Source: Streptococcus sp. DD12 (lineage in GTDB: Bacteria; Bacillota; Bacilli; Lactobacillales; Streptococcaceae). From it: a DNA stretch of 64,000 nt. The notes under the pieces were generated by a model. The model saw nothing but the letters and a program-made list of their open reading frames with translations, ran no database searches and was not told where the DNA came from. This document shows positions 1 through 64,000 of the stretch, one piece after another; within the stretch, counting starts at the first letter, position 1, and each line of letters opens with the position of its first letter. A program made the translations under genes and the position numbers. The stretch is taken from the NCBI RefSeq assembly GCF_001578885.1, contig NZ_KQ969495.1:217512-281511 (forward strand). The letters run 5' to 3'.

Positions 1-995
1 CAATCGACAAGCTTCGTTTATTGGCATCTGCACGTTCAGCAGGGAAAGTCTTGCAGTTTAAAGGACAAGACATCACCGTTGAAGAAACGACAACAGATGC
101 CTTTTCTGGTGTTGACATCGCCCTTTTCTCTGCTGGAGGTTCTATTTCAGCGAAATTTGCCCCCTATGCTGTTCAAGCTGGCGCAGTAGTGGTGGACAAT
201 ACCTCATATTTCCGCCAAAACCCTGATGTTCCTTTAGTTGTGCCTGAAGTCAATGCACATGCCTTGGAAAATCACAATGGTATTATTGCTTGTCCTAACT
301 GTTCAACCATCCAAATGATGGTGGCCCTGGAACCTATTCGTCAAAAATGGGGCTTAGAGCGAGTGATTGTTTCTACTTACCAAGCCGTTTCTGGTGCAGG
401 TCAGTCAGCCATCAACGAAACCCTTCGTGAAATTAAAGAAGTCGTTGATGAAGGTGTGGAACCAAAAGACCTGCAGGCGGATATTCTACCAGCTGGTGGG
501 GATAAAAAACATTACCCAATCGCCTTTAATGCCTTGGCCCAAATCGATGTCTTCACAGAAAATGACTACACTTATGAAGAAATGAAGATGACTAAGGAAA
601 CCAAGAAAATCATGGAAGACGACAGTATCGCTGTATCAGCAACTTGTGTTCGGATTCCAGTCCTTTTCTCTCATTCTGAGTCTGTCTATATTGAAACCAA
701 AGAAGTCGCTCCTGTTGAAGAGGTCAAAGCAGCGATTGCTTCCTTCCCAGGTGCTGTTTTAGAAGATGATGTGGCCCACCAAGTCTACCCACAAGCTGTT
801 AATGCTGTTGGTAAGCATGAAACTTTTGTTGGTCGTATCCGCAAGGATTTGGATGCTGAAAAAGGCCTGCACATGTGGGTGGTTTCAGACAACTTGCTTA
901 AAGGGGCAGCTTGGAATTCTGTTCAAATCGCTGAAACACTCCATGAACGTGGCCTCGTTCGTGCAACGGCAGAACTAAAATTTGAGCTCAAATAA
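1..995 (+). CDS. asd: Aspartate-semialdehyde dehydrogenase, 5' end outside the window
   Basis: NADPH-dependent reduction of aspartyl phosphate to aspartate semialdehyde in the cytoplasm, the branch point to lysine/diaminopimelate, threonine and methionine. The reading frame is open from base 3, so the gene is truncated by the window edge; the Rossmann start with its glycine motif is missing. The catalytic cysteine motif CPNCSTIQM is seen, followed by the typical dimerisation half with VSGAGQSA. The gene ends in FELK and is followed 85 bp later by dapA on the same strand, the usual lysine-branch pairing. Confidence 0.95.
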
Positions 996-1025
996 GCGAA
1001 AACCAAGCTCATTTTATGGATTGAA

Positions 1026-1057
1026 AAGAGGGAGAGAAAGAGGATTTCCTCCCTCTT
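1026..1057 (+). other. Hairpin in the asd-dapA gap
   Basis: A 9-bp perfect stem, AAGAGGGAG (1026-1034) with CTCCCTCTT (1049-1057), lies between asd and dapA. There is no run of T after it, so it is not a typical intrinsic terminator. It may be an RNA-processing or stability element, or leaky attenuation inside the operon. Confidence 0.4.
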
Positions 1058-1080
1058 GCTATAAGCTAAAAAGGAGAGAT

Positions 1081-2016
1081 ATGTCATATAACGATTTAAA
1101 AGACTGCAAACTCATCACCGCTTTTATCACGCCTTTTCATGAAGATGGGGCCATCAACTTTGATGCAATCCCTGCTTTGATTGAACACCTCTTGGCCCAT
1201 CATACAGATGGGATTTTACTGGCTGGTACCACTGCGGAAAGTCCAACCCTAACCCATGATGAGGAACTCCAACTTTTTCGGGCAGTTCAGGATATCGTAG
1301 ACGGACGCGTTCCTTTGATTGCTGGGGTGGGGACCAATGACACCCGGGACTCCATCGAGTTCGTCAAAGAAGTTGCCGAATTTGGTGGCTTTGCAGCTGG
1401 TTTAGCGATTGTTCCCTACTACAACAAACCCTCCCAAGAAGGCATGTATCAGCATTTTAAAGCCATTGCGGATGCTTCTGATTTACCGATTATTATTTAT
1501 AATATTCCTGGTCGGGTCGTGGTAGAAATGACCCCAGAAACCATGTTACGCCTAGCTGACCATCCTAATATCATCGGTGTCAAAGAGTGTACTAGCTTGG
1601 CTAATATGGCCTATCTGATTGAGAACAAACCGGAAGAATTTCTCGTTTATACGGGTGAAGATGGGGATGCCTTTCATGCGATGAATTTGGGAGCTGACGG
1701 TGTGATTTCCGTAGCCTCTCATACCAATGGCGATGAGATGCATGCCATGTTGCAAGCTATTGAGCATAATGATATTAAAGCAGCAGCAGCTATTCAACGG
1801 CAATTTATTCCAAAAGTCAATGCCCTCTTCTCTTACCCAAGCCCAGCCCCTGTGAAAGCCGTTTTAAACTATCTTGGCTTTGCAGCAGGGCCAACACGCT
1901 TGCCTTTGGTTCCGGCGCCAGAAGAAGATGCTAAGCGGATTATCAAGGTGGTTGTTGACGGGGATTACCAAGCCACTAAAGAAACCGTTACAGGGGTCGT
2001 TCGTCCGGATTATTAA
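1081..2016 (+). CDS. dapA: 4-hydroxy-tetrahydrodipicolinate synthase
   Basis: Condenses aspartate semialdehyde with pyruvate, the first step committed to diaminopimelate and lysine. 311 residues, the usual length. The start chosen is the ATG at 1081, 6 bp after AAGGAG; an upstream in-frame extension to 982 has no ribosome binding site. Visible family motifs are TAFITPF at the N-terminus, the GTTAES phosphate/carboxylate loop, YYNKPSQEG with the catalytic tyrosine, and IIGVKECTS with the Schiff-base lysine. Probably co-transcribed with asd. Confidence 0.95.
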
Positions 2017-2094
2017 TCCCAGCCTAGTAGGGTCAATCCTTGACAAAGCCTAAAGGATTAAGGATAATAGAGAAAAAAGCAAAAGGAGTTGCCT

Positions 2095-2433
2095 ATGCAA
2101 GTGACAAAACGGAGTGGTCAAGTTGTTGACTTTGACCCTGATAAAATTTACCAAGCGATTTTAAAGGCGGCTCAAACCGTTTATGTATTGGATGACAAGT
2201 TGCGCCAAGACATGGCTCAGGTCACTAAAAAAGTCGTTTTTGATTTGGAAGAAGCTCAAGTGGAGCGCCCAACTATTTCCATGGTGCAGTCGCTGGTTGA
2301 GTACCGTCTCTTGGATGCGGGCTATATCAGTATTGCTGAGCATTATATCTCTTATCGCTTGCAAAGAGACCTTGAGCGGAATGGCTATGGGGACTCGATT
2401 AATGTTCACCTGCGTTTTGATCAGGTCAAATAA
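2095..2433 (+). CDS. Stand-alone ATP-cone domain protein
   Basis: 112 residues that consist almost entirely of an ATP-cone, the nucleotide-binding regulatory domain found at the N-terminus of ribonucleotide reductases and in NrdR. The N-terminal MQVTKRSGQVVDFDPDKI pattern and the later LVEYRL/AEHYISYR segment are typical. No reductase or zinc-ribbon part follows, so it is a free-standing cone and its target is unknown. The start is the ATG at 2095, 6 bp after AAGGAG; the TTG at 2089 lies within the spacer. It follows dapA at 78 bp and is closed by a terminator, so it is probably the last gene of the asd-dapA unit. Confidence 0.8.
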   Translation: MQVTKRSGQVVDFDPDKIYQAILKAAQTVYVLDDKLRQDMAQVTKKVVFDLEEAQVERPTISMVQSLVEYRLLDAGYISIAEHYISYRLQRDLERNGYGDSINVHLRFDQVK

Positions 2434-2440
2434 AATGACA

Positions 2441-2477
2441 AAGAAGTTGAGAAGGAGCTTTCTCAGCTTCTTTTTTT
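2441..2477 (+). terminator. Intrinsic terminator after the ATP-cone gene
   Basis: An imperfect stem AAGAAG-TGAGA / TCTCA-CTTC is followed by seven T residues. It closes the asd-dapA-ATP-cone unit. Confidence 0.85.
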
Positions 2478-2506
2478 GTGGCCTTAAAAAGAAACCATTC
2501 CTTGTT

Positions 2507-2533
2507 TTGTAACAATCAGGTTACAATGGTAAC
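2507..2533. promoter_or_regulatory. Paired dyads in the gap before the AraC gene
   Basis: The 314-bp gap 2434-2747 contains two overlapping inverted repeats, TTGTAAC-n6-GTTACAA (2507-2526) and GTTAC-AATG-GTAAC (2520-2533). The second, extended to GTTACAATGGTAACGAT, recurs with one change at 25775-25791 in front of the spx-like gene. A common regulator or promoter type is possible. Nothing else coding is seen in the gap. Confidence 0.35.
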
Positions 2534-2658
2534 GATTTAATCGACGTAAAAACAAGCTGACCTGACGATAATTCTAATTTTTCTCTGACTTTCTCATAAC
2601 TTAATTTTGACATGAAAAACACTTATTTGCACTTTTTTAACTTTTTTAGACTCAGATA

Positions 2659-2687
2659 TTGCTTTTTAATTTCATTTTTGTTAAAAT
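2659..2687 (+). promoter_or_regulatory. Promoter of the AraC-family gene
   Basis: TTGCTT (2659-2664), a 17-bp spacer and an extended -10 TGtTAAAAT (hexamer 2682-2687) lie 60 bp before the start codon at 2748. Confidence 0.65.
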
Positions 2688-2747
2688 CATAGCATGAAAG
2701 TCACAAAGCTTAGTGTGATAGTAATAAAGCAAAGAGGATAAAATAGA

Positions 2748-3626
2748 ATGTTACAAGAGTTACAAACTGATTACATGGTTCAAGAGTATTTGCCTGCTGG
2801 TATCCGGATTTTTCGAGAGTCTGATTACCGTTACGTGATTCCTAGTTGGCATCAAGCGATCGAAGTTAACTGTACTTTGGATGGCCATATTGATGACTTT
2901 TATGTCAATGGTCAGCCACACAGTCTCCCTCAAGAAAAACTTTTGGTCATCAATGCTTTTGAAGTGCATAGTGTCAAAAGTCATAAGGAAGATGACTTTA
3001 AGGCCTTGTCCTTGAGTTACCCTTATGCATTTGTGAAAAGCCATTTCCCTGATATTGATGAGTATTATATTGCCATTGATGGCAAGGATGGTTTAGATGC
3101 CAAACAAAAAGCAGCTTATAGCTACATTCGTGAGAAATGTTTGGCGATTGTTAAACTTTACGAAGAAGACAGCCCGACACGAAGTGTCAAAATTTCTGTT
3201 TTGCTCTTGGAAATTTTAGATTTGCTTTTGACTTACTTTTTGGTTAAGCGCGAACAAAGTTTGGCGCTTAGTCGCGATGACAAGGCCATGCAACGCTTGA
3301 TGGACATTACCGACTTTGTGGCCAAGAATTATCAAGGGGACATTAGTTTAGATAGCTTAGCCGAACGGTATTTTCTTTCAAAGGAATACCTAGCCCGCTT
3401 TTTTAAAGCACATATGGGTGTGACTTTGGGGAATTACATTACGGCTGTGCGTGCTGATAAGGCGCGTGAAGCCATCCGTTTGGGTTATGGCAAAACCTTC
3501 ACAGAAATTGCAAAAAGTTGCGGTTTTTCTGGATTGCGTACCATGGATCGTGCTTTGCAAAAGGCTTATGGCATGACGGCACGGGAAATCAAAAAGAAAT
3601 TACTCCAAGTTGAAAAGACAGCTTAA
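2748..3626 (+). CDS. AraC-family transcriptional regulator
   Basis: 292 residues. The N-terminal 130 residues look like a cupin-type sensor (WHQAIEVNCTLDGHIDDFYVNG). The C-terminal 100 residues form the AraC double helix-turn-helix: SLDSLAERYFLSKEYLARFFK for the first motif and TFTEIAKSCGFSG for the second. The ATG at 2748 follows an AAAGAGG-like ribosome site. The ligand and target genes are unknown; the upstream gene is separated by a terminator and the downstream gene is convergent, so no operon partner hints at its role. Confidence 0.85.
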   Translation: MLQELQTDYMVQEYLPAGIRIFRESDYRYVIPSWHQAIEVNCTLDGHIDDFYVNGQPHSLPQEKLLVINAFEVHSVKSHKEDDFKALSLSYPYAFVKSHFPDIDEYYIAIDGKDGLDAKQKAAYSYIREKCLAIVKLYEEDSPTRSVKISVLLLEILDLLLTYFLVKREQSLALSRDDKAMQRLMDITDFVAKNYQGDISLDSLAERYFLSKEYLARFFKAHMGVTLGNYITAVRADKAREAIRLGYGKTFTEIAKSCGFSGLRTMDRALQKAYGMTAREIKKKLLQVEKTA

Positions 3627-3641
3627 AGGTCAGTATAAAGA

Positions 3642-3673
3642 AAAAGCTTCTCTCGTCGGTGAGAGAAGCTTTT
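3642..3673 (+). terminator. Terminator hairpin of the AraC gene
   Basis: A perfect 13-bp stem, AAAAGCTTCTCTC (3642-3654) with GAGAGAAGCTTTT (3661-3673). Its 3' arm is repeated twice more downstream. Confidence 0.75.
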
Positions 3674-3722
3674 CTTGTCGGTGAGAGAAGCTTTTCTTGT
3701 CGGTGAGAGAAGCTTTTCTTGT
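3657..3722 (+). repeat. 22-bp unit repeated three times
   Basis: The unit beginning CGGTGAGAGAAGCTTTTC starts at 3657, 3679 and 3701 with no change between copies. Each copy contains the 3' arm of the terminator hairpin, while the 5' arm is present once. This looks like slippage expansion of a terminator between the AraC gene and the convergent pepQ. Confidence 0.9.
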
Positions 3723-3751
3723 CTATCGTTCATTTAGAGTTTGGGCTGTCT

Positions 3752-4837
3752 TTAGCCTTCAAAATAAAGCAGGTCTTTTGGTGTTTGTGTAAAGACTTCA
3801 AAGCCATCCTTGGTAACGTGTCCGCAATCTTCAATACGCACACCGACTTTTCCAGGGATATAAATACCTGGTTCGACAGAGAAGGTCATGCCTTCTTCAA
3901 TGACAAGGTCATTGCCATCCATGATAGAAGGGAATTCATGGACATCCATACCGATACCATGGCCTAATCGATGGTTGAAATAGTCACCGTAACCCGCCTT
4001 TTCAATAACTTGGCGTGCCGCACGGTCAACTTGGCTTGCTGTCACACCGGGTTTGATAAAGTCTAATGCAGCTTGCTGGGCCTCTAAGGTCAAGTGGTAG
4101 ATGTCTTTTTTAAACTGATCGGGTTGCCCGACAGCAACAGTCCGTGTCATGTCAGATGCATAGCCATTAACCATACAACCCAAGTCAAAAAGCAACAAGG
4201 CGTTGTTTTCGATGAGATTTGCGCCGGGGATTCCATGAGGATTGGCAGCGTTGGTACCGGTTAATACCATGGTTTCAAAGCTCATCTCGTGGCCGAGGCG
4301 TTTAATGCCGAAGTCAATTTCAGCCACCAAATCGGTTTCTGTCTTATCCAAAGCAATTTGTTCAAAGCCGATATGCACAGCTTTATCAGCGAATTCACCA
4401 GCAATCAGCATTTTTTGAATTTCATCTGCTGACTTAATCAAACGTAAGCGGTTAATCACTGGGCTTAAGTCGCTAAAGTCTGCTCCTGGAAAGACAATCT
4501 GCAAGCCTTGGTATTTGGTTAAAATAAGGTTTCCAAATTCGAGGGCAACCTTTTTGAAGTGGCCACTAGGAAGCGCTTGACGAATTTTTTCCCAGGGATT
4601 TTCGGAGTCGACATAACCTAAAACATCAAAGGAAACGACAGCTCTAGCCCGTTCAACTTCTAAAGCTGGAACAAAGAGAAGAGGGCTGTGGTTAGGATAA
4701 AGGATGAGAAACATTTGACGCTCATGGGGGTCGCTGTAAAAACCAGTTAAGTAATTAATGGTCACTGGGTCCGAAATGACAGCGGCATCCAAATGGTCAG
4801 TCGCCATGTGGTCAAGAATTTGGTTAAGTTTAGACAT
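3752..4837 (-). CDS. pepQ: Xaa-Pro dipeptidase (M24 metallopeptidase)
   Basis: Cleaves the bond before proline in dipeptides, helping the cell use imported peptides. 361 residues with a creatinase-like N-terminal domain and a pita-bread catalytic domain. The five metal ligands are visible: two aspartates in LLFDLGCMVNGYASDMTR, histidine in HRLGHGIGMDVHEFP, glutamate in FSVEPGIYIPG and glutamate in VRIEDCGHV. In many streptococci pepQ stands opposite ccpA; no ccpA is present here. It is a single-gene unit. Confidence 0.9.
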   Translation of the reverse strand: MSKLNQILDHMATDHLDAAVISDPVTINYLTGFYSDPHERQMFLILYPNHSPLLFVPALEVERARAVVSFDVLGYVDSENPWEKIRQALPSGHFKKVALEFGNLILTKYQGLQIVFPGADFSDLSPVINRLRLIKSADEIQKMLIAGEFADKAVHIGFEQIALDKTETDLVAEIDFGIKRLGHEMSFETMVLTGTNAANPHGIPGANLIENNALLLFDLGCMVNGYASDMTRTVAVGQPDQFKKDIYHLTLEAQQAALDFIKPGVTASQVDRAARQVIEKAGYGDYFNHRLGHGIGMDVHEFPSIMDGNDLVIEEGMTFSVEPGIYIPGKVGVRIEDCGHVTKDGFEVFTQTPKDLLYFEG

Positions 4838-4941
4838 AAGCTACCTTCTTTCTACCCCTATATTTTGACAAAAATAGTCTTGAAAATCAAGAGTTGACGG
4901 CAGATTAGCCTAGGCTGGACGGTTACTTGTCTTGAAATTGA

Positions 4942-4969
4942 AAAAAGAACACAGACCTGTGTTCTTTTT
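4942..4969 (-). terminator. Terminator of the MetE-like gene
   Basis: AAAAAGAACACAG-ac-CTGTGTTCTTTTT forms a near-perfect stem with T runs on both strands. Read leftwards it follows the MetE-like stop codon at 4989. Confidence 0.85.
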
Positions 4970-4988
4970 GAGAAGCGCTGGTTAGCCT

Positions 4989-6134
4989 TTAGTTGTTCCA
5001 ATAGGCATCAGCGATTGCTTTTCCTTGATCAATCTTAGCCCATTCTTGTTCTTGTGTCAGCTCGTTTCCTGAGTCACAAGAGGCGAAGCCACACTGGTGT
5101 GAGAGATAAAGGCGTTCTTTGGGAATGATACGGCTAGCTTGGTCTAAGAGAGCGAGGACACGTGTTTCGTCATCCAGGCTATTTGTTTTACTAGAAAGTA
5201 AGCCTAAAACGACTTCAGCATCTTTATCTTTTAAGCTTTCTAGAGCTTCAAGGTCGCCCGCACGCTCGTCGTCCCATTCTAAGAAGAAACGGTCATAGTG
5301 TTGGTCACCGAGGAATTTTTTTGCAATGGCAGCATAAGTACCACCTGATGCAGAACGGCTTTCGTAGTTTCCACGACAATTGTGGGTCCAGATGGTCAAG
5401 CCGATACGGTGACCATAGTCAACCACGGCATTATTGATAGCGATAAATTCGTCTGCCAAATCGGCTAAATTGTCATTTCCAGCTGCAAAGAAACTATCAG
5501 GATTGCTTTCATCAAACAGTTCCCACAAACAATCATCAAATTGGATAATGCTTCCACCAGCTGCCTTGTATTGGTCCAAGAATTCTTGATAGGCAGCAAT
5601 CAGACCAGCTTTGAGGCTTTCATTATCTGGATAAACTTGGTCAGGTCCAGCTAGTTGGTCAAAGATAGCGAGTTCTGTGTAGGCATGAGCTGGTCCCCAA
5701 ATCGTCAATTTTGTCTGGTCATCGCCAGCTAATTCCTTGACGCGCTTGTAGATAGCGATGAAGTGGTGATTTTTGGCAGATAGCGGTTTCGTAATTCGGA
5801 TACCAATATCTTTACGAGTTTCAAACTGCCCACCATCATGGTCTTTGAAGGTATAGCCGTGGTCAGCGATGTAGCGCTCGATACCGTCAAGCCCCCAGAC
5901 AAAATCCAGGTGCCACATGGATTTAGAAGCTTCGCCATCGGTTAAAATATCAATACCGTGTGCCTTTTGGTCCGCAATAGCAGCTTGAATCGCACGGTCT
6001 TCTGTTTCTTGATAGCCTTCAAAATCGCTATAAAACGGGTAGTGGATATCATCGCGTTTTTCGATAGCTTCTTTATAAGTTTTGAGATCGTTGGGGCGCA
6101 ATAGGGAGCCAACAAGTTGAAAATGGGATGTCAT
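4989..6134 (-). CDS. MetE C-terminal-like cobalamin-independent methionine synthase family protein
   Basis: 381 residues matching the catalytic half of MetE, the YxjG/YxjH group of Bacillus. Family zinc ligands are seen as HNC in TIWTHNCRGN and the cysteine of SHQCGFASC. The start is the ATG at 6134 after AAGAGGT; a 13-residue upstream extension is less likely. It lacks the N-terminal folate-binding half of full MetE, so the methyl donor is uncertain; members are thought to methylate homocysteine or related thiols. A MET-box and promoter lie directly upstream, which supports a role in methionine supply. Confidence 0.85.
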   Translation of the reverse strand: MTSHFQLVGSLLRPNDLKTYKEAIEKRDDIHYPFYSDFEGYQETEDRAIQAAIADQKAHGIDILTDGEASKSMWHLDFVWGLDGIERYIADHGYTFKDHDGGQFETRKDIGIRITKPLSAKNHHFIAIYKRVKELAGDDQTKLTIWGPAHAYTELAIFDQLAGPDQVYPDNESLKAGLIAAYQEFLDQYKAAGGSIIQFDDCLWELFDESNPDSFFAAGNDNLADLADEFIAINNAVVDYGHRIGLTIWTHNCRGNYESRSASGGTYAAIAKKFLGDQHYDRFFLEWDDERAGDLEALESLKDKDAEVVLGLLSSKTNSLDDETRVLALLDQASRIIPKERLYLSHQCGFASCDSGNELTQEQEWAKIDQGKAIADAYWNN

Positions 6135-6164
6135 GGTCTTACCTCTTTTTTTGTGATAATCCCT

Positions 6165-6193
6165 ATTGTACACGGGCTAGTGACGCTTGTAAA
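6165..6193 (-). promoter_or_regulatory. Promoter of the MetE-like gene
   Basis: On the minus strand TTTACA (6193-6188), 17 bp, TACAAT (6170-6165). The MET-box lies about 22 bp upstream of the -35, an activator position typical of LysR-type proteins. Confidence 0.7.
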
Positions 6194-6214
6194 ATAGGCA
6201 TTTTCGTGGCAAAG

Positions 6215-6233
6215 CTATAGTTTTAAACTATAG
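6215..6233. promoter_or_regulatory. MET-box, likely MtaR/MetR (LysR-type) operator
   Basis: A perfect 19-bp palindrome CTATAGTTT-T-AAACTATAG. It matches the streptococcal MET-box TATAGTTtnaAACTATA known for methionine genes. It stands between the MetE-like gene and the divergent glycerate kinase gene and overlaps the region where the kinase -35 would fall, so it could affect both. Confidence 0.85.
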
Positions 6234-6279
6234 GCTTGTCCTGATTTGGTATACTAGAAGAAAGAGGAGGACAAGTCGC

Positions 6280-7389
6280 ATGAAAATCATTTTAGCTCCA
6301 GATAGTTTTAAAGAGTCGCTATCAGCGTCCAAAGTTGCTCAGGCTATGGCAGAAGGCTTTGCCCGCGTTTTTCCTGAGGCAGAATTGGTCCAACTCCCTC
6401 TAGGAGATGGCGGGGAAGGAACGATAGACACCCTATCCCAGGTTTTGCATCTGCCTCAAAACACTTTTTGGGTCACCCATGCTCTAGGGCAAATCCAAGC
6501 AACGCAAGTCGCTACTGATAATAGTCAGGCTTATTTCGAAGTGGCGAGTGTGGTTGGTCTAGAGAGCCTGCCTTTAGACCAACGGCAACCACTTAATTTG
6601 ACCACGCGTGGTGTTGGCGAGCTGATAGGGCAATTGGCGAATCACTCTTTTCGACGGCTGACGATTGGGGTGGGTGGCACGGCAACCAATGATGCCGGTA
6701 TTGGCATGGCTCAGGGACTGGGCTATCGTTTCTTGGATAAGGACAAGTGTCTGATAGACAACCCCCTGCAGAACCTCTCGGCAATAGCCTCTATTGATGC
6801 CAGTCAAGTATGTGACTTGTCTGACCTAACAATTGAGATTTTGTCGGATGTTTCTAACCCTTTATGTGGTCCACACGGAGCAAGTCTGACCTTCGGACCT
6901 CAAAAAGGGTTGAGTCAGCAGGAGGCACAGACATGCGACCAGGACTTTAAGGCCTTTTATCAACGCTTTTTCCCAGAAATTCTCGAGGTAAAAGGAGCGG
7001 GAGCAGGAGGAGGTCTAGCCGCAGGCCTCATGGCCTTTGCAGGGGCTGAAATTCGCTCGGGGATTGATGCTGTTTTAGACCATTTAGCTTTTGACCAGCA
7101 GGTTGCTGATGCGGATTTGGTGCTTGTCGGTGAGGGGCGGATGGACCGTCAATCTTTAGCGGGCAAGGCGCCTATTGGGGTAGCAAAAAGAACGCCTGCT
7201 GGCGTTCCTGTTTTTGCCATATGTGGGAGTTTATCCGCTGATTTGCCCGAATTTCCTCAAGCAGGGATACAGGCAGCTTTTTCCATCATCCCACGGCTAG
7301 CTCCTCTGGAGCAGACCTTTTCAGAGGCTTATGCCAATATTGTCCAAACGACAGCGGCCCTGGCTCAGGCCCTAAAAGTCAGCCTTTAA
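6280..7389 (+). CDS. Glycerate kinase
   Basis: Phosphorylates D-glycerate with ATP, feeding it into lower glycolysis. 369 residues, the usual length for the GarK/GlxK family, with the family motifs APDSFKESLSA at the start, LPLGDGGEGT, VGGTATNDAGIGMAQGLG and GAGAGGG near residue 245. A -10 TATACT lies at 6250-6255. The last codons overlap the convergent YueI-like gene by 4 bp. It is a single gene; enolase, the next step after 2-phosphoglycerate, lies 0.7 kb away. Confidence 0.93.
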   Translation: MKIILAPDSFKESLSASKVAQAMAEGFARVFPEAELVQLPLGDGGEGTIDTLSQVLHLPQNTFWVTHALGQIQATQVATDNSQAYFEVASVVGLESLPLDQRQPLNLTTRGVGELIGQLANHSFRRLTIGVGGTATNDAGIGMAQGLGYRFLDKDKCLIDNPLQNLSAIASIDASQVCDLSDLTIEILSDVSNPLCGPHGASLTFGPQKGLSQQEAQTCDQDFKAFYQRFFPEILEVKGAGAGGGLAAGLMAFAGAEIRSGIDAVLDHLAFDQQVADADLVLVGEGRMDRQSLAGKAPIGVAKRTPAGVPVFAICGSLSADLPEFPQAGIQAAFSIIPRLAPLEQTFSEAYANIVQTTAALAQALKVSL

Positions 7390-7838
7390 CCGAAAAGTTT
7401 GGACCAAAAAGATTTTTTATCCTGCTGGTTGACAGGCTCTTCTTGTGTGAAATATTGGGGGTAACAGTGGGCAAAAGAGGTTTCAGGCAGATTGACCGCA
7501 TGGTCAGTATGAAGGACCAAACCAAAGGCAGAATGCGCGTGGTCTTCATCGACAATGCAAGTGGTAATCCCCAGGCCCTTAGCTAATTTTAAGTAAAAGA
7601 GCTGCAAATCGGTAGGTAAACAGGGGGAAATCTTTAAGGTTAAGGGTTGGTAACGGTCCGCTAAGTCTCCTAAAACCGCTTCAAAGTGCGTTTTAACGGC
7701 AGAAGTCTTGGCATTGGCGACGGATACCGTCAAGACGACGCGTTCTTTAAAGGTGTTAAAGTAGGCTCTTTGTTGGTCGGGGTCCAAGCGGTGTTCCCCA
7801 GCAGCGCTTTTGGCTAGGCGTTGTTCCATGGCATCCAT
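7386..7838 (-). CDS. YueI-like DUF1694 family protein
   Basis: 150 residues matching the small conserved YueI family of Firmicutes, whose function is unknown. No membrane segment or signal. The start is the ATG at 7838; the upstream TTG at 7853 overlaps the GGAG ribosome site and is unlikely. The C-terminus ends in KKSFWSKLFG, typical of the family. It is convergent with glycerate kinase and overlaps it by 4 bp. Confidence 0.75.
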   Translation of the reverse strand: MDAMEQRLAKSAAGEHRLDPDQQRAYFNTFKERVVLTVSVANAKTSAVKTHFEAVLGDLADRYQPLTLKISPCLPTDLQLFYLKLAKGLGITTCIVDEDHAHSAFGLVLHTDHAVNLPETSFAHCYPQYFTQEEPVNQQDKKSFWSKLFG

Positions 7839-8050
7839 GCTAGAAGTCTCCAATCACTATCTTTCTTGTTGCCCTATTATACCTTATTTTGTGTGTGGAT
7901 GGGGATTTTGGCTTTGCACTGTCTTGGTACCTTTAAATGGGAAAATGGAATTCTATTTTGAAAGATTTTGCCAGTTTTGGGAATAAAAGTGGGGATATAC
8001 CGATTTTAGTTTGCCTAGTACCCTAGATTGTGCTATCATAAGAACTGTAA

Positions 8051-9371
<1,321 letters not shown>

Positions 9372-9373
<2 letters not shown>

Positions 9374-9394
9374 AATAGTTCAGTGAACTATTTT
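9372..9394 (+). other. Perfect dyad over the enolase stop codon
   Basis: AAAATAGTTCA-G-TGAACTATTTT is a perfect 11-bp inverted repeat that includes the last two bases of the stop codon. It could be the first part of a bipartite terminator or an RNA stabiliser. Confidence 0.55.
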
Positions 9395-9450
9395 ATCCCG
9401 AACCCTAAAATTGGAAAGTTCGGATGTTGATTTAACAACGTTTCTGAGGA

Positions 9451-9480
9451 CTCTAGGTTTAACCTAGGGTTCTTTTTTTT
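9451..9480 (+). terminator. Enolase terminator
   Basis: CTAGGTT-T-AACCTAG followed by GGGTTC and eight T. With the dyad at the stop codon it should isolate the peptide array downstream from enolase transcription. Confidence 0.8.
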
Positions 9481-9518
9481 AGATTCAAAATAAAAAATCA
9501 AAAATAACAGTAAAATGC

Positions 9519-9547
9519 TTGACAAATTTAAGCGCTTACATTATACT
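9519..9547 (+). promoter_or_regulatory. Promoter of the RYKNGD peptide array with internal cre-like site
   Basis: TTGACA (9519-9524), a 17-bp spacer and TATACT (9542-9547) form a near-consensus sigma-A promoter. The spacer carries TTTAAGCGCTTACA (9527-9540), which fits the CcpA operator TGWAANCGNTNWCA at every fixed base but the second. A cre in this place normally means repression by CcpA when sugar is plentiful. Transcription should start near 9554, 34 nt before the first peptide start. Confidence 0.85.
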
Positions 9548-9587
9548 ATAGGTGTCAATAGGAAAGGAACATAAAGGAGGAAACTCT

Positions 9588-9629
9588 ATGATAAAAACAC
9601 CTATTGCTCGGTATAAAAACGGAGACTAA
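9588..9629 (+). CDS. RYKNGD peptide 1 (13 aa)
   Basis: MIKTPIARYKNGD. ATG at 9588 with AAGGAGG (9574-9580) 7 nt upstream, an excellent ribosome site. The peptide stops directly after the shared core RYKNGD. First of five peptides in the same transcript. No signal sequence, no cysteine, net positive charge. No homologue is recognised; function unknown. Confidence 0.8.
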   Translation: MIKTPIARYKNGD

Positions 9630-9691
9630 AGGTCTGTCGTCATAACTATCCAGTTCACTGTTATCAGGATTTCTCAAGGAGGCGCATACTT

Positions 9692-9739
9692 ATGACAAAT
9701 ATGGGGCGCTATAAAAACGGTGACACAGTCGCCACCTGA
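9692..9739 (+). CDS. RYKNGD peptide 2 (15 aa)
   Basis: MTNMGRYKNGDTVAT. ATG at 9692, AAGGAGG (9676-9682) 9 nt upstream. The core is encoded CGC TAT AAA AAC GGT GAC, different from peptide 1 only at third positions. It is in another reading frame than peptide 1, so the two cannot be parts of one protein. Function unknown. Confidence 0.8.
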   Translation: MTNMGRYKNGDTVAT

Positions 9740-9773
9740 AACACTTTAAATAAGGGGTAGGAGGACTTGTCCA

Positions 9774-9818
9774 ATGACACTACATATCTCTCGGTACAAA
9801 AATGGAGACACCAAATAG
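9774..9818 (+). CDS. RYKNGD peptide 3 (14 aa)
   Basis: MTLHISRYKNGDTK. ATG at 9774, AGGAGG (9759-9764) 9 nt upstream. Core codons CGG TAC AAA AAT GGA GAC. The start lies 82 nt after that of peptide 2. N- and C-terminal flanks are unlike those of its neighbours. Function unknown. Confidence 0.8.
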   Translation: MTLHISRYKNGDTK

Positions 9819-9857
9819 ACAGTAGGCATGTGTTGGCTTTCATTAGGAGGTAGCGAT

Positions 9858-9920
9858 ATGTTGGGAAATTTAGGACGCTACAAAAACGGAGACTCTAATA
9901 ACTGCATTGTCCCTCAATAA
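9858..9920 (+). CDS. RYKNGD peptide 4 (20 aa)
   Basis: MLGNLGRYKNGDSNNCIVPQ, the longest of the set and the only one with a cysteine. ATG at 9858, TAGGAGG (9844-9850) 7 nt upstream. Core codons CGC TAC AAA AAC GGA GAC. The start lies 84 nt after that of peptide 3. Function unknown. Confidence 0.8.
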   Translation: MLGNLGRYKNGDSNNCIVPQ

Positions 9921-9926
9921 GACGAT

Positions 9927-9945
9927 GGAGGTTAGTCCAATGTAA
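9927..9945 (+). other. Start-stop minimal ORF with strong ribosome site
   Basis: GGAGG (9927-9931) is followed 8 nt later by ATG TAA (9940-9945). The start falls 82 nt after that of peptide 4, where the next unit would be expected. The context GGAGGttagtccaATG resembles that of peptide 3. It is either a decayed unit or a start-stop element that primes translation of peptide 5, whose own ribosome site is weaker. Confidence 0.45.
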
Positions 9946-9981
9946 TCCCATAGAGACAAAACAGATGAGCGAGGTATCTTT

Positions 9982-10029
9982 ATGCTACAATTCACTGTCA
10001 GTCGGTACAAAAATGGAGACAGCTACTAG
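9982..10029 (+). CDS. RYKNGD peptide 5 (15 aa)
   Basis: MLQFTVSRYKNGDSY. ATG at 9982 with only GAGG (9971-9974) as ribosome site. Core codons CGG TAC AAA AAT GGA GAC, the same as peptide 3. It is in a third reading frame. Function unknown. Confidence 0.75.
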   Translation: MLQFTVSRYKNGDSY

Positions 10030-10052
10030 ATTTCTTCCTTATGAGTTGAAAT

Positions 10053-10084
10053 GGAGGTGGCCATTGAACAACGAAACAACTTAA
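10053..10084 (+). other. Possible terminal unit with TTG start, lacking the core
   Basis: GGAGG (10053-10057) is followed by a TTG at 10064 opening six codons (MNNETT) and a stop. The TTG lies 82 nt after the start of peptide 5, keeping the spacing of the array, and its surroundings resemble the start-stop unit at 9927. It lacks RYKNGD. It may be a degenerate last unit or not translated. Confidence 0.25.
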
Positions 10085-10113
10085 AAGACGAGAGTGTGCA
10101 CTCGTCTTTTTTT
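10084..10113 (+). terminator. Terminator of the RYKNGD array
   Basis: AAAGACGAG (10084-10092) pairs with CTCGTCTTT (10101-10109), followed by more T. It ends a transcript of about 560 nt that holds only the small peptides. Confidence 0.9.
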
Positions 10114-10134
10114 GTGTTCTCTTTTTTGGCTGAC

Positions 10135-10161
10135 AAAAAAACCATCTGGTAGCAGATGGTT
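10135..10161 (-). terminator. Terminator of the serine dehydratase operon
   Basis: AACCATCTG-gtag-CAGATGGTT with A7 on its left, which on the minus strand is a T run after the stem. It follows the stop codon of sdaAA. Confidence 0.9.
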
Positions 10162-10177
10162 GCAGTATGTGGTAATT

Positions 10178-11047
10178 TTACCCAAAGATTTGCTTGGCCA
10201 AGGCTTTGCCTTTTGGCGTTGCAGCTAGGCCACCTTCAGCTGTTTCTCGAAAGGCAGTTGGCATGGCAGACCCCACTTGGTACATGGCATCCACGACTTG
10301 ATCAACTGGAATCGCTGACTCGATGCCTGCCAGCGCCATATCCGCTGCCACAAGAGCAAAGCTAGCGCCCATGGCATTTCGTTTGACACAGGGAACTTCA
10401 ACAAGACCTGCAACTGGGTCACAAATTAGACCTAGCATGTTTTTTAGGACAAAACAAATCGCTTGGCTGGCTTGAAAAGGCGTGCCCCCAGCCGCCATAG
10501 TAATCGCTGCGGCGGACATGGCAGATGCAGAGCCGACTTCGGCTTGACAGCCACCTTCGGCCCCTGAGATAGAAGCGTTATTGGCAATGACCAGACCAAA
10601 GGCTCCAGCAGTAAACAAAAAGTCTAATTGTTGGGGGATGCTTAGGTCGAGCTTGTCGATTGCTGTGGTTAAGACAGCTGGTAGACAACCTGCAGAACCC
10701 GCGGTAGGTGTGGCACAGACAAGCCCCATTTTGGCATTGGATTCATTAACAGCCATAGCGTTTCTCGCAGCTCCTAGCACAGCAGTGCCAGCCAATGTTT
10801 TGCCTCTTTTGAGGTAAGTGTCCAACTTAGCAGCGTCGCCTCCGGTCAAACCGGTTGGTGATTTTTCAGGGGATAAACCTGTGACAACGGAAGCTTTCAT
10901 CACTTCAAGATTACGTGTCATGAGGTCAATAATTTCGAAACGTTCCCGACCAGTGAGCTCTTGTTCAGTTGCAATCATGAGTTCGGCAATATTTCCTTGA
11001 TAGTCACGGTCAGCTTGTTGCACTAATTCTTCAATGGTATAAAACAT
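10178..11047 (-). CDS. sdaAA: L-serine dehydratase, iron-sulfur-dependent, alpha subunit
   Basis: With the beta subunit, deaminates L-serine to pyruvate and ammonia using a [4Fe-4S] cluster. 289 residues. Cysteines likely to hold the cluster are seen in VCATPTAGSAGCLPAV, GGCQAEVGSA and ICDPVAGLVEVPCVKRNAMG. It is the second gene of a two-gene operon, 11 bp after sdaAB. Confidence 0.95.
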   Translation of the reverse strand: MFYTIEELVQQADRDYQGNIAELMIATEQELTGRERFEIIDLMTRNLEVMKASVVTGLSPEKSPTGLTGGDAAKLDTYLKRGKTLAGTAVLGAARNAMAVNESNAKMGLVCATPTAGSAGCLPAVLTTAIDKLDLSIPQQLDFLFTAGAFGLVIANNASISGAEGGCQAEVGSASAMSAAAITMAAGGTPFQASQAICFVLKNMLGLICDPVAGLVEVPCVKRNAMGASFALVAADMALAGIESAIPVDQVVDAMYQVGSAMPTAFRETAEGGLAATPKGKALAKQIFG

Positions 11048-11058
11048 AGCAACTCCTC

Positions 11059-11730
11059 TTAACTGAAAAAGTTCACATTGTGTAGATGGGGGATTTTAGC
11101 GATATCTGCCACAGCCTCATCACACTGGTGTGAGTCAACTTCGATAATCATGATGGCTTTTTCACCGGCATTTTCTCGTGTGACGGTCATCTGTGCGATA
11201 TTGATGCCATAACTAGACAAACTATCCGTAACCAAAGCAATCATGCCCGGGATATCTTGGTGGACAATGATAAGTGTCGGGGTGTTCATTTTGAGATTGA
11301 CTGCAAAACCATTGATTTCAGTCACTTGGATATTACCACCTCCGATAGAAACGCCTGTCGCGGTCAAGGTTTTATGGGCGTTTTTGAGGGTAATCCGCGT
11401 GGTGTTTGGGTGAGGGGCGTTACTGTCTTTGTTGATTTTCCAGTAGACCTTGATGCCTTTTTCTCGAGCGATATCCAAAGATTTTGGGATATCAGGGTTG
11501 TCGGTATCCATTCCCAGGACACCAGCCACTAGGGCCACATCGGTGCCATGGCCACGATAGGTTTTGGCAAAAGAGTTAAAGAGCTGAAATTCAACTTCTG
11601 TAGGTGTCTCCCCAAAGATAGCAGAAACGATTTTGCCGATGCGCACAGCCCCAGCAGTATGACTAGAAGAAGGGCCGACCATTACAGGGCCGATAATGTC
11701 AAAAACAGATTGAAATTTTAAACTTTTCAT
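11059..11730 (-). CDS. sdaAB: L-serine dehydratase, iron-sulfur-dependent, beta subunit
   Basis: 223 residues. The N-terminal part has IIGPVMVGPSSSHTAGAVRIG, the conserved substrate/anion loop of the family; the C-terminal third is an ACT domain (IIVHQDIPGMIALVTDSLSSYG) that usually binds serine as regulator. The start is the ATG at 11730 after a GAGG site; an upstream in-frame TTG/ATG region to 11772 overlaps the promoter. First gene of the sdaAB-sdaAA operon. Confidence 0.95.
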   Translation of the reverse strand: MKSLKFQSVFDIIGPVMVGPSSSHTAGAVRIGKIVSAIFGETPTEVEFQLFNSFAKTYRGHGTDVALVAGVLGMDTDNPDIPKSLDIAREKGIKVYWKINKDSNAPHPNTTRITLKNAHKTLTATGVSIGGGNIQVTEINGFAVNLKMNTPTLIIVHQDIPGMIALVTDSLSSYGINIAQMTVTRENAGEKAIMIIEVDSHQCDEAVADIAKIPHLHNVNFFS

Positions 11731-11861
11731 AGTAAGCCTCATCCTATTGTAATCGTATTCACAGTATACCACGAATCGTCACGAATAGCTTTATCGAGCT
11801 TGTGCAAATTTTTAAAAAAATCAACAATTTTTACTTGCATTATTCTTAAATCGTGATATAC

Positions 11862-11888
11862 TTAACCGGTAAACATTTAACCAGTTAA
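11862..11888. promoter_or_regulatory. Two AdcR zinc-repressor boxes
   Basis: TTAACCGGTAAA (11862-11873) and TTAACCAGTTAA (11877-11888), 3 bp apart, fit the streptococcal AdcR operator TTAACnnGTTAA with one and zero mismatches. They lie 20-46 bp before the adcA start, so adcA should be repressed when zinc is sufficient. Confidence 0.9.
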
Positions 11889-11907
11889 TCATTAGGAGGT
11901 TATTAAC

Positions 11908-13416
11908 ATGAAAAAACTAGGGCTTTTAGCTCTTTCTTTATTTAGCTGGCTTGTTGTCGGGCAATTCTTTGCGCCCCAAAAGGTTTCAGCTGATGATAAA
12001 ATCAAGGTCGTCACCACCTTTTACCCTGTCTATGAGTTCACCAAAGCCGTGACAGGAGATCAGGCTGATGTGTCCATGCTGATGAAAGCAGGAACTGAGC
12101 CCCACGACTTTGACCCGTCAACTAAAGATGTGGCTAAGATCTCAGATGCGGATGTCTTTGTCTACTTAGACCCTAACATGGAAACCTGGGAGCCAAAGGT
12201 TATCAAGTCCATTGATAAAAAGAATCTTACGGTTATCCAAGCCACAGGTGATATGCTCTTAGCACCAGGTGTTGCTGAAGAGGAAGAAGAAGGCCATGAA
12301 GGGCATACCCATGCTTATGACCCTCACGTTTGGTTATCCCCTAAACGGGCTATAACATTGGTCAATAACATTCGGGATGCTTTGATTGCTAAATACCCTG
12401 ACAAAAAAGACAGCTTTACAGCCAATGCGAAAGCTTATACAGACAAATTGTCTCAACTGGATAAAGAGTACACAGAAGCCTTGTCAAACGCTAAACAAAA
12501 AAGCTTTGTGACGCAACATGCGGCATTTGGCTACCTGGCTTTGGACTATGGTCTTAACCAAATCGCTATCTCTGGTGTCTCACCAGACACAGAACCATCT
12601 GCCAAACGTTTGGCTTCCTTGTCTAAGTACATCAAAAAATACGACATTCAATACATTTACTTTGAAGAAAATGCCTCAAGCAAGGTTTCAAAAACCTTGG
12701 CGAAAGAAGCAGGGGTTAAAACAGCAGTTTTAAATCCGCTGGAAAGCTTAACCAACAAAGAGCTGAAATCTGGGGAAGATTACTTCTCTGTCATGAAAGA
12801 AAACCTAAAATCTCTCAAGAAGACGACAGACAAGGCTGGTAAAGAAATTGAGCCAGAAACAGATACTAAAAAAACAGTGGCTAATGGCTACTTTAAAGAC
12901 AAAGACATCAAAAACCGCACCTTGTCTGATTGGACCGGTGACTGGCAGTCTGTTTATCCTTACTTGCAAGACGGTAGCTTAGATGGTGTTTGGGATTACA
13001 AGGCCAAATCTAAAAAAGACCAGTCTGCAGAAGCATATAAAGCTTACTATGAGACAGGTTATAAAACGGATGTTTCTGCCATTAGTATCAATGGCAAAAA
13101 GAACACCATGACTTTCACCGTCAATGGTGAAAAGAAAACCTACACCTATACCTACAAAGGCTACAAGGTCTTAACCTATAAAAAAGGCAATCGAGGTGTG
13201 CGTTACCTCTTCGAGGCCAAAGAAGCTGACGCTGGTAACTTTAAATACATTCAGTTTAGCGACCACAATATCGCACCAACCAAGGCAGAACACTTCCATA
13301 TCTTTATGGGAGGGGAAAGCCAAGAGAAACTGCTTGAAGAAATGGATAATTGGCCAACCTATTATCCTGCTAAATTGACTGGGCATGAAATCGCTCAAGA
13401 GATGATTGCTCACTAA
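11908..13416 (+). CDS. adcA: Zinc-binding protein AdcA with C-terminal ZinT domain
   Basis: Captures extracellular zinc for the AdcBC importer. 502 residues: signal peptide to about residue 28, a cluster A-I metal-binding domain (VVTTFYPVYEFT, a His/Glu-rich loop EEEEEGHEGHTHAYDPHVW, TQHAAFGYLALDYGL) and, from about residue 320, a ZinT domain (LSDWTGDWQSVYPYL, YIQFSDHNIAPTKAEHFHIF). The signal peptide has no cysteine, so there is no lipobox, unlike pneumococcal AdcA but like S. pyogenes AdcA. adcBC are not next to it. Confidence 0.95.
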   Translation: MKKLGLLALSLFSWLVVGQFFAPQKVSADDKIKVVTTFYPVYEFTKAVTGDQADVSMLMKAGTEPHDFDPSTKDVAKISDADVFVYLDPNMETWEPKVIKSIDKKNLTVIQATGDMLLAPGVAEEEEEGHEGHTHAYDPHVWLSPKRAITLVNNIRDALIAKYPDKKDSFTANAKAYTDKLSQLDKEYTEALSNAKQKSFVTQHAAFGYLALDYGLNQIAISGVSPDTEPSAKRLASLSKYIKKYDIQYIYFEENASSKVSKTLAKEAGVKTAVLNPLESLTNKELKSGEDYFSVMKENLKSLKKTTDKAGKEIEPETDTKKTVANGYFKDKDIKNRTLSDWTGDWQSVYPYLQDGSLDGVWDYKAKSKKDQSAEAYKAYYETGYKTDVSAISINGKKNTMTFTVNGEKKTYTYTYKGYKVLTYKKGNRGVRYLFEAKEADAGNFKYIQFSDHNIAPTKAEHFHIFMGGESQEKLLEEMDNWPTYYPAKLTGHEIAQEMIAH

Positions 13417-13424
13417 GCTGACAA

Positions 13425-13454
13425 AAACCTCGCATTGACAGGGCGGGGTTTTTA
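13425..13454 (+). terminator. Terminator of adcA
   Basis: AAAACCtCGC and GCGgGGTTTTT form a G/C-rich stem with a T run, 9 bp after the adcA stop. Confidence 0.75.
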
Positions 13455-13488
13455 GGTTAGACTACTTTTAATACGAAAGGAGTTCGCT

Positions 13489-14049
13489 ATGTCTTTTTCT
13501 GAACATTATTTTTACAGCCAATTAGACTTATTCCCAGCTCAGCAATTGCCACAAATCCGTGAGAGCCTTAGTGAGGTGACCAAGGAGCAAGAGGACCGTA
13601 TTCTAGCCACAGAATTCAAAAGTCCGACACGCGCCTTGCTCTTATCTCTATCGGCCGGTTATCTTGGACTTGACCGCTACTACAATGAAGATATCGGTCT
13701 AGGTGTCGGTAAGAGCGTCTTGTTTGGTCTGGGTGTCTTGCTTGGGATTATTCCTGTCATTGGTATTATCGGCCTTTTGTTGCTTTTGGCGGATGCTATT
13801 TGGGCTTTGGTAGATTGGTTTTTGATTGTCAAAGCCGTGAAAGCTAAGAATGGGCAACGGTTGACAAGTGCCCTAAACGGATATGTTGGCCTCCCTGCAG
13901 GCTATGCGGTGCCTGGTCAAGAAGCTTTTGGTCAACCAACCAATGCGCCATTTGCTGGACAACCCCATCAAGTGCCTTTCCAACCTCAAGCGCAAGAACC
14001 TTTTGTCGGTTCGCAAACCCCACAGAACTCGCAAGAGTCAAACCTTTAG
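13489..14049 (+). CDS. TM2 domain membrane protein
   Basis: 186 residues. A soluble N-terminal stretch of about 50 residues is followed by a TM2 module: SPTRALLLSLSAGYLGLDRYY gives the first helix with the conserved G-x-x-G-x-x-x-x-Y-Y pattern, then two more hydrophobic segments around residues 75-120. The C-terminal 55 residues are rich in Gln, Pro, Ala and Phe and probably disordered. Family function is unknown. Confidence 0.8.
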   Translation: MSFSEHYFYSQLDLFPAQQLPQIRESLSEVTKEQEDRILATEFKSPTRALLLSLSAGYLGLDRYYNEDIGLGVGKSVLFGLGVLLGIIPVIGIIGLLLLLADAIWALVDWFLIVKAVKAKNGQRLTSALNGYVGLPAGYAVPGQEAFGQPTNAPFAGQPHQVPFQPQAQEPFVGSQTPQNSQESNL

Positions 14050-14070
14050 TCAGACAAATGTCGGCATACT

Positions 14071-14111
14071 TGCTATAATAACAGCGTCTCAGTTTTGGGG
14101 CGCTGTTTTTT
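14071..14111 (+). promoter_or_regulatory. Nested promoter and terminator before the NAD(P)-binding gene
   Basis: An extended -10 TGcTATAAT (14071-14079) abuts a hairpin AACAGCG (14080-14086) / CGCTGTT (14101-14107) with T run. Transcripts from upstream carry both arms and should end here, while those started at this promoter begin inside the 5' arm and escape. Confidence 0.6.
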
Positions 14112-14124
14112 GAAAGGAGACCAG

Positions 14125-14763
14125 ATGAAAGTATTTGTGGCAGGAGCTACGGGACGGGTAGCCCAAGTGCTGATAGAGGATTTGCTAAGTCAGGGGCATC
14201 AGGTGGTAGCTGGAACGCGGCAAGTCAATCGTTTGCCTCATAAGGAGGGGTTGATAGCGGTGACTTTGGAGTTAACCAGCCCAATCCCTGAACTGACAAA
14301 ACTCTTGCAAGGAGTGGATGCTGTTTATTTTACGGCAGGTTCTCGTGGCAAGGAGTTATTGGCCGTGGATGCTTTTGGCGCAGTTGCCTTGATGCAAGCT
14401 GCCCAGCTAGCTGGCGTCAAGCGATTTATCATGTTGAGCAGTTTATTTTCACTGACGCCTGAGGCATGGCAAAATCCCAAGCTCTCGTCCTTGCGGGATT
14501 ATCTGATGGCCAAGTATTTTGCAGATGATTGGTTGATGCATCGATCGGGCCTAGATTATACGATTTTACAAGCAGGAGCTCTCGAAGAAGCCCAAGAAGC
14601 GACAGGTCTGGTTAGTTTTCAGGTCGAGCAATTCAGCCGGAATAGCATTCCCAATGTGGCAGCAGTTTTGGCGGCAGTCTTAACAGCTGATAATACCATT
14701 GGAAAAGTTATCGCTATGGGAGATGGGGAAAAACCTCTCATCCAAGCGGTCAAAGAGGTGTGA
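14125..14763 (+). CDS. NAD(P)-binding oxidoreductase-like protein
   Basis: 212 residues of the atypical short-chain/NmrA-like group. VFVAGATGRVAQVLIEDL is the dinucleotide-binding glycine motif; a serine-rich LSSLFSL follows at residue 110 and a YTILQAGAL segment at residue 150. The start is the ATG at 14125, after GAAAGGAGA. The substrate is unknown. It is translationally close to the SGNH hydrolase gene, whose ATG starts 1 bp after its stop. Confidence 0.75.
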   Translation: MKVFVAGATGRVAQVLIEDLLSQGHQVVAGTRQVNRLPHKEGLIAVTLELTSPIPELTKLLQGVDAVYFTAGSRGKELLAVDAFGAVALMQAAQLAGVKRFIMLSSLFSLTPEAWQNPKLSSLRDYLMAKYFADDWLMHRSGLDYTILQAGALEEAQEATGLVSFQVEQFSRNSIPNVAAVLAAVLTADNTIGKVIAMGDGEKPLIQAVKEV

Positions 14764-14764
14764 T

Positions 14765-15403
14765 ATGAGTCTCTCACGCAACCAAACGCGCTATCATGAA
14801 CGCCTCTTGCAAGTCGAGCAAGAACATTTGTGGAAACGTTATGCACGACTCAACCAACTGGTTCCTGCAGGAGGCACTGTTTTTCTTGGGGATTCACTGG
14901 TCGAGTATTGCCCTATCTCAGAACTGTTAACCCTCGATGGCCCTGTCTATAATCGGGGTGTTCATGGTACCACGACCTTGGATATTTTAAAGCATTTGGA
15001 CGAGCAGTTGCTCGGGCTAAAGCCCAAACGCGTCATCCTTTGGGTGGGCATCAATGATTTAAGGATTTATAGTCCAGAGCAAACGCTGGAAAATATCAAG
15101 CGTCTGGTGGAGGCCATTCGTCAAGCCCTGCCTGACTGTAGCATTTTCATGCAAAGTCTCCTTCCCGTTAATTTTGAACGCTTTCCCAGAGATCAAAAAG
15201 GGCGTAACAGTCAGACCATTGCCCAAGTCAATGCGGGCCTTTGCGATTTGGTTGACCAGGTCTTCTTTGTGCCTGAAGCGCTTTTTGATGAAGAAGGCCG
15301 TTTGCAACAAAACTTGAGTGTAGACGGGCTCCACCTGACGGTTGACGGCTATTTGCCACTGATTCAGGCTTGGTCTGATTATTTCAAGGCTAGCATTTCC
15401 TAG
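14765..15403 (+). CDS. SGNH/GDSL-family hydrolase
   Basis: 212 residues. All four blocks of the family are seen: FLGDSLVE (nucleophile serine), YNRGVHG, WVGINDL and the C-terminal DGLHLT with the catalytic Asp-His pair. No signal peptide, so it acts in the cytoplasm, probably on an ester of unknown nature. The start is the ATG at 14765, 1 bp after the stop of the gene before, so the two are likely coupled. Confidence 0.85.
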   Translation: MSLSRNQTRYHERLLQVEQEHLWKRYARLNQLVPAGGTVFLGDSLVEYCPISELLTLDGPVYNRGVHGTTTLDILKHLDEQLLGLKPKRVILWVGINDLRIYSPEQTLENIKRLVEAIRQALPDCSIFMQSLLPVNFERFPRDQKGRNSQTIAQVNAGLCDLVDQVFFVPEALFDEEGRLQQNLSVDGLHLTVDGYLPLIQAWSDYFKASIS

Positions 15404-15414
15404 TATAGTATCAG

Positions 15415-15442
15415 AAACTCCGATTTTAATAGGAGTTTTTTT
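15415..15442 (+). terminator. Terminator after the SGNH hydrolase gene
   Basis: AAACTCC (15415-15421) pairs with GGAGTTT (15432-15438) and is followed by T residues. Confidence 0.85.
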
Positions 15443-15466
15443 CTTTTTAGCTTGTTATACTCTTAG

Positions 15467-16933
<1,467 letters not shown>

Positions 16934-16948
16934 GTGCATTATTCTCAT

Positions 16949-16992
16949 AAAGAAGTTGAATTTTGACCAGATTAAAATTTGACTTCTTTTTT
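16949..16992 (+). terminator. Terminator of the 6-phospho-beta-glucosidase gene
   Basis: A long interrupted stem AAAGAAGT..AATTTT with AAAATT..ACTTCTTTTTT, 15 bp after the stop codon. Confidence 0.8.
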
Positions 16993-17039
16993 AATTTTCA
17001 GAAAATTTTCCACCTGATAAGGTATTTAAGTTATTTTTA

Positions 17040-17048
17040 TGCTATAAT
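17040..17048 (+). promoter_or_regulatory. Extended -10 of the opp operon
   Basis: TGcTATAAT (17040-17048) lies 30 bp before oppA. No good -35 is seen at 17 bp, which fits an extended -10 promoter. Confidence 0.65.
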
Positions 17049-17078
17049 GGACAACAAAAAAGACTTTCGGAGGAAACT

Positions 17079-18725
17079 ATGGGAAAAACAAGTTTTCTAA
17101 AACGTTCTCTGATGACTGCTGGACTTGCGATTGTAGCAGGGGTTACGCTCTCTGCCTGTCGTCAGAATGCATCAGAAGACACGTCGACGATTAACTGGTA
17201 TACGCCAACAGAAATTTTAACTTTGGATATGTCTAAAAATACAGACAGTTATTCCGCTTTGGCGATTGGAAACTCAGGGATGAACCTGCTTAGGCAAGGG
17301 AAAAATGGGACTTTGCAACCAGATGCGGCGACCTCTGTGACTGTGTCAGCGGATGGCTTGACCTACACAGCGACCTTGCGTGATGGCCTTAAATGGTCAG
17401 ATGGTTCGGATTTGACCGCTGAGGATTTTGTCTACAGCTGGCGACGGATTGTTGACCCTAAGACCGCATCTGAGTATGCTTACCTCGTTACTGATGCCCA
17501 TGTTAAAAATGCAGAAGAGGTTTTAAATGGGGAAAAACCTGTCTCAGAATTAGGGGTAAAAGCTGAAGGCAACAAGGTTATCTTTACATTAAGTGAACCC
17601 TCTCCTTTCTTTGAGGACCTCTTGAGTTTTGCTAACTTTGTCCCTCAAAAAGAAGCTTTCGTCAAAAAAGCTGGTAGCAACTATGGAACGACGTCAAAAG
17701 CCATGCTCTATTCTGGTGCCTATACGGTTAGCGATTGGAATGGAACCAATGGTTCTTGGACGCTTAAAAAGAATAAGTACTACTGGGATGCAAAACACGT
17801 CAAGACCAAGACCATTAATGTTCAGACCATCAAAAAACCAGATACTGCGGTCCAAATGTTTAAACGTGGGCAATTAGATATAGCAAATATTTCTAATACC
17901 CAACCCATGTATATTGCCAATGCTTCCAACCCTAGTGTGACAAAAGTTTCTGAGGCTGCTAGTGCCTATATGTCTTACAATTTGTCAGGCAGTGTGAAGC
18001 CTCTGATGAACACCAAGATTCGTCAAGCGCTCAATCTGGCGACTAATCGGGATGGTGTCGTTAAGGCAGCAATTGATACCGGTTCGGTGGCAGCACAAAG
18101 TCTCGTCCCTAAATCCCTAGAGACGCTGCCAAATGGTCAGGATTTATCAGATTACGTAGCGCCAGGCTATCACTATGACCCTAAAGAAGCGGCCAAACTC
18201 TTTAAAGAAGGTTTGGCGGAACTAGGAGTTAAGAGTATTAACCTAACGATTACAGCAGATTCAGAATCTCCAGCAGCAAAAGCAGCAGTAGACTATCTGC
18301 AACAGTCTTGGCAACAGGCTTTGCCAGGTTTGACCATTAACGAAAAGTTTGTCACCTTTAAGCAACGGGTAGCCGACTTGCAGTCACAAAACTACGAAGT
18401 CGCCCTCACCCTATGGGGTGGAGATTATCCAGAAGGGTCTACCTTCTACGGTCTCTTTAACAGCACGTCATCAAACAACTACGGTAAAGTCAATGACGCC
18501 AACTATGATGCCGTCTACAATAAGGCTATCTCCACAGATGCCATGGACAAGATGGCAGGGGCAGAAGATTATAAAGCTGCTGAAAAGATTCTCTATGATA
18601 ATGCTTACTACAATCCTCTCTATGCACGGTCATCAAGCGCCTTGCAAAACAAGAAAATCAAAGGCTTAATCCGTAACTCGACAGGTCTAAGCGTTGATTT
18701 CACCTATGCCTACAAAACCAAGTAA
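17079..18725 (+). CDS. oppA: Oligopeptide-binding lipoprotein
   Basis: Surface lipoprotein that captures oligopeptides for the Opp importer. 548 residues; the signal peptide ends in the lipobox LSAC (Cys27). It has typical family-5 solute-binding segments: LRDGLKWSDGSDLTAEDFVYSW near residue 100 and a C-terminal DYPEGSTFY. First gene of oppABCDF with short gaps, so one transcript is likely. In streptococci Opp also takes up signalling peptides. Confidence 0.95.
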   Translation: MGKTSFLKRSLMTAGLAIVAGVTLSACRQNASEDTSTINWYTPTEILTLDMSKNTDSYSALAIGNSGMNLLRQGKNGTLQPDAATSVTVSADGLTYTATLRDGLKWSDGSDLTAEDFVYSWRRIVDPKTASEYAYLVTDAHVKNAEEVLNGEKPVSELGVKAEGNKVIFTLSEPSPFFEDLLSFANFVPQKEAFVKKAGSNYGTTSKAMLYSGAYTVSDWNGTNGSWTLKKNKYYWDAKHVKTKTINVQTIKKPDTAVQMFKRGQLDIANISNTQPMYIANASNPSVTKVSEAASAYMSYNLSGSVKPLMNTKIRQALNLATNRDGVVKAAIDTGSVAAQSLVPKSLETLPNGQDLSDYVAPGYHYDPKEAAKLFKEGLAELGVKSINLTITADSESPAAKAAVDYLQQSWQQALPGLTINEKFVTFKQRVADLQSQNYEVALTLWGGDYPEGSTFYGLFNSTSSNNYGKVNDANYDAVYNKAISTDAMDKMAGAEDYKAAEKILYDNAYYNPLYARSSSALQNKKIKGLIRNSTGLSVDFTYAYKTK

Positions 18726-18734
18726 AGGAGCATT

Positions 18735-19646
18735 ATGGCTAAATATATTTTAAAACGGGTTGCCCTGCTCTTGGTGACGCTTTGGGTAGTTGTAACCTTG
18801 TCCTTCTTCTTGATGCAAATCATGCCTGGGACACCTTATAATAACCCCAAACTTTCTCCACAGATGATTGCTTTGATGAATAAGCAATACGGCTTAGACC
18901 GTCCTGTCTGGCAACAATATTTAACTTACCTGGGCAATGTCTTGCATGGTGATTTTGGGACCAGTTACCAGTCCATCAACCAACCAGTTTCTCGCTTGAT
19001 TGCCCAACGCCTTGGTGTGTCCGTACAACTCGGTATCCAAGGTTTGGTCATTGGGGTTGTTGCCGGCTTGCTTGTTGGGGCAGTATCTGCTCGCAACAAA
19101 AACAATTGGATTGATAACAGTTTAAGTGTCATTTCCACTCTCGGTATTTCCGTACCATCCTTCATTGTCGCCCTCTTCCTACTGGAATATTTCGGCTTTG
19201 AATGGAACCTCCTGCCTTTGTCAGGTTGGGGAACCTTTGAACAAAGCATTCTTCCTTCTGTAGCGCTAGCAATTCCTGTTTTTGCACAAGTGACGCGATT
19301 CTTTAGGAGCGAAGTCGTCGAGAGTTTGAATTCGGATTATATCCAACTGGCTCGCGCCAAAGGCTTGACCCAACGTCAGGTAACGTCTCGACATGCTTAC
19401 CGCAATTCCCTGATTCCCGTATTGACCTTGATTGGTCCTATGACTGCCAATATCTTGACAGGTTCTGCCTTAATTGAGCAAATCTTCTCTATCCCAGGAA
19501 TTGGGCAACAGTTTGTAACATCCATCCCAAGTAAGGACTACCCTGTCATCATGGGAACAACGATTGTCTACGCAGTTATGCTCATGGTAGCCATCCTGGT
19601 GACTGATATTATCACCAGCTTGGTTGACCCACGTGTGCGTTTGTAG
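18735..19646 (+). CDS. oppB: Oligopeptide ABC transporter permease OppB
   Basis: 303 residues with six predicted membrane segments, beginning MAKYILKRVALLLVTLWVVV. The cytoplasmic coupling motif region DYIQLARAKGLTQRQV is present (EAA-loop equivalent). It starts 9 bp after oppA with its own AAGGAG site. Confidence 0.95.
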   Translation: MAKYILKRVALLLVTLWVVVTLSFFLMQIMPGTPYNNPKLSPQMIALMNKQYGLDRPVWQQYLTYLGNVLHGDFGTSYQSINQPVSRLIAQRLGVSVQLGIQGLVIGVVAGLLVGAVSARNKNNWIDNSLSVISTLGISVPSFIVALFLLEYFGFEWNLLPLSGWGTFEQSILPSVALAIPVFAQVTRFFRSEVVESLNSDYIQLARAKGLTQRQVTSRHAYRNSLIPVLTLIGPMTANILTGSALIEQIFSIPGIGQQFVTSIPSKDYPVIMGTTIVYAVMLMVAILVTDIITSLVDPRVRL

Positions 19647-19654
19647 GAGGTTGT

Positions 19655-20686
19655 ATGGCAACACAAGAAAACACGTTTAAACTGGTGGGCATTGGGTCTA
19701 GCAGTTCACAAGAAAAAATTACCAAGCCAGCCTTGTCTTTCACACAAGATGCTTGGCGTCGGTTAAAGAAAAATAAATTAGCGGTAGTATCGCTCTGGTT
19801 TTTGACAATTTTGATAGCTTTTTCATTGCTTTCTACAGTTTTTGTCACTCAAAAAGATGCCAATGACTTTAATGCCAATGAAGTGACCGTTTATCGGAAT
19901 TTGCCACCAAAAATTTCAGACAGTTTGCCTTTCTGGAATGGTAAGATTCACTATTCAGGAAATAGCAAGGACACAGACCCCTATACCTACCAAGAAGTTC
20001 CAAAGAATAAAAGATTCATCCTGGGTACAGACAGCCTTGGGCGTAGTTTGGCCAAAAGGATTACCGTGGGTGTGCGCATTTCCCTCATGATTGCCATTGT
20101 TGCGACCTTCTTTGACTTGCTTATCGGGGTGGTTTATGGGCTTATCTCAGGTTTTGTTGGTGGGAAAGTGGATTTGGTGATGCAACGCATTATCGAAATC
20201 ATTTCCTCTATCCCTAACTTGGTTATTGTGACCATGTTGGGCCTTTGGCTAGGAAGTGGGATGCTGTCCATTATCATCTCGCTCGCTATCGTAGGTTGGA
20301 CCTCCATGGCCCGTCAGGTACGAAACATGACCTTGTCCTACCGTGAACGGGAGTTTGTTTTAGCCTCTCGCTCTCTGGGTGAGAGCAAGGCTAAAATCGC
20401 CTTGAAGCACGTGCTACCAAATATTTCAGGGGTTATCATTGTTCAAATTATGATGACTGTTCCAAGTGCTATCATGTATGAAGCGGTCTTATCAGCTATT
20501 AACTTGGGGGTAAAACCACCAACAGCCTCTCTCGGGTCACTGATTACAGATGCTCAAGAGAACTTCCAATATTACCCTTATCAAATTATTTTACCGTCAC
20601 TGGCTTTGATCCTCATCTCATTAGCCTTTATCCTTTTAGGAGATGGCTTACGTGATGCGTTCGATCCAAAGTCAGGTGACCGTTAA
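19655..20686 (+). CDS. oppC: Oligopeptide ABC transporter permease OppC
   Basis: 343 residues. A cytoplasmic N-terminal tail of about 45 residues, one membrane segment, then an extracytoplasmic loop and the five-helix core with the coupling loop REREFVLASRSLGESKAKI. The GTDSLGRSLAKRI motif is typical of DppC/OppC proteins. 8 bp after oppB. Confidence 0.95.
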   Translation: MATQENTFKLVGIGSSSSQEKITKPALSFTQDAWRRLKKNKLAVVSLWFLTILIAFSLLSTVFVTQKDANDFNANEVTVYRNLPPKISDSLPFWNGKIHYSGNSKDTDPYTYQEVPKNKRFILGTDSLGRSLAKRITVGVRISLMIAIVATFFDLLIGVVYGLISGFVGGKVDLVMQRIIEIISSIPNLVIVTMLGLWLGSGMLSIIISLAIVGWTSMARQVRNMTLSYREREFVLASRSLGESKAKIALKHVLPNISGVIIVQIMMTVPSAIMYEAVLSAINLGVKPPTASLGSLITDAQENFQYYPYQIILPSLALILISLAFILLGDGLRDAFDPKSGDR

Positions 20687-20698
20687 GGAGGTGTTTGT

Positions 20699-21748
20699 AT
20701 GACACAAGAAACCATTCTTTCGGTAAAAGATCTTCGCGTCAGTTTCGACACCTATGCCGGGAAAGTTCAAGCTGTTCGTGATGTGACTTTTGACTTGAAA
20801 AAAGGGGAAACCTTGGCCATTGTGGGCGAGTCAGGTTCCGGGAAATCTGTGACAACCAAGACGCTCATGGGCTTATCAGCTAGCAATGCGACTGTCTCAG
20901 GTGACGTTCAATTTAAAGGGCGTCAACTGGTTGACCTAACGGAGTCGGACTGGGTGTCTATTCGTGGGAAAGAAATTGCGATGATTTTCCAAGATCCTAT
21001 GACCAGTCTCGATCCAACCATGAAAATTGGGGACCAAATTGCAGAAGCCATTCGGATTCACGAAGATATTTCTAAAGAAGCAGCAAAAAAACGCGCTCTC
21101 TCATTGATGGAAAGCGTTGGGATTCCTGACGCCAGCGATCATATCAATGATTACCCACACCAGTGGTCTGGGGGGATGCGTCAGCGGGCTGTCATCGCCA
21201 TTGCCTTAGCCGCCAAACCTGAAATCCTAATCGCAGATGAACCCACAACGGCTCTAGATGTGACCATCCAAGCTCAAATCTTAGATTTGATGAAAGCTAT
21301 TCAAAAAGAAGAAGAAGCTTCTATCATCTTTATCACACATGACCTAGGTGTTGTTGCAGGTATGGCTGACCGGGTAGCAGTCATGTACGCAGGCAAGGTG
21401 GTTGAATACGGAACGGTTGACGAGGTCTTTTATAATCCTCAACACCCTTATACATGGGGCTTGTTGACCTCTATGCCGACGACTGATACTGCAGCCGGTA
21501 GCTTGCAGTCTATTCCAGGGACGCCACCTGATTTGTTGCATCCACCAAAAGGCGATGCCTTTGCTTCACGAAATGCCTACGCCTTGGATATCGACCATCA
21601 GGAAGAACCGCCATTTTTCAAGGTTTCAGACACGCATTATGCAGCGACGTGGTTATTAGATGAGCGTGCGCCTCAGGTAACACCACCAGAAGCCATTAGC
21701 AGACGTTGGGCCAAATGGCAGGAACTAAATGGAGGAAAAGATGACTGA
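20699..21748 (+). CDS. oppD: Oligopeptide ABC transporter ATPase OppD
   Basis: 349 residues. Walker A GESGSGKS, Q-loop MIFQDPMTSLDP, signature SGGMRQR, Walker B LIADEPTTALDV and the switch histidine in FITHDLG are present. The C-terminal oligopeptide-transporter extension (PGTPPDLLHPPKGDAF) lacks the cysteines that hold an iron-sulfur cluster in some homologues. It overlaps oppF by 8 bp. Confidence 0.96.
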   Translation: MTQETILSVKDLRVSFDTYAGKVQAVRDVTFDLKKGETLAIVGESGSGKSVTTKTLMGLSASNATVSGDVQFKGRQLVDLTESDWVSIRGKEIAMIFQDPMTSLDPTMKIGDQIAEAIRIHEDISKEAAKKRALSLMESVGIPDASDHINDYPHQWSGGMRQRAVIAIALAAKPEILIADEPTTALDVTIQAQILDLMKAIQKEEEASIIFITHDLGVVAGMADRVAVMYAGKVVEYGTVDEVFYNPQHPYTWGLLTSMPTTDTAAGSLQSIPGTPPDLLHPPKGDAFASRNAYALDIDHQEEPPFFKVSDTHYAATWLLDERAPQVTPPEAISRRWAKWQELNGGKDD

Positions 21749-22673
21749 ACAAGCAAAAAAACTCGTTGAACTTTCGAATGTTTCCTTGACTTTTAACCCT
21801 GGACGTCCTAATGAAGTTAAGGCCATCGATCAGGTGAGCTTTGACATTTATGAGGGAGAGGTTTTTGGCCTGGTTGGGGAATCTGGCTCTGGTAAGACGA
21901 CTGTGGGTCGCTCCATTTTACGTTTGCATGACATTCAATCGGGTGATATTCGTTTTGATGGCCAGTCGGTGACCCCTTTATCGGGTAAGGACCTGCATGA
22001 TTTTCGAAAAAATGCCCAAATGATTTTTCAAGACCCACAAGCTAGTCTTAATGGACGCATGAAAATCCGTGATATCGTGGCGGAAGGACTGGATATCCAT
22101 CATTTGGTATCTTCAAAAGCAGAACGTGATGCGCGTGTGGAGGAGTTATTAGAACTCGTCGGGCTTAACAAGGACCACATGACCCGTTATCCGCATGAAT
22201 TTTCGGGTGGACAAAGGCAGCGGATTGGTATTGCCCGTGCTTTGGCTGTAAAACCAAAATTTATCATTGCGGACGAACCGATTTCAGCCTTGGACGTGTC
22301 TATTCAGGCACAGGTGGTTAATCTCATGCAAAAATTGCAAAAAGAGCGGGGGCTAACCTACCTGTTCATTGCCCATGACTTGTCTATGGTCAAATATATT
22401 TCTGACCGTATCGGTGTTATGCACCATGGGAAAATGTTGGAAATCGGCCCTGCTGATGAGGTTTACCACAATCCTTTGCACCCTTACACAAAAAGTTTGC
22501 TGTCAGCTATTCCTGAACCAGACCCAATTTCAGAACGCAATCGTGTCCACACGCCTTATGATGCCAGCTTAGAAACAGATGGCCAGGCCCGAGAAATGCG
22601 GGAAATAACCCCAGGGCACTTTGTTTTGGCAACAGAAGCAGAAGCAAAATCCTATCAAGCACAGAGCAACTAA
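21741..22673 (+). CDS. oppF: Oligopeptide ABC transporter ATPase OppF
   Basis: 310 residues. Walker A GESGSGKTT, signature SGGQRQRIGIARAL, Walker B IIADEPISALDVS and switch histidine in FIAHDLS. The start is the ATG at 21741 with GGAGG ending 6 nt before it, inside the end of oppD. Last gene of the operon, followed by a terminator. Confidence 0.96.
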   Translation: MTEQAKKLVELSNVSLTFNPGRPNEVKAIDQVSFDIYEGEVFGLVGESGSGKTTVGRSILRLHDIQSGDIRFDGQSVTPLSGKDLHDFRKNAQMIFQDPQASLNGRMKIRDIVAEGLDIHHLVSSKAERDARVEELLELVGLNKDHMTRYPHEFSGGQRQRIGIARALAVKPKFIIADEPISALDVSIQAQVVNLMQKLQKERGLTYLFIAHDLSMVKYISDRIGVMHHGKMLEIGPADEVYHNPLHPYTKSLLSAIPEPDPISERNRVHTPYDASLETDGQAREMREITPGHFVLATEAEAKSYQAQSN

Positions 22674-22687
22674 AAGAAGATGGCCTA

Positions 22688-22717
22688 AAATCCACAAGAA
22701 AAATGTGGATTTTTTTA
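22688..22717 (+). terminator. Terminator of the opp operon
   Basis: AAATCCACA and TGTGGATTT form a perfect stem followed by a long T tract. Confidence 0.92.
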
Positions 22718-22726
22718 TTTTTTTGC

Positions 22727-22755
22727 TTGACGATTCTTTAAACACTTGATATACT
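22727..22755 (+). promoter_or_regulatory. Promoter of rplJ-rplL
   Basis: TTGACG (22727-22732), 17 bp, TATACT (22750-22755). Confidence 0.85.
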
Positions 22756-22769
22756 AGACAAGGTTTTGA

Positions 22770-22910
22770 ATAAAACTGACCTAAGACAGTAGGGGAACGC
22801 TTGTTCATAAGATTCCTACCGAGGCACAAAACGTTTATGATCTAATAACGTATTGTACTTTCGTGTCTGGGTTTGGATACGATTTTTTTCGTTCCAGCCA
22901 AAATTTTAAC
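22770..22910 (+). promoter_or_regulatory. L10 leader of rplJ-rplL
   Basis: The untranslated leader contains the family pattern ACCTAAGACAGTAGG ... CCTACCGAGGC and further paired segments ending just before the rplJ ribosome site. In Firmicutes this RNA binds the L10(L12)4 complex and lowers expression of its own operon. Confidence 0.85.
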
Positions 22911-22923
22911 GGAGGTAAAACAA

Positions 22924-23428
22924 ATGAGTGAAGCAACAATTGCTAAAAAAAGCAGAATTGGTTGATGCAGTTGCTGAGAAAATGAAATCAGCAGTCAGCT
23001 TGGTTGTTGTAGATTCACGTGGTTTGACGGTAGAACAAGATACTGTTTTGCGTCGCAACCTGCGTGAAGCTGGTGTCGAACTTAAAGTCATTAAAAACTC
23101 AATCTTGAAACGTGCAGCACAAAAAGCTGGACTTGAAGGTTTGGAAGACTTGTTCGTAGGACCATCTGCAGTAGCATTTTCAACTGAAGACGTCGTAGCT
23201 CCTGCTAAGATCGTTTTCGATTTTGCTAAAGAAGCTGAAGCTCTTGAAATCAAAGGTGGCGCAATTGAAGGTGCTGTTTCTTCTAAAGAAGAAATCACAG
23301 CTCTTGCTACATTGCCAAACCGCGAAGGATTGCTCTCTATGCTCCTTTCTGTACTTCAAGCGCCAGTTCGCGACTTCGCCTATGCAGTTAAAGCTGTGGC
23401 AGAAGCTAAAGAAGACGACGCTGCCTAA
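22924..23428 (+). CDS. rplJ: Ribosomal protein L10, reading frame broken near the start
   Basis: L10 forms the base of the ribosomal stalk and carries the L7/L12 dimers. From [10 protein letters not shown] to the C-terminus the frame is intact and typical. The expected ATG at 22924 (MSEATIAKK) has GGAGG 8 nt upstream but is out of frame, because the lysine-coding run at 22945-22951 has seven A where six would restore [14 protein letters not shown]. The in-frame alternative is a GTG at 22928 ([13 protein letters not shown]), 12 nt from the ribosome site. As L10 is essential, either a sequence error or use of that GTG is needed. Confidence 0.9.
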
Positions 23429-23489
23429 GCAGGTCGCCTGACGCCCTAAGGGCACAACACAAGATAAAAATTATTTGGAGGAAACAACA

Positions 23490-23855
23490 ATGGCATTGAA
23501 CATTGAAAACATTATTGCTGAAATTAAAGAAGCTTCAATCCTTGAATTGAACGACCTTGTAAAAGCTATCGAAGAAGAATTTGGTGTAACTGCAGCTGCT
23601 CCTGTAGCTGCTGTAGCTGCTGGTGCTGACGCTGGTGCTGCTAAAGATTCATTCGACGTTGAATTGACATCTGCTGGTGACAAGAAAGTCGGCGTTATCA
23701 AAGTCGTACGCGAAATCACAGGTGAAGGCCTTAAAGAAGCTAAAGCTATCGTTGATGGTGCACCATCAATCATCAAAGAAGGTGCTTCTGCTGATGAAGC
23801 TGAAGAGCTTAAAGCTAAATTGGAAGAAGCTGGAGCTTCTGTAACTTTGAAATAA
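23490..23855 (+). CDS. rplL: Ribosomal protein L7/L12
   Basis: 121 residues. N-terminal dimerisation domain ([20 protein letters not shown]), an Ala/Pro/Val-rich hinge at residues 35-53 and the C-terminal factor-binding domain ([21 protein letters not shown]). It recruits elongation factors to the ribosome. The ATG at 23490 follows TGGAGG. Second gene of the L10 operon. Confidence 0.98.
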
Positions 23856-23870
23856 TCAAAGTCAAATAAA

Positions 23871-23897
23871 AAATCCGTTCGAAAGAGCGGATTTTTT
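23871..23897 (+). terminator. Terminator of rplJ-rplL
   Basis: AAATCCGTTC-GAAA-GAGCGGATTT with a seven-T tail. Confidence 0.93.
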
Positions 23898-23955
23898 TCG
23901 TGAAAAAAAAATTTGTATCTTGGGCGGTTTTAGCCTTTGTGATATAATGTAGCTT

Positions 23956-24846
23956 ATGAAAAGCGGAATTATTAATGTCAAAAAAGAGGCCGGCATGACT
24001 TCACACGATGTGGTGTTTAAGTTGCGCCGTATCCTGCATGAGAAAAAGATTGGACATGGTGGTACCTTGGACCCCGATGTTGTCGGTGTCTTGCCCATAG
24101 CTGTCGGCAAAGCGACACGGATATTAGAGTACATGACTGCTAGTGGTAAGGTCTATGAAGGAAGGATCACATTAGGCTTTTCCACAACGACAGAAGACAG
24201 TAGTGGGGACCGACTCGCTGAAAAAGCGGTTTCTCATCAATTGACAGAGGCTATTGTGGATGCTGCGATGGAGCAGTTTATCGGTGACATAAGACAAGTC
24301 CCGCCCATGTATTCAGCTGTAAAAGTTAAGGGGAAACGCTTGTATGAGTATGCTCGTGAAGGGCTCAGTGTTCAACGTCCTGAGCGTCAGGTCACTATTT
24401 CTGAATTTGAACGCACGGGTCCCCTTGTCTTTGATGGAGACTGTGCCAGCTTTCCCTTTCGGGTAGCTTGTAGCAAGGGGACATACGTTCGGACTTTAGC
24501 GGTTGACCTAGGCCAAGCCTTGGGTTACCCCAGCCATATGTCTTTTCTCAAGCGGACCTACGCAGGTGGTTTTCATCTGGAAAACAGTTGGACGCTTGAA
24601 GCCATTGCAGAGGCAGTAGCCCATGAAGACTGGCGTTTTTTAGAACCGATTGAGATTGGTCTAAAAGAGTTGCCTTATCAAGCAGTCAGTCAAGATGACT
24701 GTCAGGAATTACGCTTTGGACGTTTTATCACTTTAGAACGTCAAGAACCCTTACTTTTAGCCAAGTATAATGGCAAGGCCATTGCTATTTTGGAAAAGCG
24801 TGGGGAACAATATAAGCCAAAGAAAGTATTAGTAGATGAAAATTAA
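23956..24846 (+). CDS. truB: tRNA pseudouridine-55 synthase
   Basis: Makes pseudouridine 55 in the T-loop of tRNAs. 296 residues. The catalytic aspartate is in [34 protein letters not shown] and [12 protein letters not shown] are further family motifs. It overlaps ribF by 11 bp, a common pairing in Firmicutes. Confidence 0.96.
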
Positions 24847-25756
24847 GCAGATTAGCAGTGCGCAAGATATGTCAAAGTCGCCTGATAGTGTTCTTGTTTT
24901 AGGGTATTTTGATGGGTTGCATCGTGGCCACCAGGCACTGATTGACCAAGCGCGACGTCTAGCTGAAAAAGAAGCTCTGGAAGTGGTGCTCTTGACCTTC
25001 CCTGAAAGCCCACGTTTGATGTTTGAAAAATACCAAGAGGACATGCTCTTACACCTCCTCTCTTTCTCTGAGATGGCCAAGCGTTTAGATGAGATGGGCG
25101 TGACAAAGCTTTATCTAAAGCCCTTTACAGCCTCCTTTTCGCAATTAACGGCCCAAGAATTTGTGGCTTCCTATATCCAGGCCCTTTCGCCTAAGTATGT
25201 GCTAGCTGGTTTTGACTACCGTATGGGGCGTGACAAGCAGTTGCTGTCCGAAGTGACCAATCTTTCTCCGGCCAAGCCCATTATTGTAGAAAAAATCAGT
25301 GATGAGGTTGGAAAGATTTCCTCGACCCGTATTCGCCAGGCGCTAAAAGATGGTGACGTGACTCTGGCTAATCATTTATTAGGTTATGAGTTTCCGACAA
25401 CTGGTTTGGTGGTTCATGGAGATGCCAGAGGGCGGACCATTGGTTACCCAACGGCTAACATTGCTCTTACGGAAAGAACTCACTTGCCAGCAGATGGGGT
25501 CTATGTGACAGATGTGCTCATTGCAGGCAAACGCTATCGAGCCATGACAAGCCTAGGAAAGAATACGACCTTTGGGGGCACTCAACTACGATTAGAAGCA
25601 AATATTTTTGATTTTGATGGCGACCTCTATGGTGAAGAACTGACGATTCTTTGGTTGGACAAAATTCGGGATATGGTTACTTTTGACGGTGTGGATGCCT
25701 TGATTGCCCAATTAGAAAACGACAAAGCCATCGCCTTGGCTTACGAAAAAGAATAG
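24836..25756 (+). CDS. ribF: Bifunctional riboflavin kinase / FAD synthetase
   Basis: Makes FMN and FAD from riboflavin. 306 residues. The N-terminal adenylyltransferase has [12 protein letters not shown] and [10 protein letters not shown]; the C-terminal flavokinase has [11 protein letters not shown]. Its start lies within the end of truB, so translation is coupled. Confidence 0.95.
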
Positions 25757-25773
25757 TCAAGTGCCATGAAAAC

Positions 25774-25791
25774 TGTTACAATAGTAACGAT
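25774..25791 (+). promoter_or_regulatory. Extended -10 dyad before the Spx-family gene
   Basis: TGTTACAAT (25774-25782) is an extended -10 and is part of a dyad GTTAC-AATA-GTAAC. The 17 bp GTTACAATAGTAACGAT matches 16 of 17 bases at 2520-2536. It lies 16 bp before the gene start. Confidence 0.5.
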
Positions 25792-25806
25792 AGAAAAGAG
25801 GAATAT

Positions 25807-26217
25807 ATGGTTACGTTATATTTATCCCCATCTTGTACCAGTTGTCGTAAAGCCCGTGCTTGGTTGACGAGTCATAAGGTCCCCTTTCAAGAACATAATA
25901 TTATGACCAGCCCATTGAGCGAAGAAGAAATCCTCAAAATTCTAGCTTACACAGAAAATGGGACAGAGGATATTATTTCAACGCGTTCCAAGGTGTTTCA
26001 AAAACTTGACCTTGATTTGGACGATTTAAGTCTTAAGGAACTGGTAGCTTTGATAGCTGAAAAGCCAGCCCTTTTGCGTCGTCCAATTCTCATGGATGAT
26101 AAGCGGATGCAGATTGGTTTTAACGAGGACGAAATCCGAACCTTCTTATCCCGTGATTACCGCAGGCATGAGCTCAAAGAAGCTACCCTGAGATCAGAGG
26201 CAAAAGGGGAAGGTTGA
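25807..26217 (+). CDS. Spx/ArsC-family regulator
   Basis: 136 residues. The redox switch C-T-S-C is at residues 9-12 (SPSCTSCRKAR), and the ArsC-like fold is visible with RRPILMDDKRMQIGFNEDEIR near residue 95. Spx proteins bind RNA polymerase and redirect it under oxidative stress. Streptococci usually carry two paralogues; which one this is cannot be told here. First of three tightly packed genes. Confidence 0.85.
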   Translation: MVTLYLSPSCTSCRKARAWLTSHKVPFQEHNIMTSPLSEEEILKILAYTENGTEDIISTRSKVFQKLDLDLDDLSLKELVALIAEKPALLRRPILMDDKRMQIGFNEDEIRTFLSRDYRRHELKEATLRSEAKGEG

Positions 26218-26218
26218 G

Positions 26219-26497
26219 ATGACAAAGAGTTATTCCTATCCCTTGGATTATTCTTGGACAGCAGACGAAATGACCACCGTTATCCAATTTTTTAATGCGG
26301 TTGAAAAAGCTTATGAAAGTCAGGTGGCTGTAGCTGATCTTCTTGCCTGCTACCGGGCCTTTAAAATCATTGTTCCTGGAAAGGCACAGGAGAAACAGTT
26401 GGATAGGGAATTTGAAAAAATCAGTGGTTACTCAACCTATCGTGCTGTGACGGCTGCCAAGGAAAAGCAGAAAGGTGGGCTATCGCTTGGACGCTAA
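26219..26497 (+). CDS. UPF0223 family protein
   Basis: 92 residues matching the conserved YktA/UPF0223 family of Firmicutes: a tryptophan after the SYPLD start, then YRAFKIIVPGKAQEKQLDREFE. Function unknown. The ATG is 1 bp after the stop of the Spx-like gene, and the 3' end overlaps the IMPase gene by 23 bp; this gene order is common in streptococci. Confidence 0.85.
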   Translation: MTKSYSYPLDYSWTADEMTTVIQFFNAVEKAYESQVAVADLLACYRAFKIIVPGKAQEKQLDREFEKISGYSTYRAVTAAKEKQKGGLSLGR

Positions 26498-27254
26498 ATT
26501 TACCTTTGCCCAAGAACTTGTCCGTCAAGCTGGGCAGTTAGTCAGAGAGCTGATGACAAGCCCTTATGCCATTACCGCCAAATCGCGTTTTGATGACTTG
26601 GTGACTAGTGTTGATAAAGAAGTGCAAAATTTTATGGTCTCTCGCATCTTGGAACGGTATCCAGAGGATGCTATTTTGGCCGAAGAAAATAATGTGAGAC
26701 ATGACGTTCACCAGGGCAAAGTCTGGGTAATTGATCCCATTGATGGAACGGTGAATTTTATTGTTCAAGGGGAACACTTCACCATTTTATTGGCTTATTT
26801 TGAAGAGGGCCTTGGACAATTTGGCCTGATTTATGACGTTATGGCTGATAGTCTGATGCTGGGGGGGCCACATTTTCCGGTAACTTATCAAGGAACAGAA
26901 GTGCCTCTTTATCAGGAGAAGCCTCTACACGAAAGCTTGTTGGGCGTTAACGGTGCCATGTTTGCCTCAAATGTCCGTGGGCTAAGAGACTTGGCTGAAC
27001 AGACCTTAGGCGTCCGGATTTACGGGGGGTCAGGCCTCAGCATGAGCATGGTTTTGCGGGGGGAGTTGTTGGGATACTTTTCTCATCTTTACCCTTGGGA
27101 CTATGCCGCGGGAGCTATCATCGGTCAGGCCTTGGGCTATCAATTAGTGACGCTAACTGGCGAGGCACCTGATTGGAAGAGTCGGCAAATGGTTATGCTG
27201 ATTCCACAAGCTAAAAGGGATGAAATCCTATCTTTTTTAAAAAGCAAGGATTAA
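26475..27254 (+). CDS. Inositol monophosphatase family protein
   Basis: 259 residues. The metal-binding motifs AEENN, VWVIDPIDGTVNF and YPWDYAAGAII mark the IMPase/CysQ superfamily. The substrate in streptococci is uncertain. The start is probably the GTG at 26475 inside the UPF0223 gene, with AAAGG just before it; a TTG at 26487 is an alternative. Confidence 0.85.
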   Translation: MGYRLDAKFTFAQELVRQAGQLVRELMTSPYAITAKSRFDDLVTSVDKEVQNFMVSRILERYPEDAILAEENNVRHDVHQGKVWVIDPIDGTVNFIVQGEHFTILLAYFEEGLGQFGLIYDVMADSLMLGGPHFPVTYQGTEVPLYQEKPLHESLLGVNGAMFASNVRGLRDLAEQTLGVRIYGGSGLSMSMVLRGELLGYFSHLYPWDYAAGAIIGQALGYQLVTLTGEAPDWKSRQMVMLIPQAKRDEILSFLKSKD

Positions 27255-27293
27255 ACATTGTCAGCGAGGTCTCTGATATAGTATAATAGAGTC

Positions 27294-28615
27294 ATGAAAT
27301 TACCAGAGGCTTTTCAAGACAAATACAAGCAGCTATTGGAAGATGATGCCCAAGCCTTTTTGGCTTCTTTTGAGGCAAGTCCAGTGGCTGCTTTTCGTGT
27401 GAATCCTTTAAAAAAAGAGCAACAGACATTTGAAAACCCGATACCTAATACGCCATGGGGTTTTTATGGCAAAGTTTCAGGCAAGTCTATTGCACACGCT
27501 ACTGGTCTGGTCTACTCGCAGGAACCAGCTGCACAATGGGTGGCTCAAGTGGCGGCCCCCAAACCGGGGATGAAAGTCTTAGACCTGGCAGCGGCTCCAG
27601 GGGGCAAGTCCACACATTTGGCTTCCTATCTTCATAATGAAGGCCTTTTAGTCAGCAATGAGATTTCTAAAAAGCGAAGCAAAATTTTGGTAGAAAACAT
27701 GGAACGGTTTGGTGCGCGCAATGTGGTGGTCACAAACGAATCTGCCACCAAGTTAGCCAAAGTTTTCCCCCAATTTTTCGATATGATTGTTCTGGATGCG
27801 CCCTGTTCGGGTGAGGGAATGTTTCGTAAAGATCCAGAGGCTATCCAGTATTGGCATCCTGATTACCCCAGCCAATGCGGTCAGTTACAAAAGGAAATTT
27901 TGCAAGATGCGCTGAAAATGCTCAAGCCTGGTGGGCAGTTGGTTTATTCGACTTGTACCTGGGCTCCTGAAGAAAATGAAGCCATTGTGGCTTGGCTGTT
28001 GGCGCACTATCCGCAACTCAGCTTGGAACCGATTGAGGCCTATAATGGCATGCAGGATGGTCTAGGTTATCCGCAGACCAAGCGGATGTATCCCCATCAT
28101 TTTAAGGGGGAAGGGCAATTCGTCGCGAAGTTTCGTGACCAGTCACAAGCCTTGCCTCCCAAAAAGAAAAAACTAAAAGGCATCAGGCTGCAAATTCACG
28201 CCCCAGTTCAGAACAAGTCAAGCTCTGGCAGGCCTTTAGCCAGGCACATTTGCAGGTGGAACTAGCAGGTCGCTTAGAGGTTTTTGGCGATGCCTTGTAT
28301 CTGGTCCCAGAGGCATTTCCACAGACTCATGGGATAAGAATTGCCAGAAACGGCCTGCATTTAGGAACCTATAAAAAGAAGCGATTTGAACCGAGTTTTG
28401 CCTTGGGCATGGCTTTGACCACGGATGAAGTGAGTCAAACCGTAAGCCTGTCTGAGGAGAACTTCAAGGCCTATGTCGCTGGCCATCCCATATCGGGATT
28501 GCAACTGCCGAATGGCTGGTATCTGGTAACGGCTTTGGGAAATGGTTTAGGCTTTGCGAAAATTGCCAATGGAACCTTGAAAAATTACTACCCTAAGGGC
28601 TTAAGATACACTTAA
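27294..28615 (+). pseudogene. rsmF: 16S rRNA m5C methyltransferase RsmF, split by a one-base frameshift
   Basis: The first frame (27294-28265) has the Rossmann methyltransferase of the NOL1/NOP2/sun family: LDLAAAPGGKSTHL for SAM binding, DAPCSGEG with one catalytic cysteine and YSTCTWAPEENE with the other. The second frame, open from about 28160 to 28615, has the C-terminal RNA-binding part (SSEQVKLWQAFSQAHLQVEL...). The frames meet at AAAAAGAAAAAACT (28161-28174); one more A would give PPKKKKTKRHQ and join them. It is scored as broken, but a sequencing error in the A run is a simple alternative. Confidence 0.85.
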
Positions 28616-28616
28616 A

Positions 28617-28649
28617 AGTCTTTTCAAAAGACTGGAACTATGATATAGT
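28617..28649 (+). promoter_or_regulatory. Promoter and palindrome before pstS
   Basis: AGTCTTTT-C-AAAAGACT (28617-28633) is a perfect 17-bp palindrome overlapping the place of the -35; an extended -10 TGATATAGT follows (hexamer 28644-28649). It may be the operator of a phosphate regulator, or a weak terminator of rsmF. Confidence 0.45.
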
Positions 28650-28712
28650 TGAAAAGGTCCCTAGGGCTTAATTTGGGTGGGTAAAGTCCCATTATCATTT
28701 AGAGGAAATACT

Positions 28713-29597
28713 ATGAAATCGAGAAAAAATAGGCAGTGGCTCGTCCTGTCTACCTTGCTGACTTTGAGTCTTTTTTTCCTATCGGCTTGTGCGTCTTGGA
28801 TTGATAAAGGTCAGTCCATCACAGCTGTTGGGTCGACAGCCTTACAGCCTTTAGTAGAGGCAGCGGCTGACCAATTTGGTGAGGCCAATGATGGCAAAAC
28901 GGTCAACGTGCAGGGTGGCGGTTCTGGAACAGGCTTGTCACAGGTACAGTCAGGTGCGGTTGAAATTGGGAACTCCGATTTATTCGCTGAAGAAAAAAGT
29001 GGTATTGATGCCTCCCAATTGGTGGACCATCAGGTGGCTGTTGCTGGGATTGCCGTTATTGTCAATAAGGATGTGACGGTTAAAAATCTAACAACAGAAC
29101 AATTACGCAAGATTTTCACAGGTGAAATCACCAACTGGAAAGAAGTCGGTGGCAAGAACCTAGAAATTTCTATCATCAACCGTGCTGCCAGCTCTGGTTC
29201 TCGGGCGACCTTTGATAGCGTCATTATGGACGGCAAATCAGCGATTCAAAGTCAAGAACAAGACTCAAATGGTATGGTTAAATCCATCGTGTCCCAAACA
29301 CCTGGAGCGATTTCTTACCTAGCCTTTACCTACGTGGATAAGTCTGTTAAAACAATCAAACTCAATGGCTATGCCCCAACGGCAGCTAATGTTGCGACCA
29401 ATAAATGGGCCCTATGGTCTTATGAACATATGTATACCAAGGGTGAAGCGACAGGTTTAACCAAAGAGTTCCTAGATTATATGCTGTCAGAACATGTTCA
29501 ACAAAACATTGTTGCTAAAACAGGTTATATTGCCATCAATGACATGAAAGTTACAAAAGATGCCAATGGCCATGTGACGCCAAAAGCAGGAGTCTAA
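28713..29597 (+). CDS. pstS: Phosphate-binding lipoprotein
   Basis: Captures phosphate for the PstCAB importer. 294 residues; signal peptide with lipobox LSAC. Typical motifs are [30 protein letters not shown] and [13 protein letters not shown], which contact phosphate. The start is the ATG at 28713 after GAGG. First gene of pstS-pstC-pstA-pstB1-pstB2-phoU. Confidence 0.96.
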
Positions 29598-29599
29598 TC

Positions 29600-30517
29600 A
29601 TGAAGAATGAAGAACTAGCTAAAAAATTAGTTTCCCCTTCTAAAAACTCGATTTTAGAGAAAGTTGGGAAATACCTGACCTTTGCCTGTCTGGCCTTGAT
29701 TGTGTTTATCGTTGCCATGATTTTGCTCTTTGTTGCCCAAAAAGGCTTATCTACTTTTTTTGTCAATAAAGTGAATGTCTTTAGTTTCCTATTTGGTGCT
29801 AAGTGGAACCCATCTAATCAAGAATTTGGTGCTTTACCGATGATTTTAGGGTCCTTTATTGTGACCATCCTGTCTGCCATTATCGCAACACCTTTTGCTA
29901 TTGGCGCAGCTCTCTTTATGACGGAGGTTTCTCCAAAGGGAGCCAAGGTCTTGCAACCAGCTATTGAGCTTTTGGTGGGAATCCCATCGGTTGTCTATGG
30001 TTTCATCGGTTTACAGGTTGTTGTCCCGTTTGTGCGGTCGATTTTCGGAGGCACCGGTTTTGGGATTCTGTCAGGGATTTTTGTCCTATTTGTCATGATT
30101 TTGCCAACGGTTACTTTTATGACGACAGACAGCCTTCGTGCTGTGCCTCGCCATTACCGTGAGGCTAGTATGGCCATGGGTGCGACTCGCTGGCAAACTA
30201 TCTGGCGGGTGACCTTAAAGGCGGCCAGCTCTGGTATTTTTACAGCGGTCGTCTTTGGGATGGCCCGTGCTTTTGGGGAAGCCCTTGCCATTCAAATGGT
30301 GGTGGGAAACTCTGCTGTTGTGCCAACTTCCTTGACAACACCGGCATCGACACTGACCTCTGTTTTGACCATGGGAATTGGAAATACAGTTATGGGAACA
30401 GTCAGCAATAATGTTCTTTGGTCATTGGCCTTGGTCCTCTTAATCATGAGTTTAGCCTTCAATACTGTCATCAAACTGATTACCAAAGAAAGAGGTAAGA
30501 AGAACTATGCACGCTAA
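29600..30517 (+). CDS. pstC: Phosphate ABC transporter permease PstC
   Basis: 305 residues, six membrane segments. Motifs include PFAIGAALFMTEV, ELLVGIPSVVYGF and REASMAMGATRWQTIWRVTL, the coupling loop. It starts 2 bp after pstS and overlaps pstA by 11 bp. Confidence 0.96.
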   Translation: MKNEELAKKLVSPSKNSILEKVGKYLTFACLALIVFIVAMILLFVAQKGLSTFFVNKVNVFSFLFGAKWNPSNQEFGALPMILGSFIVTILSAIIATPFAIGAALFMTEVSPKGAKVLQPAIELLVGIPSVVYGFIGLQVVVPFVRSIFGGTGFGILSGIFVLFVMILPTVTFMTTDSLRAVPRHYREASMAMGATRWQTIWRVTLKAASSGIFTAVVFGMARAFGEALAIQMVVGNSAVVPTSLTTPASTLTSVLTMGIGNTVMGTVSNNVLWSLALVLLIMSLAFNTVIKLITKERGKKNYAR

Positions 30518-31391
30518 GAAAATGGATAAAATCGCAACTGGTATTTTGTATACCATTGCGGGAATCATCGTAGCGATTCTAGCTTCTTTGATTTTATACA
30601 TCTTGATGCGAGGTTTGCCACACATCTCTTGGCATTTCTTAACAGGAAAATCATCCTCTTATCAAGCAGGCGGTGGGATTGGTATCCAACTCTACAATTC
30701 CTTTTTCCTTTTGGTCATTACCTTGGTGATTTCTGTTCCCTTGTCTATGGGAGCCGGGGTTTATCTGTCTGAATATGCCAAAAAGGGCCGTCTGACAAAC
30801 TTTGTACGGACCTGTATCGAAATTTTGTCCTCACTGCCATCGGTTGTTGTGGGTCTCTTTGGTTATTTAATCTTTGTCGTGCAATTTCAGTATGGTTTTT
30901 CAATCATTTCTGGTGCGCTGGCCTTAACCGTATTTAATCTGCCTCAGATGACACGAAGCGTGGAAGATAGTTTACGAAATGTTCACCACACACAACGTGA
31001 AGCAGGTTTGGCACTGGGTATTTCACGCTGGGAGACAGTGCTACACGTGGTCATTCCTGAAGCTTTGCCAAGCATCGTCACAGGGGTCGTTCTAGCTTCT
31101 GGTCGTATTTTTGGGGAGGCTGCGGCCTTAATCTATACGGCAGGACAATCTGCACCAGCCTTGGATTGGGGCAACTGGAATCCCCTGAGTATCACGAGTC
31201 CCATTTCTATTTTCCGTCAGGCAGAAACGCTGGCTGTCCACATTTGGAAGGTAAATAGCGAAGGGACTATCCCTGATGGGACACAAGTTTCTGCAGGTTC
31301 TGCGGCGGTATTGTTGATTGTCATTTTGATTTTCAACTTTAGTGCCCGTAAACTAGGAAGCTTCCTGCATAAAAAATTGACATCTGCCTAA
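30507..31391 (+). CDS. pstA: Phosphate ABC transporter permease PstA
   Basis: 294 residues, six membrane segments. LSSLPSVVVGLFGYL and REAGLALGISRWETVLHVV are the family motifs. Translationally coupled to pstC. Confidence 0.96.
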   Translation: MHAKKMDKIATGILYTIAGIIVAILASLILYILMRGLPHISWHFLTGKSSSYQAGGGIGIQLYNSFFLLVITLVISVPLSMGAGVYLSEYAKKGRLTNFVRTCIEILSSLPSVVVGLFGYLIFVVQFQYGFSIISGALALTVFNLPQMTRSVEDSLRNVHHTQREAGLALGISRWETVLHVVIPEALPSIVTGVVLASGRIFGEAAALIYTAGQSAPALDWGNWNPLSITSPISIFRQAETLAVHIWKVNSEGTIPDGTQVSAGSAAVLLIVILIFNFSARKLGSFLHKKLTSA

Positions 31392-31401
31392 GGAGTAAAG
31401 C

Positions 31402-32205
31402 ATGACAGAGTATAACTGGGATGAAAAACATATCATTACCTTTCCTGAAGAAAAAGTAGCCTTGTCTACCAAGGACCTGCATGTTTACTATGGGCAAAAA
31501 GAGTCCATCAAAGGGGTGGACATGCAGTTTGAAAAGAACAAGATTACCGCTCTTATCGGGCCATCTGGTTCTGGGAAATCGACCTACCTGCGTAGTTTGA
31601 ATCGGATGAATGATACCATTGATATTGCACGAGTGACGGGAGAAATTCTCTATGAAGGCATCGACGTCAACCGTCCAGAAATCAATGTCTACGAAATGCG
31701 TAAGCACATCGGCATGGTTTTTCAACGGCCCAATCCATTTGCCAAATCCATTTACAACAACATCACCTTCGCCTATGAGCGAGCTGGGGTCAAGGATAAA
31801 AAGTTTTTGGACGAAGTGGTTGAACGGTCCTTGCGTCAAGCGGCCTTGTGGGACCAAGTTAAGGACGACTTGCATAAGTCCGCTCTGACGCTTTCAGGGG
31901 GGCAACAACAGCGCCTTTGTATTGCGAGAGCCATTGCCGTCAAGCCTGATATCCTTTTAATGGACGAACCAGCTTCAGCCTTGGACCCGATTGCGACCAT
32001 GCAGTTGGAAGAGACCATGTTCGAGTTGAAAAAGAACTATACCATTATCATCGTGACGCACAATATGCAACAGGCTGCCCGGGCTAGCGACTACACAGGA
32101 TTCTTTTACCTCGGCGACTTGATCGAATACGATAAAACCAAAAATATTTTCCAAAGGGCCAAACTTCAGTCTACCAATGATTATGTTTCAGGCCACTTTG
32201 GCTAG
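31402..32205 (+). CDS. pstB1: Phosphate ABC transporter ATPase PstB, first copy
   Basis: 267 residues. Walker [15 protein letters not shown]-loop MVFQRPNPF, signature LSGGQQQRL, Walker [14 protein letters not shown] and switch histidine in [10 protein letters not shown]. An N-terminal extension of about 20 residues precedes the ATPase core. Streptococci typically carry two tandem pstB genes. Confidence 0.95.
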
Positions 32206-32216
32206 AAAGGACAAAG

Positions 32217-32975
32217 ATGACAGAGCCAATCTTACAAGTCAAGGATTTATCCGTATATTACAATAAGAAAAAAGCCCTCAATAGTGTCTCTTTGGACTTT
32301 TTACCTAAGGAAATAACTGCCTTGATAGGCCCCTCAGGATCTGGGAAATCAACCCTTTTAAAGGCGATTAACCGCATGGGTGACTTAAATCCTGAGGTCA
32401 CTACAACAGGTACGGTGGTCTACAATGACCACAATATCTATAGCCCAAGGACTGACACAGTAGAACTGCGCAAAGAAATCGGCATGGTTTTCCAGCAGCC
32501 TAACCCATTTCCAATGACCATCTATGAAAACGTGGTCTACGGCTTGCGGATTAATGGCATTAAGGACAAGACGACCTTAGATGAAGCTGTTGAGCGTTCT
32601 CTACGTGGGGCTTCCATCTGGGATGAAGTCAAAGACCGTTTGCATGATTCAGCCATTGGTCTCTCAGGTGGGCAACAACAACGGGTTTGTGTGGCACGTG
32701 TTTTGGCAACGAGTCCTAAGATCATTCTTTTGGATGAACCAACTTCAGCGCTAGACCCTATATCTGCCGGCAAGATTGAAGAAACCCTTTACAGTTTAAA
32801 AGATAAATATACCATGCTACTGGTGACACGCTCTATGCAACAGGCTTCTCGTATTTCTGATAAGACAGGCTTTTTCTTGGGTGGTGACTTGATTGAATTT
32901 AACACCACTAAAAAGATGTTCTTGAGCCCTAAACACCAAGAGACCGAAGACTATATTTCAGGTAAGTTTGGATAA
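32217..32975 (+). CDS. pstB2: Phosphate ABC transporter ATPase PstB, second copy
   Basis: 252 residues. Walker [14 protein letters not shown], signature LSGGQQQRV and Walker [13 protein letters not shown] are intact. The H-loop reads [10 protein letters not shown], with arginine where pstB1 has the switch histidine, so the two ATPases are not equivalent; they may form a heterodimer with unequal sites. Confidence 0.95.
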
Positions 32976-33042
32976 GCCACAGGCTGGCTGACCAAAATAA
33001 AGAGGTCAGAAAGCCATCAGTCTGAAAAAAGGAGGAAAAAAT

Positions 33043-33702
33043 ATGATGCTACGCTCGCAATTTGATGAAGAGCTTGAAAAGCTCCACAATCAATTTTACG
33101 TGATGGGAACAGAAGTCGTTTCCCAAATCAAAAAAGCGGTTCGTGCCTTTGTGAGTCACGATAGAGATTTGGCCAATCAAGTCATCGAAAACGACCAAAT
33201 CATCAATGACTATGAAATCAAGCTAGAAAAGAAATCCATGGAAATTATTGCCCTGCAGCAACCCGTTTCTAGTGATTTACGGACGGTTGTAACGGTGCTC
33301 AAAGCGTCGAGTGACGTGGAACGTATTGGTGACCATGCGGCTTCAATTGCTGAAGCAACTATCCGCAGTAAAGGTGAAGAACGCTTGCCAGAAGTTGAAA
33401 AACAAATCGGTGAGATGGGTATTGCTGTAAAACGAATGGTTGAGCAAGCCCTGTCAGCCTATATCCATGGAGATACCGCCAAAGCAAAGGAAATTGCTGC
33501 ATCTGACGAAGAAATCGATGCTTATTTCCGTGACATTCAAAGCTTGGCAGCTGAGCAATTGCGGGAACAACCAGATGCCATTTACGCCGGAAAAGAATAC
33601 TTTAAAGTGTTGATGTTCTTAGAGCGGATGGGAGACTATGCCCGTAACCTCTGTGAATGGGTCGTTTACCTAGAATCAGGTAAAATTGTTGACCTCAAAT
33701 GA
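33043..33702 (+). CDS. phoU: Phosphate transport regulator PhoU
   Basis: 219 residues, all helical, with the two PhoU repeats; E-R-I-G-D-H-A and E-R-M-G-D-Y-A are the metal-binding motifs. It links the Pst transporter to phosphate signalling. Two ATG codons in a row (33043, 33046) follow AAAGGAGG. Last gene of the pst operon. Confidence 0.95.
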   Translation: MMLRSQFDEELEKLHNQFYVMGTEVVSQIKKAVRAFVSHDRDLANQVIENDQIINDYEIKLEKKSMEIIALQQPVSSDLRTVVTVLKASSDVERIGDHAASIAEATIRSKGEERLPEVEKQIGEMGIAVKRMVEQALSAYIHGDTAKAKEIAASDEEIDAYFRDIQSLAAEQLREQPDAIYAGKEYFKVLMFLERMGDYARNLCEWVVYLESGKIVDLK

Positions 33703-33706
33703 TTGA

Positions 33707-33736
33707 AAAGAAGTGCTTTTAGGAGTGCTTCTTTTT
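33707..33736 (+). terminator. Terminator of the pst operon
   Basis: AAAAGAAG and CTTCTTTT pair around a short loop with a T run, directly after phoU. Confidence 0.75.
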
Positions 33737-33793
33737 CCTTTATGAAAGCTTTTTCATTTTTTGCGACTAAGCATGGAAAGGTTTTCTAAAATG

Positions 33794-33802
33794 TGTTACA
33801 AT
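33794..33802 (+). promoter_or_regulatory. Extended -10 of pepN
   Basis: TGTTACAAT, 37 bp before the pepN start; a weak TGGAAA stands at the -35 position. Confidence 0.6.
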
Positions 33803-33838
33803 GATAAGGAAATTTTAAGTTAGAATAAAGGATTTACT

Positions 33839-36382
33839 ATGGAAACAGTACAACACTTTATTGATAAGTTTCTTCCTGATAATTACAATCTTTTTTTGGA
33901 TATTAATCGGGCAGAGAAAACTTTTTCAGGAAATGTCGCTCTTAGTGGCGAAGCCTTGGTAGATCGCATATCTCTCCATCAAAAGGGCTTGGTCATCAGT
34001 AATGTCTTGTTGGACAATCAATCCCTTGATTTTATTATGGATGATGCCAATGAAGCCGTGCACATCTTCCTGCCAGAAACAGGGATTATGACCTTGCTGA
34101 TTGAGTTTTCTGGTCAGATTACTGATAATATGACAGGGATTTACCCATCTTATTACACCGTAGATGGTGAAAAGAAAGAAGTCATCTCAACGCAGTTTGA
34201 GAGTCATTTTGCCCGTGAAGCTTTTCCAAGTATTGACGAGCCAGAAGCTAAAGCAACCTTCAACCTATCGGTTAAGTTTGATGCCCAAGAAGACGATCCA
34301 GCCATTGTCTTGTCAAATATGCCAGAGGTCAACCCTGAGCGTCGTCAGGAAACAGGTATTTGGGCCTTTCAAACAACGCCTCGCATGTCTACCTATCTCT
34401 TGGCCTTTGCTTTAGGGGATTTACAAGGCAATACAGCTTATACCAAAAATGGGACTGAAGTTGGTGTCTTCTCGACTAAGGCGCATCCCTTGTCCAACCT
34501 TGACTTTGCCTTAGATATTGCTGTTCGAGTAATTGATTTTTACGAAGATTACTATGGTGTGCCTTATCCTATCCCACACTCTTACCACGTGGCGCTTCCC
34601 GATTTTTCTGCTGGAGCGATGGAAAACTGGGGCTTGGTCACTTACCGCGAAGTTTATCTCTTAGTTGATAACAATTCTTCGGTGGCAAGCCGTCAACAGG
34701 TTGCCCTAGTTGTGGCCCACGAGGTCGCTCACCAATGGTTTGGTAACCTAGTCACCATGAAGTGGTGGGATGATCTCTGGCTGAATGAGAGCTTTGCCAA
34801 TATGATGGAGTATGTAGCGGTAGATGCCATTGAGCCATCTTGGGGCATTTTCGAAGATTTCCAAACAACCGGCGTGCCTTTGGCCTTACGCCGCGATGCA
34901 ACAGACGGGGTCCAATCGGTGCACGTGGCAGTCAACCATCCCGATGAGATTAACACCCTCTTTGACCCAGCGATTGTTTACGCAAAGGGTAGTCGCTTGA
35001 TGCATATGCTACGTCGCTGGCTAGGAGATGAGGCTTTTGCCAAAGGTCTCAAAGCTTACTTTGAAGCGCATAAATACAACAACACGGTTGGGCGTAATCT
35101 GTGGGATGCACTCTCTGAAGCCTCTGGCAAAGATGTTGCAGGACTTATGGCTTCCTGGTTAGACCAACCGGGCTACCCTCTAGTGTCTGCGCAAGTTGAG
35201 AACAACCAGCTGATTCTCCGTCAAAAACAATTCTTTATCGGCGAACACGAGGATCAAAATCGCCTCTGGCAAGTCCCACTTAATAGCAACTGGGAAGGAC
35301 TGCCAGATATCTTGACCCAAGCAGAAGTGGTCATTGAGGATTACGCGAGTCTAAAAGCTAAAAACAAGGGACCTCTCTTGTTGAATACAGAAAACACGGC
35401 CCACTATATCGTCAATTACCAAGGGCGTTTGCTAGATGAGCTCTTGGCAGAATTTGACCAGTTGGATGCCATCAGCAAGCTACAAGTCTTGCAGGACCGT
35501 CGTCTTTTGGCTGAAAGTGGCGAAATTTCATATGCTAGCTTGGTCGATTTGATTAGACCTTTAAAACACGAAAAGAGTTTTGTGGTAAATGCTGCCTTGC
35601 AAGAAATCACGAATGGCCTAGAGCGCTTTGTTGATGAAGGAACAGCTGCCCAAGAAGCCTATCACCAGCTCCTAAAAGATGTCTTTGGTGACAGTTTTGA
35701 CCGACTGGGTTATGAGGCAAAAGCAGGAGAATCAGACGAGGACGAATTGCTCCGTCAATTGGTTGTGGCTAACCTCCTTAAAGCCAATGATGAGAAAGCT
35801 GTGGCTCAGGCTCATGACCTCTATACGACCTACGAGCATGACCTAGAAGCTTTACCAGCTGCCATCCGTAAAGCTGTTTTGCAAAATGAGGTTCGCCATT
35901 TTGAACGGGATGGTTTGGTTGATCACATCTTAAGAGCTTATGTCCGTAGTAATGACGGTAGCTTCAAGCGTGAAATCGCCTCAGCTTTGGCAAATACCCA
36001 TGATTTTGCTAGCTTAAACCATATTCTCTTGCAATTTAAGGACAAGGATGTCATCAAACCACAGGACTTGTCGACCTGGTATAGTTTCTTTTTGAGCCAT
36101 GACTTTGTTCAAGACACGGTTTGGGCTTGGGCTTGTGAAAACTGGTCTTGGATTAAACAAGCTCTTGGTGGCGATATGAGTTTTGATCGCTTTGTCGTTG
36201 CACCGTCAAATATTTTCAAAACAGAAAAAGGCCTGCAGGCCTACCGTGAGTTCTTTGAACCGCAACTAGGTGATTTGGCGATTAGCCGGAGTATTAAGAT
36301 GGGAATCACTACCATTCTAGCTCGGGTTCGTTTGGTATCTAGTGAGAAAGAAGCTGTTGCAGCAGCTTTAGAAAATCGTTAA
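33839..36382 (+). CDS. pepN: Aminopeptidase N (M1 family)
   Basis: Broad zinc aminopeptidase of the cytoplasm, used on imported peptides. 847 residues. GAMENWG substrate loop and the zinc site HEVAHQWFG...NESFA (HExxH plus distal Glu) are present. The position upstream of ciaRH is conserved in streptococci, but here thiT stands between them. Confidence 0.97.
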   Translation: METVQHFIDKFLPDNYNLFLDINRAEKTFSGNVALSGEALVDRISLHQKGLVISNVLLDNQSLDFIMDDANEAVHIFLPETGIMTLLIEFSGQITDNMTGIYPSYYTVDGEKKEVISTQFESHFAREAFPSIDEPEAKATFNLSVKFDAQEDDPAIVLSNMPEVNPERRQETGIWAFQTTPRMSTYLLAFALGDLQGNTAYTKNGTEVGVFSTKAHPLSNLDFALDIAVRVIDFYEDYYGVPYPIPHSYHVALPDFSAGAMENWGLVTYREVYLLVDNNSSVASRQQVALVVAHEVAHQWFGNLVTMKWWDDLWLNESFANMMEYVAVDAIEPSWGIFEDFQTTGVPLALRRDATDGVQSVHVAVNHPDEINTLFDPAIVYAKGSRLMHMLRRWLGDEAFAKGLKAYFEAHKYNNTVGRNLWDALSEASGKDVAGLMASWLDQPGYPLVSAQVENNQLILRQKQFFIGEHEDQNRLWQVPLNSNWEGLPDILTQAEVVIEDYASLKAKNKGPLLLNTENTAHYIVNYQGRLLDELLAEFDQLDAISKLQVLQDRRLLAESGEISYASLVDLIRPLKHEKSFVVNAALQEITNGLERFVDEGTAAQEAYHQLLKDVFGDSFDRLGYEAKAGESDEDELLRQLVVANLLKANDEKAVAQAHDLYTTYEHDLEALPAAIRKAVLQNEVRHFERDGLVDHILRAYVRSNDGSFKREIASALANTHDFASLNHILLQFKDKDVIKPQDLSTWYSFFLSHDFVQDTVWAWACENWSWIKQALGGDMSFDRFVVAPSNIFKTEKGLQAYREFFEPQLGDLAISRSIKMGITTILARVRLVSSEKEAVAAALENR

Positions 36383-36398
36383 TAATAGAATAACTCAT

Positions 36399-36499
36399 TC
36401 ACAAGGAGTGCTTTATGCTGAGACCGCCCTGGCGGAATCCTTACCACCTGATCTCGTTAATACGAGCGTAGGGATGTGATGCCTAGGGGCTCCTTGTGA
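36399..36499 (+). promoter_or_regulatory. TPP riboswitch upstream of thiT
   Basis: The thi-box is complete: CTGAGA (36418-36423), ACCTGATCTCG and TACGAGCGTAGGGA. The outer stem is TCACAAGGAG (36399-36408) with CTCCTTGTGA (36490-36499), followed by C and six T, so the aptamer's own closing stem looks like a terminator. ACAAGGAG is repeated as the thiT ribosome site at 36509-36516 and could compete for CTCCTTGT. TPP binding is expected to switch thiT off. Confidence 0.95.
36415..36471 (+). other. Possible 18-codon ORF inside the TPP aptamer
   Basis: AAGGAG (36403-36408) in the 5' arm of the closing stem is followed 6 nt later by ATG and 17 more sense codons, ending in TAG in the aptamer's last conserved box. 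The ATG context is nearly the same as that of thiT. Whether it is translated is unknown; the conserved aptamer sequence alone could create it by chance. Confidence 0.2.
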
Positions 36500-36522
36500 C
36501 TTTTTTAGACAAGGAGTCTTTT

Positions 36523-37086
36523 ATGTTATCATCACGTTCGCGTATTCATGCTTTAGTCGAAACGGCCATTTTTGCTGCCTTAGCCATGGCCTTGTCCTTT
36601 ATCCCAGACTTTGTCTCATGGTTTTCACCATCATGGGGCAGTATCCCTATTGTCATCCTTGCCCTGAGACGCGGGACCAAGTACGGCCTTTTGGGTGGTT
36701 TGTTATGGGGGCTCTTGCACTTTTTGATGGGTAAAGTCTATTATCTATCCCTGATTCAGGTCATTATAGAATACCCTCTGGCCTTTACCAGTTTGGGCTT
36801 GGCCGGTCTTTTCGCCCTGCCATTTTTAAAAGCCTTGTCTAAGCAAAGGACGGGTCAGGCCTTACTTTTTGGTTTACTAGCGGCCTTTACGGGTCTTTTA
36901 GCCCGTTATTTTTGGCATTATGTGGCGGGTGTCGTCTTTTGGCAGGCTTATGCGGGTAAGATGTCTCCTTACCTCTATTCGCTCATGGTCAATGGGATAG
37001 CTGCTTTGGGCACTTGGCTTGTCACATCCTTGGCAGTGGTTGTCCTTATCTGGGCCTACCCACAATTTTTTGAAAAGAAAGCCTAG
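36523..37086 (+). CDS. thiT: Thiamine ECF transporter substrate-binding protein ThiT
   Basis: S component that binds thiamine in the membrane and docks on the shared ECF ATPase module. 187 residues with six hydrophobic segments; family residues include WGSIPIVILALRRG near residue 40, GLLHFLMGK and FWHYVAGVVFW, which hold thiamine. The start is the ATG at 36523 with AAGGAG 6 nt upstream; the GTG at 36496 lies in the riboswitch stem. Confidence 0.95.
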   Translation: MLSSRSRIHALVETAIFAALAMALSFIPDFVSWFSPSWGSIPIVILALRRGTKYGLLGGLLWGLLHFLMGKVYYLSLIQVIIEYPLAFTSLGLAGLFALPFLKALSKQRTGQALLFGLLAAFTGLLARYFWHYVAGVVFWQAYAGKMSPYLYSLMVNGIAALGTWLVTSLAVVVLIWAYPQFFEKKA

Positions 37087-37099
37087 TCCTTTAGGTTGG

Positions 37100-37114
37100 T
37101 TTAAGAGCTTTAAG
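37100..37114 (+). promoter_or_regulatory. CiaR-like direct repeat upstream of ciaRH
   Basis: TTTAAG-AGC-TTTAAG. CiaR binds TTTAAG direct repeats with 5 bp between in S. pneumoniae; the 3-bp gap here departs from that. A TATACT follows at 37116-37121, so this may be an autoregulated promoter. A second extended -10, TGATAAAAT, lies near 37208. Confidence 0.4.
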
Positions 37115-37286
37115 ATATACTATGGTAAACTGTTAAGGCAGATGGGTGTCAGTAAGGTGTCATTTCCGCTATTTCATGCACTTTGTAAGCCGTTTCAGAA
37201 ATTTTATGATAAAATAGGAGAAAGCGGGTTTACCTATGAAAATATTAGAAGACCTTTCAAAACCATTAACCCAAAAGGAGATAGAA

Positions 37287-37961
37287 ATGATTAAAATTCT
37301 GTTAGTAGAAGACGACGTATCCCTATCAGATTCGGTATACAAATTCTTGGAAGACTTTGCCACGGTAACTCAGGTTTACGATGGTGATGAAGGCTTATTT
37401 GAAGCGGAATCGGGCGTTTATGACTTGATTTTGCTGGATGTCATGTTGCCAGGGCGCGATGGTTTTGCTGTTTTACGTGATTTACGTGAAAAAGGTGTCA
37501 CCACCCCTGTCTTGATTATGACAGCCAAAGAAAGCCTAGATGACAAGGGCCATGGTTTTGAATTGGGGGCTGATGATTACCTTACGAAACCATTTTATTT
37601 GGAAGAGCTTAAAATGCGTATCCAAGCCCTCCTCAAACGTTCTGGTAAAATTAGCGAAACCACACTAAACTATGGGGATGTCAGCATTGATACCTCAACC
37701 AATAGTTGCCACGTCAATGGCAAAACAGTTGAACTTCTGGGGAAAGAGTTTGACCTAGTGGTTTATTTCTTACAAAACCAAAATGTCATCTTGCCGAAAA
37801 CACAAATCTTTGACCGTATTTGGGGATTCGATAGCGATACGACGATTTCTGTGGTCGAAGTTTATGTTTCAAAAGTGCGGAAAAAACTCAAAGGAACGGA
37901 CTTTGTGACCAATTTGCAAACCCTTCGTAGCGTCGGTTATATTCTGAAAAATGCGGATTAA
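37287..37961 (+). CDS. ciaR: Response regulator CiaR
   Basis: 224 residues: receiver domain with the phosphorylated aspartate in [10 protein letters not shown] (about residue 51) and Lys in YLTKPF, then an OmpR-type winged helix. With CiaH it controls cell-envelope, competence and stress genes and several small RNAs in streptococci. The start is the ATG at 37287 after AAAGGAGA; an in-frame ATG at 37236 has no good ribosome site. It overlaps ciaH by 11 bp. Confidence 0.95.
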
Positions 37962-39393
37962 AGCGCGTTTATATAGTTTAAAGAGAAAGTTGAAGTCGCA
38001 AAATTTTTCTTATTTTAGCCATTTCTTCTTTTTCTTTACAGGTATTTTCCTGGTTATGACGGTGATTATCTTGCAGGTCTTGCGGTATGGGGTCTATACT
38101 TCGGTGGACAATAGCCTGTCTGCGGTGGCCCAGGATGCAGATTCCTTTATCCAAATCACGTTGGGTCAGGGACCTGAGATGACCTCTCCTTTGACGTCCT
38201 ATCAAACGGGAACTAGCAGTAGTAGCTCGACAAGTGGGAGTTCCAGCAGTCTGTCAACGACCAGTTCGGGTCAGACCAGTAGCTCATCTGAGACGACAGC
38301 CAGTAGCAGAAAAGTGCTGGCTGAGCATGTCAATCCTGCGTCGAGTCTAACCGCCAATACCGATATCATCATTTATGATAATAAGGGAAATATCCTCAAC
38401 AACATCAACTTTTACTCTAATCTTAATTATATCAGTCCTGATTTTAGCGAACTGAATACCATTCAAAGCCAAAAGATTCGGGGCAAGTTTGGGAGTGAAA
38501 CTGAGACTTACCGCATGATAACAGTCAAGTTGGATAGTGATGTTTACCCAACAGCGGCTTATATGACCGTTGTGGTCAATACGACCCAACTCGATGCGAC
38601 CAATAGTCGTTATACCCGCTTGATTGTTTCCATTATGATTTTGTTCTGGCTGATTTCAGTTGTGGCTAGCATTTATCTGGCCAAGTGGACGACGAGACCC
38701 CTCATGCTGGCTTATGAAAAGCAAAAGACTTTCGTTGAAAATGCCAGTCATGAATTGCGGACGCCTTTGGCTGTTCTGCAAAACCGTTTAGAAACGCTCT
38801 TTAGACGGCCTAATTCAACCATTATGGACAATTTTGAAGATATTGCTTCAAGTCTAGAAGAAGTGCGCAATATGCGGATTTTAACGAGCAACCTTTTAGA
38901 CTTGGCCCGTCGTGATGATGGTTTGAAGGTTCATCTGGAGGAAATTTCACCCGAATTTTTTGACCGCATTTTTAGCAATTACAGTTTGATTGCCAATGAA
39001 AATGGTAAACAGTTAACAACTTTCAATGATATGCAGCAACCAATACAATCGGATAAGGCCTTGCTCAAACAGTTGATGACGATTTTATTTGATAACGCCG
39101 TCAAGTATACGGGGTCTGATGGGCATATTTCCATCTCAGTGACGCGCTCGCGTGATCGAAAGGTTTTGATTACAGTGGCAGACAATGGTCTGGGCATTTC
39201 TGATGAAGATAAAAAACGCGTTTTTGACCGTTTTTACCGTGTGGATAAGGCACGTACCCGTCAAACAGGTGGTTTTGGTTTGGGTCTATCCTTGGCCCAG
39301 CAAATTGTCCAATCCCTTAAGGGCACGATTACTATCAGTGATAATCAGCCAGCAGGAACCATTTTCCAAGTTAAATTAGCTGATAAAAATTAA
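37951..39393 (+). CDS. ciaH: Sensor histidine kinase CiaH
   Basis: 480 residues. Membrane segments at about residues 25-45 and 215-235 flank an extracellular sensor domain with a serine/threonine-rich low-complexity stretch (residues 88-120). The kinase core has [11 protein letters not shown] with the phospho-histidine, then the N, G1 and G2 boxes ([28 protein letters not shown]). Partner of CiaR. Confidence 0.95.
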
Positions 39394-39418
39394 ACACCAA
39401 CTCTGTTGGTGTTTTTTT
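39393..39418 (+). terminator. Terminator of ciaRH
   Basis: AACACCAAC-tct-GTTGGTGTT with a seven-T tail. Confidence 0.92.
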
Positions 39419-39487
39419 GTATGGGATGGCCCGATGGCATCACAAAAAGCCTGAAAGAGTTTTCCAGACTTTTTGGGTGAAAGTGTT

Positions 39488-40861
39488 TTATTTTCCAAGG
39501 CAAAACTGGCTAAATAATTGGGTGATGAGTTCATCGGGAGCAGCATCTCCTGTGATTTCCCCTAAAATCTCCCAGGTTCTTGTCAGGTCGACTTGCAAGA
39601 GGTCCACAGGCATACCGAGTTCTAACCCCTCGTTGACAGCAGCCAGGCTTTGCAAGGCTTTTTCAATCAAGCCAATATGGCGTGAGTTGGAGAGGTAGGT
39701 CCCGTCTTGTTCCACCAAACCAGCATTATCAAAGAAGAGGGCGTTAATCCTTTCTTCGATGCGATCGATGTTCTGGTGGGTGAGGACTGATATCGCAATG
39801 GCATCCTCAGGCAGGTCTTCTTTCGCGATTGCTTTGGGCAGATCGCTTTTATTGAGGAGGATAATGCGGTTGCTCGATTCGCTTAGTTCTAATAAGGCCC
39901 TATCTTGGTCGGTTAGTGCTTGGGAGCTGTTTAGAACCAGTAAGACCAAATCCGCTTCATCTAGGGCTTTTTTGGACCGTTGGACACCGATTTGTTCGAC
40001 CAGGTCATCTGTTTCTCGAATTCCTGCGGTATCAATGAGTTTGAGCGGAACGCCTTTGATATTGACGTATTCTTCGATGACATCGCGCGTGGTTCCTGCA
40101 ATATCGGTGACAATGGCCTTATCTTCTTGAAGCAGGGTATTGAGGAGGCTAGACTTGCCGACATTTGGACGGCCGATAATGGCGGTAGATAAGCCTTCTC
40201 GCAAGATTTTTCCACGTTTGGCAGTGGCTAATAAATTCTCTAACAGTTTTTGAAATTCCAGCGTTTTTTCCCGTAGGAGTTGGGTGGTCATTTCTTCGAC
40301 ATCATCGTATTCAGGGTAGTCAATATTCACCTCAACTTGTGCGAGGGTATTGAGGATTTCCTGACGCGTCTGCTGGATGAGGTCTGATAGGGAACCATCC
40401 AGTTGTCTAACGGCGATATTGACTGCGCGGTCAGTCTTGGCACGGATGATGTCCATGACGGCCTCAGCCTGTGTTAAGTCCACTCGTCCATTTAGAAAAG
40501 CCCGCTTGGTAAATTCACCTGGCTCTGCCAGACGAGCTCCCTGGCGTAAGACCAGTTGCAAAATCTCGTTTGTGACGGCAATTCCTCCGTGGGTATTGAT
40601 TTCCACAACGATTTCGCGTGTAAAGGTCTTGGGTGGTAAAAAGACGCTGACCATGACTTCGTCAAGGACACCTCCATTAGCTGGGTCAACAATATGGCCG
40701 TAGTGGATGGTATGAGAGTCAACATTTTCTAGGTTTTTGCCTTTAAACAAAGGAGTGGCGATAGAGAGCGCTTGACTGCCCGATAGACGGACAATGCCAA
40801 TGGCCCCCTCCCCGAGAGGCGTTGCAATCGCTGCGATAGTATCAAATTCTTTTGTAATCAT
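39488..40861 (-). CDS. mnmE: tRNA modification GTPase MnmE
   Basis: With MnmG, modifies the wobble uridine of several tRNAs. 457 residues: N-terminal tetrahydrofolate-binding domain, helical domain, inserted G domain ([31 protein letters not shown]) and the C-terminal FCLGK, whose cysteine is essential in the family. A TGGTACAAT extended -10 on the minus strand lies in the 115-bp repeat upstream. Confidence 0.97.
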
Positions 40862-40911
40862 AGAAACCTCATATTTACTTAACTAAAAACAGTTTTCGTT
40901 TTATCCCAAAC

Positions 40912-41061
40912 ATGCTATCAAAAACAGATGGAAATCCTTTTCATCTTATTGTACCATTTTTAGCCAAAGGGAACACTTTTGCCTTTCTAATCACAGATGG
41001 ATGGATGATTAAAAATATTGGGGCAAGCTTACGGAAGTGGGATAAAAGTTTGTCTGCTTGA
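40912..41061 (+). CDS. Small ORF spanning the left 115-bp repeat (49 aa)
   Basis: ATG at 40912, stop at 41059-41061; the C-terminal 37 residues, from IVPFLAKG to KWDKSLSA, lie in the left direct repeat and the repeat ends at the stop codon. No clear ribosome site. The homologous ORF in the right copy differs at five residues with only one silent change, so there is no sign of selection on the protein. It could be the 3' end of an invaded gene or chance. Confidence 0.3.
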   Translation: MLSKTDGNPFHLIVPFLAKGNTFAFLITDGWMIKNIGASLRKWDKSLSA

Positions 41062-41062
41062 A
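40948..41062 (+). repeat. Left 115-bp direct repeat of the accessory element
   Basis: It matches 44355-44469 at 109 of 115 bases in the same orientation, without gaps. It carries the mnmE promoter region on the minus strand. The rest of the 387-bp gap 40862-41248 holds only a terminator at its right end. Confidence 0.95.
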
Positions 41063-41216
41063 AGGCCTCAGTCTTAGTTTCTGCACTTTTTGTACCCAGA
41101 CTTAGATTTTTGCTTATATGAGCTGTCTGGGGTCTTATATGAGATACGGTATTACCAACCTGTGGAGTGTTTCCTATATGTCGTCATAGTCTGTTTACCT
41201 CATGATTATATAGATA

Positions 41217-41250
41217 AACCTCAACGTTTTGGTCGTTGAGGTTGTTTTTT
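41217..41250. terminator. Bidirectional hairpin downstream of the lipoprotein gene
   Basis: AACCTCAACG and CGTTGAGGTT form a perfect 10-bp stem with G and six T on the plus side. Leftwards it follows the lipoprotein stop codon. Confidence 0.7.
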
Positions 41251-42043
41251 ATTTGTCGATAGATTGATAGTCAATACTGATTTCTGTTTTGGCAAAAGTT
41301 TTGTCTGTTGTAAACTCGAAGCGTTTCTTTTCACCGTTTGTCCAGTTGTTCGCGAATAATGATTGTTCATCTACGGTTACGCCTTGGTCATCTATGAGTT
41401 TAACTGTTAAGCTGATATTTGCTATTGTGAGTCCTGTTGTGTTTTCCACGGTAGCGGTATAGCTTGATAAGTATTCATCAGAACTAGCTTCATCTTTTGT
41501 AAAGGTGATTGATTTAATGAGATCAGTTACTTTTTGGGCGTTATCACTGTTTTGTTTGACCTCTTTTCCTGATGCGAGGACTTCATCTAGGGTACTTTGA
41601 TATTTGTCCGATACCTTAATCTTTGAGATGTTGTTGATGGCAATCAGTTTTTCATTTCTGGCATCGTATGACTTACTCCAGTTTTCGTCAAATGAGCTTG
41701 CTCCGTATGTCTCAGCAACCTTTTGATTATCTTTAAGAGCGTTGATGTAACTGATAGCAGCCTCTTTCAGTTTACTGTCCTTGAAGGATTTATCTTGGTA
41801 CTCTTCAATCTGATCTAGTTCTTTTTGTGTTGCTGTATTATAGAGTTTCTTGGAGGCTTTATCTTCTGCTGTTGCATCTTCGTCTGTATATTTCCAACGT
41901 TCTTCAAGGCCTTTTGATAAGGCAGTCATGAATTGGTCGTCGTAATAAATTTTCTCATCTTTGCTGTTGTTACTTGAGCAAGCAGTAAGGATGATGACAG
42001 CTATTGCAGCTAGCGTTGTTAGTAGTAAAGATTTGGTTTTCAT
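41249..42043 (-). CDS. FxLYD-type lipoprotein next to a CI-like repressor
   Basis: 264 residues. Signal peptide with lipobox LTAC near residue 21. The middle is helical and charged; the C-terminal third reads like an FxLYD domain (YTATVENTTGLTIANISLTVKLIDDQG). The start is the ATG at 42043, whose GGAG overlaps the stop region of the repressor gene 5 bp upstream, so the two are co-translated. A lipoprotein beside cI recalls the superinfection-exclusion lipoproteins of streptococcal prophages; that role is inference. Confidence 0.75.
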   Translation of the reverse strand: MKTKSLLLTTLAAIAVIILTACSSNNSKDEKIYYDDQFMTALSKGLEERWKYTDEDATAEDKASKKLYNTATQKELDQIEEYQDKSFKDSKLKEAAISYINALKDNQKVAETYGASSFDENWSKSYDARNEKLIAINNISKIKVSDKYQSTLDEVLASGKEVKQNSDNAQKVTDLIKSITFTKDEASSDEYLSSYTATVENTTGLTIANISLTVKLIDDQGVTVDEQSLFANNWTNGEKKRFEFTTDKTFAKTEISIDYQSIDK

Positions 42044-42048
42044 TTTCG

Positions 42049-42556
42049 TTATTCTCCTTTGTTTTTTTGTTGTGATAGAATGGGTAGCAATATATTGGGA
42101 TTCCATTTCTTCTTTTGCTCCAAGAGCTCTATGATGCGATCCAACATTTGGTTTGTTTCATTACGGGCATTTAGTAGAGATCGTTGCAAGGGGAGATCGG
42201 CAGTGCCTATGGATTGCATGCTGTCATTGTGTTTGTCTTGTTTGGCGTTATCTTTATTATTGATATTATAGGTATTGGTATTATGCCGACCACCATCTAA
42301 TCCATTGAAGCCATTGTTATCGCCGAGGACGATGTTGTTGGGCTGTACAAAAGTAAACCCGCTTTCCAAGTCTTCAGGGTTTATATTTAGACCTTTACAA
42401 ATAGCGAATACATTCTTAAGTTTCGTATTTAAAAAACCTCGTTCCAAAATCGAAACAACAGTACTGTTTGCAATACCAATACTTTTAGAAAAGGCGTTGA
42501 TACTACCGAAGCGTGAAAGGATTAATTCCTTTACCTGATTTTAATACAAATGTCAT
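42049..42556 (-). pseudogene. CI-like XRE repressor, N-terminus out of frame
   Basis: From VKELILSRFGSINAFSKSIG onwards it is a clear helix-turn-helix of the Cro/CI type (IANSTVVSILERG), then an Asn/Asp-rich linker and a helical tail ending in QKKKWNPN. No start codon exists in that frame: a TAA directly precedes the homologous stretch. An ATG at 42556 in the next frame (MTFVLKSG) would join it if the run TTAAAATC had one A less, giving MTFVLNQVKELILSR. The first in-frame TTG, at 42447, would delete the DNA-binding domain. A one-base error or real inactivation are both possible. Confidence 0.65.
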
Positions 42557-42580
42557 CCCTCCTTTTCCATATTGTAACAA

Positions 42581-42717
42581 ACGAAAAATCAAAAGTAAAT
42601 AAAATGTTTTTACGAAAAATCGAAAAAAGACTTGACACGCATCACAAAAAAACGTTAAACGTTAGTCAATCTCAAGTTGAGTTATTTTTTTAAAACATAT
42701 TTGCGATATTTCGTGAA
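42581..42717. promoter_or_regulatory. Operator-like sites between the CI-like and Cro-like genes
   Basis: Dyads of the form CGA-n4-TCG recur: ACGAAAAATCAAAA (42581-42594, imperfect), TTACGAAAAATCGAAAA (42610-42626) and TTTGCGATATTTCGTGAA (42700-42717), with a further copy at 42952-42969. A TTGACA stands at 42632-42637. The divergent arrangement is that of a phage-type genetic switch. Confidence 0.65.
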
Positions 42718-42732
42718 TAATAAGAAGGATGT

Positions 42733-42900
42733 ATGTTAAATATCGATGAAGTGCTACGCAAGAAAAACATTTCTATCGTTGATATAGCGGATTTTCTAGG
42801 TGTAAGAAGTCAGACTGTATCCGATAAAATTAACGGTGTTTACGATTTTAAATTTAGGGAAGCGAAAGCTATACAGAGAGAGTTTTTTTCCAGAATATGA
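42733..42900 (+). CDS. Cro-like small HTH protein (55 aa)
   Basis: The sequence begins MLNIDEVLRKKNISIVDIAD, followed by a helix-turn-helix FLGVRSQTVSDKI, and is shorter than usual regulators. ATG at 42733 with AAGGA about 4 nt upstream. It is divergent from the CI-like gene and preceded by the shared operator sites, so a Cro-type role is inferred. Confidence 0.65.
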   Translation: MLNIDEVLRKKNISIVDIADFLGVRSQTVSDKINGVYDFKFREAKAIQREFFSRI

Positions 42901-42930
42901 CTTGATTTACCTATTTACACAGAAATCAAG
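42901..42930 (+). other. Hairpin after the Cro-like gene
   Basis: CTTGATTT (42901-42908) pairs with AAATCAAG (42923-42930), directly after the stop codon, followed by an A/T-rich stretch. It may be a weak terminator. Confidence 0.45.
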
Positions 42931-42951
42931 TTAATTATTTTATACGTAAGA

Positions 42952-42969
42952 TTTGCGAAAAATCGAAAA
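42952..42969. promoter_or_regulatory. Further CGA-n4-TCG operator-like site
   Basis: TTTGCGAAAAATCGAAAA, nearly the same as the site at 42610-42626. It lies 28 bp before the next small gene and suggests the repressor also controls that unit. Confidence 0.55.
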
Positions 42970-42996
42970 CCAACTTATGTGACAGAGTAACAAACC

Positions 42997-43167
42997 ATGC
43001 AAACAATTTTTGTAGTAACTTCGTTATTGTTCATGATTGTAATTTCGTTTGCTGTATTTTCCTATATCGTCATCACTTACATCTACGACGATGTGAGAGC
43101 ATGTTTGGCGCTGAGACGAGCAAAAAGGGAACGTGAAAATGAAAGGGGGGGAGGTGATGAGGCCTAG
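42997..43167 (+). CDS. Small single-pass membrane protein (56 aa)
   Basis: One hydrophobic segment, IFVVTSLLFMIVISFAVFSY, followed by a charged cytoplasmic-type tail (LALRRAKRERENERGGGDEA). ATG at 42997 with only a weak AGAG upstream. Its end overlaps the start of the next HTH gene. Not recognised. Confidence 0.45.
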   Translation: MQTIFVVTSLLFMIVISFAVFSYIVITYIYDDVRACLALRRAKRERENERGGGDEA

Positions 43168-43423
43168 GCGTTATCCGTATAGCAGGAGACAAGAAGAAAT
43201 GAGTAAAGCAGATTTAAACAAAATTAAAAAATTACTACAAACTGTAACAGCATATAAAATTTCTAAAGGGACCGGGATTGGCAACACTACAATTAGCAGA
43301 CAGGTCACAGGGAAAACACCAATTGAAAAAATGAGTTTAGAAAACGCAATAAAATTAACAAATTACGCAAAAGAACTAGAGATAAAAAACGCAAACAGCG
43401 TTGATGGAGGCGTGGGTGAATAG
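43157..43423 (+). CDS. Small HTH protein of the accessory element
   Basis: 88 residues from the ATG at 43157 (GGGGGAGG nearby), or 74 from the ATG at 43199, which has AGGAG 10 nt upstream. LLQTVTAYKISKGTGIGNTTIS is the helix-turn-helix and MSLENAIKLTNYAKEL the following helix, a form common in phage and ICE genomes. It overlaps the membrane-protein gene. Confidence 0.6.
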   Translation: MRPRRYPYSRRQEEMSKADLNKIKKLLQTVTAYKISKGTGIGNTTISRQVTGKTPIEKMSLENAIKLTNYAKELEIKNANSVDGGVGE

Positions 43424-43527
43424 GCATTATACCTAAACATGTCATACAATAACGCTAAGTGGGTATCTGTATGGAACAAGTGGAAACAACAAGAATAAGT
43501 GATTTTCACACAACTGAAATGTAAGAT

Positions 43528-43567
43528 AAAAGCCCTAACAGCAAGCAAACTGTTAAGGCTTTTTTTA
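43528..43567. terminator. Terminator shared by converging small genes
   Basis: AAAAGCC-TAACAG with CTGTTA-GGCTTTT and a T run on the plus strand; the stop codon of the 58-residue minus-strand gene lies in its right edge. Confidence 0.85.
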
Positions 43568-43741
43568 GTTGCCCTCCAGGCGTTCTTCAATCATTCCTTG
43601 GAGCTCCATGAGGTATTCTTGGGTGGCAATGTTTCGGATAAAGCTTCGTGCGCTGGACCGTCTGCTGAGGTAGTTCCTCCGCTCTTTATTCTTTTCGGCC
43701 CAAGCCTGATTGGCCCGTTTTTGGGCATTTGATACTGGCAT
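43565..43741 (-). CDS. Small basic protein (58 aa) of mobile-element type
   Basis: MPVSNAQKRANQAWAEKNKE, then a basic RRNYLSRRSSARSFIRN segment and an acidic helix to EERLEGN. ATG at 43741 with AAGGAG 7 nt upstream. Rich in Arg/Lys and predicted helical; small proteins beginning MPVS-AQ are frequent in streptococcal mobile elements. Function unknown. Confidence 0.7.
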   Translation of the reverse strand: MPVSNAQKRANQAWAEKNKERRNYLSRRSSARSFIRNIATQEYLMELQGMIEERLEGN

Positions 43742-43795
43742 AGATTCTCCTTTTATGGGTGAAAAAGTGGATAGTTACATTACATGTATGAGCCC

Positions 43796-43870
43796 TTATC
43801 GTTTATTCTGGGAACGGTAGATAACTAAAAAGATCGCAAACATGACAATGGTTAATAAGAAACTTTTCAT
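43796..43870 (-). CDS. Possible 24-residue membrane peptide
   Basis: Starts MKSFLLTIVMFAIFLVIY and ends RSQNKR: one hydrophobic helix with a basic tail, the form of many small toxins. ATG at 43870, 11 bp after the stop of the toxin-like gene. No good ribosome site, so translation is doubtful. Confidence 0.3.
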   Translation of the reverse strand: MKSFLLTIVMFAIFLVIYRSQNKR

Positions 43871-43881
43871 TATTTTTGCTT

Positions 43882-44064
43882 TTATGATATACTCAAATAA
43901 GGTGCAGGGGTCGCTTCCCTGACCTTATTTGGAATCTTACTTAAACCTGCGTGGATTTCGGTGAGATTCTTTTTCTTTGGCCTGATGATTGCTAGTAGTG
44001 AGGCAAGTCCGATTAAGAACTGTCCTGCGCCACTTAGCAAACTTGCCAAGTCTGAGTATTTCAT
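43882..44064 (-). CDS. Candidate type I toxin, holin-like membrane peptide (60 aa)
   Basis: Hydrophobic helix in residues 5-27 (DLASLLSGAGQFLIGLASLL), then RPKKKN and a polar tail. ATG at 44064 with AAAGGAG 6 nt upstream. The form resembles the small holin-like/TxpA toxins of Firmicutes. A promoter and two hairpins on the opposite strand predict an antisense RNA over its 3' half. Toxicity is inferred. Confidence 0.55.
   Translation of the reverse strand: MKYSDLASLLSGAGQFLIGLASLLAIIRPKKKNLTEIHAGLSKIPNKVREATPAPYLSIS
43899..43978 (+). ncRNA. Predicted antisense RNA (about 80 nt) to the toxin-like gene
   Basis: An extended -10 TGATATACT (hexamer 43888-43893) is followed by a strong hairpin from AAATAAGGT to ACCTTATTT (43895-43930), then AATCTTAC (43933-43940) pairing with GTGAGATT (43961-43968) and a CTTTTTCTTT tail. 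The -35 is weak. The layout, small membrane peptide against short antisense RNA, is that of type I antitoxins. Confidence 0.5.
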
Positions 44065-44336
44065 TTTATCTCCTTTCCGTTGTATTTCTTACATAAAGTT
44101 GAGAGAGACCTAAACTTGAATTTTAATAGAGGAGAAAAAATAGGAAGGCATGATAGCTTAGCTACCGCCTTTATGGTACCAATTTTAGCATAAGACCCAA
44201 CCATGTGGAAATATAATTTTGGATTCGGTGCAGTTCTAATTTTTTTGCAACTCGAACGCTTGGCCTATTATACTCATAAACAAAATCTAGCTAGAAAAAA
44301 TGTCTCAAAGGAGCAATAACGGCTACTACATTTACT
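44065..44336. other. Non-coding stretch inside the accessory element
   Basis: Between the toxin-like gene and the right repeat no supported gene is seen on either strand. A TTATACT at 44270 and an AAAGGAG at 44308 occur without a convincing ORF. Confidence 0.5.
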
Positions 44337-44468
44337 ATGATTATCAGTTTACCCATTGTACCATTTTTAGGCAAAGGGGACACTTTTGCCTTTCTAATCA
44401 CAGATGGCTGGCTGATTAAAAAAATTGGGGCAAGCTTACAGAAGTGGGATAAAAGTTTGTCTGCTTGA
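44337..44468 (+). CDS. Small ORF spanning the right 115-bp repeat (44 aa)
   Basis: ATG at 44337, stop at 44466-44468. From IVPFLGKG to KWDKSLSA it mirrors the ORF in the left repeat. AAAGGAG lies too far upstream (about 22 nt) to be a normal ribosome site. Doubtful as a gene, useful as a marker of the repeat. Confidence 0.3.
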   Translation: MIISLPIVPFLGKGDTFAFLITDGWLIKKIGASLQKWDKSLSA

Positions 44469-44469
44469 A
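44355..44469 (+). repeat. Right 115-bp direct repeat of the accessory element
   Basis: Six substitutions against 40948-41062, no gaps, same orientation. The 3.3 kb between the copies holds the lysogeny-like module and small genes. No integrase lies between them. Confidence 0.95.
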
Positions 44470-44553
44470 GAGTGATCTGGTCGTGGCTTTTTTTCTCAGC
44501 TATAAAATGTGTTCAAACAGAAGCAAAATCCTTGCTTTTTATTTTTTTTAGCC

Positions 44554-44587
44554 TATAATTGACTTATCAACAGTTGACTAGTCAACT
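44554..44587 (+). promoter_or_regulatory. MarR promoter with palindromic operator
   Basis: TATAAT (44554-44559), with TTGCTT 16 bp before it, is followed by the perfect 16-bp palindrome AGTTGAC-TA-GTCAACT (44572-44587) just before the marR ribosome site. This placing suggests autorepression. Confidence 0.75.
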
Positions 44588-44602
44588 ATAAAGGAGGTTG
44601 GC

Positions 44603-45040
44603 ATGACCCAGATCAATGACTTGCTTTACCAGCTTCATCTGGCGGACCAGGCGAGTACTCGACTATTTGAAAAGCGTTTAGGGATCAGCTTGACCCGCTA
44701 CCAGATGTTGCAGTATCTCTTGTCGCAGGGGGAATCAAGTCAAATTGCCCTCAAGGAAATCTTGGGGATTGACCAAGCAGCTTTGGCTCGCCATTTTAAG
44801 ATTTTGGAGGATGAGGGGTATGTGACTAGACAACGTAACCCACTGAACCAGAGAGAGGCGATTGTTGCTTTGACAGACTTTGCGCGTGAGCAGTTGCTTA
44901 CCCATCCGCCTGTCCATCACCTGGCCACAAAGGAGCAGATGGAAAACATTTTGACAGCGAGCGAAAGCAGGGAGCTGTCTCGATTGTTGGAAAAATTAGT
45001 TACTGGCTTGGAAGAAGTCAGTCCTGAAAATAGAAAGTAG
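44603..45040 (+). CDS. MarR-family transcriptional regulator
   Basis: 145 residues with the winged helix QIALKEILGIDQAALARHFKILEDEGYVTRQ and wing residues NQREAIVALTD. It is preceded by its own likely operator and followed 9 bp later by the DUF1304 gene, the probable target. Inducer unknown. Confidence 0.88.
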   Translation: MTQINDLLYQLHLADQASTRLFEKRLGISLTRYQMLQYLLSQGESSQIALKEILGIDQAALARHFKILEDEGYVTRQRNPLNQREAIVALTDFAREQLLTHPPVHHLATKEQMENILTASESRELSRLLEKLVTGLEEVSPENRK

Positions 45041-45049
45041 GAAACACAT

Positions 45050-45412
45050 ATGTCACTTATCACCCTTATCTTAGCTAGTCTTGTCGCTTTAGAACACATC
45101 TATATCTTTTATCTAGAAAGCATCGCGACCCAGTCGGAGGCAACCAGCCGTGTCTTTAACATGGACAAGGAGGAGTTGGCTAGAAAATCCGTTACCTCCC
45201 TCTTTAAGAACCAAGGAATTTACAATCTTTTGATTGCCCTTTTCCTCCTTTATGGGATTTTCATCTCAAGAAATCTTGAAATCGTGACCATCTTTGTCCT
45301 CTTTGTCATCGGAGCAGCTGCCTATGGAGCACTCACAGCTGACAAGAAAATCATCCTCAAACAAGGTGGCCCAGCTATTTTGGCCTTGATTTCTATTGTG
45401 TTGTTGAAATAA
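45050..45412 (+). CDS. DUF1304 membrane protein
   Basis: 120 residues, four hydrophobic segments (SLITLILASLVALEHIYIFYL, NLLIALFLLYGIF, VTIFVLFVIGAAAYGALTA and a C-terminal one). Matches the DUF1304 family, function unknown. Second gene of the marR unit. Confidence 0.85.
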   Translation: MSLITLILASLVALEHIYIFYLESIATQSEATSRVFNMDKEELARKSVTSLFKNQGIYNLLIALFLLYGIFISRNLEIVTIFVLFVIGAAAYGALTADKKIILKQGGPAILALISIVLLK

Positions 45413-45464
45413 AAAAGCGTCTAGACAAACAAGTCAGTCAGGCTTAAAATGAAGGAACATAAGG

Positions 45465-45489
45465 AAGGCTCAGGCGACTGGGCTTTTTT
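45465..45489 (+). terminator. Terminator of the marR unit
   Basis: AAGGCTCAG-gcga-CTGGGCTTT with G-U pairs and a T run. Confidence 0.65.
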
Positions 45490-45629
45490 CTATGCTAAAT
45501 CGGCGTCTCCATAAGCGAAAACACTTTGGCGTAAATTGTCAATGACCTGTCAGGCATTATCATGTACAAGCTTTCTTCTGTATCGTATAATAATCTCATC
45601 AATCAAATGAAACAAAAGAGGAAATCAAC

Positions 45630-46451
45630 ATGTCAAACAAAAAAGTTATCTTAATCACTGGTGCTTCATCAGGAATCGGCTACCAAACAGCGGAACAATT
45701 GGCTAAAGAAGGGCACAGCGTTTATGGAGCTGCCCGTCGTGTGGATGCCATGGAACCGCTCAAAGCCTTTGGTGTGACCCCTGTCCGTCTCGATATCACG
45801 GATGAAACTTCTATCAAAGAAGCTTTAGAAACTATCATCGCCAAGGAAGGGCGCATCGATGTCTTGGTCAATAACGCTGGCTACGGCTCATACGGTGCGG
45901 TCGAAGATGTGACCATCGAAGAAGCCAAAATGCAGTTTGAAGTCAATATCTTTGGACTAGCCAGCCTTACCAAGTTAGTTCTTCCTTACATGCGAAAACA
46001 AGCGTCAGGTCGCATCATCAACATCGGCTCTATGGGCGGTCGCTTGACCTCTTACTTTGGGGCTTGGTACCATGCGACCAAATACGCTCTTGAAGCCTTC
46101 TCAGATGGCCTGCGGATGGAAGTGTCAGACTTTGGTATCGACGTGGTCTTGGTAGAGCCAGGCGGTATCAAGACAGACTGGGGCTTTATCGCAGCAGACA
46201 AATTGGCTGAGTCAGCAAAAGGTGGTGCCTATGAAGCTGCGGCAACTAAAGCAGCAAAAGGCATGCGCAGCCAATACTCTGGCAACATGATGTCAGATCC
46301 CAAGGTCATCTCAAATGCCATCTCAAAAGCGGTCAACAGCCGCCGTCCTAAGACCCGTTACTTGGTCGGCATGGGTGCAAAACCTTTGGTCTTCCTGCAC
46401 GCCATCCTGCCAGACCGTTGGTTTGACGCCCTTATGAAACGGGCATCCTAA
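45630..46451 (+). CDS. Short-chain dehydrogenase/reductase
   Basis: 273 residues. TGASSGIGYQTAE binds the nucleotide, NNAG follows at residue 83, and the catalytic Ser, Tyr and Lys are in NIGSMGG and YHATKYALE. The C-terminal part resembles the group often called oxidoreductase beside an AraC regulator. Substrate unknown. 12 bp before the AraC gene. Confidence 0.9.
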   Translation: MSNKKVILITGASSGIGYQTAEQLAKEGHSVYGAARRVDAMEPLKAFGVTPVRLDITDETSIKEALETIIAKEGRIDVLVNNAGYGSYGAVEDVTIEEAKMQFEVNIFGLASLTKLVLPYMRKQASGRIINIGSMGGRLTSYFGAWYHATKYALEAFSDGLRMEVSDFGIDVVLVEPGGIKTDWGFIAADKLAESAKGGAYEAAATKAAKGMRSQYSGNMMSDPKVISNAISKAVNSRRPKTRYLVGMGAKPLVFLHAILPDRWFDALMKRAS

Positions 46452-46463
46452 AAAGGAGAAGCC

Positions 46464-47447
46464 ATGCGTCTCAATCTCAGCCAACAATACCTAGAAAATC
46501 TTAAGGCCCTTGGCTTGGACTTTCAGTCCATCCTCGACCTGGCCCAGTTGCCGGATACCAGCTGGAAAGAGGAGATGACCCTGTCCACTCTGGATTATTA
46601 CCACCTGCTCACAGCCTTTGACAAGGTGGCCAGCGACGAGCAGATCCTTGCCATGAGCCGCATCAAGGACATCCAGATGTTCATGCCCCCGTTCTTTGCG
46701 GCTCTCTCGTCAAAAAATGGCCTAGCGGCCATTGAGCATTTCGCCAAATACAAGAAAATCACAGGTCCTATCGTAGTGACCATGGAAGTTTTCGACGACT
46801 TGGTGCGCGTGAACTACCGCTATGACTATGCCGGTCTGGACCTGCCCCGCTTTGCGGTCCTCAATGAGCAGTTGCTCCTGCTGGATCTGATCCGGACAGG
46901 CACAGGCGAAGCCATTGCTCCCGTCCATGTGGGGACGCCCTTTAGCTATGAGGCAGTTAGTAGAGACACCTTTGCCTGCCATGTGGAGCAGATGGAGGGC
47001 AATGAAATCGTCTTTCGCAAAGCAGACTTAGAGAAACCCTTTCTCACGGCCAATAATGTCATGCTGGACTACCTGGAACCCCAGCTCAAGGAGCGCTTGG
47101 CAGAGGCCATGACCAGCGAGAGCTTCACCGGTGTCGTCCAGCAAAAACTCTACCAGATGATTCCGAGTGGCGCCTTTGGCATTGAGGATATTGCGGCCTC
47201 TCTGGGCATCAGTAGCCGAACCCTCCAGCGCAACCTGACCGCAGAAGGCACCAAGTTTAACCAAGAACTGCACAATGTCCAAAAACTCCTAGCCTTTAGC
47301 TATTTCAAACAGCCAGAAATCAGCACTGACGAGGTCGCCTACCTCCTAGGCTATGCTGAAGTTTCCTCCTTTTCCCGCGCCTTTAAAAAATGGACCGGAC
47401 AGACCATCACGGCCTATCGGGAAAATCAGGCTAAGCAAAAACTTTAA
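46464..47447 (+). CDS. AraC-family regulator with arabinose-binding-like N-terminus
   Basis: 327 residues. The N-terminal 200 residues fit the OruR/ArgR-type sensor domain; the C-terminus holds the helix-turn-helix pair IEDIAASLGISSRTLQRNL and DEVAYLLGYAEVSSFSRAFKK. Probably controls itself and the SDR gene it follows. G+C is noticeably higher than in the neighbouring genes. Confidence 0.88.
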   Translation: MRLNLSQQYLENLKALGLDFQSILDLAQLPDTSWKEEMTLSTLDYYHLLTAFDKVASDEQILAMSRIKDIQMFMPPFFAALSSKNGLAAIEHFAKYKKITGPIVVTMEVFDDLVRVNYRYDYAGLDLPRFAVLNEQLLLLDLIRTGTGEAIAPVHVGTPFSYEAVSRDTFACHVEQMEGNEIVFRKADLEKPFLTANNVMLDYLEPQLKERLAEAMTSESFTGVVQQKLYQMIPSGAFGIEDIAASLGISSRTLQRNLTAEGTKFNQELHNVQKLLAFSYFKQPEISTDEVAYLLGYAEVSSFSRAFKKWTGQTITAYRENQAKQKL

Positions 47448-47464
47448 GAACAAGTAGAAGTGAG

Positions 47465-47496
47465 AACACACCAGACAGAAAGTTTGGTGTGTTTTT
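47465..47496 (+). terminator. Terminator of the SDR-AraC unit
   Basis: AACACACCA and TGGTGTGTT pair and are followed by a T run. Confidence 0.8.
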
Positions 47497-47547
47497 GTAT
47501 GGAAGGTGTAGTTTTAAAAAAACACAAAATAAAAAATCAGTTTTTCC

Positions 47548-47576
47548 TTGACTGACTTCCAAAAAACTGCTAAACT
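47548..47576 (+). promoter_or_regulatory. Promoter of the restriction-modification operon
   Basis: TTGACT (47548-47553), 17 bp, TAAACT (47571-47576). Two copies of a TTTTAAAAAACACAAA-like sequence flank it near 47515 and 47598. Confidence 0.65.
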
Positions 47577-47619
47577 ATATTTGTAAAGTAATTTTTAAAA
47601 AACACAAAGTGAGTATAAT

Positions 47620-48195
47620 ATGAAAAAAATACAGCTAGGAGACTTGGTGAGCTTTCAGGTTGGTTTTCCACAGTTTCGGGTCAAAGAACGACCAAATGGT
47701 CATCGCTATAAGATTTACAATCAGCTGGATTTGGAGGATGATCTGGCTGGAGTCAGTCACAAGGAGCGCGAGTCAAAGGAGCTGACCACCGCTGACCAGC
47801 TTACCTGTCTTAGCAGTGGCGATCTTGTCTTTAGTCTCATCTCGGGTACAGCCGCCATCGTCTCAAAGGAGCACGAGGGCTATTTCTACACTCAAAACTA
47901 TGTCGTCTTAGAGCCTTCAAATGAGCTAGACAAGAACTTTTTGCTCTATCTCTTAAACGAAGATAAGGCCGTTAAACGCCAGTTTCTCCTAGGATTGCAA
48001 GGGTCGGCTGTTTTGAAATACACCGTTAAACAGTTGCGCGAACTGCAACTACCAAGACTGGAAAGTCTGGAACGACAAAGGCTGATCGGTGCGATTTACC
48101 GTAAGCAAGAAGAGGTTAAAGCTTTAAAAACACGACAAGCTGAGAGAGAATATCTCTTACGAATGGGAGAACTAGAGGAGGTTCGCAAGGTATGA
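47620..48195 (+). CDS. Half-size HsdS-like protein (single recognition domain)
   Basis: 191 residues: one target-recognition-like domain (IQLGDLVSFQVGFPQFRV to YVVLEPS) followed by a conserved-region helix (LPRLESLERQRLIGAIYRKQEEVKAL). It resembles half of a type I specificity subunit. The last 4 bp overlap hsdR, so it is co-translated with it. Whether it works as a dimeric specificity subunit or is regulatory is unknown; it does not share the repeat boxes of the hsdS genes downstream. Confidence 0.75.
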   Translation: MKKIQLGDLVSFQVGFPQFRVKERPNGHRYKIYNQLDLEDDLAGVSHKERESKELTTADQLTCLSSGDLVFSLISGTAAIVSKEHEGYFYTQNYVVLEPSNELDKNFLLYLLNEDKAVKRQFLLGLQGSAVLKYTVKQLRELQLPRLESLERQRLIGAIYRKQEEVKALKTRQAEREYLLRMGELEEVRKV

Positions 48196-51100
48196 AAGAA
48201 CTAGATTTTGAAAAGCAATTAATCACTTATCTATCAACCGGACAAGTTGAGGGGGCGACAGATGGAAGTGAAGTGACAGAATCCCCGGTCGCCTATGTGA
48301 CCAAGAAGCGTCTGTGGAAATATGAAAAAGACATCAAGACAACAGAAGCTCTCTGGCAAAACTTTAAGGAAATTCTCGAGCAGCATAACCAAGACGTGCT
48401 CAAGAACCCACTGTCAGTCGCAGAATTTAACCAAGTAAAGAAAATCATTTCTGATCTCAAAACGCCCTATCAGGCAGGTCAGTTTCTCTATGGTCTAAAT
48501 GGGATTTCACAGGTAGAAGTGGATATGGATGATGGTCGCCATGTCTTTTTGACCGTTTTTGATCAGCGTAAGGTCGGGGCTGGCGATACGATCTATCAGA
48601 TTGTCAATCAAATCCACCGTCCTGCTGTGATTGCTGGGAAGGAAAATCGGATTTTTGATACGACTCTTCTCATCAATGGGCTTCCTATTATCCAAATAGA
48701 AGAGAAAAAAGATACGGTAGATGTCAATGCGGCGCTCAATCAGATGCACCAATATATAGACGAACACCAGTATAGTGATATTTTCTCTACGGTGCAAATC
48801 TTGGTCGGTCTGACCCCAACGAATGTCAAGTACATGGCCAATACCACCAGTCAAGGTTTCAATACAGACTTTGCCTTTCATTGGCAACGGCAATCCGATA
48901 ACACTCTGGTGAGGGATTGGAAGGAGTTTGCAGATAGCATGCTGTCTATCCCCATGGCTCATCAGATGGCCACCAACTACATGATCCTCGATGGGACCAA
49001 AAACAAGCAGATGCTCAAGGTCATGCGCCCCTATCAGGTCTATGCCACACAAAGGGTCATCGAAAAAATCAAGCAAACGGACTTTGAGCTCTCCAGCACG
49101 AAAATCGGCTATATCTGGCATACCACTGGCTCTGGAAAGACCATCACCAGCTTTAAAACAGCTTGGCTAGCTAGTCGCTTGCCAAATGTGGACAAGGTTG
49201 TCTTTGTCGTGGACCGCATCGCCCTGACCAGTCAGACCTTTGATGAGTACAGTGCCTATGATCCAGATGGTGTCGGTGAATCTGCAGGTAGTGTCCAAGA
49301 TACCAAGAAGACCACTGAGCTCAATCGTCGTCTCAAGAGCAAGGACAATGGCATCATCGTCACCTCTGTCCAAAAGCTCAATACCCTGATCAATCGCAAG
49401 AGTTTTAAGGCACCTGACAAACGCATTGTCTTTATCGTGGATGAGGCTCACCGCTCGACAGGTGGACTCTCCTTTGCGGCTATTCAAAAAGCCTTTCCGC
49501 AGTCAGCCTGGGTCGGCTATACGGGGACACCGATGTTTGATGAGACGACCAAGGGTCTAAGAACGGAAGATATCTTTGGTCCCTTGCTCCATGCCTATAC
49601 CATCCGTGAGGCCATCGCAGACCGCAATGTCTTGGGCTTTAAGGTGGACTTTGAGACCACTATCGATGAAGCAGATATGAAAGAGCGCTACCTACCAGCC
49701 TTTTATCGGGAACGCTACCCTAAATGGACAGAGGAGCAAATCCAAGAAAAAATCGCCCACCTCTCGCAAGAAGACATGGACGACGCGATCGAGCCTAGCT
49801 TTTATGATGAAAATCCTGACCATGTCAAACTTGTTGTGGCGGATATTTTCAAGCATTGGCGCAATCGTTCTAAGGACGGGCTCTACAATGCCATGCTGAC
49901 AACACACGTGGGAGGTGGAAAAGCCAGCACCCCGATGGCCATGATGTACTTCCGAGAGTTTGAACGGGTCAATGATGAAAGACGGGCAGCAGGTCAGCCA
50001 ACCCTAAAGGTAGCCGTCACCTTTAGCAAAAATACCACCAATAATGATAGTATGCTGGAAAGCAACCAAGGTCTCCATGAAGCTATGACAGTCTACAATC
50101 AGCTTTTTGGAACGAAGTTTGAGATGGATAATGTCGCTGGCTATACAGAGGATGTCACCTCGCGTCTGGCAAGGACAGCCCATGATGGTCAGTATCTGGA
50201 TCTGGTCATCGTGATTGATCAACTCTTGACAGGTTTTAATGCGCCAGAACTCAACACTCTCTATGTCGACCGCACGCTCAAGGATGCTAGTCTCATCCAA
50301 GCCTACTCTCGCACCAACCGTGTAGCGGATATGAATGAAAAACCTTGGGGGCGCATCGTCAACTACCGCTGGCCAGCCCACAATGAAAAATTGATGAATC
50401 AAGCTCTCTCTATCTATGCCAATAAGGACTCGGCCAAGCTGAGCGACGAAGAGCGCAAGGCAGGCAACACCAAGGATGGCATCACTGCACCAGAGTTTCA
50501 AGACCTGCTCACTCAAGTCAAGGAAACCGTCACCCAGCTCTCTGACATGACACAAGTCTTTAACCAACTCCCACCATCTGAAAAGAAAAAGAAGACATGC
50601 TGGGCTTGCTTAGAGACTATAATACAGGCATGTCCAAGCTCATGCAGTACACTCCAAGCGAGGAAGAAGGGGGCGATGTAGGCTTTGACTACGATGATCC
50701 CGATATTCTCCTAAAAGAACTAGGGATGACACCTGAGCAGGAAGTCATGCTGACGACAGTCTTGACAAATGAGCTAAAAAACCACCTAGCCAAGGAAAAG
50801 AAAATCCCTATCTGGGAGGTGGAGTTGCGAATGACCCATGTCAAGGATGTGGAAGTCAACTATGACTACCTGACAGAGCTCATCGAGCAGCTTCTCAACC
50901 AAGTTCACGAAGGTAAAAAGGAAGCAGCCAAGGAAACCAAGGAAGAAATCCAGAAGTTTGCCAATAGCTTGGAAGACCGCACCTATGCAGAAAAAATCGT
51001 CACTGCAGCCCAAGCAATCTACCAAGGGCACTACCCGACAGCAGATAGTAACTTTACCTATCCAGCTCGTCTCAGCGAAAGCCAAACAATCATCCAAGAA

Positions 51101-51388
51101 GCCAATGCCGTCAGCCTCAATCGTGTCTTTCTCGACTTCCGCAACCAGTGGGGCATCACGGACATCGTGACCAACCAAGGCTTGCGTAGCCTCTTTGCCA
51201 ACCACCGCTATGAGCAAAAGGACATGGATGATAGCGGTCAGCTCCGTGACATCATCGCCCAAGCTAGCCTGACCTACCAAGAAATGGCTATGGATAGCAA
51301 AATCCAAACCCTTAGCCGGATCAAATACCGCAACGGCCTTAGAGAAGCCATCTACCAACTGGCTGACCAGATGGTGGAGCGGTTGTGA
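48192..51388 (+). pseudogene. hsdR: Type I restriction enzyme HsdR, split by a one-base frameshift
   Basis: The nuclease and motor subunit, about 1065 residues if joined. The first frame (to 50681) has the nuclease motif FDTTLLINGLPIIQIEEKKD, Walker A HTTGSGKT, VDEAHRSTGG and TGTPMF; the second (from about 50592 to 51388) has the C-terminal helical domain. At GAAAAGAAAAAGAAGAC (50580-50596) one more A in the A5 run would give PPSEKKKEDMLGLL and join the frames. It may be an off-phase of a slipping tract, a true loss, a frameshifting site or a sequence error. Confidence 0.85.
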
Positions 51389-51433
51389 GGGTGAGAAAAT
51401 TAAGTTAATAAAGTAGAAAAGAGTAAATAAGTG

Positions 51434-52948
51434 ATGAAAAAAATAGGATTTTTATTTGGTGCAGGAGCTGAAATTTCTTATGGAATGCCAACAGGGGGAA
51501 AGTTTGCACTTGATATTTTCAGGAAAGATACTTCTTTGGCAAAGAAAGCATTTATAGATAATCGAAGTAGGATTGTAGAGAGCTCACAATATGCTTCAAA
51601 TTGGCTTCCTCAGGAATATGATACCAAAAGAGTTACCACTTTTAGAGAAAGTGTTTATGAAAGAATTATCAAAGACACAGTTGTAAATAATAGAGATTAC
51701 ATCATTGAGCGGATTAACGAATTTGATAAGGTTGGGGATATTATTTTAAAAAATAAAAGAACGAACACTAAAGAATTTAAAAAATCTGTCGAACAAGATC
51801 TTGAGGTATCCTATTCTGATATAAACATTAATCATCAACTTAGGTATAACCACTATTTAGAACAAGGGAATCAATTATTTTCAAGTAAATATTTTGCAAT
51901 ACTGTTAACTTATTATAAAAATTATGCATTCAGCAAACAAGAAGACAAGGAGTTGTTGGGTGATATAGTAAAATCTCTGTTACAATTGCATATAGGTGCA
52001 ATGAGTGAAAATCTTTCGAGAAATATTAAAGAAAATATTTTTGATGAGGATAAGTTAGGCTTGGATATTTTTGATGATTTGGGAAGTAATATTAACGTAA
52101 ATTATCAATCAGCTGGAGTTAAGGGGTTAGAATTACTTTCTCGAACTCGATCAAGAGAACTGCATACAATTGTTGATTTTGCATTTGAAGTGGTTGAACA
52201 CATTTATGCTGATGTACTAGATTATAAAACAGTAATTGATAGTAACTGGCACTATTTGTATAGTCCTAAAAGTGAATGGGGGAAATTTTGTAATATTAGC
52301 ATATTTTTACACTCTGTTCGTGAATACATTCTTAGCTTTGATTCTGAAGATGGCAATGATGGCTATTATGATGATTTGGCTACACAGGAAAAATTTAGCG
52401 TCTCTGGTATAGCGACATCAAATTATATTAACGGCTTAATCGGTGAGAAGTTATCAAAACATTCTATAACATTTTTAAATGGAAGTGTTAATGAGTATTA
52501 TGACCCGTATATGAATACCTTGATTCCTGAAGACAAATATAAAGATTATGCTCATTTTGCAGTTCCTTTGATTTTTACACAAAGCGGTACAAAGCCGATG
52601 ACATCTATTGATATGTCTATCAAGTACGTTGATTATTATAATTTACTAAGTGATTCAGATTTTATATGTTCTATAGGATTTGGGTTCAATTATGATGATG
52701 AGCACATCAACGGTATAATCAGAAATGTTATTGAAAAACACAATAAACATCTTGTTATAGTGGACTTAGCTAATTATGAAGATGAGGATGTTAGAACTGA
52801 AAATATGGCTAAAAAATTAAAAATTAGTGATTCCGGTAAGATTCATTATCTTCTGGTAGATAGCACTAGGCAAATTCAAGGGCAAAATTGGACGGAATAT
52901 ATCGTATCTGAAGAATTTTTGAAACAATTGGGAGAAGAATTTTCATGA
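51434..52948 (+). CDS. SIR2-like domain protein inside the RM operon
   Basis: 504 residues. The N-terminus GFLFGAGAEISYGMPTGG is the NAD-binding glycine motif of SIR2-like proteins; ATSNYINGLIGEK matches the family NY motif, and SIGFGFNYDDEHINGII the C-terminal nucleotide motif. Where LHG is usual it reads FLNGS, with Asn in place of the catalytic His, if the match is right. The gene is clearly more A/T-rich than hsdR and hsdM. SIR2 proteins in defence islands often deplete NAD on phage attack; that role is inferred. It overlaps hsdS by 4 bp. Confidence 0.75.
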   Translation: MKKIGFLFGAGAEISYGMPTGGKFALDIFRKDTSLAKKAFIDNRSRIVESSQYASNWLPQEYDTKRVTTFRESVYERIIKDTVVNNRDYIIERINEFDKVGDIILKNKRTNTKEFKKSVEQDLEVSYSDININHQLRYNHYLEQGNQLFSSKYFAILLTYYKNYAFSKQEDKELLGDIVKSLLQLHIGAMSENLSRNIKENIFDEDKLGLDIFDDLGSNINVNYQSAGVKGLELLSRTRSRELHTIVDFAFEVVEHIYADVLDYKTVIDSNWHYLYSPKSEWGKFCNISIFLHSVREYILSFDSEDGNDGYYDDLATQEKFSVSGIATSNYINGLIGEKLSKHSITFLNGSVNEYYDPYMNTLIPEDKYKDYAHFAVPLIFTQSGTKPMTSIDMSIKYVDYYNLLSDSDFICSIGFGFNYDDEHINGIIRNVIEKHNKHLVIVDLANYEDEDVRTENMAKKLKISDSGKIHYLLVDSTRQIQGQNWTEYIVSEEFLKQLGEEFS

Positions 52949-54123
52949 AAAACATACCAAAATTAAGATTTCCAGAGTTTAAAGATTCTCCTGCTTGGGA
53001 ACAGCGTAGGTTAGGGGAAGTTGGAGAAATTCAAACTGGTAATACTCCGCCCACTAATGAAGAAGATAATTACGAAAAGAATGGATTCCCATGGGTCACA
53101 CCTACTGATATTAATTCATTGGTTCTTCATACGACTTCAAAACAATTATCAGAAGTAGGGAAATCCAAAGCTAGAATTGCTAAGTCTGGTTCAATATTGG
53201 TAACATGTATTGCGAGTATTGGGAAAAATACATTAGTTAGAACTGATTCGGCTTTTAATCAACAAATTAATTCATTGACGCCTAGTGAAAAATATTCATC
53301 GTATTTTTTACTAACACAATCTGAAATGTGGTCAAGATATATGCTCAGTGTAGCAGGTGCAGGAACAATGCAAATTATTAATAAAAGTGACTTTTCAAAT
53401 ATTAAGACTATGGTTCCCACCCTCCCCGAGCAAGAACGCATTGGCGCCTTCTTCCAAACCCTAGACGCGACCATCGCTAGTCATCAGCGTAAGCTGGAAC
53501 ATTTGAAAATGCGTAAGAAAGGCCTCTTACAGAAAATGTTTCCAAAAAATGGCGAAAGTTTTCCGGAAATTCGTTTTCCTGAATTTACCGATGCTTGGGA
53601 ACAGCGTAGGCTGGGGGAAGTGGCGGAAATTATTATGGGGCAATCTCCTAATAGTGAAAACTATACTGATAATCCAGCGGACTATATCCTTGTTCAAGGA
53701 AATGCAGACATGAAGAATGGGAGGGTTTTTCCAAGGGTATGGACGACTCAGGTTACAAAACAAGGAAGAATAGGTGATTTGATTTTAAGTGTTCGTGCAC
53801 CAGTTGGGGATATAGGTAAGACGGACTATAATGTTGTTTTAGGTCGTGGTGTTGCTGCAATTCGTGGAAATGAATTCTTATTTCAAACACTATTAAAAAT
53901 GAAACAATTTGGTTATTGGAATAAACTAAGCACAGGGTCAACTTTTGAAAGTATAAATTCTAATGATATAAAATTAGCAGAAATCCCCCTCCCCTCCCTC
54001 CCCGAACAAGAACGGATCGGCGCATTCTTTCAAACCCTAGACGCGACCATCGCTAGTCATCAGCGTAAGCTGGAACATTTGAAAACACTGAAAAAAGGGC
54101 TTTTGCAACAGCTTTTCCCTTAG
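52945..54123 (+). CDS. hsdS: Type I restriction specificity subunit HsdS, two recognition domains
   Basis: 392 residues. Each half begins with a box like RFPEF..AWEQRRLGEV and ends with LPEQERIGAFFQTLDATIASHQRKLEHLK; between them lie two different recognition domains (GEIQTGNTPPTNEE... and AEIIMGQSPNSENY...). It determines the DNA sequence methylated by HsdM and cut by HsdR. The boxes recur downstream, in the remnant at 56541 and in the second hsdS, giving material for domain swapping. Confidence 0.93.
   Translation: MKNIPKLRFPEFKDSPAWEQRRLGEVGEIQTGNTPPTNEEDNYEKNGFPWVTPTDINSLVLHTTSKQLSEVGKSKARIAKSGSILVTCIASIGKNTLVRTDSAFNQQINSLTPSEKYSSYFLLTQSEMWSRYMLSVAGAGTMQIINKSDFSNIKTMVPTLPEQERIGAFFQTLDATIASHQRKLEHLKMRKKGLLQKMFPKNGESFPEIRFPEFTDAWEQRRLGEVAEIIMGQSPNSENYTDNPADYILVQGNADMKNGRVFPRVWTTQVTKQGRIGDLILSVRAPVGDIGKTDYNVVLGRGVAAIRGNEFLFQTLLKMKQFGYWNKLSTGSTFESINSNDIKLAEIPLPSLPEQERIGAFFQTLDATIASHQRKLEHLKTLKKGLLQQLFP
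53421..53508 (+). repeat. HsdS conserved box, copy 1
   Basis: 88 bp beginning CCTCCCCGAGCAAGAACG, coding LPEQERIGAFFQTLDAT and the helix after it. Repeated at 53997 and 57403 in direct orientation. Confidence 0.9.
53997..54084 (+). repeat. HsdS conserved box, copy 2
   Basis: 88 bp, almost the same as copy 1, at the end of the intact hsdS. Confidence 0.9.
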
Positions 54124-54169
54124 GATGAGCTTCATTTTTGAGAAGACAGCTAAAAACAAGGAGGTATAC

Positions 54170-55765
54170 ATGACCAGTAAAACACAGGAAATCACAGACA
54201 AGATCTGGGCTATGGCCAATGAATTGCGGGGCAATATGGAGGCCAATGAGTACAAAAACTATATCCTAGCCTTCATCTTTTACCGCTATTTGTCCGAGCA
54301 TCAGGAGAAGTACTTGGTGAGCAATCAGGTCATCGATGTGCCAGAGGGGATGACGGTCAACCAAGCCTACAAGGAGCAGGCTTCTGGTGAGGATTTGGAG
54401 GAGTATCTAGAGGATATTTCCCTGACCTTGGGCTATGCCATTGAGCCTGAGGATACTTGGGAGTCCTTGCGGGAGAAGATCGCAGATAGTCAGGTCATGC
54501 CCAGTGATTATCAGACCATTTTTGAGCATTTTAACCGCAATGTGGAGCGTAACCGTGAGGCTTCCAAGGACTTTAGTGGCGTTTTTAACGACATCAACCT
54601 CGGGGATTCACGCTTGGGAGCGTCTACGACAGCTCGTGCCAAGTCGCTAGGTGCCATTGTCAAGCTCATCGATGGGATCGACTACAAGAGTGAGGATGGT
54701 AGAGACATCCTAGGAGAGATTTACGAGTATCTGATCGGGAAATTTGCTGCCTCAGCAGGGAAAAAAGGGGGCGAGTTTTACACGCCCCATGAGGTTAGCC
54801 AGATCTTGGCCAAGCTGGTGACGCTAGATGTCACTGAAGACCTAGATACAGCCTTTAGCGTCTACGACCCGACCATGGGGTCCGGTTCTCTCCTTTTGAC
54901 CGTGGGAAATGAACTCCCCCAAGGCAAAAAAGCAGGTGCCATCAAGTACTTTGGTCAGGAGTTAGGGACGACCACCTACAACTTGGCTCGGATGAACCTC
55001 ATGATGCACGATGTGACCTATACCAATATGACTCTTAGAAATGCGGATACCCTAGAGAGTGACTGGCCAGATGGACCTGATGAGAAAGGGATTGACCACC
55101 CCCGCTCTTTTGATGCCGTGGTGGCCAACCCTCCCTACTCAGCCAAGTGGGACAATGCGGACTCCAAGCTCAAAGACCCCCGCTTTTCAGACTATGGCAA
55201 GCTAGCCCCTGCCTCAAAAGCAGACTATGCCTTTATCCTACACAGCCTTTACCATCTCAATAACACGGGGACCATGGCTATCGTGCTCCCCCACGGCGTG
55301 CTCTTTCGTGGTGCAGCAGAGGGCAAGATTCGTAAGGTTTTGATTGAAAAGAATTACCTAGATGCTGTTATCGGCCTACCAGCCAACCTCTTTTACGGCA
55401 CCAGCATTCCAACCACTATCTTAGTCTTTAAGAAAAATCGCAAGACCAAGGATGTTTTCTTTATCGATGCTTCCAAAGACTACAGCAAAGGTAAAAACCA
55501 AAATAGCCTAACCGAGGCGCATATCGAAAAAATTGTCGCAACCTATAAAGATCGTCAAGATGTGGACAAGTATGCTCACTTAGCGAGTCTGGAAGAAATA
55601 CAGGAAAACGACTACAACCTCAATATCCCTCGCTATGTGGATACCTTTGAGGAGGAAGAACCGATTGACCTTGATGAAATCAAGCAACTCCTAGCCCAAG
55701 ACGACCAAGAAATCGCCAAACTCGAAGCTGAAATCGATGAGTTGTTAAAAGAATTAGGCGTTTAA
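54170..55765 (+). CDS. hsdM: Type I DNA methyltransferase subunit HsdM
   Basis: 531 residues. An N-terminal helical domain (ITDKIWAMANELRGNM), then the adenine methyltransferase core: GEFYTPHEVSQIL, DPTMGSGSLLLTVG for SAM and the catalytic VVANPPYSAKWD. The start is the ATG at 54170 with AAGGAGG 7 nt upstream; 46 bp after hsdS. Confidence 0.96.
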   Translation: MTSKTQEITDKIWAMANELRGNMEANEYKNYILAFIFYRYLSEHQEKYLVSNQVIDVPEGMTVNQAYKEQASGEDLEEYLEDISLTLGYAIEPEDTWESLREKIADSQVMPSDYQTIFEHFNRNVERNREASKDFSGVFNDINLGDSRLGASTTARAKSLGAIVKLIDGIDYKSEDGRDILGEIYEYLIGKFAASAGKKGGEFYTPHEVSQILAKLVTLDVTEDLDTAFSVYDPTMGSGSLLLTVGNELPQGKKAGAIKYFGQELGTTTYNLARMNLMMHDVTYTNMTLRNADTLESDWPDGPDEKGIDHPRSFDAVVANPPYSAKWDNADSKLKDPRFSDYGKLAPASKADYAFILHSLYHLNNTGTMAIVLPHGVLFRGAAEGKIRKVLIEKNYLDAVIGLPANLFYGTSIPTTILVFKKNRKTKDVFFIDASKDYSKGKNQNSLTEAHIEKIVATYKDRQDVDKYAHLASLEEIQENDYNLNIPRYVDTFEEEEPIDLDEIKQLLAQDDQEIAKLEAEIDELLKELGV

Positions 55766-55773
55766 GACGTGAG

Positions 55774-55800
55774 AAACCGACCAAGCAGTCGGTTTTTCTT
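55774..55800 (+). terminator. Terminator of the hsd operon
   Basis: AAACCGAC-caagca-GTCGGTTT with a T run, 8 bp after hsdM. Confidence 0.88.
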
Positions 55801-55913
55801 CTTTTATGAAAATCAAACGACGAGATTTTATTGAACGATCGTAGTTGTTACTTGTAAGCACTTCAAAAAACCTGTAAAATAGACCTGTAAAAAAACGTGT
55901 GAAAGGTGCTGTT

Positions 55914-56201
55914 ATGAACAAGGAAGGAAATATTAAGAATGTATCTTTTAAAATTGACGCAGACTTACTAACGACAGCGCGTTCTATTTTGAAGCAAAAC
56001 GGCTACACCTTATCAAAGGGCTTGACTCTTTTCTTGAAAAATGTGGCGGTTAGGGAGGAAGTCCCCCTTGAAACGGAGGAGGATTTGGAAAATGAACGCT
56101 TGTTTTTGCAACTAAAAAACGAGATTAAAACGAGTCTTGATGAGGTGCAGTCTGGAAGTTACTATACTGATGAAGATTTGGTAGAACGCTATGGTTTATA
56201 G
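55914..56201 (+). CDS. RelB/DinJ-type antitoxin
   Basis: 95 residues. The N-terminal KNVSFKIDADLLTTARSILKQ is a ribbon-helix-helix DNA-binding part; the acidic C-terminus (TEEDLENERLFLQ, YYTDEDLVERYGL) should wrap the toxin. The start is the ATG at 55914. Two CCTGTAAAA repeats (55871, 55884) upstream may be its operator or contain the -10. It overlaps the toxin gene by 11 bp. Confidence 0.85.
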   Translation: MNKEGNIKNVSFKIDADLLTTARSILKQNGYTLSKGLTLFLKNVAVREEVPLETEEDLENERLFLQLKNEIKTSLDEVQSGSYYTDEDLVERYGL

Positions 56202-56514
56202 TATTCGCTATGCAGAAAGGGTCGTAGAGGAACTCGATCGAATCTACAGTTATATTTCTACTAACTTTAGTATTACGAGTGCTAGAAGAAAAATCTCAAA
56301 GATTAGAGCCAAGAGGAATCAGCTTCAGTATATGCCCGGTGGGTTTGATTTTGATGACCGATTAGGAAGAAAATTGAATGCAAATTTTAAAACACAGGCC
56401 TTAGTTTGTGATGATTATCTAATATTGTTCCTTGTGGATGACAAACAAAAGATTGTTATCGTTACCCACCTCATTCCGTCGAAGAGCAACTATATGAAGT
56501 TGTTAAAAAAGTAA
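56191..56514 (+). CDS. RelE/ParE-type toxin
   Basis: 107 residues. YSIRYAERVVEELDRIYSYI is the N-terminal helix pair of the superfamily and the C-terminal strand reads IVIVTHLIPSKSNY. RelE members cut mRNA on the ribosome, ParE members poison gyrase; which applies is not clear. Its start lies inside the antitoxin gene. The pair lies inside the hsd region and may stabilise it. Confidence 0.85.
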   Translation: MVYSIRYAERVVEELDRIYSYISTNFSITSARRKISKIRAKRNQLQYMPGGFDFDDRLGRKLNANFKTQALVCDDYLILFLVDDKQKIVIVTHLIPSKSNYMKLLKK

Positions 56515-56540
56515 ACTAAAGAGCGCAAGCTCTTTTTAGT

Positions 56541-56904
56541 TTTCCGGAAATTCGTTTTCCTGAATATACCGACGCTTGGGAGAGAAAAGCTCCAGTGGAG
56601 GTTTTCTGCCTTTTCCAAGAAATAGAAAGGAAAAGGGCGTAAGTTGGGGTGAGCAAGATTGGAAAATCAAAACATCGCTTTCCAGAATTTACAGATGCCG
56701 ACGCTTGGGAGAGAAAATCTCCAGTGGAGGTTTTCTGCCTTTTCCAAGAAATAGAAAGGAAAAGGGCGTAGGTTGGGGTGAGCAAGATTGGAAAATCAAA
56801 ACATCGCTTTCCAGAATTTACAGATGCCGACGCTTGGGAGAGAAAATCTCCAGTGGAGTTTTTCTGCGATTTCCTAGAAATAGGAACGAAATCGGAGTAA
56901 GTTG
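56541..56904 (+). repeat. hsdS remnant and 129-bp tandem repeat
   Basis: The 406-bp gap after the toxin begins with a copy of the central hsdS box (56541-56580, like 53551-53597) that runs into a stop. From 56571 a 129-bp unit follows: 56571-56699, 56700-56828 and a third copy (56829 to about 56904) that diverges after 76 bp. Copies 1 and 2 are almost the same. Each holds two palindromes, one around CTCCAGTGGAG and one with stem CCTTTTCC/GGAAAAGG. Chance open frames run through it, but no ribosome site supports a gene. Confidence 0.9.
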
Positions 56905-56920
56905 GGGGAAAGGAGTTTAC

Positions 56921-57487
56921 ATGGAAAACATACCAAAATTAAGATTTCCAGAGTTCAAGGATACCGACGCTTGGGAACAGCGTAGGTTGGGGGAAGTAAA
57001 AGATGTCCGTGACGGAACTCACGACTCACCTAAGTATATAGAAACTGGATTTCCGTTAATTACTTCAAAAAATTTAACGTCAGAAGGTCTAGACTTTTCG
57101 GACATATCTTATATTTCTGAAGATGATTACAATAAAATAAATGAAAGATCTAAGGTTGAAATAGGGGATATCATTTTTGGGATGATAGGTACTATTGGAA
57201 ATCCAGTTTTAGTTGACAAGGATAGATTTGCAATTAAAAATGTTGCTTTACTGAAAAATAATGGTTCGATAAGAAATCAATTCCTAATTCAAATTCTGCA
57301 ATCGTCGATTTTTGAAAAATATATTAGGAAAGAAAATGCTGGTGGAACTCAAAAATTTCTAGGACTGAGTCAAATTAGAAATTTTTGTTTATTGGTCCCC
57401 TCCCTCCCCGAGCAAGAACGGATCGGCGCCTTCTTTCAAACCCTAGACGCCACCATCGCTAGTCATCAGCGTAAGTTTCTCAACTAA
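56921..57487 (+). CDS. hsdS: Truncated second HsdS, one recognition domain
   Basis: 188 residues from the ATG at 56921 (AAAGGAG 5 nt upstream). MENIPKLRFPEFKDTDAWEQ is nearly the start of the intact hsdS; the recognition domain (VKDVRDGTHDSPKYIETGFP...) is different from both in that gene. It ends shortly after the conserved box, in ASHQRKFLN, next to the recombinase gene. Probably a silent or donor specificity gene. Confidence 0.88.
   Translation: MENIPKLRFPEFKDTDAWEQRRLGEVKDVRDGTHDSPKYIETGFPLITSKNLTSEGLDFSDISYISEDDYNKINERSKVEIGDIIFGMIGTIGNPVLVDKDRFAIKNVALLKNNGSIRNQFLIQILQSSIFEKYIRKENAGGTQKFLGLSQIRNFCLLVPSLPEQERIGAFFQTLDATIASHQRKFLN
57403..57475 (+). repeat. HsdS conserved box, copy 3
   Basis: 73 bp homologous to copies 1 and 2, cut off at CAGCGTAAG where the recombinase end region begins; probably a recombination boundary. 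Confidence 0.88.
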
Positions 57488-58420
57488 CTAACGACCTAGG
57501 TTAGATAGGGCGCGCATGACGATATCGATGTCTTTGTTTTCCAATTCAGCGATGATATGAAGATAGGTCTTTTGCGTGGTCGTCATACTTGAGTGGCCCA
57601 GTCGCCTAGCGACACTAGCGATAGAAGCTCCTGCAAAAAGTAAGATAGAAGCATGAGTATGGCGCAGACCGTGGAGACTAATCACAGGGATATGGACATG
57701 CTGGCAATGGCGCTCAAGGCGCTTATTTGGTGTTGAATTCCAGATAGGACCGTGAACGAAAATGGGTTGATCTTCGGGTAAATCTTTGACAAGCTCACTA
57801 AATTGGATGACCGTTTGCCAGTCAATCGGAACCTTCCGAATAGATGACATGTTTTTGGTCGGTAGAAAGCCTGTGTTTCGTTTGTAGTCCCAAGTTTTGG
57901 TGACACTCAAGGTCTGGTGGTTAAAGTCAAAATCCAGTGGTGTCAGCGCCAGAGCTTCCGAAAAACGAAGACCAGTCTTTGCGATGAGGAGAATCATCCA
58001 ATCCCAGTCGGGACTTGCCCCCAGCTCTAAGTCCTCCAGTAATTTATGAAGTTCGTACTGATTGAGGAATTTTTGTTTTTTAGGTCGAGGAGCTCGGCCT
58101 TTGATAATGGCTTTGCGAGTAGGATCCTTCGCCACCCACCCCTCGTCTACACAGTCTAAAATCGCAGCCTTGAGTTGGTGGTGAAAATCAAGCGTTGTTT
58201 GTCTTTCATGATAGTCAGCATAGTCATTCAGCAATTTCTGATAAGTGGTGCGACTAATCTCTTCTATTTTGAGCTCAGGGGCTAAGCGTCTGACCCACTG
58301 CAGGCTCATCTGATATTTTTGCAAGGTGACGCTTTGGACGGCTCCCTCCTTATAGGTTTTGATCCAATCCGCGTAAAACTGGTGAAATAACGAATGACTA
58401 TGAAATGGTACGGTAGACAT
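57488..58420 (-). CDS. Tyrosine recombinase / phage-type integrase
   Basis: 310 residues. N-terminal SAM-like core-binding domain (YADWIKTYKEGAVQSVTLQKYQ), then the catalytic domain with Arg in TGLRFSEAL, HGLRHTHAS, the GH of RRLGHSSM and Tyr in TYLHIIAELE. Recombinases beside duplicated hsdS genes drive specificity switching in other streptococci. It faces the truncated hsdS, whose stop codon it abuts. Confidence 0.9.
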   Translation of the reverse strand: MSTVPFHSHSLFHQFYADWIKTYKEGAVQSVTLQKYQMSLQWVRRLAPELKIEEISRTTYQKLLNDYADYHERQTTLDFHHQLKAAILDCVDEGWVAKDPTRKAIIKGRAPRPKKQKFLNQYELHKLLEDLELGASPDWDWMILLIAKTGLRFSEALALTPLDFDFNHQTLSVTKTWDYKRNTGFLPTKNMSSIRKVPIDWQTVIQFSELVKDLPEDQPIFVHGPIWNSTPNKRLERHCQHVHIPVISLHGLRHTHASILLFAGASIASVARRLGHSSMTTTQKTYLHIIAELENKDIDIVMRALSNLGR

Positions 58421-58522
58421 ATCCTTGTCCTCCTCTAAAAATATTGTATTGTGGTTTGAGGTTCAAACTCATCCTTATTTTACACTTCTAATTTATAGGG
58501 ACATAGAGAAATATTAACCTCC

Positions 58523-58567
58523 AAACACCAACATTCCACGCAGGGTTTGTTGGTGTTTTTATTTTTG
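58523..58567 (+). terminator. Terminator-like hairpin upstream of the exporter operon
   Basis: AAACACCAAC and GTTGGTGTTT pair around 16 nt with a T-rich tail. No plus-strand gene stands directly before it; it shields the exporter promoter from read-through. Confidence 0.7.
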
Positions 58568-58579
58568 TGGACTTAAGGC

Positions 58580-58640
58580 TTGACAGGTGAGTGAATGCTC
58601 ACTATAATAGGTCCTGTTAGAAAAGTGAGTGATTACTCAC
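58580..58640 (+). promoter_or_regulatory. Exporter promoter with two TetR-type operators
   Basis: TTGACA (58580-58585), 17 bp, TATAAT (58603-58608), a consensus promoter. One dyad, GTGAG-TGAATG-CTCAC (58587-58602), fills the spacer; a second, GTGAG-TGATTA-CTCAC (58625-58640), lies just downstream of the start. Both share GTGAGTGA, so the TetR protein of the operon is the likely repressor. Confidence 0.85.
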
Positions 58641-58655
58641 CTAAAGGAGGAAAGT

Positions 58656-59372
58656 ATGAAATACTTACTGGACATGAAGGACTTGCAAAAGTCATTTGGA
58701 CATCAATTGGTCTTGGACCGTGTTAGCTTTCGGGTGGAGGCTGGTCAGATTGTGGGGTTGATTGGGCCATCTGGGGCTGGAAAGTCAACCATGATTAAGA
58801 CCATGCTGGGGATGGAAAAAGCTGATGGTGGAAGTGCTTTGGTGCTAGACCACACCATGCCCAATCGTCAGATTTTAGGGGCGATTGGCTACATGGCCCA
58901 GTCGGATGCCCTTTATGAAGCCCTATCTGGTCAGGAAAATCTAGAATTTTTTGCTGAGCTTAAGGGCTTGTCCAAGAAAGACTTAGCAGCTGAGCTTGCC
59001 CATGTGGCACAGGTGGTGGATTTGACAGAGCATTTGAATAAGACTGTTTCGGGCTATTCTGGTGGGATGAAACGCCGTTTGTCTCTAGCGATTGCCCTTT
59101 TAGGGCGACCCCAGTTTTTGATTTTGGATGAGCCAACGGTTGGGATTGACCCCTCTCTACGTCGAAAGATTTGGAAGGAACTCTTGACCTTGCGTGACAA
59201 GGGGATTGGGATTTTAGTCACCACCCACGTTATGGATGAAGCCGAGCTGACGGATAAGGTTGGCCTGCTCTTGGGTGGGAAGGTCATCGCCTTTGACCAA
59301 CCTAGCCAACTCAAAAAAGCCTATGGTGTAGACAGCATCGAGGACGTCTTTTTGAAAGCAGAAGGAGAATAA
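58656..59372 (+). CDS. ABC transporter ATPase (exporter type)
   Basis: 238 residues. Walker A GPSGAGKST, signature YSGGMKRRLSLAIAL, Walker B FLILDEPTVGIDP and switch His in VTTHVMDEA. The set resembles drug or lipid ABC-2 exporters. ATG at 58656 after AAAGGAGG. First gene of a three-gene operon. Confidence 0.92.
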   Translation: MKYLLDMKDLQKSFGHQLVLDRVSFRVEAGQIVGLIGPSGAGKSTMIKTMLGMEKADGGSALVLDHTMPNRQILGAIGYMAQSDALYEALSGQENLEFFAELKGLSKKDLAAELAHVAQVVDLTEHLNKTVSGYSGGMKRRLSLAIALLGRPQFLILDEPTVGIDPSLRRKIWKELLTLRDKGIGILVTTHVMDEAELTDKVGLLLGGKVIAFDQPSQLKKAYGVDSIEDVFLKAEGE

Positions 59373-59373
59373 G

Positions 59374-60456
59374 ATGAGAACCCTAGCTATTGCCAAAAAA
59401 GTAATCAAAGAACTCTTACGTGACAAGCGCACCCTTGCCATGATGTTTGTTGCTCCTGTCTTTATTATGTGGCTGATGAACCTCATGTTTTCAGCCAGTA
59501 CTACGGTCGACATCAGTCTGGCGACTCAGGACCTGCCCACGAGTCTGGTCACGCGCCTAAAAGACACCGACCATGTCACGGTCAAAACTTATAAAGACCT
59601 CGATAAGGCCAAGGAGGCCTTGGCAGATGAAAAGGTGGATGCGGTCATTTCCTACAAGGATGGGGACTACATGGTCGACTATGCCAATACCGATGCGTCA
59701 AAAACAGCCTTTACCCGCCAGCTTTTACGGACCAGCCTGGCTAGCGAGGGAAGCCAACAACTAACCGCTCTGGTCAAACGGGCGCTTCCGCAAGCCAAGC
59801 TTGACAGCCAAAAAGCTCATATCACTGAAAACTACCAATATGGCAACAAGGACACCGGCTTTTTTGCCAAGATGATTCCTGTTCTCATCGGCTTTGTCGT
59901 CTTCTTCTTTGTCTTTCTCATCTCTGGTATGGCCCTACTCAAGGAGCGCACCAGTGGCACCCTAGACCGCCTGCTGGCCACACCGGTCAAACGGTCTGAA
60001 ATTGTCTTTGGTTATCTCTTGTCTTATGGGCTGATTGCCATTTTACAAACCATTGTCGTGGTTGTGGCAGCTATCTGGTTGCTTGATATCGAAGTTGTGG
60101 GGAGCTTGATAAATGTTATAATAGTCAATGTACTATTGGCTCTTGTAGCCTTGGCCTTCGGGATTCTTTTGTCGACCTTGGCCAAGTCAGAATTTCAAAT
60201 GATGCAATTTATTCCCTTGGTCATCATGCCTCAACTCTTTTTCTCTGGCATTATTCCGCTAGAGAGTATGGGCGACTGGGCGACCACGATTGGCAAATTC
60301 TTGCCTTTGACCTATTCAGGAGATGCCATGCGTCAAATCGTGCTCTATGGCCGAGGGCTAGAGGCTATTTTACCCAACCTTGGGGTCTTGTCCCTCTTTC
60401 TCGTCGTCCTCACTATCTGTAATATCGAGGGCTTACAACGCTACCGCAAGGTGTAA
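59374..60456 (+). CDS. ABC-2 type permease
   Basis: 360 residues. One N-terminal membrane segment, an extracytoplasmic domain of about 150 residues, then five segments starting near residue 170 (VLIGFVVFFFVFLISGMALL), with the ABC-2 motif ERTSGTLDRLLATPVKRSEI. Pairs with the ATPase 1 bp upstream. Substrate unknown. Confidence 0.9.
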   Translation: MRTLAIAKKVIKELLRDKRTLAMMFVAPVFIMWLMNLMFSASTTVDISLATQDLPTSLVTRLKDTDHVTVKTYKDLDKAKEALADEKVDAVISYKDGDYMVDYANTDASKTAFTRQLLRTSLASEGSQQLTALVKRALPQAKLDSQKAHITENYQYGNKDTGFFAKMIPVLIGFVVFFFVFLISGMALLKERTSGTLDRLLATPVKRSEIVFGYLLSYGLIAILQTIVVVVAAIWLLDIEVVGSLINVIIVNVLLALVALAFGILLSTLAKSEFQMMQFIPLVIMPQLFFSGIIPLESMGDWATTIGKFLPLTYSGDAMRQIVLYGRGLEAILPNLGVLSLFLVVLTICNIEGLQRYRKV

Positions 60457-60486
60457 GACAAAACACATTTTCAAAAGGAGGAGCCC

Positions 60487-61110
60487 ATGTCAGTCAGTAT
60501 TTTTGAGTCATTTGGTCACTATCTGGAGCAGTCGGATTACCCTAAAGGGAAGAAAAAAATCATGGAAGCCGCAGTGGAGCAGTTTTCTCGCTACAGTTAC
60601 CATGGGACGTCGACGCTTCAGATTGCTAAGGCGGCAGGTCTCAGCCAAGCGACCCTATTCAAGTACTTTAAGACCAAGGAAGACCTGCTGGTGGCCATCA
60701 TCCACCCTGTGGCGCCGGGCCTCTTTGTGGATTTCTTTGACCATCTCTTGACCTATCAGACCCCTGAGGACATGGTGCATTTCTTGGTGAGGGACCGCAT
60801 GGCATTTTTCGGGGAAAATCAGGCCCTCTTTAAGATTATCTTGCAGGAGCTTCTAGCTGGTGATAAGGTCAAGGCGGAGCAAAAACGACTGTGGGAGACG
60901 ATTTCGCCCAAGGTCCTTGCGGTTAAAAAACGCTTAGAAGGGGACGCACGGGTCAATCCTCAGCTGACGGTCACGCAGGTGGTTCGCATTTTTATAGGCC
61001 CTATCTTGGCCTATTTTGGACAGCTCTATCTGATCGGTCAAGGCGGAGACTTTTCGGAGAGCGACCTCCAGCTGATCGAAAAGCAAATCCTTGCCGGCTT
61101 GTGGCAGTAA
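60487..61110 (+). CDS. TetR-family repressor of the exporter operon
   Basis: 207 residues with helix-turn-helix STLQIAKAAGLSQATLFKYFKTKEDL. Third gene of the operon, and the two dyads in the promoter make autoregulation likely. The ligand-binding part is not specific enough to name an inducer. Confidence 0.9.
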   Translation: MSVSIFESFGHYLEQSDYPKGKKKIMEAAVEQFSRYSYHGTSTLQIAKAAGLSQATLFKYFKTKEDLLVAIIHPVAPGLFVDFFDHLLTYQTPEDMVHFLVRDRMAFFGENQALFKIILQELLAGDKVKAEQKRLWETISPKVLAVKKRLEGDARVNPQLTVTQVVRIFIGPILAYFGQLYLIGQGGDFSESDLQLIEKQILAGLWQ

Positions 61111-61155
61111 GAAAAGCATTCCTAAACAACTGGTCATCTGTCAAAGGAGAAACAC

Positions 61156-61443
61156 ATGTTAAGTAAAGCAGAACGCTTGGCGACTCAGGCGGAATTGGCT
61201 GAAAATTTCAAACGATTAGGGGCATCACCTGAGCAGGTTGCCCATGAGATGGGCATCAGCATAACTGAACTCAAGGAAGTACTTGCCATGTCTCATCCCA
61301 ATCCGGCGCATGTCTGGATGCTCAGGGATTATTTGGAGGACAAACTCTTGGCAGAAGGAAAGGTGGTTTATCCCTTTAGCAAGCTGGCAGATCATTCGGC
61401 CAATCGCTGGTTTAGGTATGACCATCCTTGGCGTCAGTCTTGA
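61156..61443 (+). CDS. DUF2316 family protein
   Basis: 95 residues matching DUF2316 (AELAENFKRLGASPEQVAHEMGI, then HPNPAHVWMLRDYLEDKLL). It looks like a small helix-turn-helix-containing protein; function unknown. It follows the tetR gene at 45 bp with its own AAAGGAG and may belong to the same transcript. Confidence 0.8.
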   Translation: MLSKAERLATQAELAENFKRLGASPEQVAHEMGISITELKEVLAMSHPNPAHVWMLRDYLEDKLLAEGKVVYPFSKLADHSANRWFRYDHPWRQS

Positions 61444-61546
61444 GCAAATCCTCTTTTGCCTGCCTGTAAAGGTCAACTTTCATTAGGTCTCTTTTTAAAA
61501 AAATGATACAATAAATAAGCAATTTTTTTACAGAAAGGGAAAAGCA

Positions 61547-63823
61547 ATGAATCCCCTCTTACAAGGTATGAATGACCGGCAAGCTCAAGCCGTCCAAACA
61601 ACAGAAGGCCCCCTCCTGATTATGGCAGGGGCAGGCTCTGGAAAAACAAGGGTTTTGACCCACCGCATCGCTTATTTGATAGACGAAAAAGGAATCAATC
61701 CTTGGAATATTTTAGCCATTACCTTTACCAATAAGGCGGCCCGTGAAATGAAGGAGCGGGCGCTGGCCCTCAACCCTGAAACTCAGGAAACCTTGATTGC
61801 CACCTTCCACTCTATGTGTGTGCGTATTCTGCGTCGAGAGGCAGATCATATCGGTTATCAGCGCAATTTCACCATTGTCGACCCTGGGGAACAGCGGACC
61901 CTCATGAAACGCATCCTCAAAAATCTGAACATCGACAGTAAAAAGTGGAGTGAGCGGGCTATTTTGGGAACCATTTCCAATGCCAAAAATGATTTGCTGG
62001 ATGAGCAGGCCTTTGAACGCCAAGCAGGTGATGTCTATAGCCAGATTGTTGCCAAGTGTTATAAGGCCTATCAGGCAGAGCTCCGCCAGAGCGAGTCTAT
62101 GGACTTTGATGACTTGATTATGCAAACCCTGCGTTTATTTGATAGCCATCCAGACGTGCTGGCCTACTACCAACAGCGCTACCAGTATATCCATGTGGAT
62201 GAGTACCAAGACACCAACCACGCCCAGTACCAGCTGGTCAAGCTCTTGGCCTCTCGCTTTAAAAATATTTGTGTTGTCGGGGATGCCGACCAGTCTATCT
62301 ACGGCTGGCGGGGGGCTGACATGCAAAATATTTTGGACTTTGAAAAGGATTACCCTCAAGCCAAGGTAGTTCTCTTGGAGGAAAATTATCGGTCGACCAA
62401 GACCATCTTGCAGGCGGCAAATGACGTCATCGCCAATAACCGTAACCGCAGACCCAAAAAACTCTGGACGCAAAATGACCAAGGGCAATCCATTGTCTAT
62501 TATCAAGCCAATAATGAAAGCGAAGAAGCTCTCTTTATTGCCACAACCGTTGACCAAATGGTGCGTGAGGGACGTTCCTATAAGGATTTCGCTGTCTTGT
62601 ATCGGACCAATGCCCAGTCGCGTACGGTCGAAGAAGCCCTAGTCAAGGCTAATATCCCCTATACCATGGTGGGTGGCACCAAGTTCTATAGCCGTAAGGA
62701 AATACGCGATGTGATTAGCTATCTCAATGTCATCGCAAACCCTAACGATAACATCAGTTTTGAGCGCATTGTCAATGAGCCCAAACGTGGCATTGGGCCT
62801 GGCACAATGGATAAACTGCGTGATTTTGCTAGACAAAATACCTTCTCTTTGTTAGAGGCGAGTGAACAGGTCGTTTTGTCACCGCTCAAAGGAAAAGCCG
62901 CTCAGGCTCTGCTGACTTTGGCCAATACTTTGCTCACCTTACGTGATCAGCTAGACCAGTTATCGGTCACGCAGGTGGTCGAAGCGGTTTTAGAAAAAAC
63001 AGGCTATGCCCAAGCACTGAGCAATCAAGGCACCCTGGAAAGTGCGGCACGTCTAGAAAATATCGAAGAGTTTCTGTCTGTCGCTAAGAACTTTGATGAC
63101 GCAGAAGCACCCGCTGAGGCAGAGACAGGTTTGGACCGCTTGAGCCGTTTCCTCAATGACTTGGCCCTGGTGGCGGATACAGATGATGACCATCCCGAGG
63201 TTGCTGAAATCACCCTCATGACCCTGCATGCAGCCAAAGGTCTGGAATTTCCAGTTGTCTTTTTGATTGGGATGGAGGAAAATGTCTTTCCACTGTCTCG
63301 GGCTGCAGAAGACCCTGACGAGTTGGAAGAAGAGCGTCGCTTGGCCTATGTTGGGATTACTCGTGCTGAGGAAGTGCTCTACTTGACCAATGCCCATGCC
63401 CGCATGCTCTATGGACGGACATCCTACAATCGTCCAACACGCTTCCTCCAAGAAATCAATGCTGACCTCTTGGATTATCAAGGGCTGGCACGACCGGTGA
63501 ATACCGCCTTTAAGGCCAGTCCAGCTGGTGGAGGAAAAACCGTCTTTGGCCAAGGCATGAGCCTTCAAGAAGCGCTCAAGGCCCGGAAGGCTGGCCAAGC
63601 AAAAGCCACTGGTGCTAGAGGCCCTATCAAAGTGGGACAAGTTCAAGAGACCACCACAAGTTCTCAGTGGAAAGTCGGCGACAAAGTCCGCCACAAGAAG
63701 TGGGGAGAAGGGACAGTCTTACAAGTCAGTGGCGAAGGCAAGGCCCAAGAACTCAAAATTAACTTCCCTCAAGTCGGCCTCAGAAAAGTCCTGGCTAGCT
63801 TGGCACCAATTGAAAAATGTTAA
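61547..63823 (+). CDS. pcrA: ATP-dependent DNA helicase PcrA
   Basis: Superfamily 1A helicase for repair and replication restart. 758 residues. Motifs in order: AGAGSGKTRVLTHRI, FTNKAAREM, VDEYQDTN, GDADQSIYGWRGAD, LEENYRST, TLHAAKGLEFPVVF, YVGITRAEE. The C-terminal part has the Tudor-like RNA polymerase-binding domain (WKVGDKVRHKKWGEGTVLQV). Confidence 0.97.
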   Translation: MNPLLQGMNDRQAQAVQTTEGPLLIMAGAGSGKTRVLTHRIAYLIDEKGINPWNILAITFTNKAAREMKERALALNPETQETLIATFHSMCVRILRREADHIGYQRNFTIVDPGEQRTLMKRILKNLNIDSKKWSERAILGTISNAKNDLLDEQAFERQAGDVYSQIVAKCYKAYQAELRQSESMDFDDLIMQTLRLFDSHPDVLAYYQQRYQYIHVDEYQDTNHAQYQLVKLLASRFKNICVVGDADQSIYGWRGADMQNILDFEKDYPQAKVVLLEENYRSTKTILQAANDVIANNRNRRPKKLWTQNDQGQSIVYYQANNESEEALFIATTVDQMVREGRSYKDFAVLYRTNAQSRTVEEALVKANIPYTMVGGTKFYSRKEIRDVISYLNVIANPNDNISFERIVNEPKRGIGPGTMDKLRDFARQNTFSLLEASEQVVLSPLKGKAAQALLTLANTLLTLRDQLDQLSVTQVVEAVLEKTGYAQALSNQGTLESAARLENIEEFLSVAKNFDDAEAPAEAETGLDRLSRFLNDLALVADTDDDHPEVAEITLMTLHAAKGLEFPVVFLIGMEENVFPLSRAAEDPDELEEERRLAYVGITRAEEVLYLTNAHARMLYGRTSYNRPTRFLQEINADLLDYQGLARPVNTAFKASPAGGGKTVFGQGMSLQEALKARKAGQAKATGARGPIKVGQVQETTTSSQWKVGDKVRHKKWGEGTVLQVSGEGKAQELKINFPQVGLRKVLASLAPIEKC

Positions 63824-63826
63824 AAA

Positions 63827-63851
63827 ACCAGAGACACTGTCTCTGGTTGAG
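63827..63851 (+). terminator. Terminator of pcrA
   Basis: AACCAGAGACA and TGTCTCTGGTT form a near-perfect stem directly after the pcrA stop; the T tract is short. Confidence 0.65.
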
Positions 63852-63941
63852 ATGGAAGACTTTTCTGAGGTGAGGTTTGAATGCTAGCGATACCTGACGA
63901 TTTGCCTACCTTAACGTTGAGTCAAAAGCCTTAACCTTTCT

Positions 63942-63977
63942 AAACGCTTGAAACACCTCAGTTTCAAGCGTTTTTCT
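63942..63977. terminator. Second hairpin near the window end
   Basis: AAACGCTTGAAAC and GTTTCAAGCGTTT form a perfect 13-bp stem with T residues after it. It may end the pcrA transcript or one arriving from outside the window on the other strand. Confidence 0.8.
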
Positions 63978-64000
63978 CACGGTGGAAAGTTTACTTTCTT

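Follow-up and report, generated by a model that had tools for sequence, protein, structure and literature searches.

The hexapeptide RYKNGD is encoded five times, in five separate micro-ORFs of 13 to 20 residues, within a stretch of 64,000 nucleotides of Streptococcus sp. DD12 that was analysed as a whole (hereafter the window). The same core recurs in tandem arrays in other streptococci and as single copies in Bacillota, where it commonly precedes a gene for an exported-looking protein. We tentatively favour the view that RYKNGD would act inside the ribosome, pausing it through the conserved core of leader-type micro-ORFs.

The five micro-ORFs lie on the forward strand, in three different frames, between the genes of enolase (eno) and of serine dehydratase alpha and beta (sda), a location given by the earlier note with which the Pfam matches agree. 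Each has a ribosome site, AGGAGG for the first four and GAGGT for the fifth. Micro-ORF 1 (MIKTPIARYKNGD, 9588..9629, core 9609-9626) encodes MIKTPIA-RYKNGD, in which the core is terminal, and micro-ORF 2 (MTNMGRYKNGDTVAT, 9692..9739, core 9707-9724) encodes MTNMG-RYKNGD-TVAT. Micro-ORF 3 (MTLHISRYKNGDTK, 9774..9818, core 9792-9809) gives MTLHIS-RYKNGD-TK, micro-ORF 4 (MLGNLGRYKNGDSNNCIVPQ, 9858..9920, core 9876-9893) MLGNLG-RYKNGD-SNNCIVPQ, and micro-ORF 5 (MLQFTVSRYKNGDSY, 9982..10029, core 10003-10020) MLQFTVS-RYKNGD-SY. The unit has its own promoter (TTGACA and TATACT separated by 17 nt, 9519..9547, plus strand, 11 of 12 consensus matches) and its own intrinsic terminator (10083..10114, plus strand), a hairpin at 10083-10110 whose arms form a perfect inverted repeat of 10 bp (10083-10092/10101-10110), with a run of T after it, and the unit terminates ahead of a gene on the opposite strand. 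The description in the earlier note of five tiny ORFs with ribosome sites, promoter and terminator was thus confirmed. The 18-nt core pattern was found five times in the window and never in 100 window shuffles, and its matches in the whole genome are these five copies only. All 12 first and second codon positions are the same among the five cores, copies 3 and 5 being the same in DNA; as only third positions vary, selection acts on the peptide. A broken or frame-split gene, which the earlier note had also dismissed, was rejected because each ORF is served by a separate start and ribosome site and because the same layout recurs in relatives.

Some further features were seen in and around the unit. 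Near the 3' end of the window array (10050-10080), and also in L067, L071, L113 and L136, a strong ribosome site is followed 5–8 nt later by AUU or a similar non-start (by eye); this is a possible site of unproductive 30S binding. Elsewhere in the window, Rfam identified a ribosomal L10 leader (22762-22897) and a TPP riboswitch (36394-36491).

The promoter spacer holds a cre-like sequence, ATTTAAGCGCTTACA (9526..9540, plus strand), a predicted CcpA site that matches 12 of 13 consensus positions and that the earlier note had missed. In all 36 multi-copy arrays with enough upstream sequence (that of L118 was too short), the promoter spacer contains a cre-like site scoring at least 10 of 13, and in 34 of the 36 the score is at least 11. 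As controls, 25 of 221 other promoter-like sites of the same loci scored 10 or more; among random stretches of like size, 9% scored at least 10 and 1.4% at least 11. The arrays therefore show the overlap of cre and promoter that is characteristic of the CcpA regulon, and control of the arrays by CcpA is predicted on this basis. For three streptococcal loci, those of S. ovuberis, S. merionis and S. moroccensis (L113, L136 and L170), the automatic search returned poor promoters with cre scores of 8–9, and a cre-like promoter was seen by eye further upstream. In these loci one RYKNGD ORF lies near the start of a long stretch, possibly a structured RNA, that has conserved blocks (by eye) and no other clear gene; the ORF scan found no exported-protein gene behind these single copies.

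Of 284 Streptococcus genomes, 104 contain a match to the core pattern and 61 have two or more matches on the same strand (a few of the counted pairs being on different contigs), as compared with 2 of 284 that have two or more for the reversed pattern. Since the pattern also accepts Ser (AGY) in place of Arg, both the 104 and the 61 include some SYKNGD matches in longer genes. The earlier note had staked its claim on the presence of the motif in related genomes, and the motif was indeed there. Up to eight matches were found per strand. Among the matches listed, the named carriers include at least S. equinus, S. gallolyticus, S. uberis and S. vestibularis, and further S. thoraltensis, S. henryi, S. 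devriesei and S. ferus; the array counts take in loci from the same or near-identical genomes (e.g., L079 and L139). Arrays are typically located beside mutY and/or ahead of rpsF-ssb-rpsR: one or both of the corresponding protein clusters were in view at 39 of 44 array loci, the families being confirmed on L071 only. The eno/sda position of the window array is an exception, and the unit is therefore autonomous. Array ORFs include the core variants RYSNGD, RFKNGD, RYRNGD and RLKNGD, from which R and N-G-D emerge as the firmest part. Outside the genus, no array was found in 324 other genomes of the order; G396 alone of these had two matches on one strand, which are separate micro-ORFs ∼1.3 kb apart. 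Frameshifts, which the earlier note would have counted as refuting if they broke the core in relatives, do occur outside it: in the streptococcal loci L013 and L066 (∼position 1501) the ATG is one base off, leaving ELVTIPD-RYKNGD-V without a start, and the core itself is kept. Two observations concern the surroundings of individual arrays. In L072 a signal peptidase S26 gene (PF10502) lies downstream of the array in place of rpsF, and the same gene is deduced for L076, L083 and L164 from clusters common with L072, PF10502 having been tested in L072 only. In L069, a yjdF/azaaromatic riboswitch (Rfam, 76.5 bits) lies on the minus strand at 3141-3241.

Between micro-ORFs 4 and 5 of the window lies an AUG-stop unit, ATGTAA (9940..9945, plus strand), with a GGAGG ribosome site, which the earlier note had overlooked. 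Such units are translation events without a peptide product, and they are recurrent in arrays: an ATGTAA or ATGTAG unit lies 13–23 nt past the stop of a RYKNGD ORF in 19 of the 38 loci examined (two of which are one genome), and a pattern fitted to the unit had no match in 676,843 bases of sequence beyond the arrays. The unit follows a predicted hairpin (9888..9938, plus strand, inner stem CATTGTC/GACGATG, −14.1 kcal/mol, z −1.86 in the window), in which UCC ahead of the AUG-stop unit is the pairing partner of the core 4 Gly codon. In most single folds of relatives, the Gly codon of the preceding core likewise pairs with CC before the AUG-stop, and tail codons pair with the ribosome-site region; the inner stem of the window hairpin differs from theirs, the layout being similar. 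In an alignment of 21 of the 24 segments found in 28 chosen loci, 77.3% of the cells pair, compared with at most 46.8% when the structure is shifted along, and covariation is seen between the third position of the Gly codon and the base opposite (A-U 8, U-A 4, U-G 1, not paired 8). Of 500 shuffles, 7 reached the number of pair types, 17 the percentage paired, 31 the covariation score and 78 the number of pairs in which both sides change. RNAalifold predicted no pairs on this alignment, so the hairpin rests on the single folds and on counts made for a structure drawn from one member of the set itself; for these two reasons the covariation support is moderate. Conservation of the tail as a peptide was rejected, as the TLxYCxK tail found in one array ORF is conserved as RNA, within the hairpin, and its region is read in another frame in L069, L121 and L190.

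Past the last ORF, a conserved motif that the earlier note had also missed, CCTTATGA (10038..10045, plus strand; ACTCCTTATGA in relatives, anti-Shine-Dalgarno-like), was found: CTCCTTA or CCTTATGA is present in 24 of 36 multi-copy arrays, the background of CCTTATGA in these loci being 0.018 per 420 nt on average. This CTCCTTATGA-type motif is complementary to ribosome sites. Specific pairing with the first ribosome site was tried and rejected: it looked strong in the window fold, yet it does not co-vary (swap test by permutation over 22 arrays, p 0.23). A globally structured RNA was likewise rejected (whole window transcript, z −0.72), and Rfam returned no family at gathering score for the window array or the loci scanned, the weak matches being far below cut-off.

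Single copies were collected by a scan of named-species genomes (among the matches listed) and by whole-genome searches of 20 of those genomes. Of 99 candidate short frames, 20 lacked an ATG preceded by a ribosome site and were set aside, which left 79 in 72 loci. Among the matches listed, single copies come from Anaerococcus, Peptoniphilus, Peptostreptococcus, Parvimonas, Finegoldia, Tissierella, Granulicatella, Gemella, Catonella, Lachnospiraceae, Eggerthia, Erysipelotrichaceae, S. pneumoniae and S. mitis, with MNYKNPQ-RYKNGD and MIYLNPQ-RYKNGD as typical peptides. All accepted micro-ORFs among these matches are from Bacillota, the matches in other phyla being in longer frames or lacking a ribosome site; in the viral collection six stretches had a match, with a micro-ORF of the RYKNGD kind in L036 only. 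Each of the 20 genomes has between 1 and 10 core matches (ten and nine in two of them), and where copies are many they are scattered, with a single copy in each operon, as is usual for cis elements.

The position of the single copies is that of leaders. In 55 of the 79, an ORF of at least 50 codons preceded by a ribosome site starts at most 260 nt downstream, and 54 of these 55 downstream ORFs look exported, i.e., have an N-terminal signal- or anchor-like stretch by a crude hydropathy rule under which signal peptides and membrane anchors are indistinguishable. With the same rule applied after the ends of 274 other genes in these loci, 41 of 137 ORFs looked exported; this control repeats the micro-ORF search rule and is fairer than the gene-by-gene control, in which 77 of 256 single genes of at least 100 codons looked exported. 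Upstream neighbours of single copies looked exported in 15 of 31 cases. The contrast of 54/55 with 41/137 was confirmed on re-counting and left our probabilities for the different readings unchanged. For the remaining 24 of the 79, no ORF of this kind lies within reach downstream, in some cases because too little sequence was available. The gap between micro-ORF and exported-type gene has a median of ∼56 nt.

The downstream products are largely unrelated, and 5 of 25 reach a Pfam cut-off: lactococcin 972 in L159, DUF6973 in L088, CHAT in L161, and C39/C70 peptidase-like proteins in L248 and L263. The lactococcin 972 gene of L159 is followed by a 664-codon ORF and then an ABC ATPase (protein incomplete) whose best NCBIfam match, below cut-off, is the lactococcin 972 exporter; the best match of the ATPases of L160 and L084, also below cut-off, is a lantibiotic-protection transporter. 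The label “bacteriocin-like” fits some single-copy loci, not all. Several other neighbours were recorded. A small membrane-like protein is encoded next in several single-copy loci (by eye), and the two that were scanned matched no Pfam family. A lone, small XRE-type regulator (∼75–80 residues) lies directly upstream in L036, where Pfam confirms it, and by eye in L102, L159, L166, L197 and L201; that of L159 and L166 ends in a Cys-containing tail. In L066 a lactococcin 972-like gene follows the ORF (by eye) and its counterpart in L013 looks cut short, while a peptide gene ending LDVGKAD, presumably PhrA-like, precedes the RYKNGD ORF of L066.

Constraint on the peptide starts a few residues before the Arg, with Asn found at −3 in 96 of the 138 ORFs in arrays and in 64 of the other 87 (totals that take in ORFs too short to have this position), and it ends at the Asp: the 138 array ORFs continue with a stop (44 times) or with 12 different residues, and the non-array ORFs with 17 different residues or a stop. 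Tails past the Asp vary in length and sequence in array ORFs, in keeping with the differing flanks described in the earlier note. ORFs with RYKNGD are 9–39 residues long. The Met lies exactly 7 codons before the Arg in 97 of 138 array ORFs; the corresponding count for single copies is biased, since the named-species scan demanded an ATG at that distance. Codon use within the core is also skewed. Rare NGG Arg codons are over-used, in 50 of 129 cores in streptococci (14% expected) and in 50 of 67 elsewhere (20% expected), as is GGA (65% versus 26% in streptococci, 70% versus 40% elsewhere), these biases being counted as they stand over copies of shared ancestry.

How might a micro-ORF of this kind act? 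According to the explanation that we tentatively favour, each would encode a short peptide of the leader type, the last six conserved residues of which would pause the translating ribosome, presumably at the Asp; candidates for such pausing include the window micro-ORFs 1–5 and MNYKNPQRYKNGD. In single-copy operons, the parked ribosome may tune the translation or the stability of the exported-protein mRNA. The streptococcal locus would consist of five pausing ORFs behind one predicted promoter that opens once preferred sugars run out, and in such gene-less arrays paused and start-stopped ribosomes may keep the RNA protected or ribosome-loaded. A metabolite, a drug or a state of the ribosome could be the trigger. 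Constraint that ends at the Asp and leaves the tail free is what a nascent-chain signal would predict, because it is read before the tail exists. The leader position, this indifference past the Asp and the rare-codon bias favour a pausing nascent peptide over a free binding peptide, and the leader position, the free tails and the AUG-stop units suggest that the translating ribosome or the mRNA is what the micro-ORFs affect. An attenuator of the occlusion type was tried and found unsupported: pairing of the ribosome sites that follow single copies does not exceed that of controls (unpaired 0.53 versus 0.48, p 0.06), nor does pairing of those in arrays or of AUG-stop units (0.37–0.39 versus 0.38), so that a classical occlusion switch is not supported. 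Two further findings count against pausing, namely that the window array lacks a gene that it could control in cis and that the sharp Met spacing at 7 is explained at least as well by a free ligand. The shared ancestry behind the codon bias, the 24 single copies with no downstream ORF, the z of −0.72 for the window transcript and the absence of RNAalifold pairs in the hairpin alignment weigh on the same side. On account of the occlusion result, the missing gene and the Met spacing we hold to pausing with reserve and allow a free micropeptide a smaller, still appreciable share of the probability.

The earlier note had read the array as a family of intracellular micropeptides with a shared binding motif. 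The family and its shared core stand, and the free binding peptide lost ground to the AUG-stop units, the leader position and the free tails. As such a peptide the RYKNGD core would bind one conserved cytosolic partner, the array being a dosage device for the ligand and the single copies delivering the same ligand together with exported proteins. This would fit a peptide core that is perfect in three frames with free synonymous change, the strong ribosome sites, the Met spacing peak and a window unit that is autonomous with its own promoter and terminator. However, no gene for such a partner was seen to accompany the arrays, whose neighbours are mutY and/or rpsF-ssb-rpsR at 39 of 44 loci and eno/sda in the window; one copy per operon, upstream of an exported protein, is needless for a ligand acting in trans; the C-terminal tails are arbitrary; and AUG-stop units make no peptide. 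We regard this alternative as rather unlikely, and two others as more improbable still. The RNA could be the precursor of a regulatory RNA whose ORFs control only stability or folding, the functional portion being the 3' region that holds the CTCCTTATGA motif. The presence of CTCCTTA or CCTTATGA in 24 of 36 arrays, the long single-copy transcripts of L113, L136 and L170 without an exported-protein gene behind them (ORF scan), and the moderate covariation of the hairpin agree with such a role, but the arrays have no Rfam family at gathering score, no covariation was seen between the 3' motif and the first ribosome site (p 0.23), and the conservation of the peptide and the single copies before exported proteins are left unexplained. 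Equally improbable is a leaderless signal peptide that leaves the cell, is re-imported and is sensed, even though short unprocessed ORFs lie beside some bacteriocin-like operons, an RNPP-type regulator (PF18768, 32.1 bits, above cut-off) lies 374 nt upstream of the RYKNGD ORF in L084, and a PhrA-like peptide gene (by eye) lies ahead of the ORF in L066. The leaderless peptide of S. pyogenes is hydrophobic, unlike the charged and hydrophilic RYKNGD core. As the earlier note had stated, no receptor gene adjoins the window array: Pfam identifies eno and sda there and no RNPP (RopB/Rgg-type) receptor. PMC10518010 describes leaderless communication peptides (LCPs) as widespread in Firmicutes and as having distinct peptide codes, whereas the RYKNGD core is invariant across classes of Bacillota.

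Like the LCPs read by RopB, RYKNGD micro-ORFs are unprocessed and found in Firmicutes, streptococci included, but LCPs have RopB-type receptors (PMC10518010), and for the invariant RYKNGD core an RNPP neighbour is confirmed in L084 only. No described family was encountered in the searches made, as the earlier note had expected: Rfam yielded no known structured RNA at gathering score, RYKNGD had no match in the 5.39 million open papers searched, and other literature searches gave nothing on the locus. Operons of the lactococcin 972 type (PF09683, TIGR01653, TIGR03608) follow some single copies, with the lactococcin 972 gene above the Pfam cut-off in L159 and weak, below the NCBIfam cut-off, in L158; a RYKNGD micro-ORF was not found as a described part of such operons in the literature searched, and, unlike them, it also precedes unrelated exported proteins. 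In plants, AUG-stop minimal ORFs stall ribosomes (NIP5;1). The bacterial units resemble these in that a start is immediately followed by a stop, so that the initiating ribosome is expected to be affected, but they differ in having a strong Shine-Dalgarno and a hairpin formed partly of RYKNGD codons.

The Drosophila gene tarsal-less/polished rice (tal/pri) specifies one transcript with several ORFs of ∼11 residues that have a common invariant motif and no cleavage precursor. RYKNGD arrays are similar in that several separate ORFs with one invariant short motif (five in the window, up to eight on one strand in relatives) lie on what promoter and terminator predict to be one transcript. In contrast to these bacterial arrays, tal/pri is eukaryotic and acts in trans on a ubiquitin ligase, and we know of no leader-type single copies of it before other genes. 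ErmBL and ErmCL are ribosome-arrest leader peptides upstream of a regulated gene, and the single copies share with them the micro-ORF size, the C-proximal constraint on the nascent chain and the position directly upstream of a gene. However, the next ribosome site is not occluded, and no resistance gene was seen to follow; to our knowledge, tandem arrays without a downstream gene are not known among arrest leaders. Judged as attenuation leaders, 55 of 79 single copies are suitably placed within 260 nt of an ORF with a ribosome site, the window array ends in a terminator instead, and a sequestered ribosome site was seen neither in single-copy loci nor in arrays. Because for tal/pri and for leader peptides alike a defining feature failed or is at most presumed, we place RYKNGD with neither. 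The invariance of the core over such a distance, the tandem arrays without a structural gene and their pairing with AUG-stop units are new. The streptococcal arrays together with the single copies ahead of exported-looking proteins suggest a new micropeptide family.

That RYKNGD is a universal nascent-peptide brake of Bacillota before exported, often bacteriocin-like proteins, and in streptococci also forms a catabolite-controlled, protein-less RNA for parking ribosomes, is a wider proposal that we consider doubtful. If true, the ribosome-parking RNA would be made of tandem brakes and AUG-stop units, and it would be a bacterial counterpart of polycistronic smORF genes that acts on the ribosome and not on a protein partner. 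If RYKNGD is instead a free ligand, the array would be a bacterial polycistronic micropeptide gene, for which we know of no precedent. The retention of RYKNGD across classes of Bacillota speaks for an old and general target, most simply the ribosome, and ORFs this small are likely skipped by standard gene finding. As an arrest motif it would be a new one, with natural variants at hand for structural work, and it would mark small exported, partly bacteriocin-like operons that are otherwise hard to find and whose products mostly match no known family.
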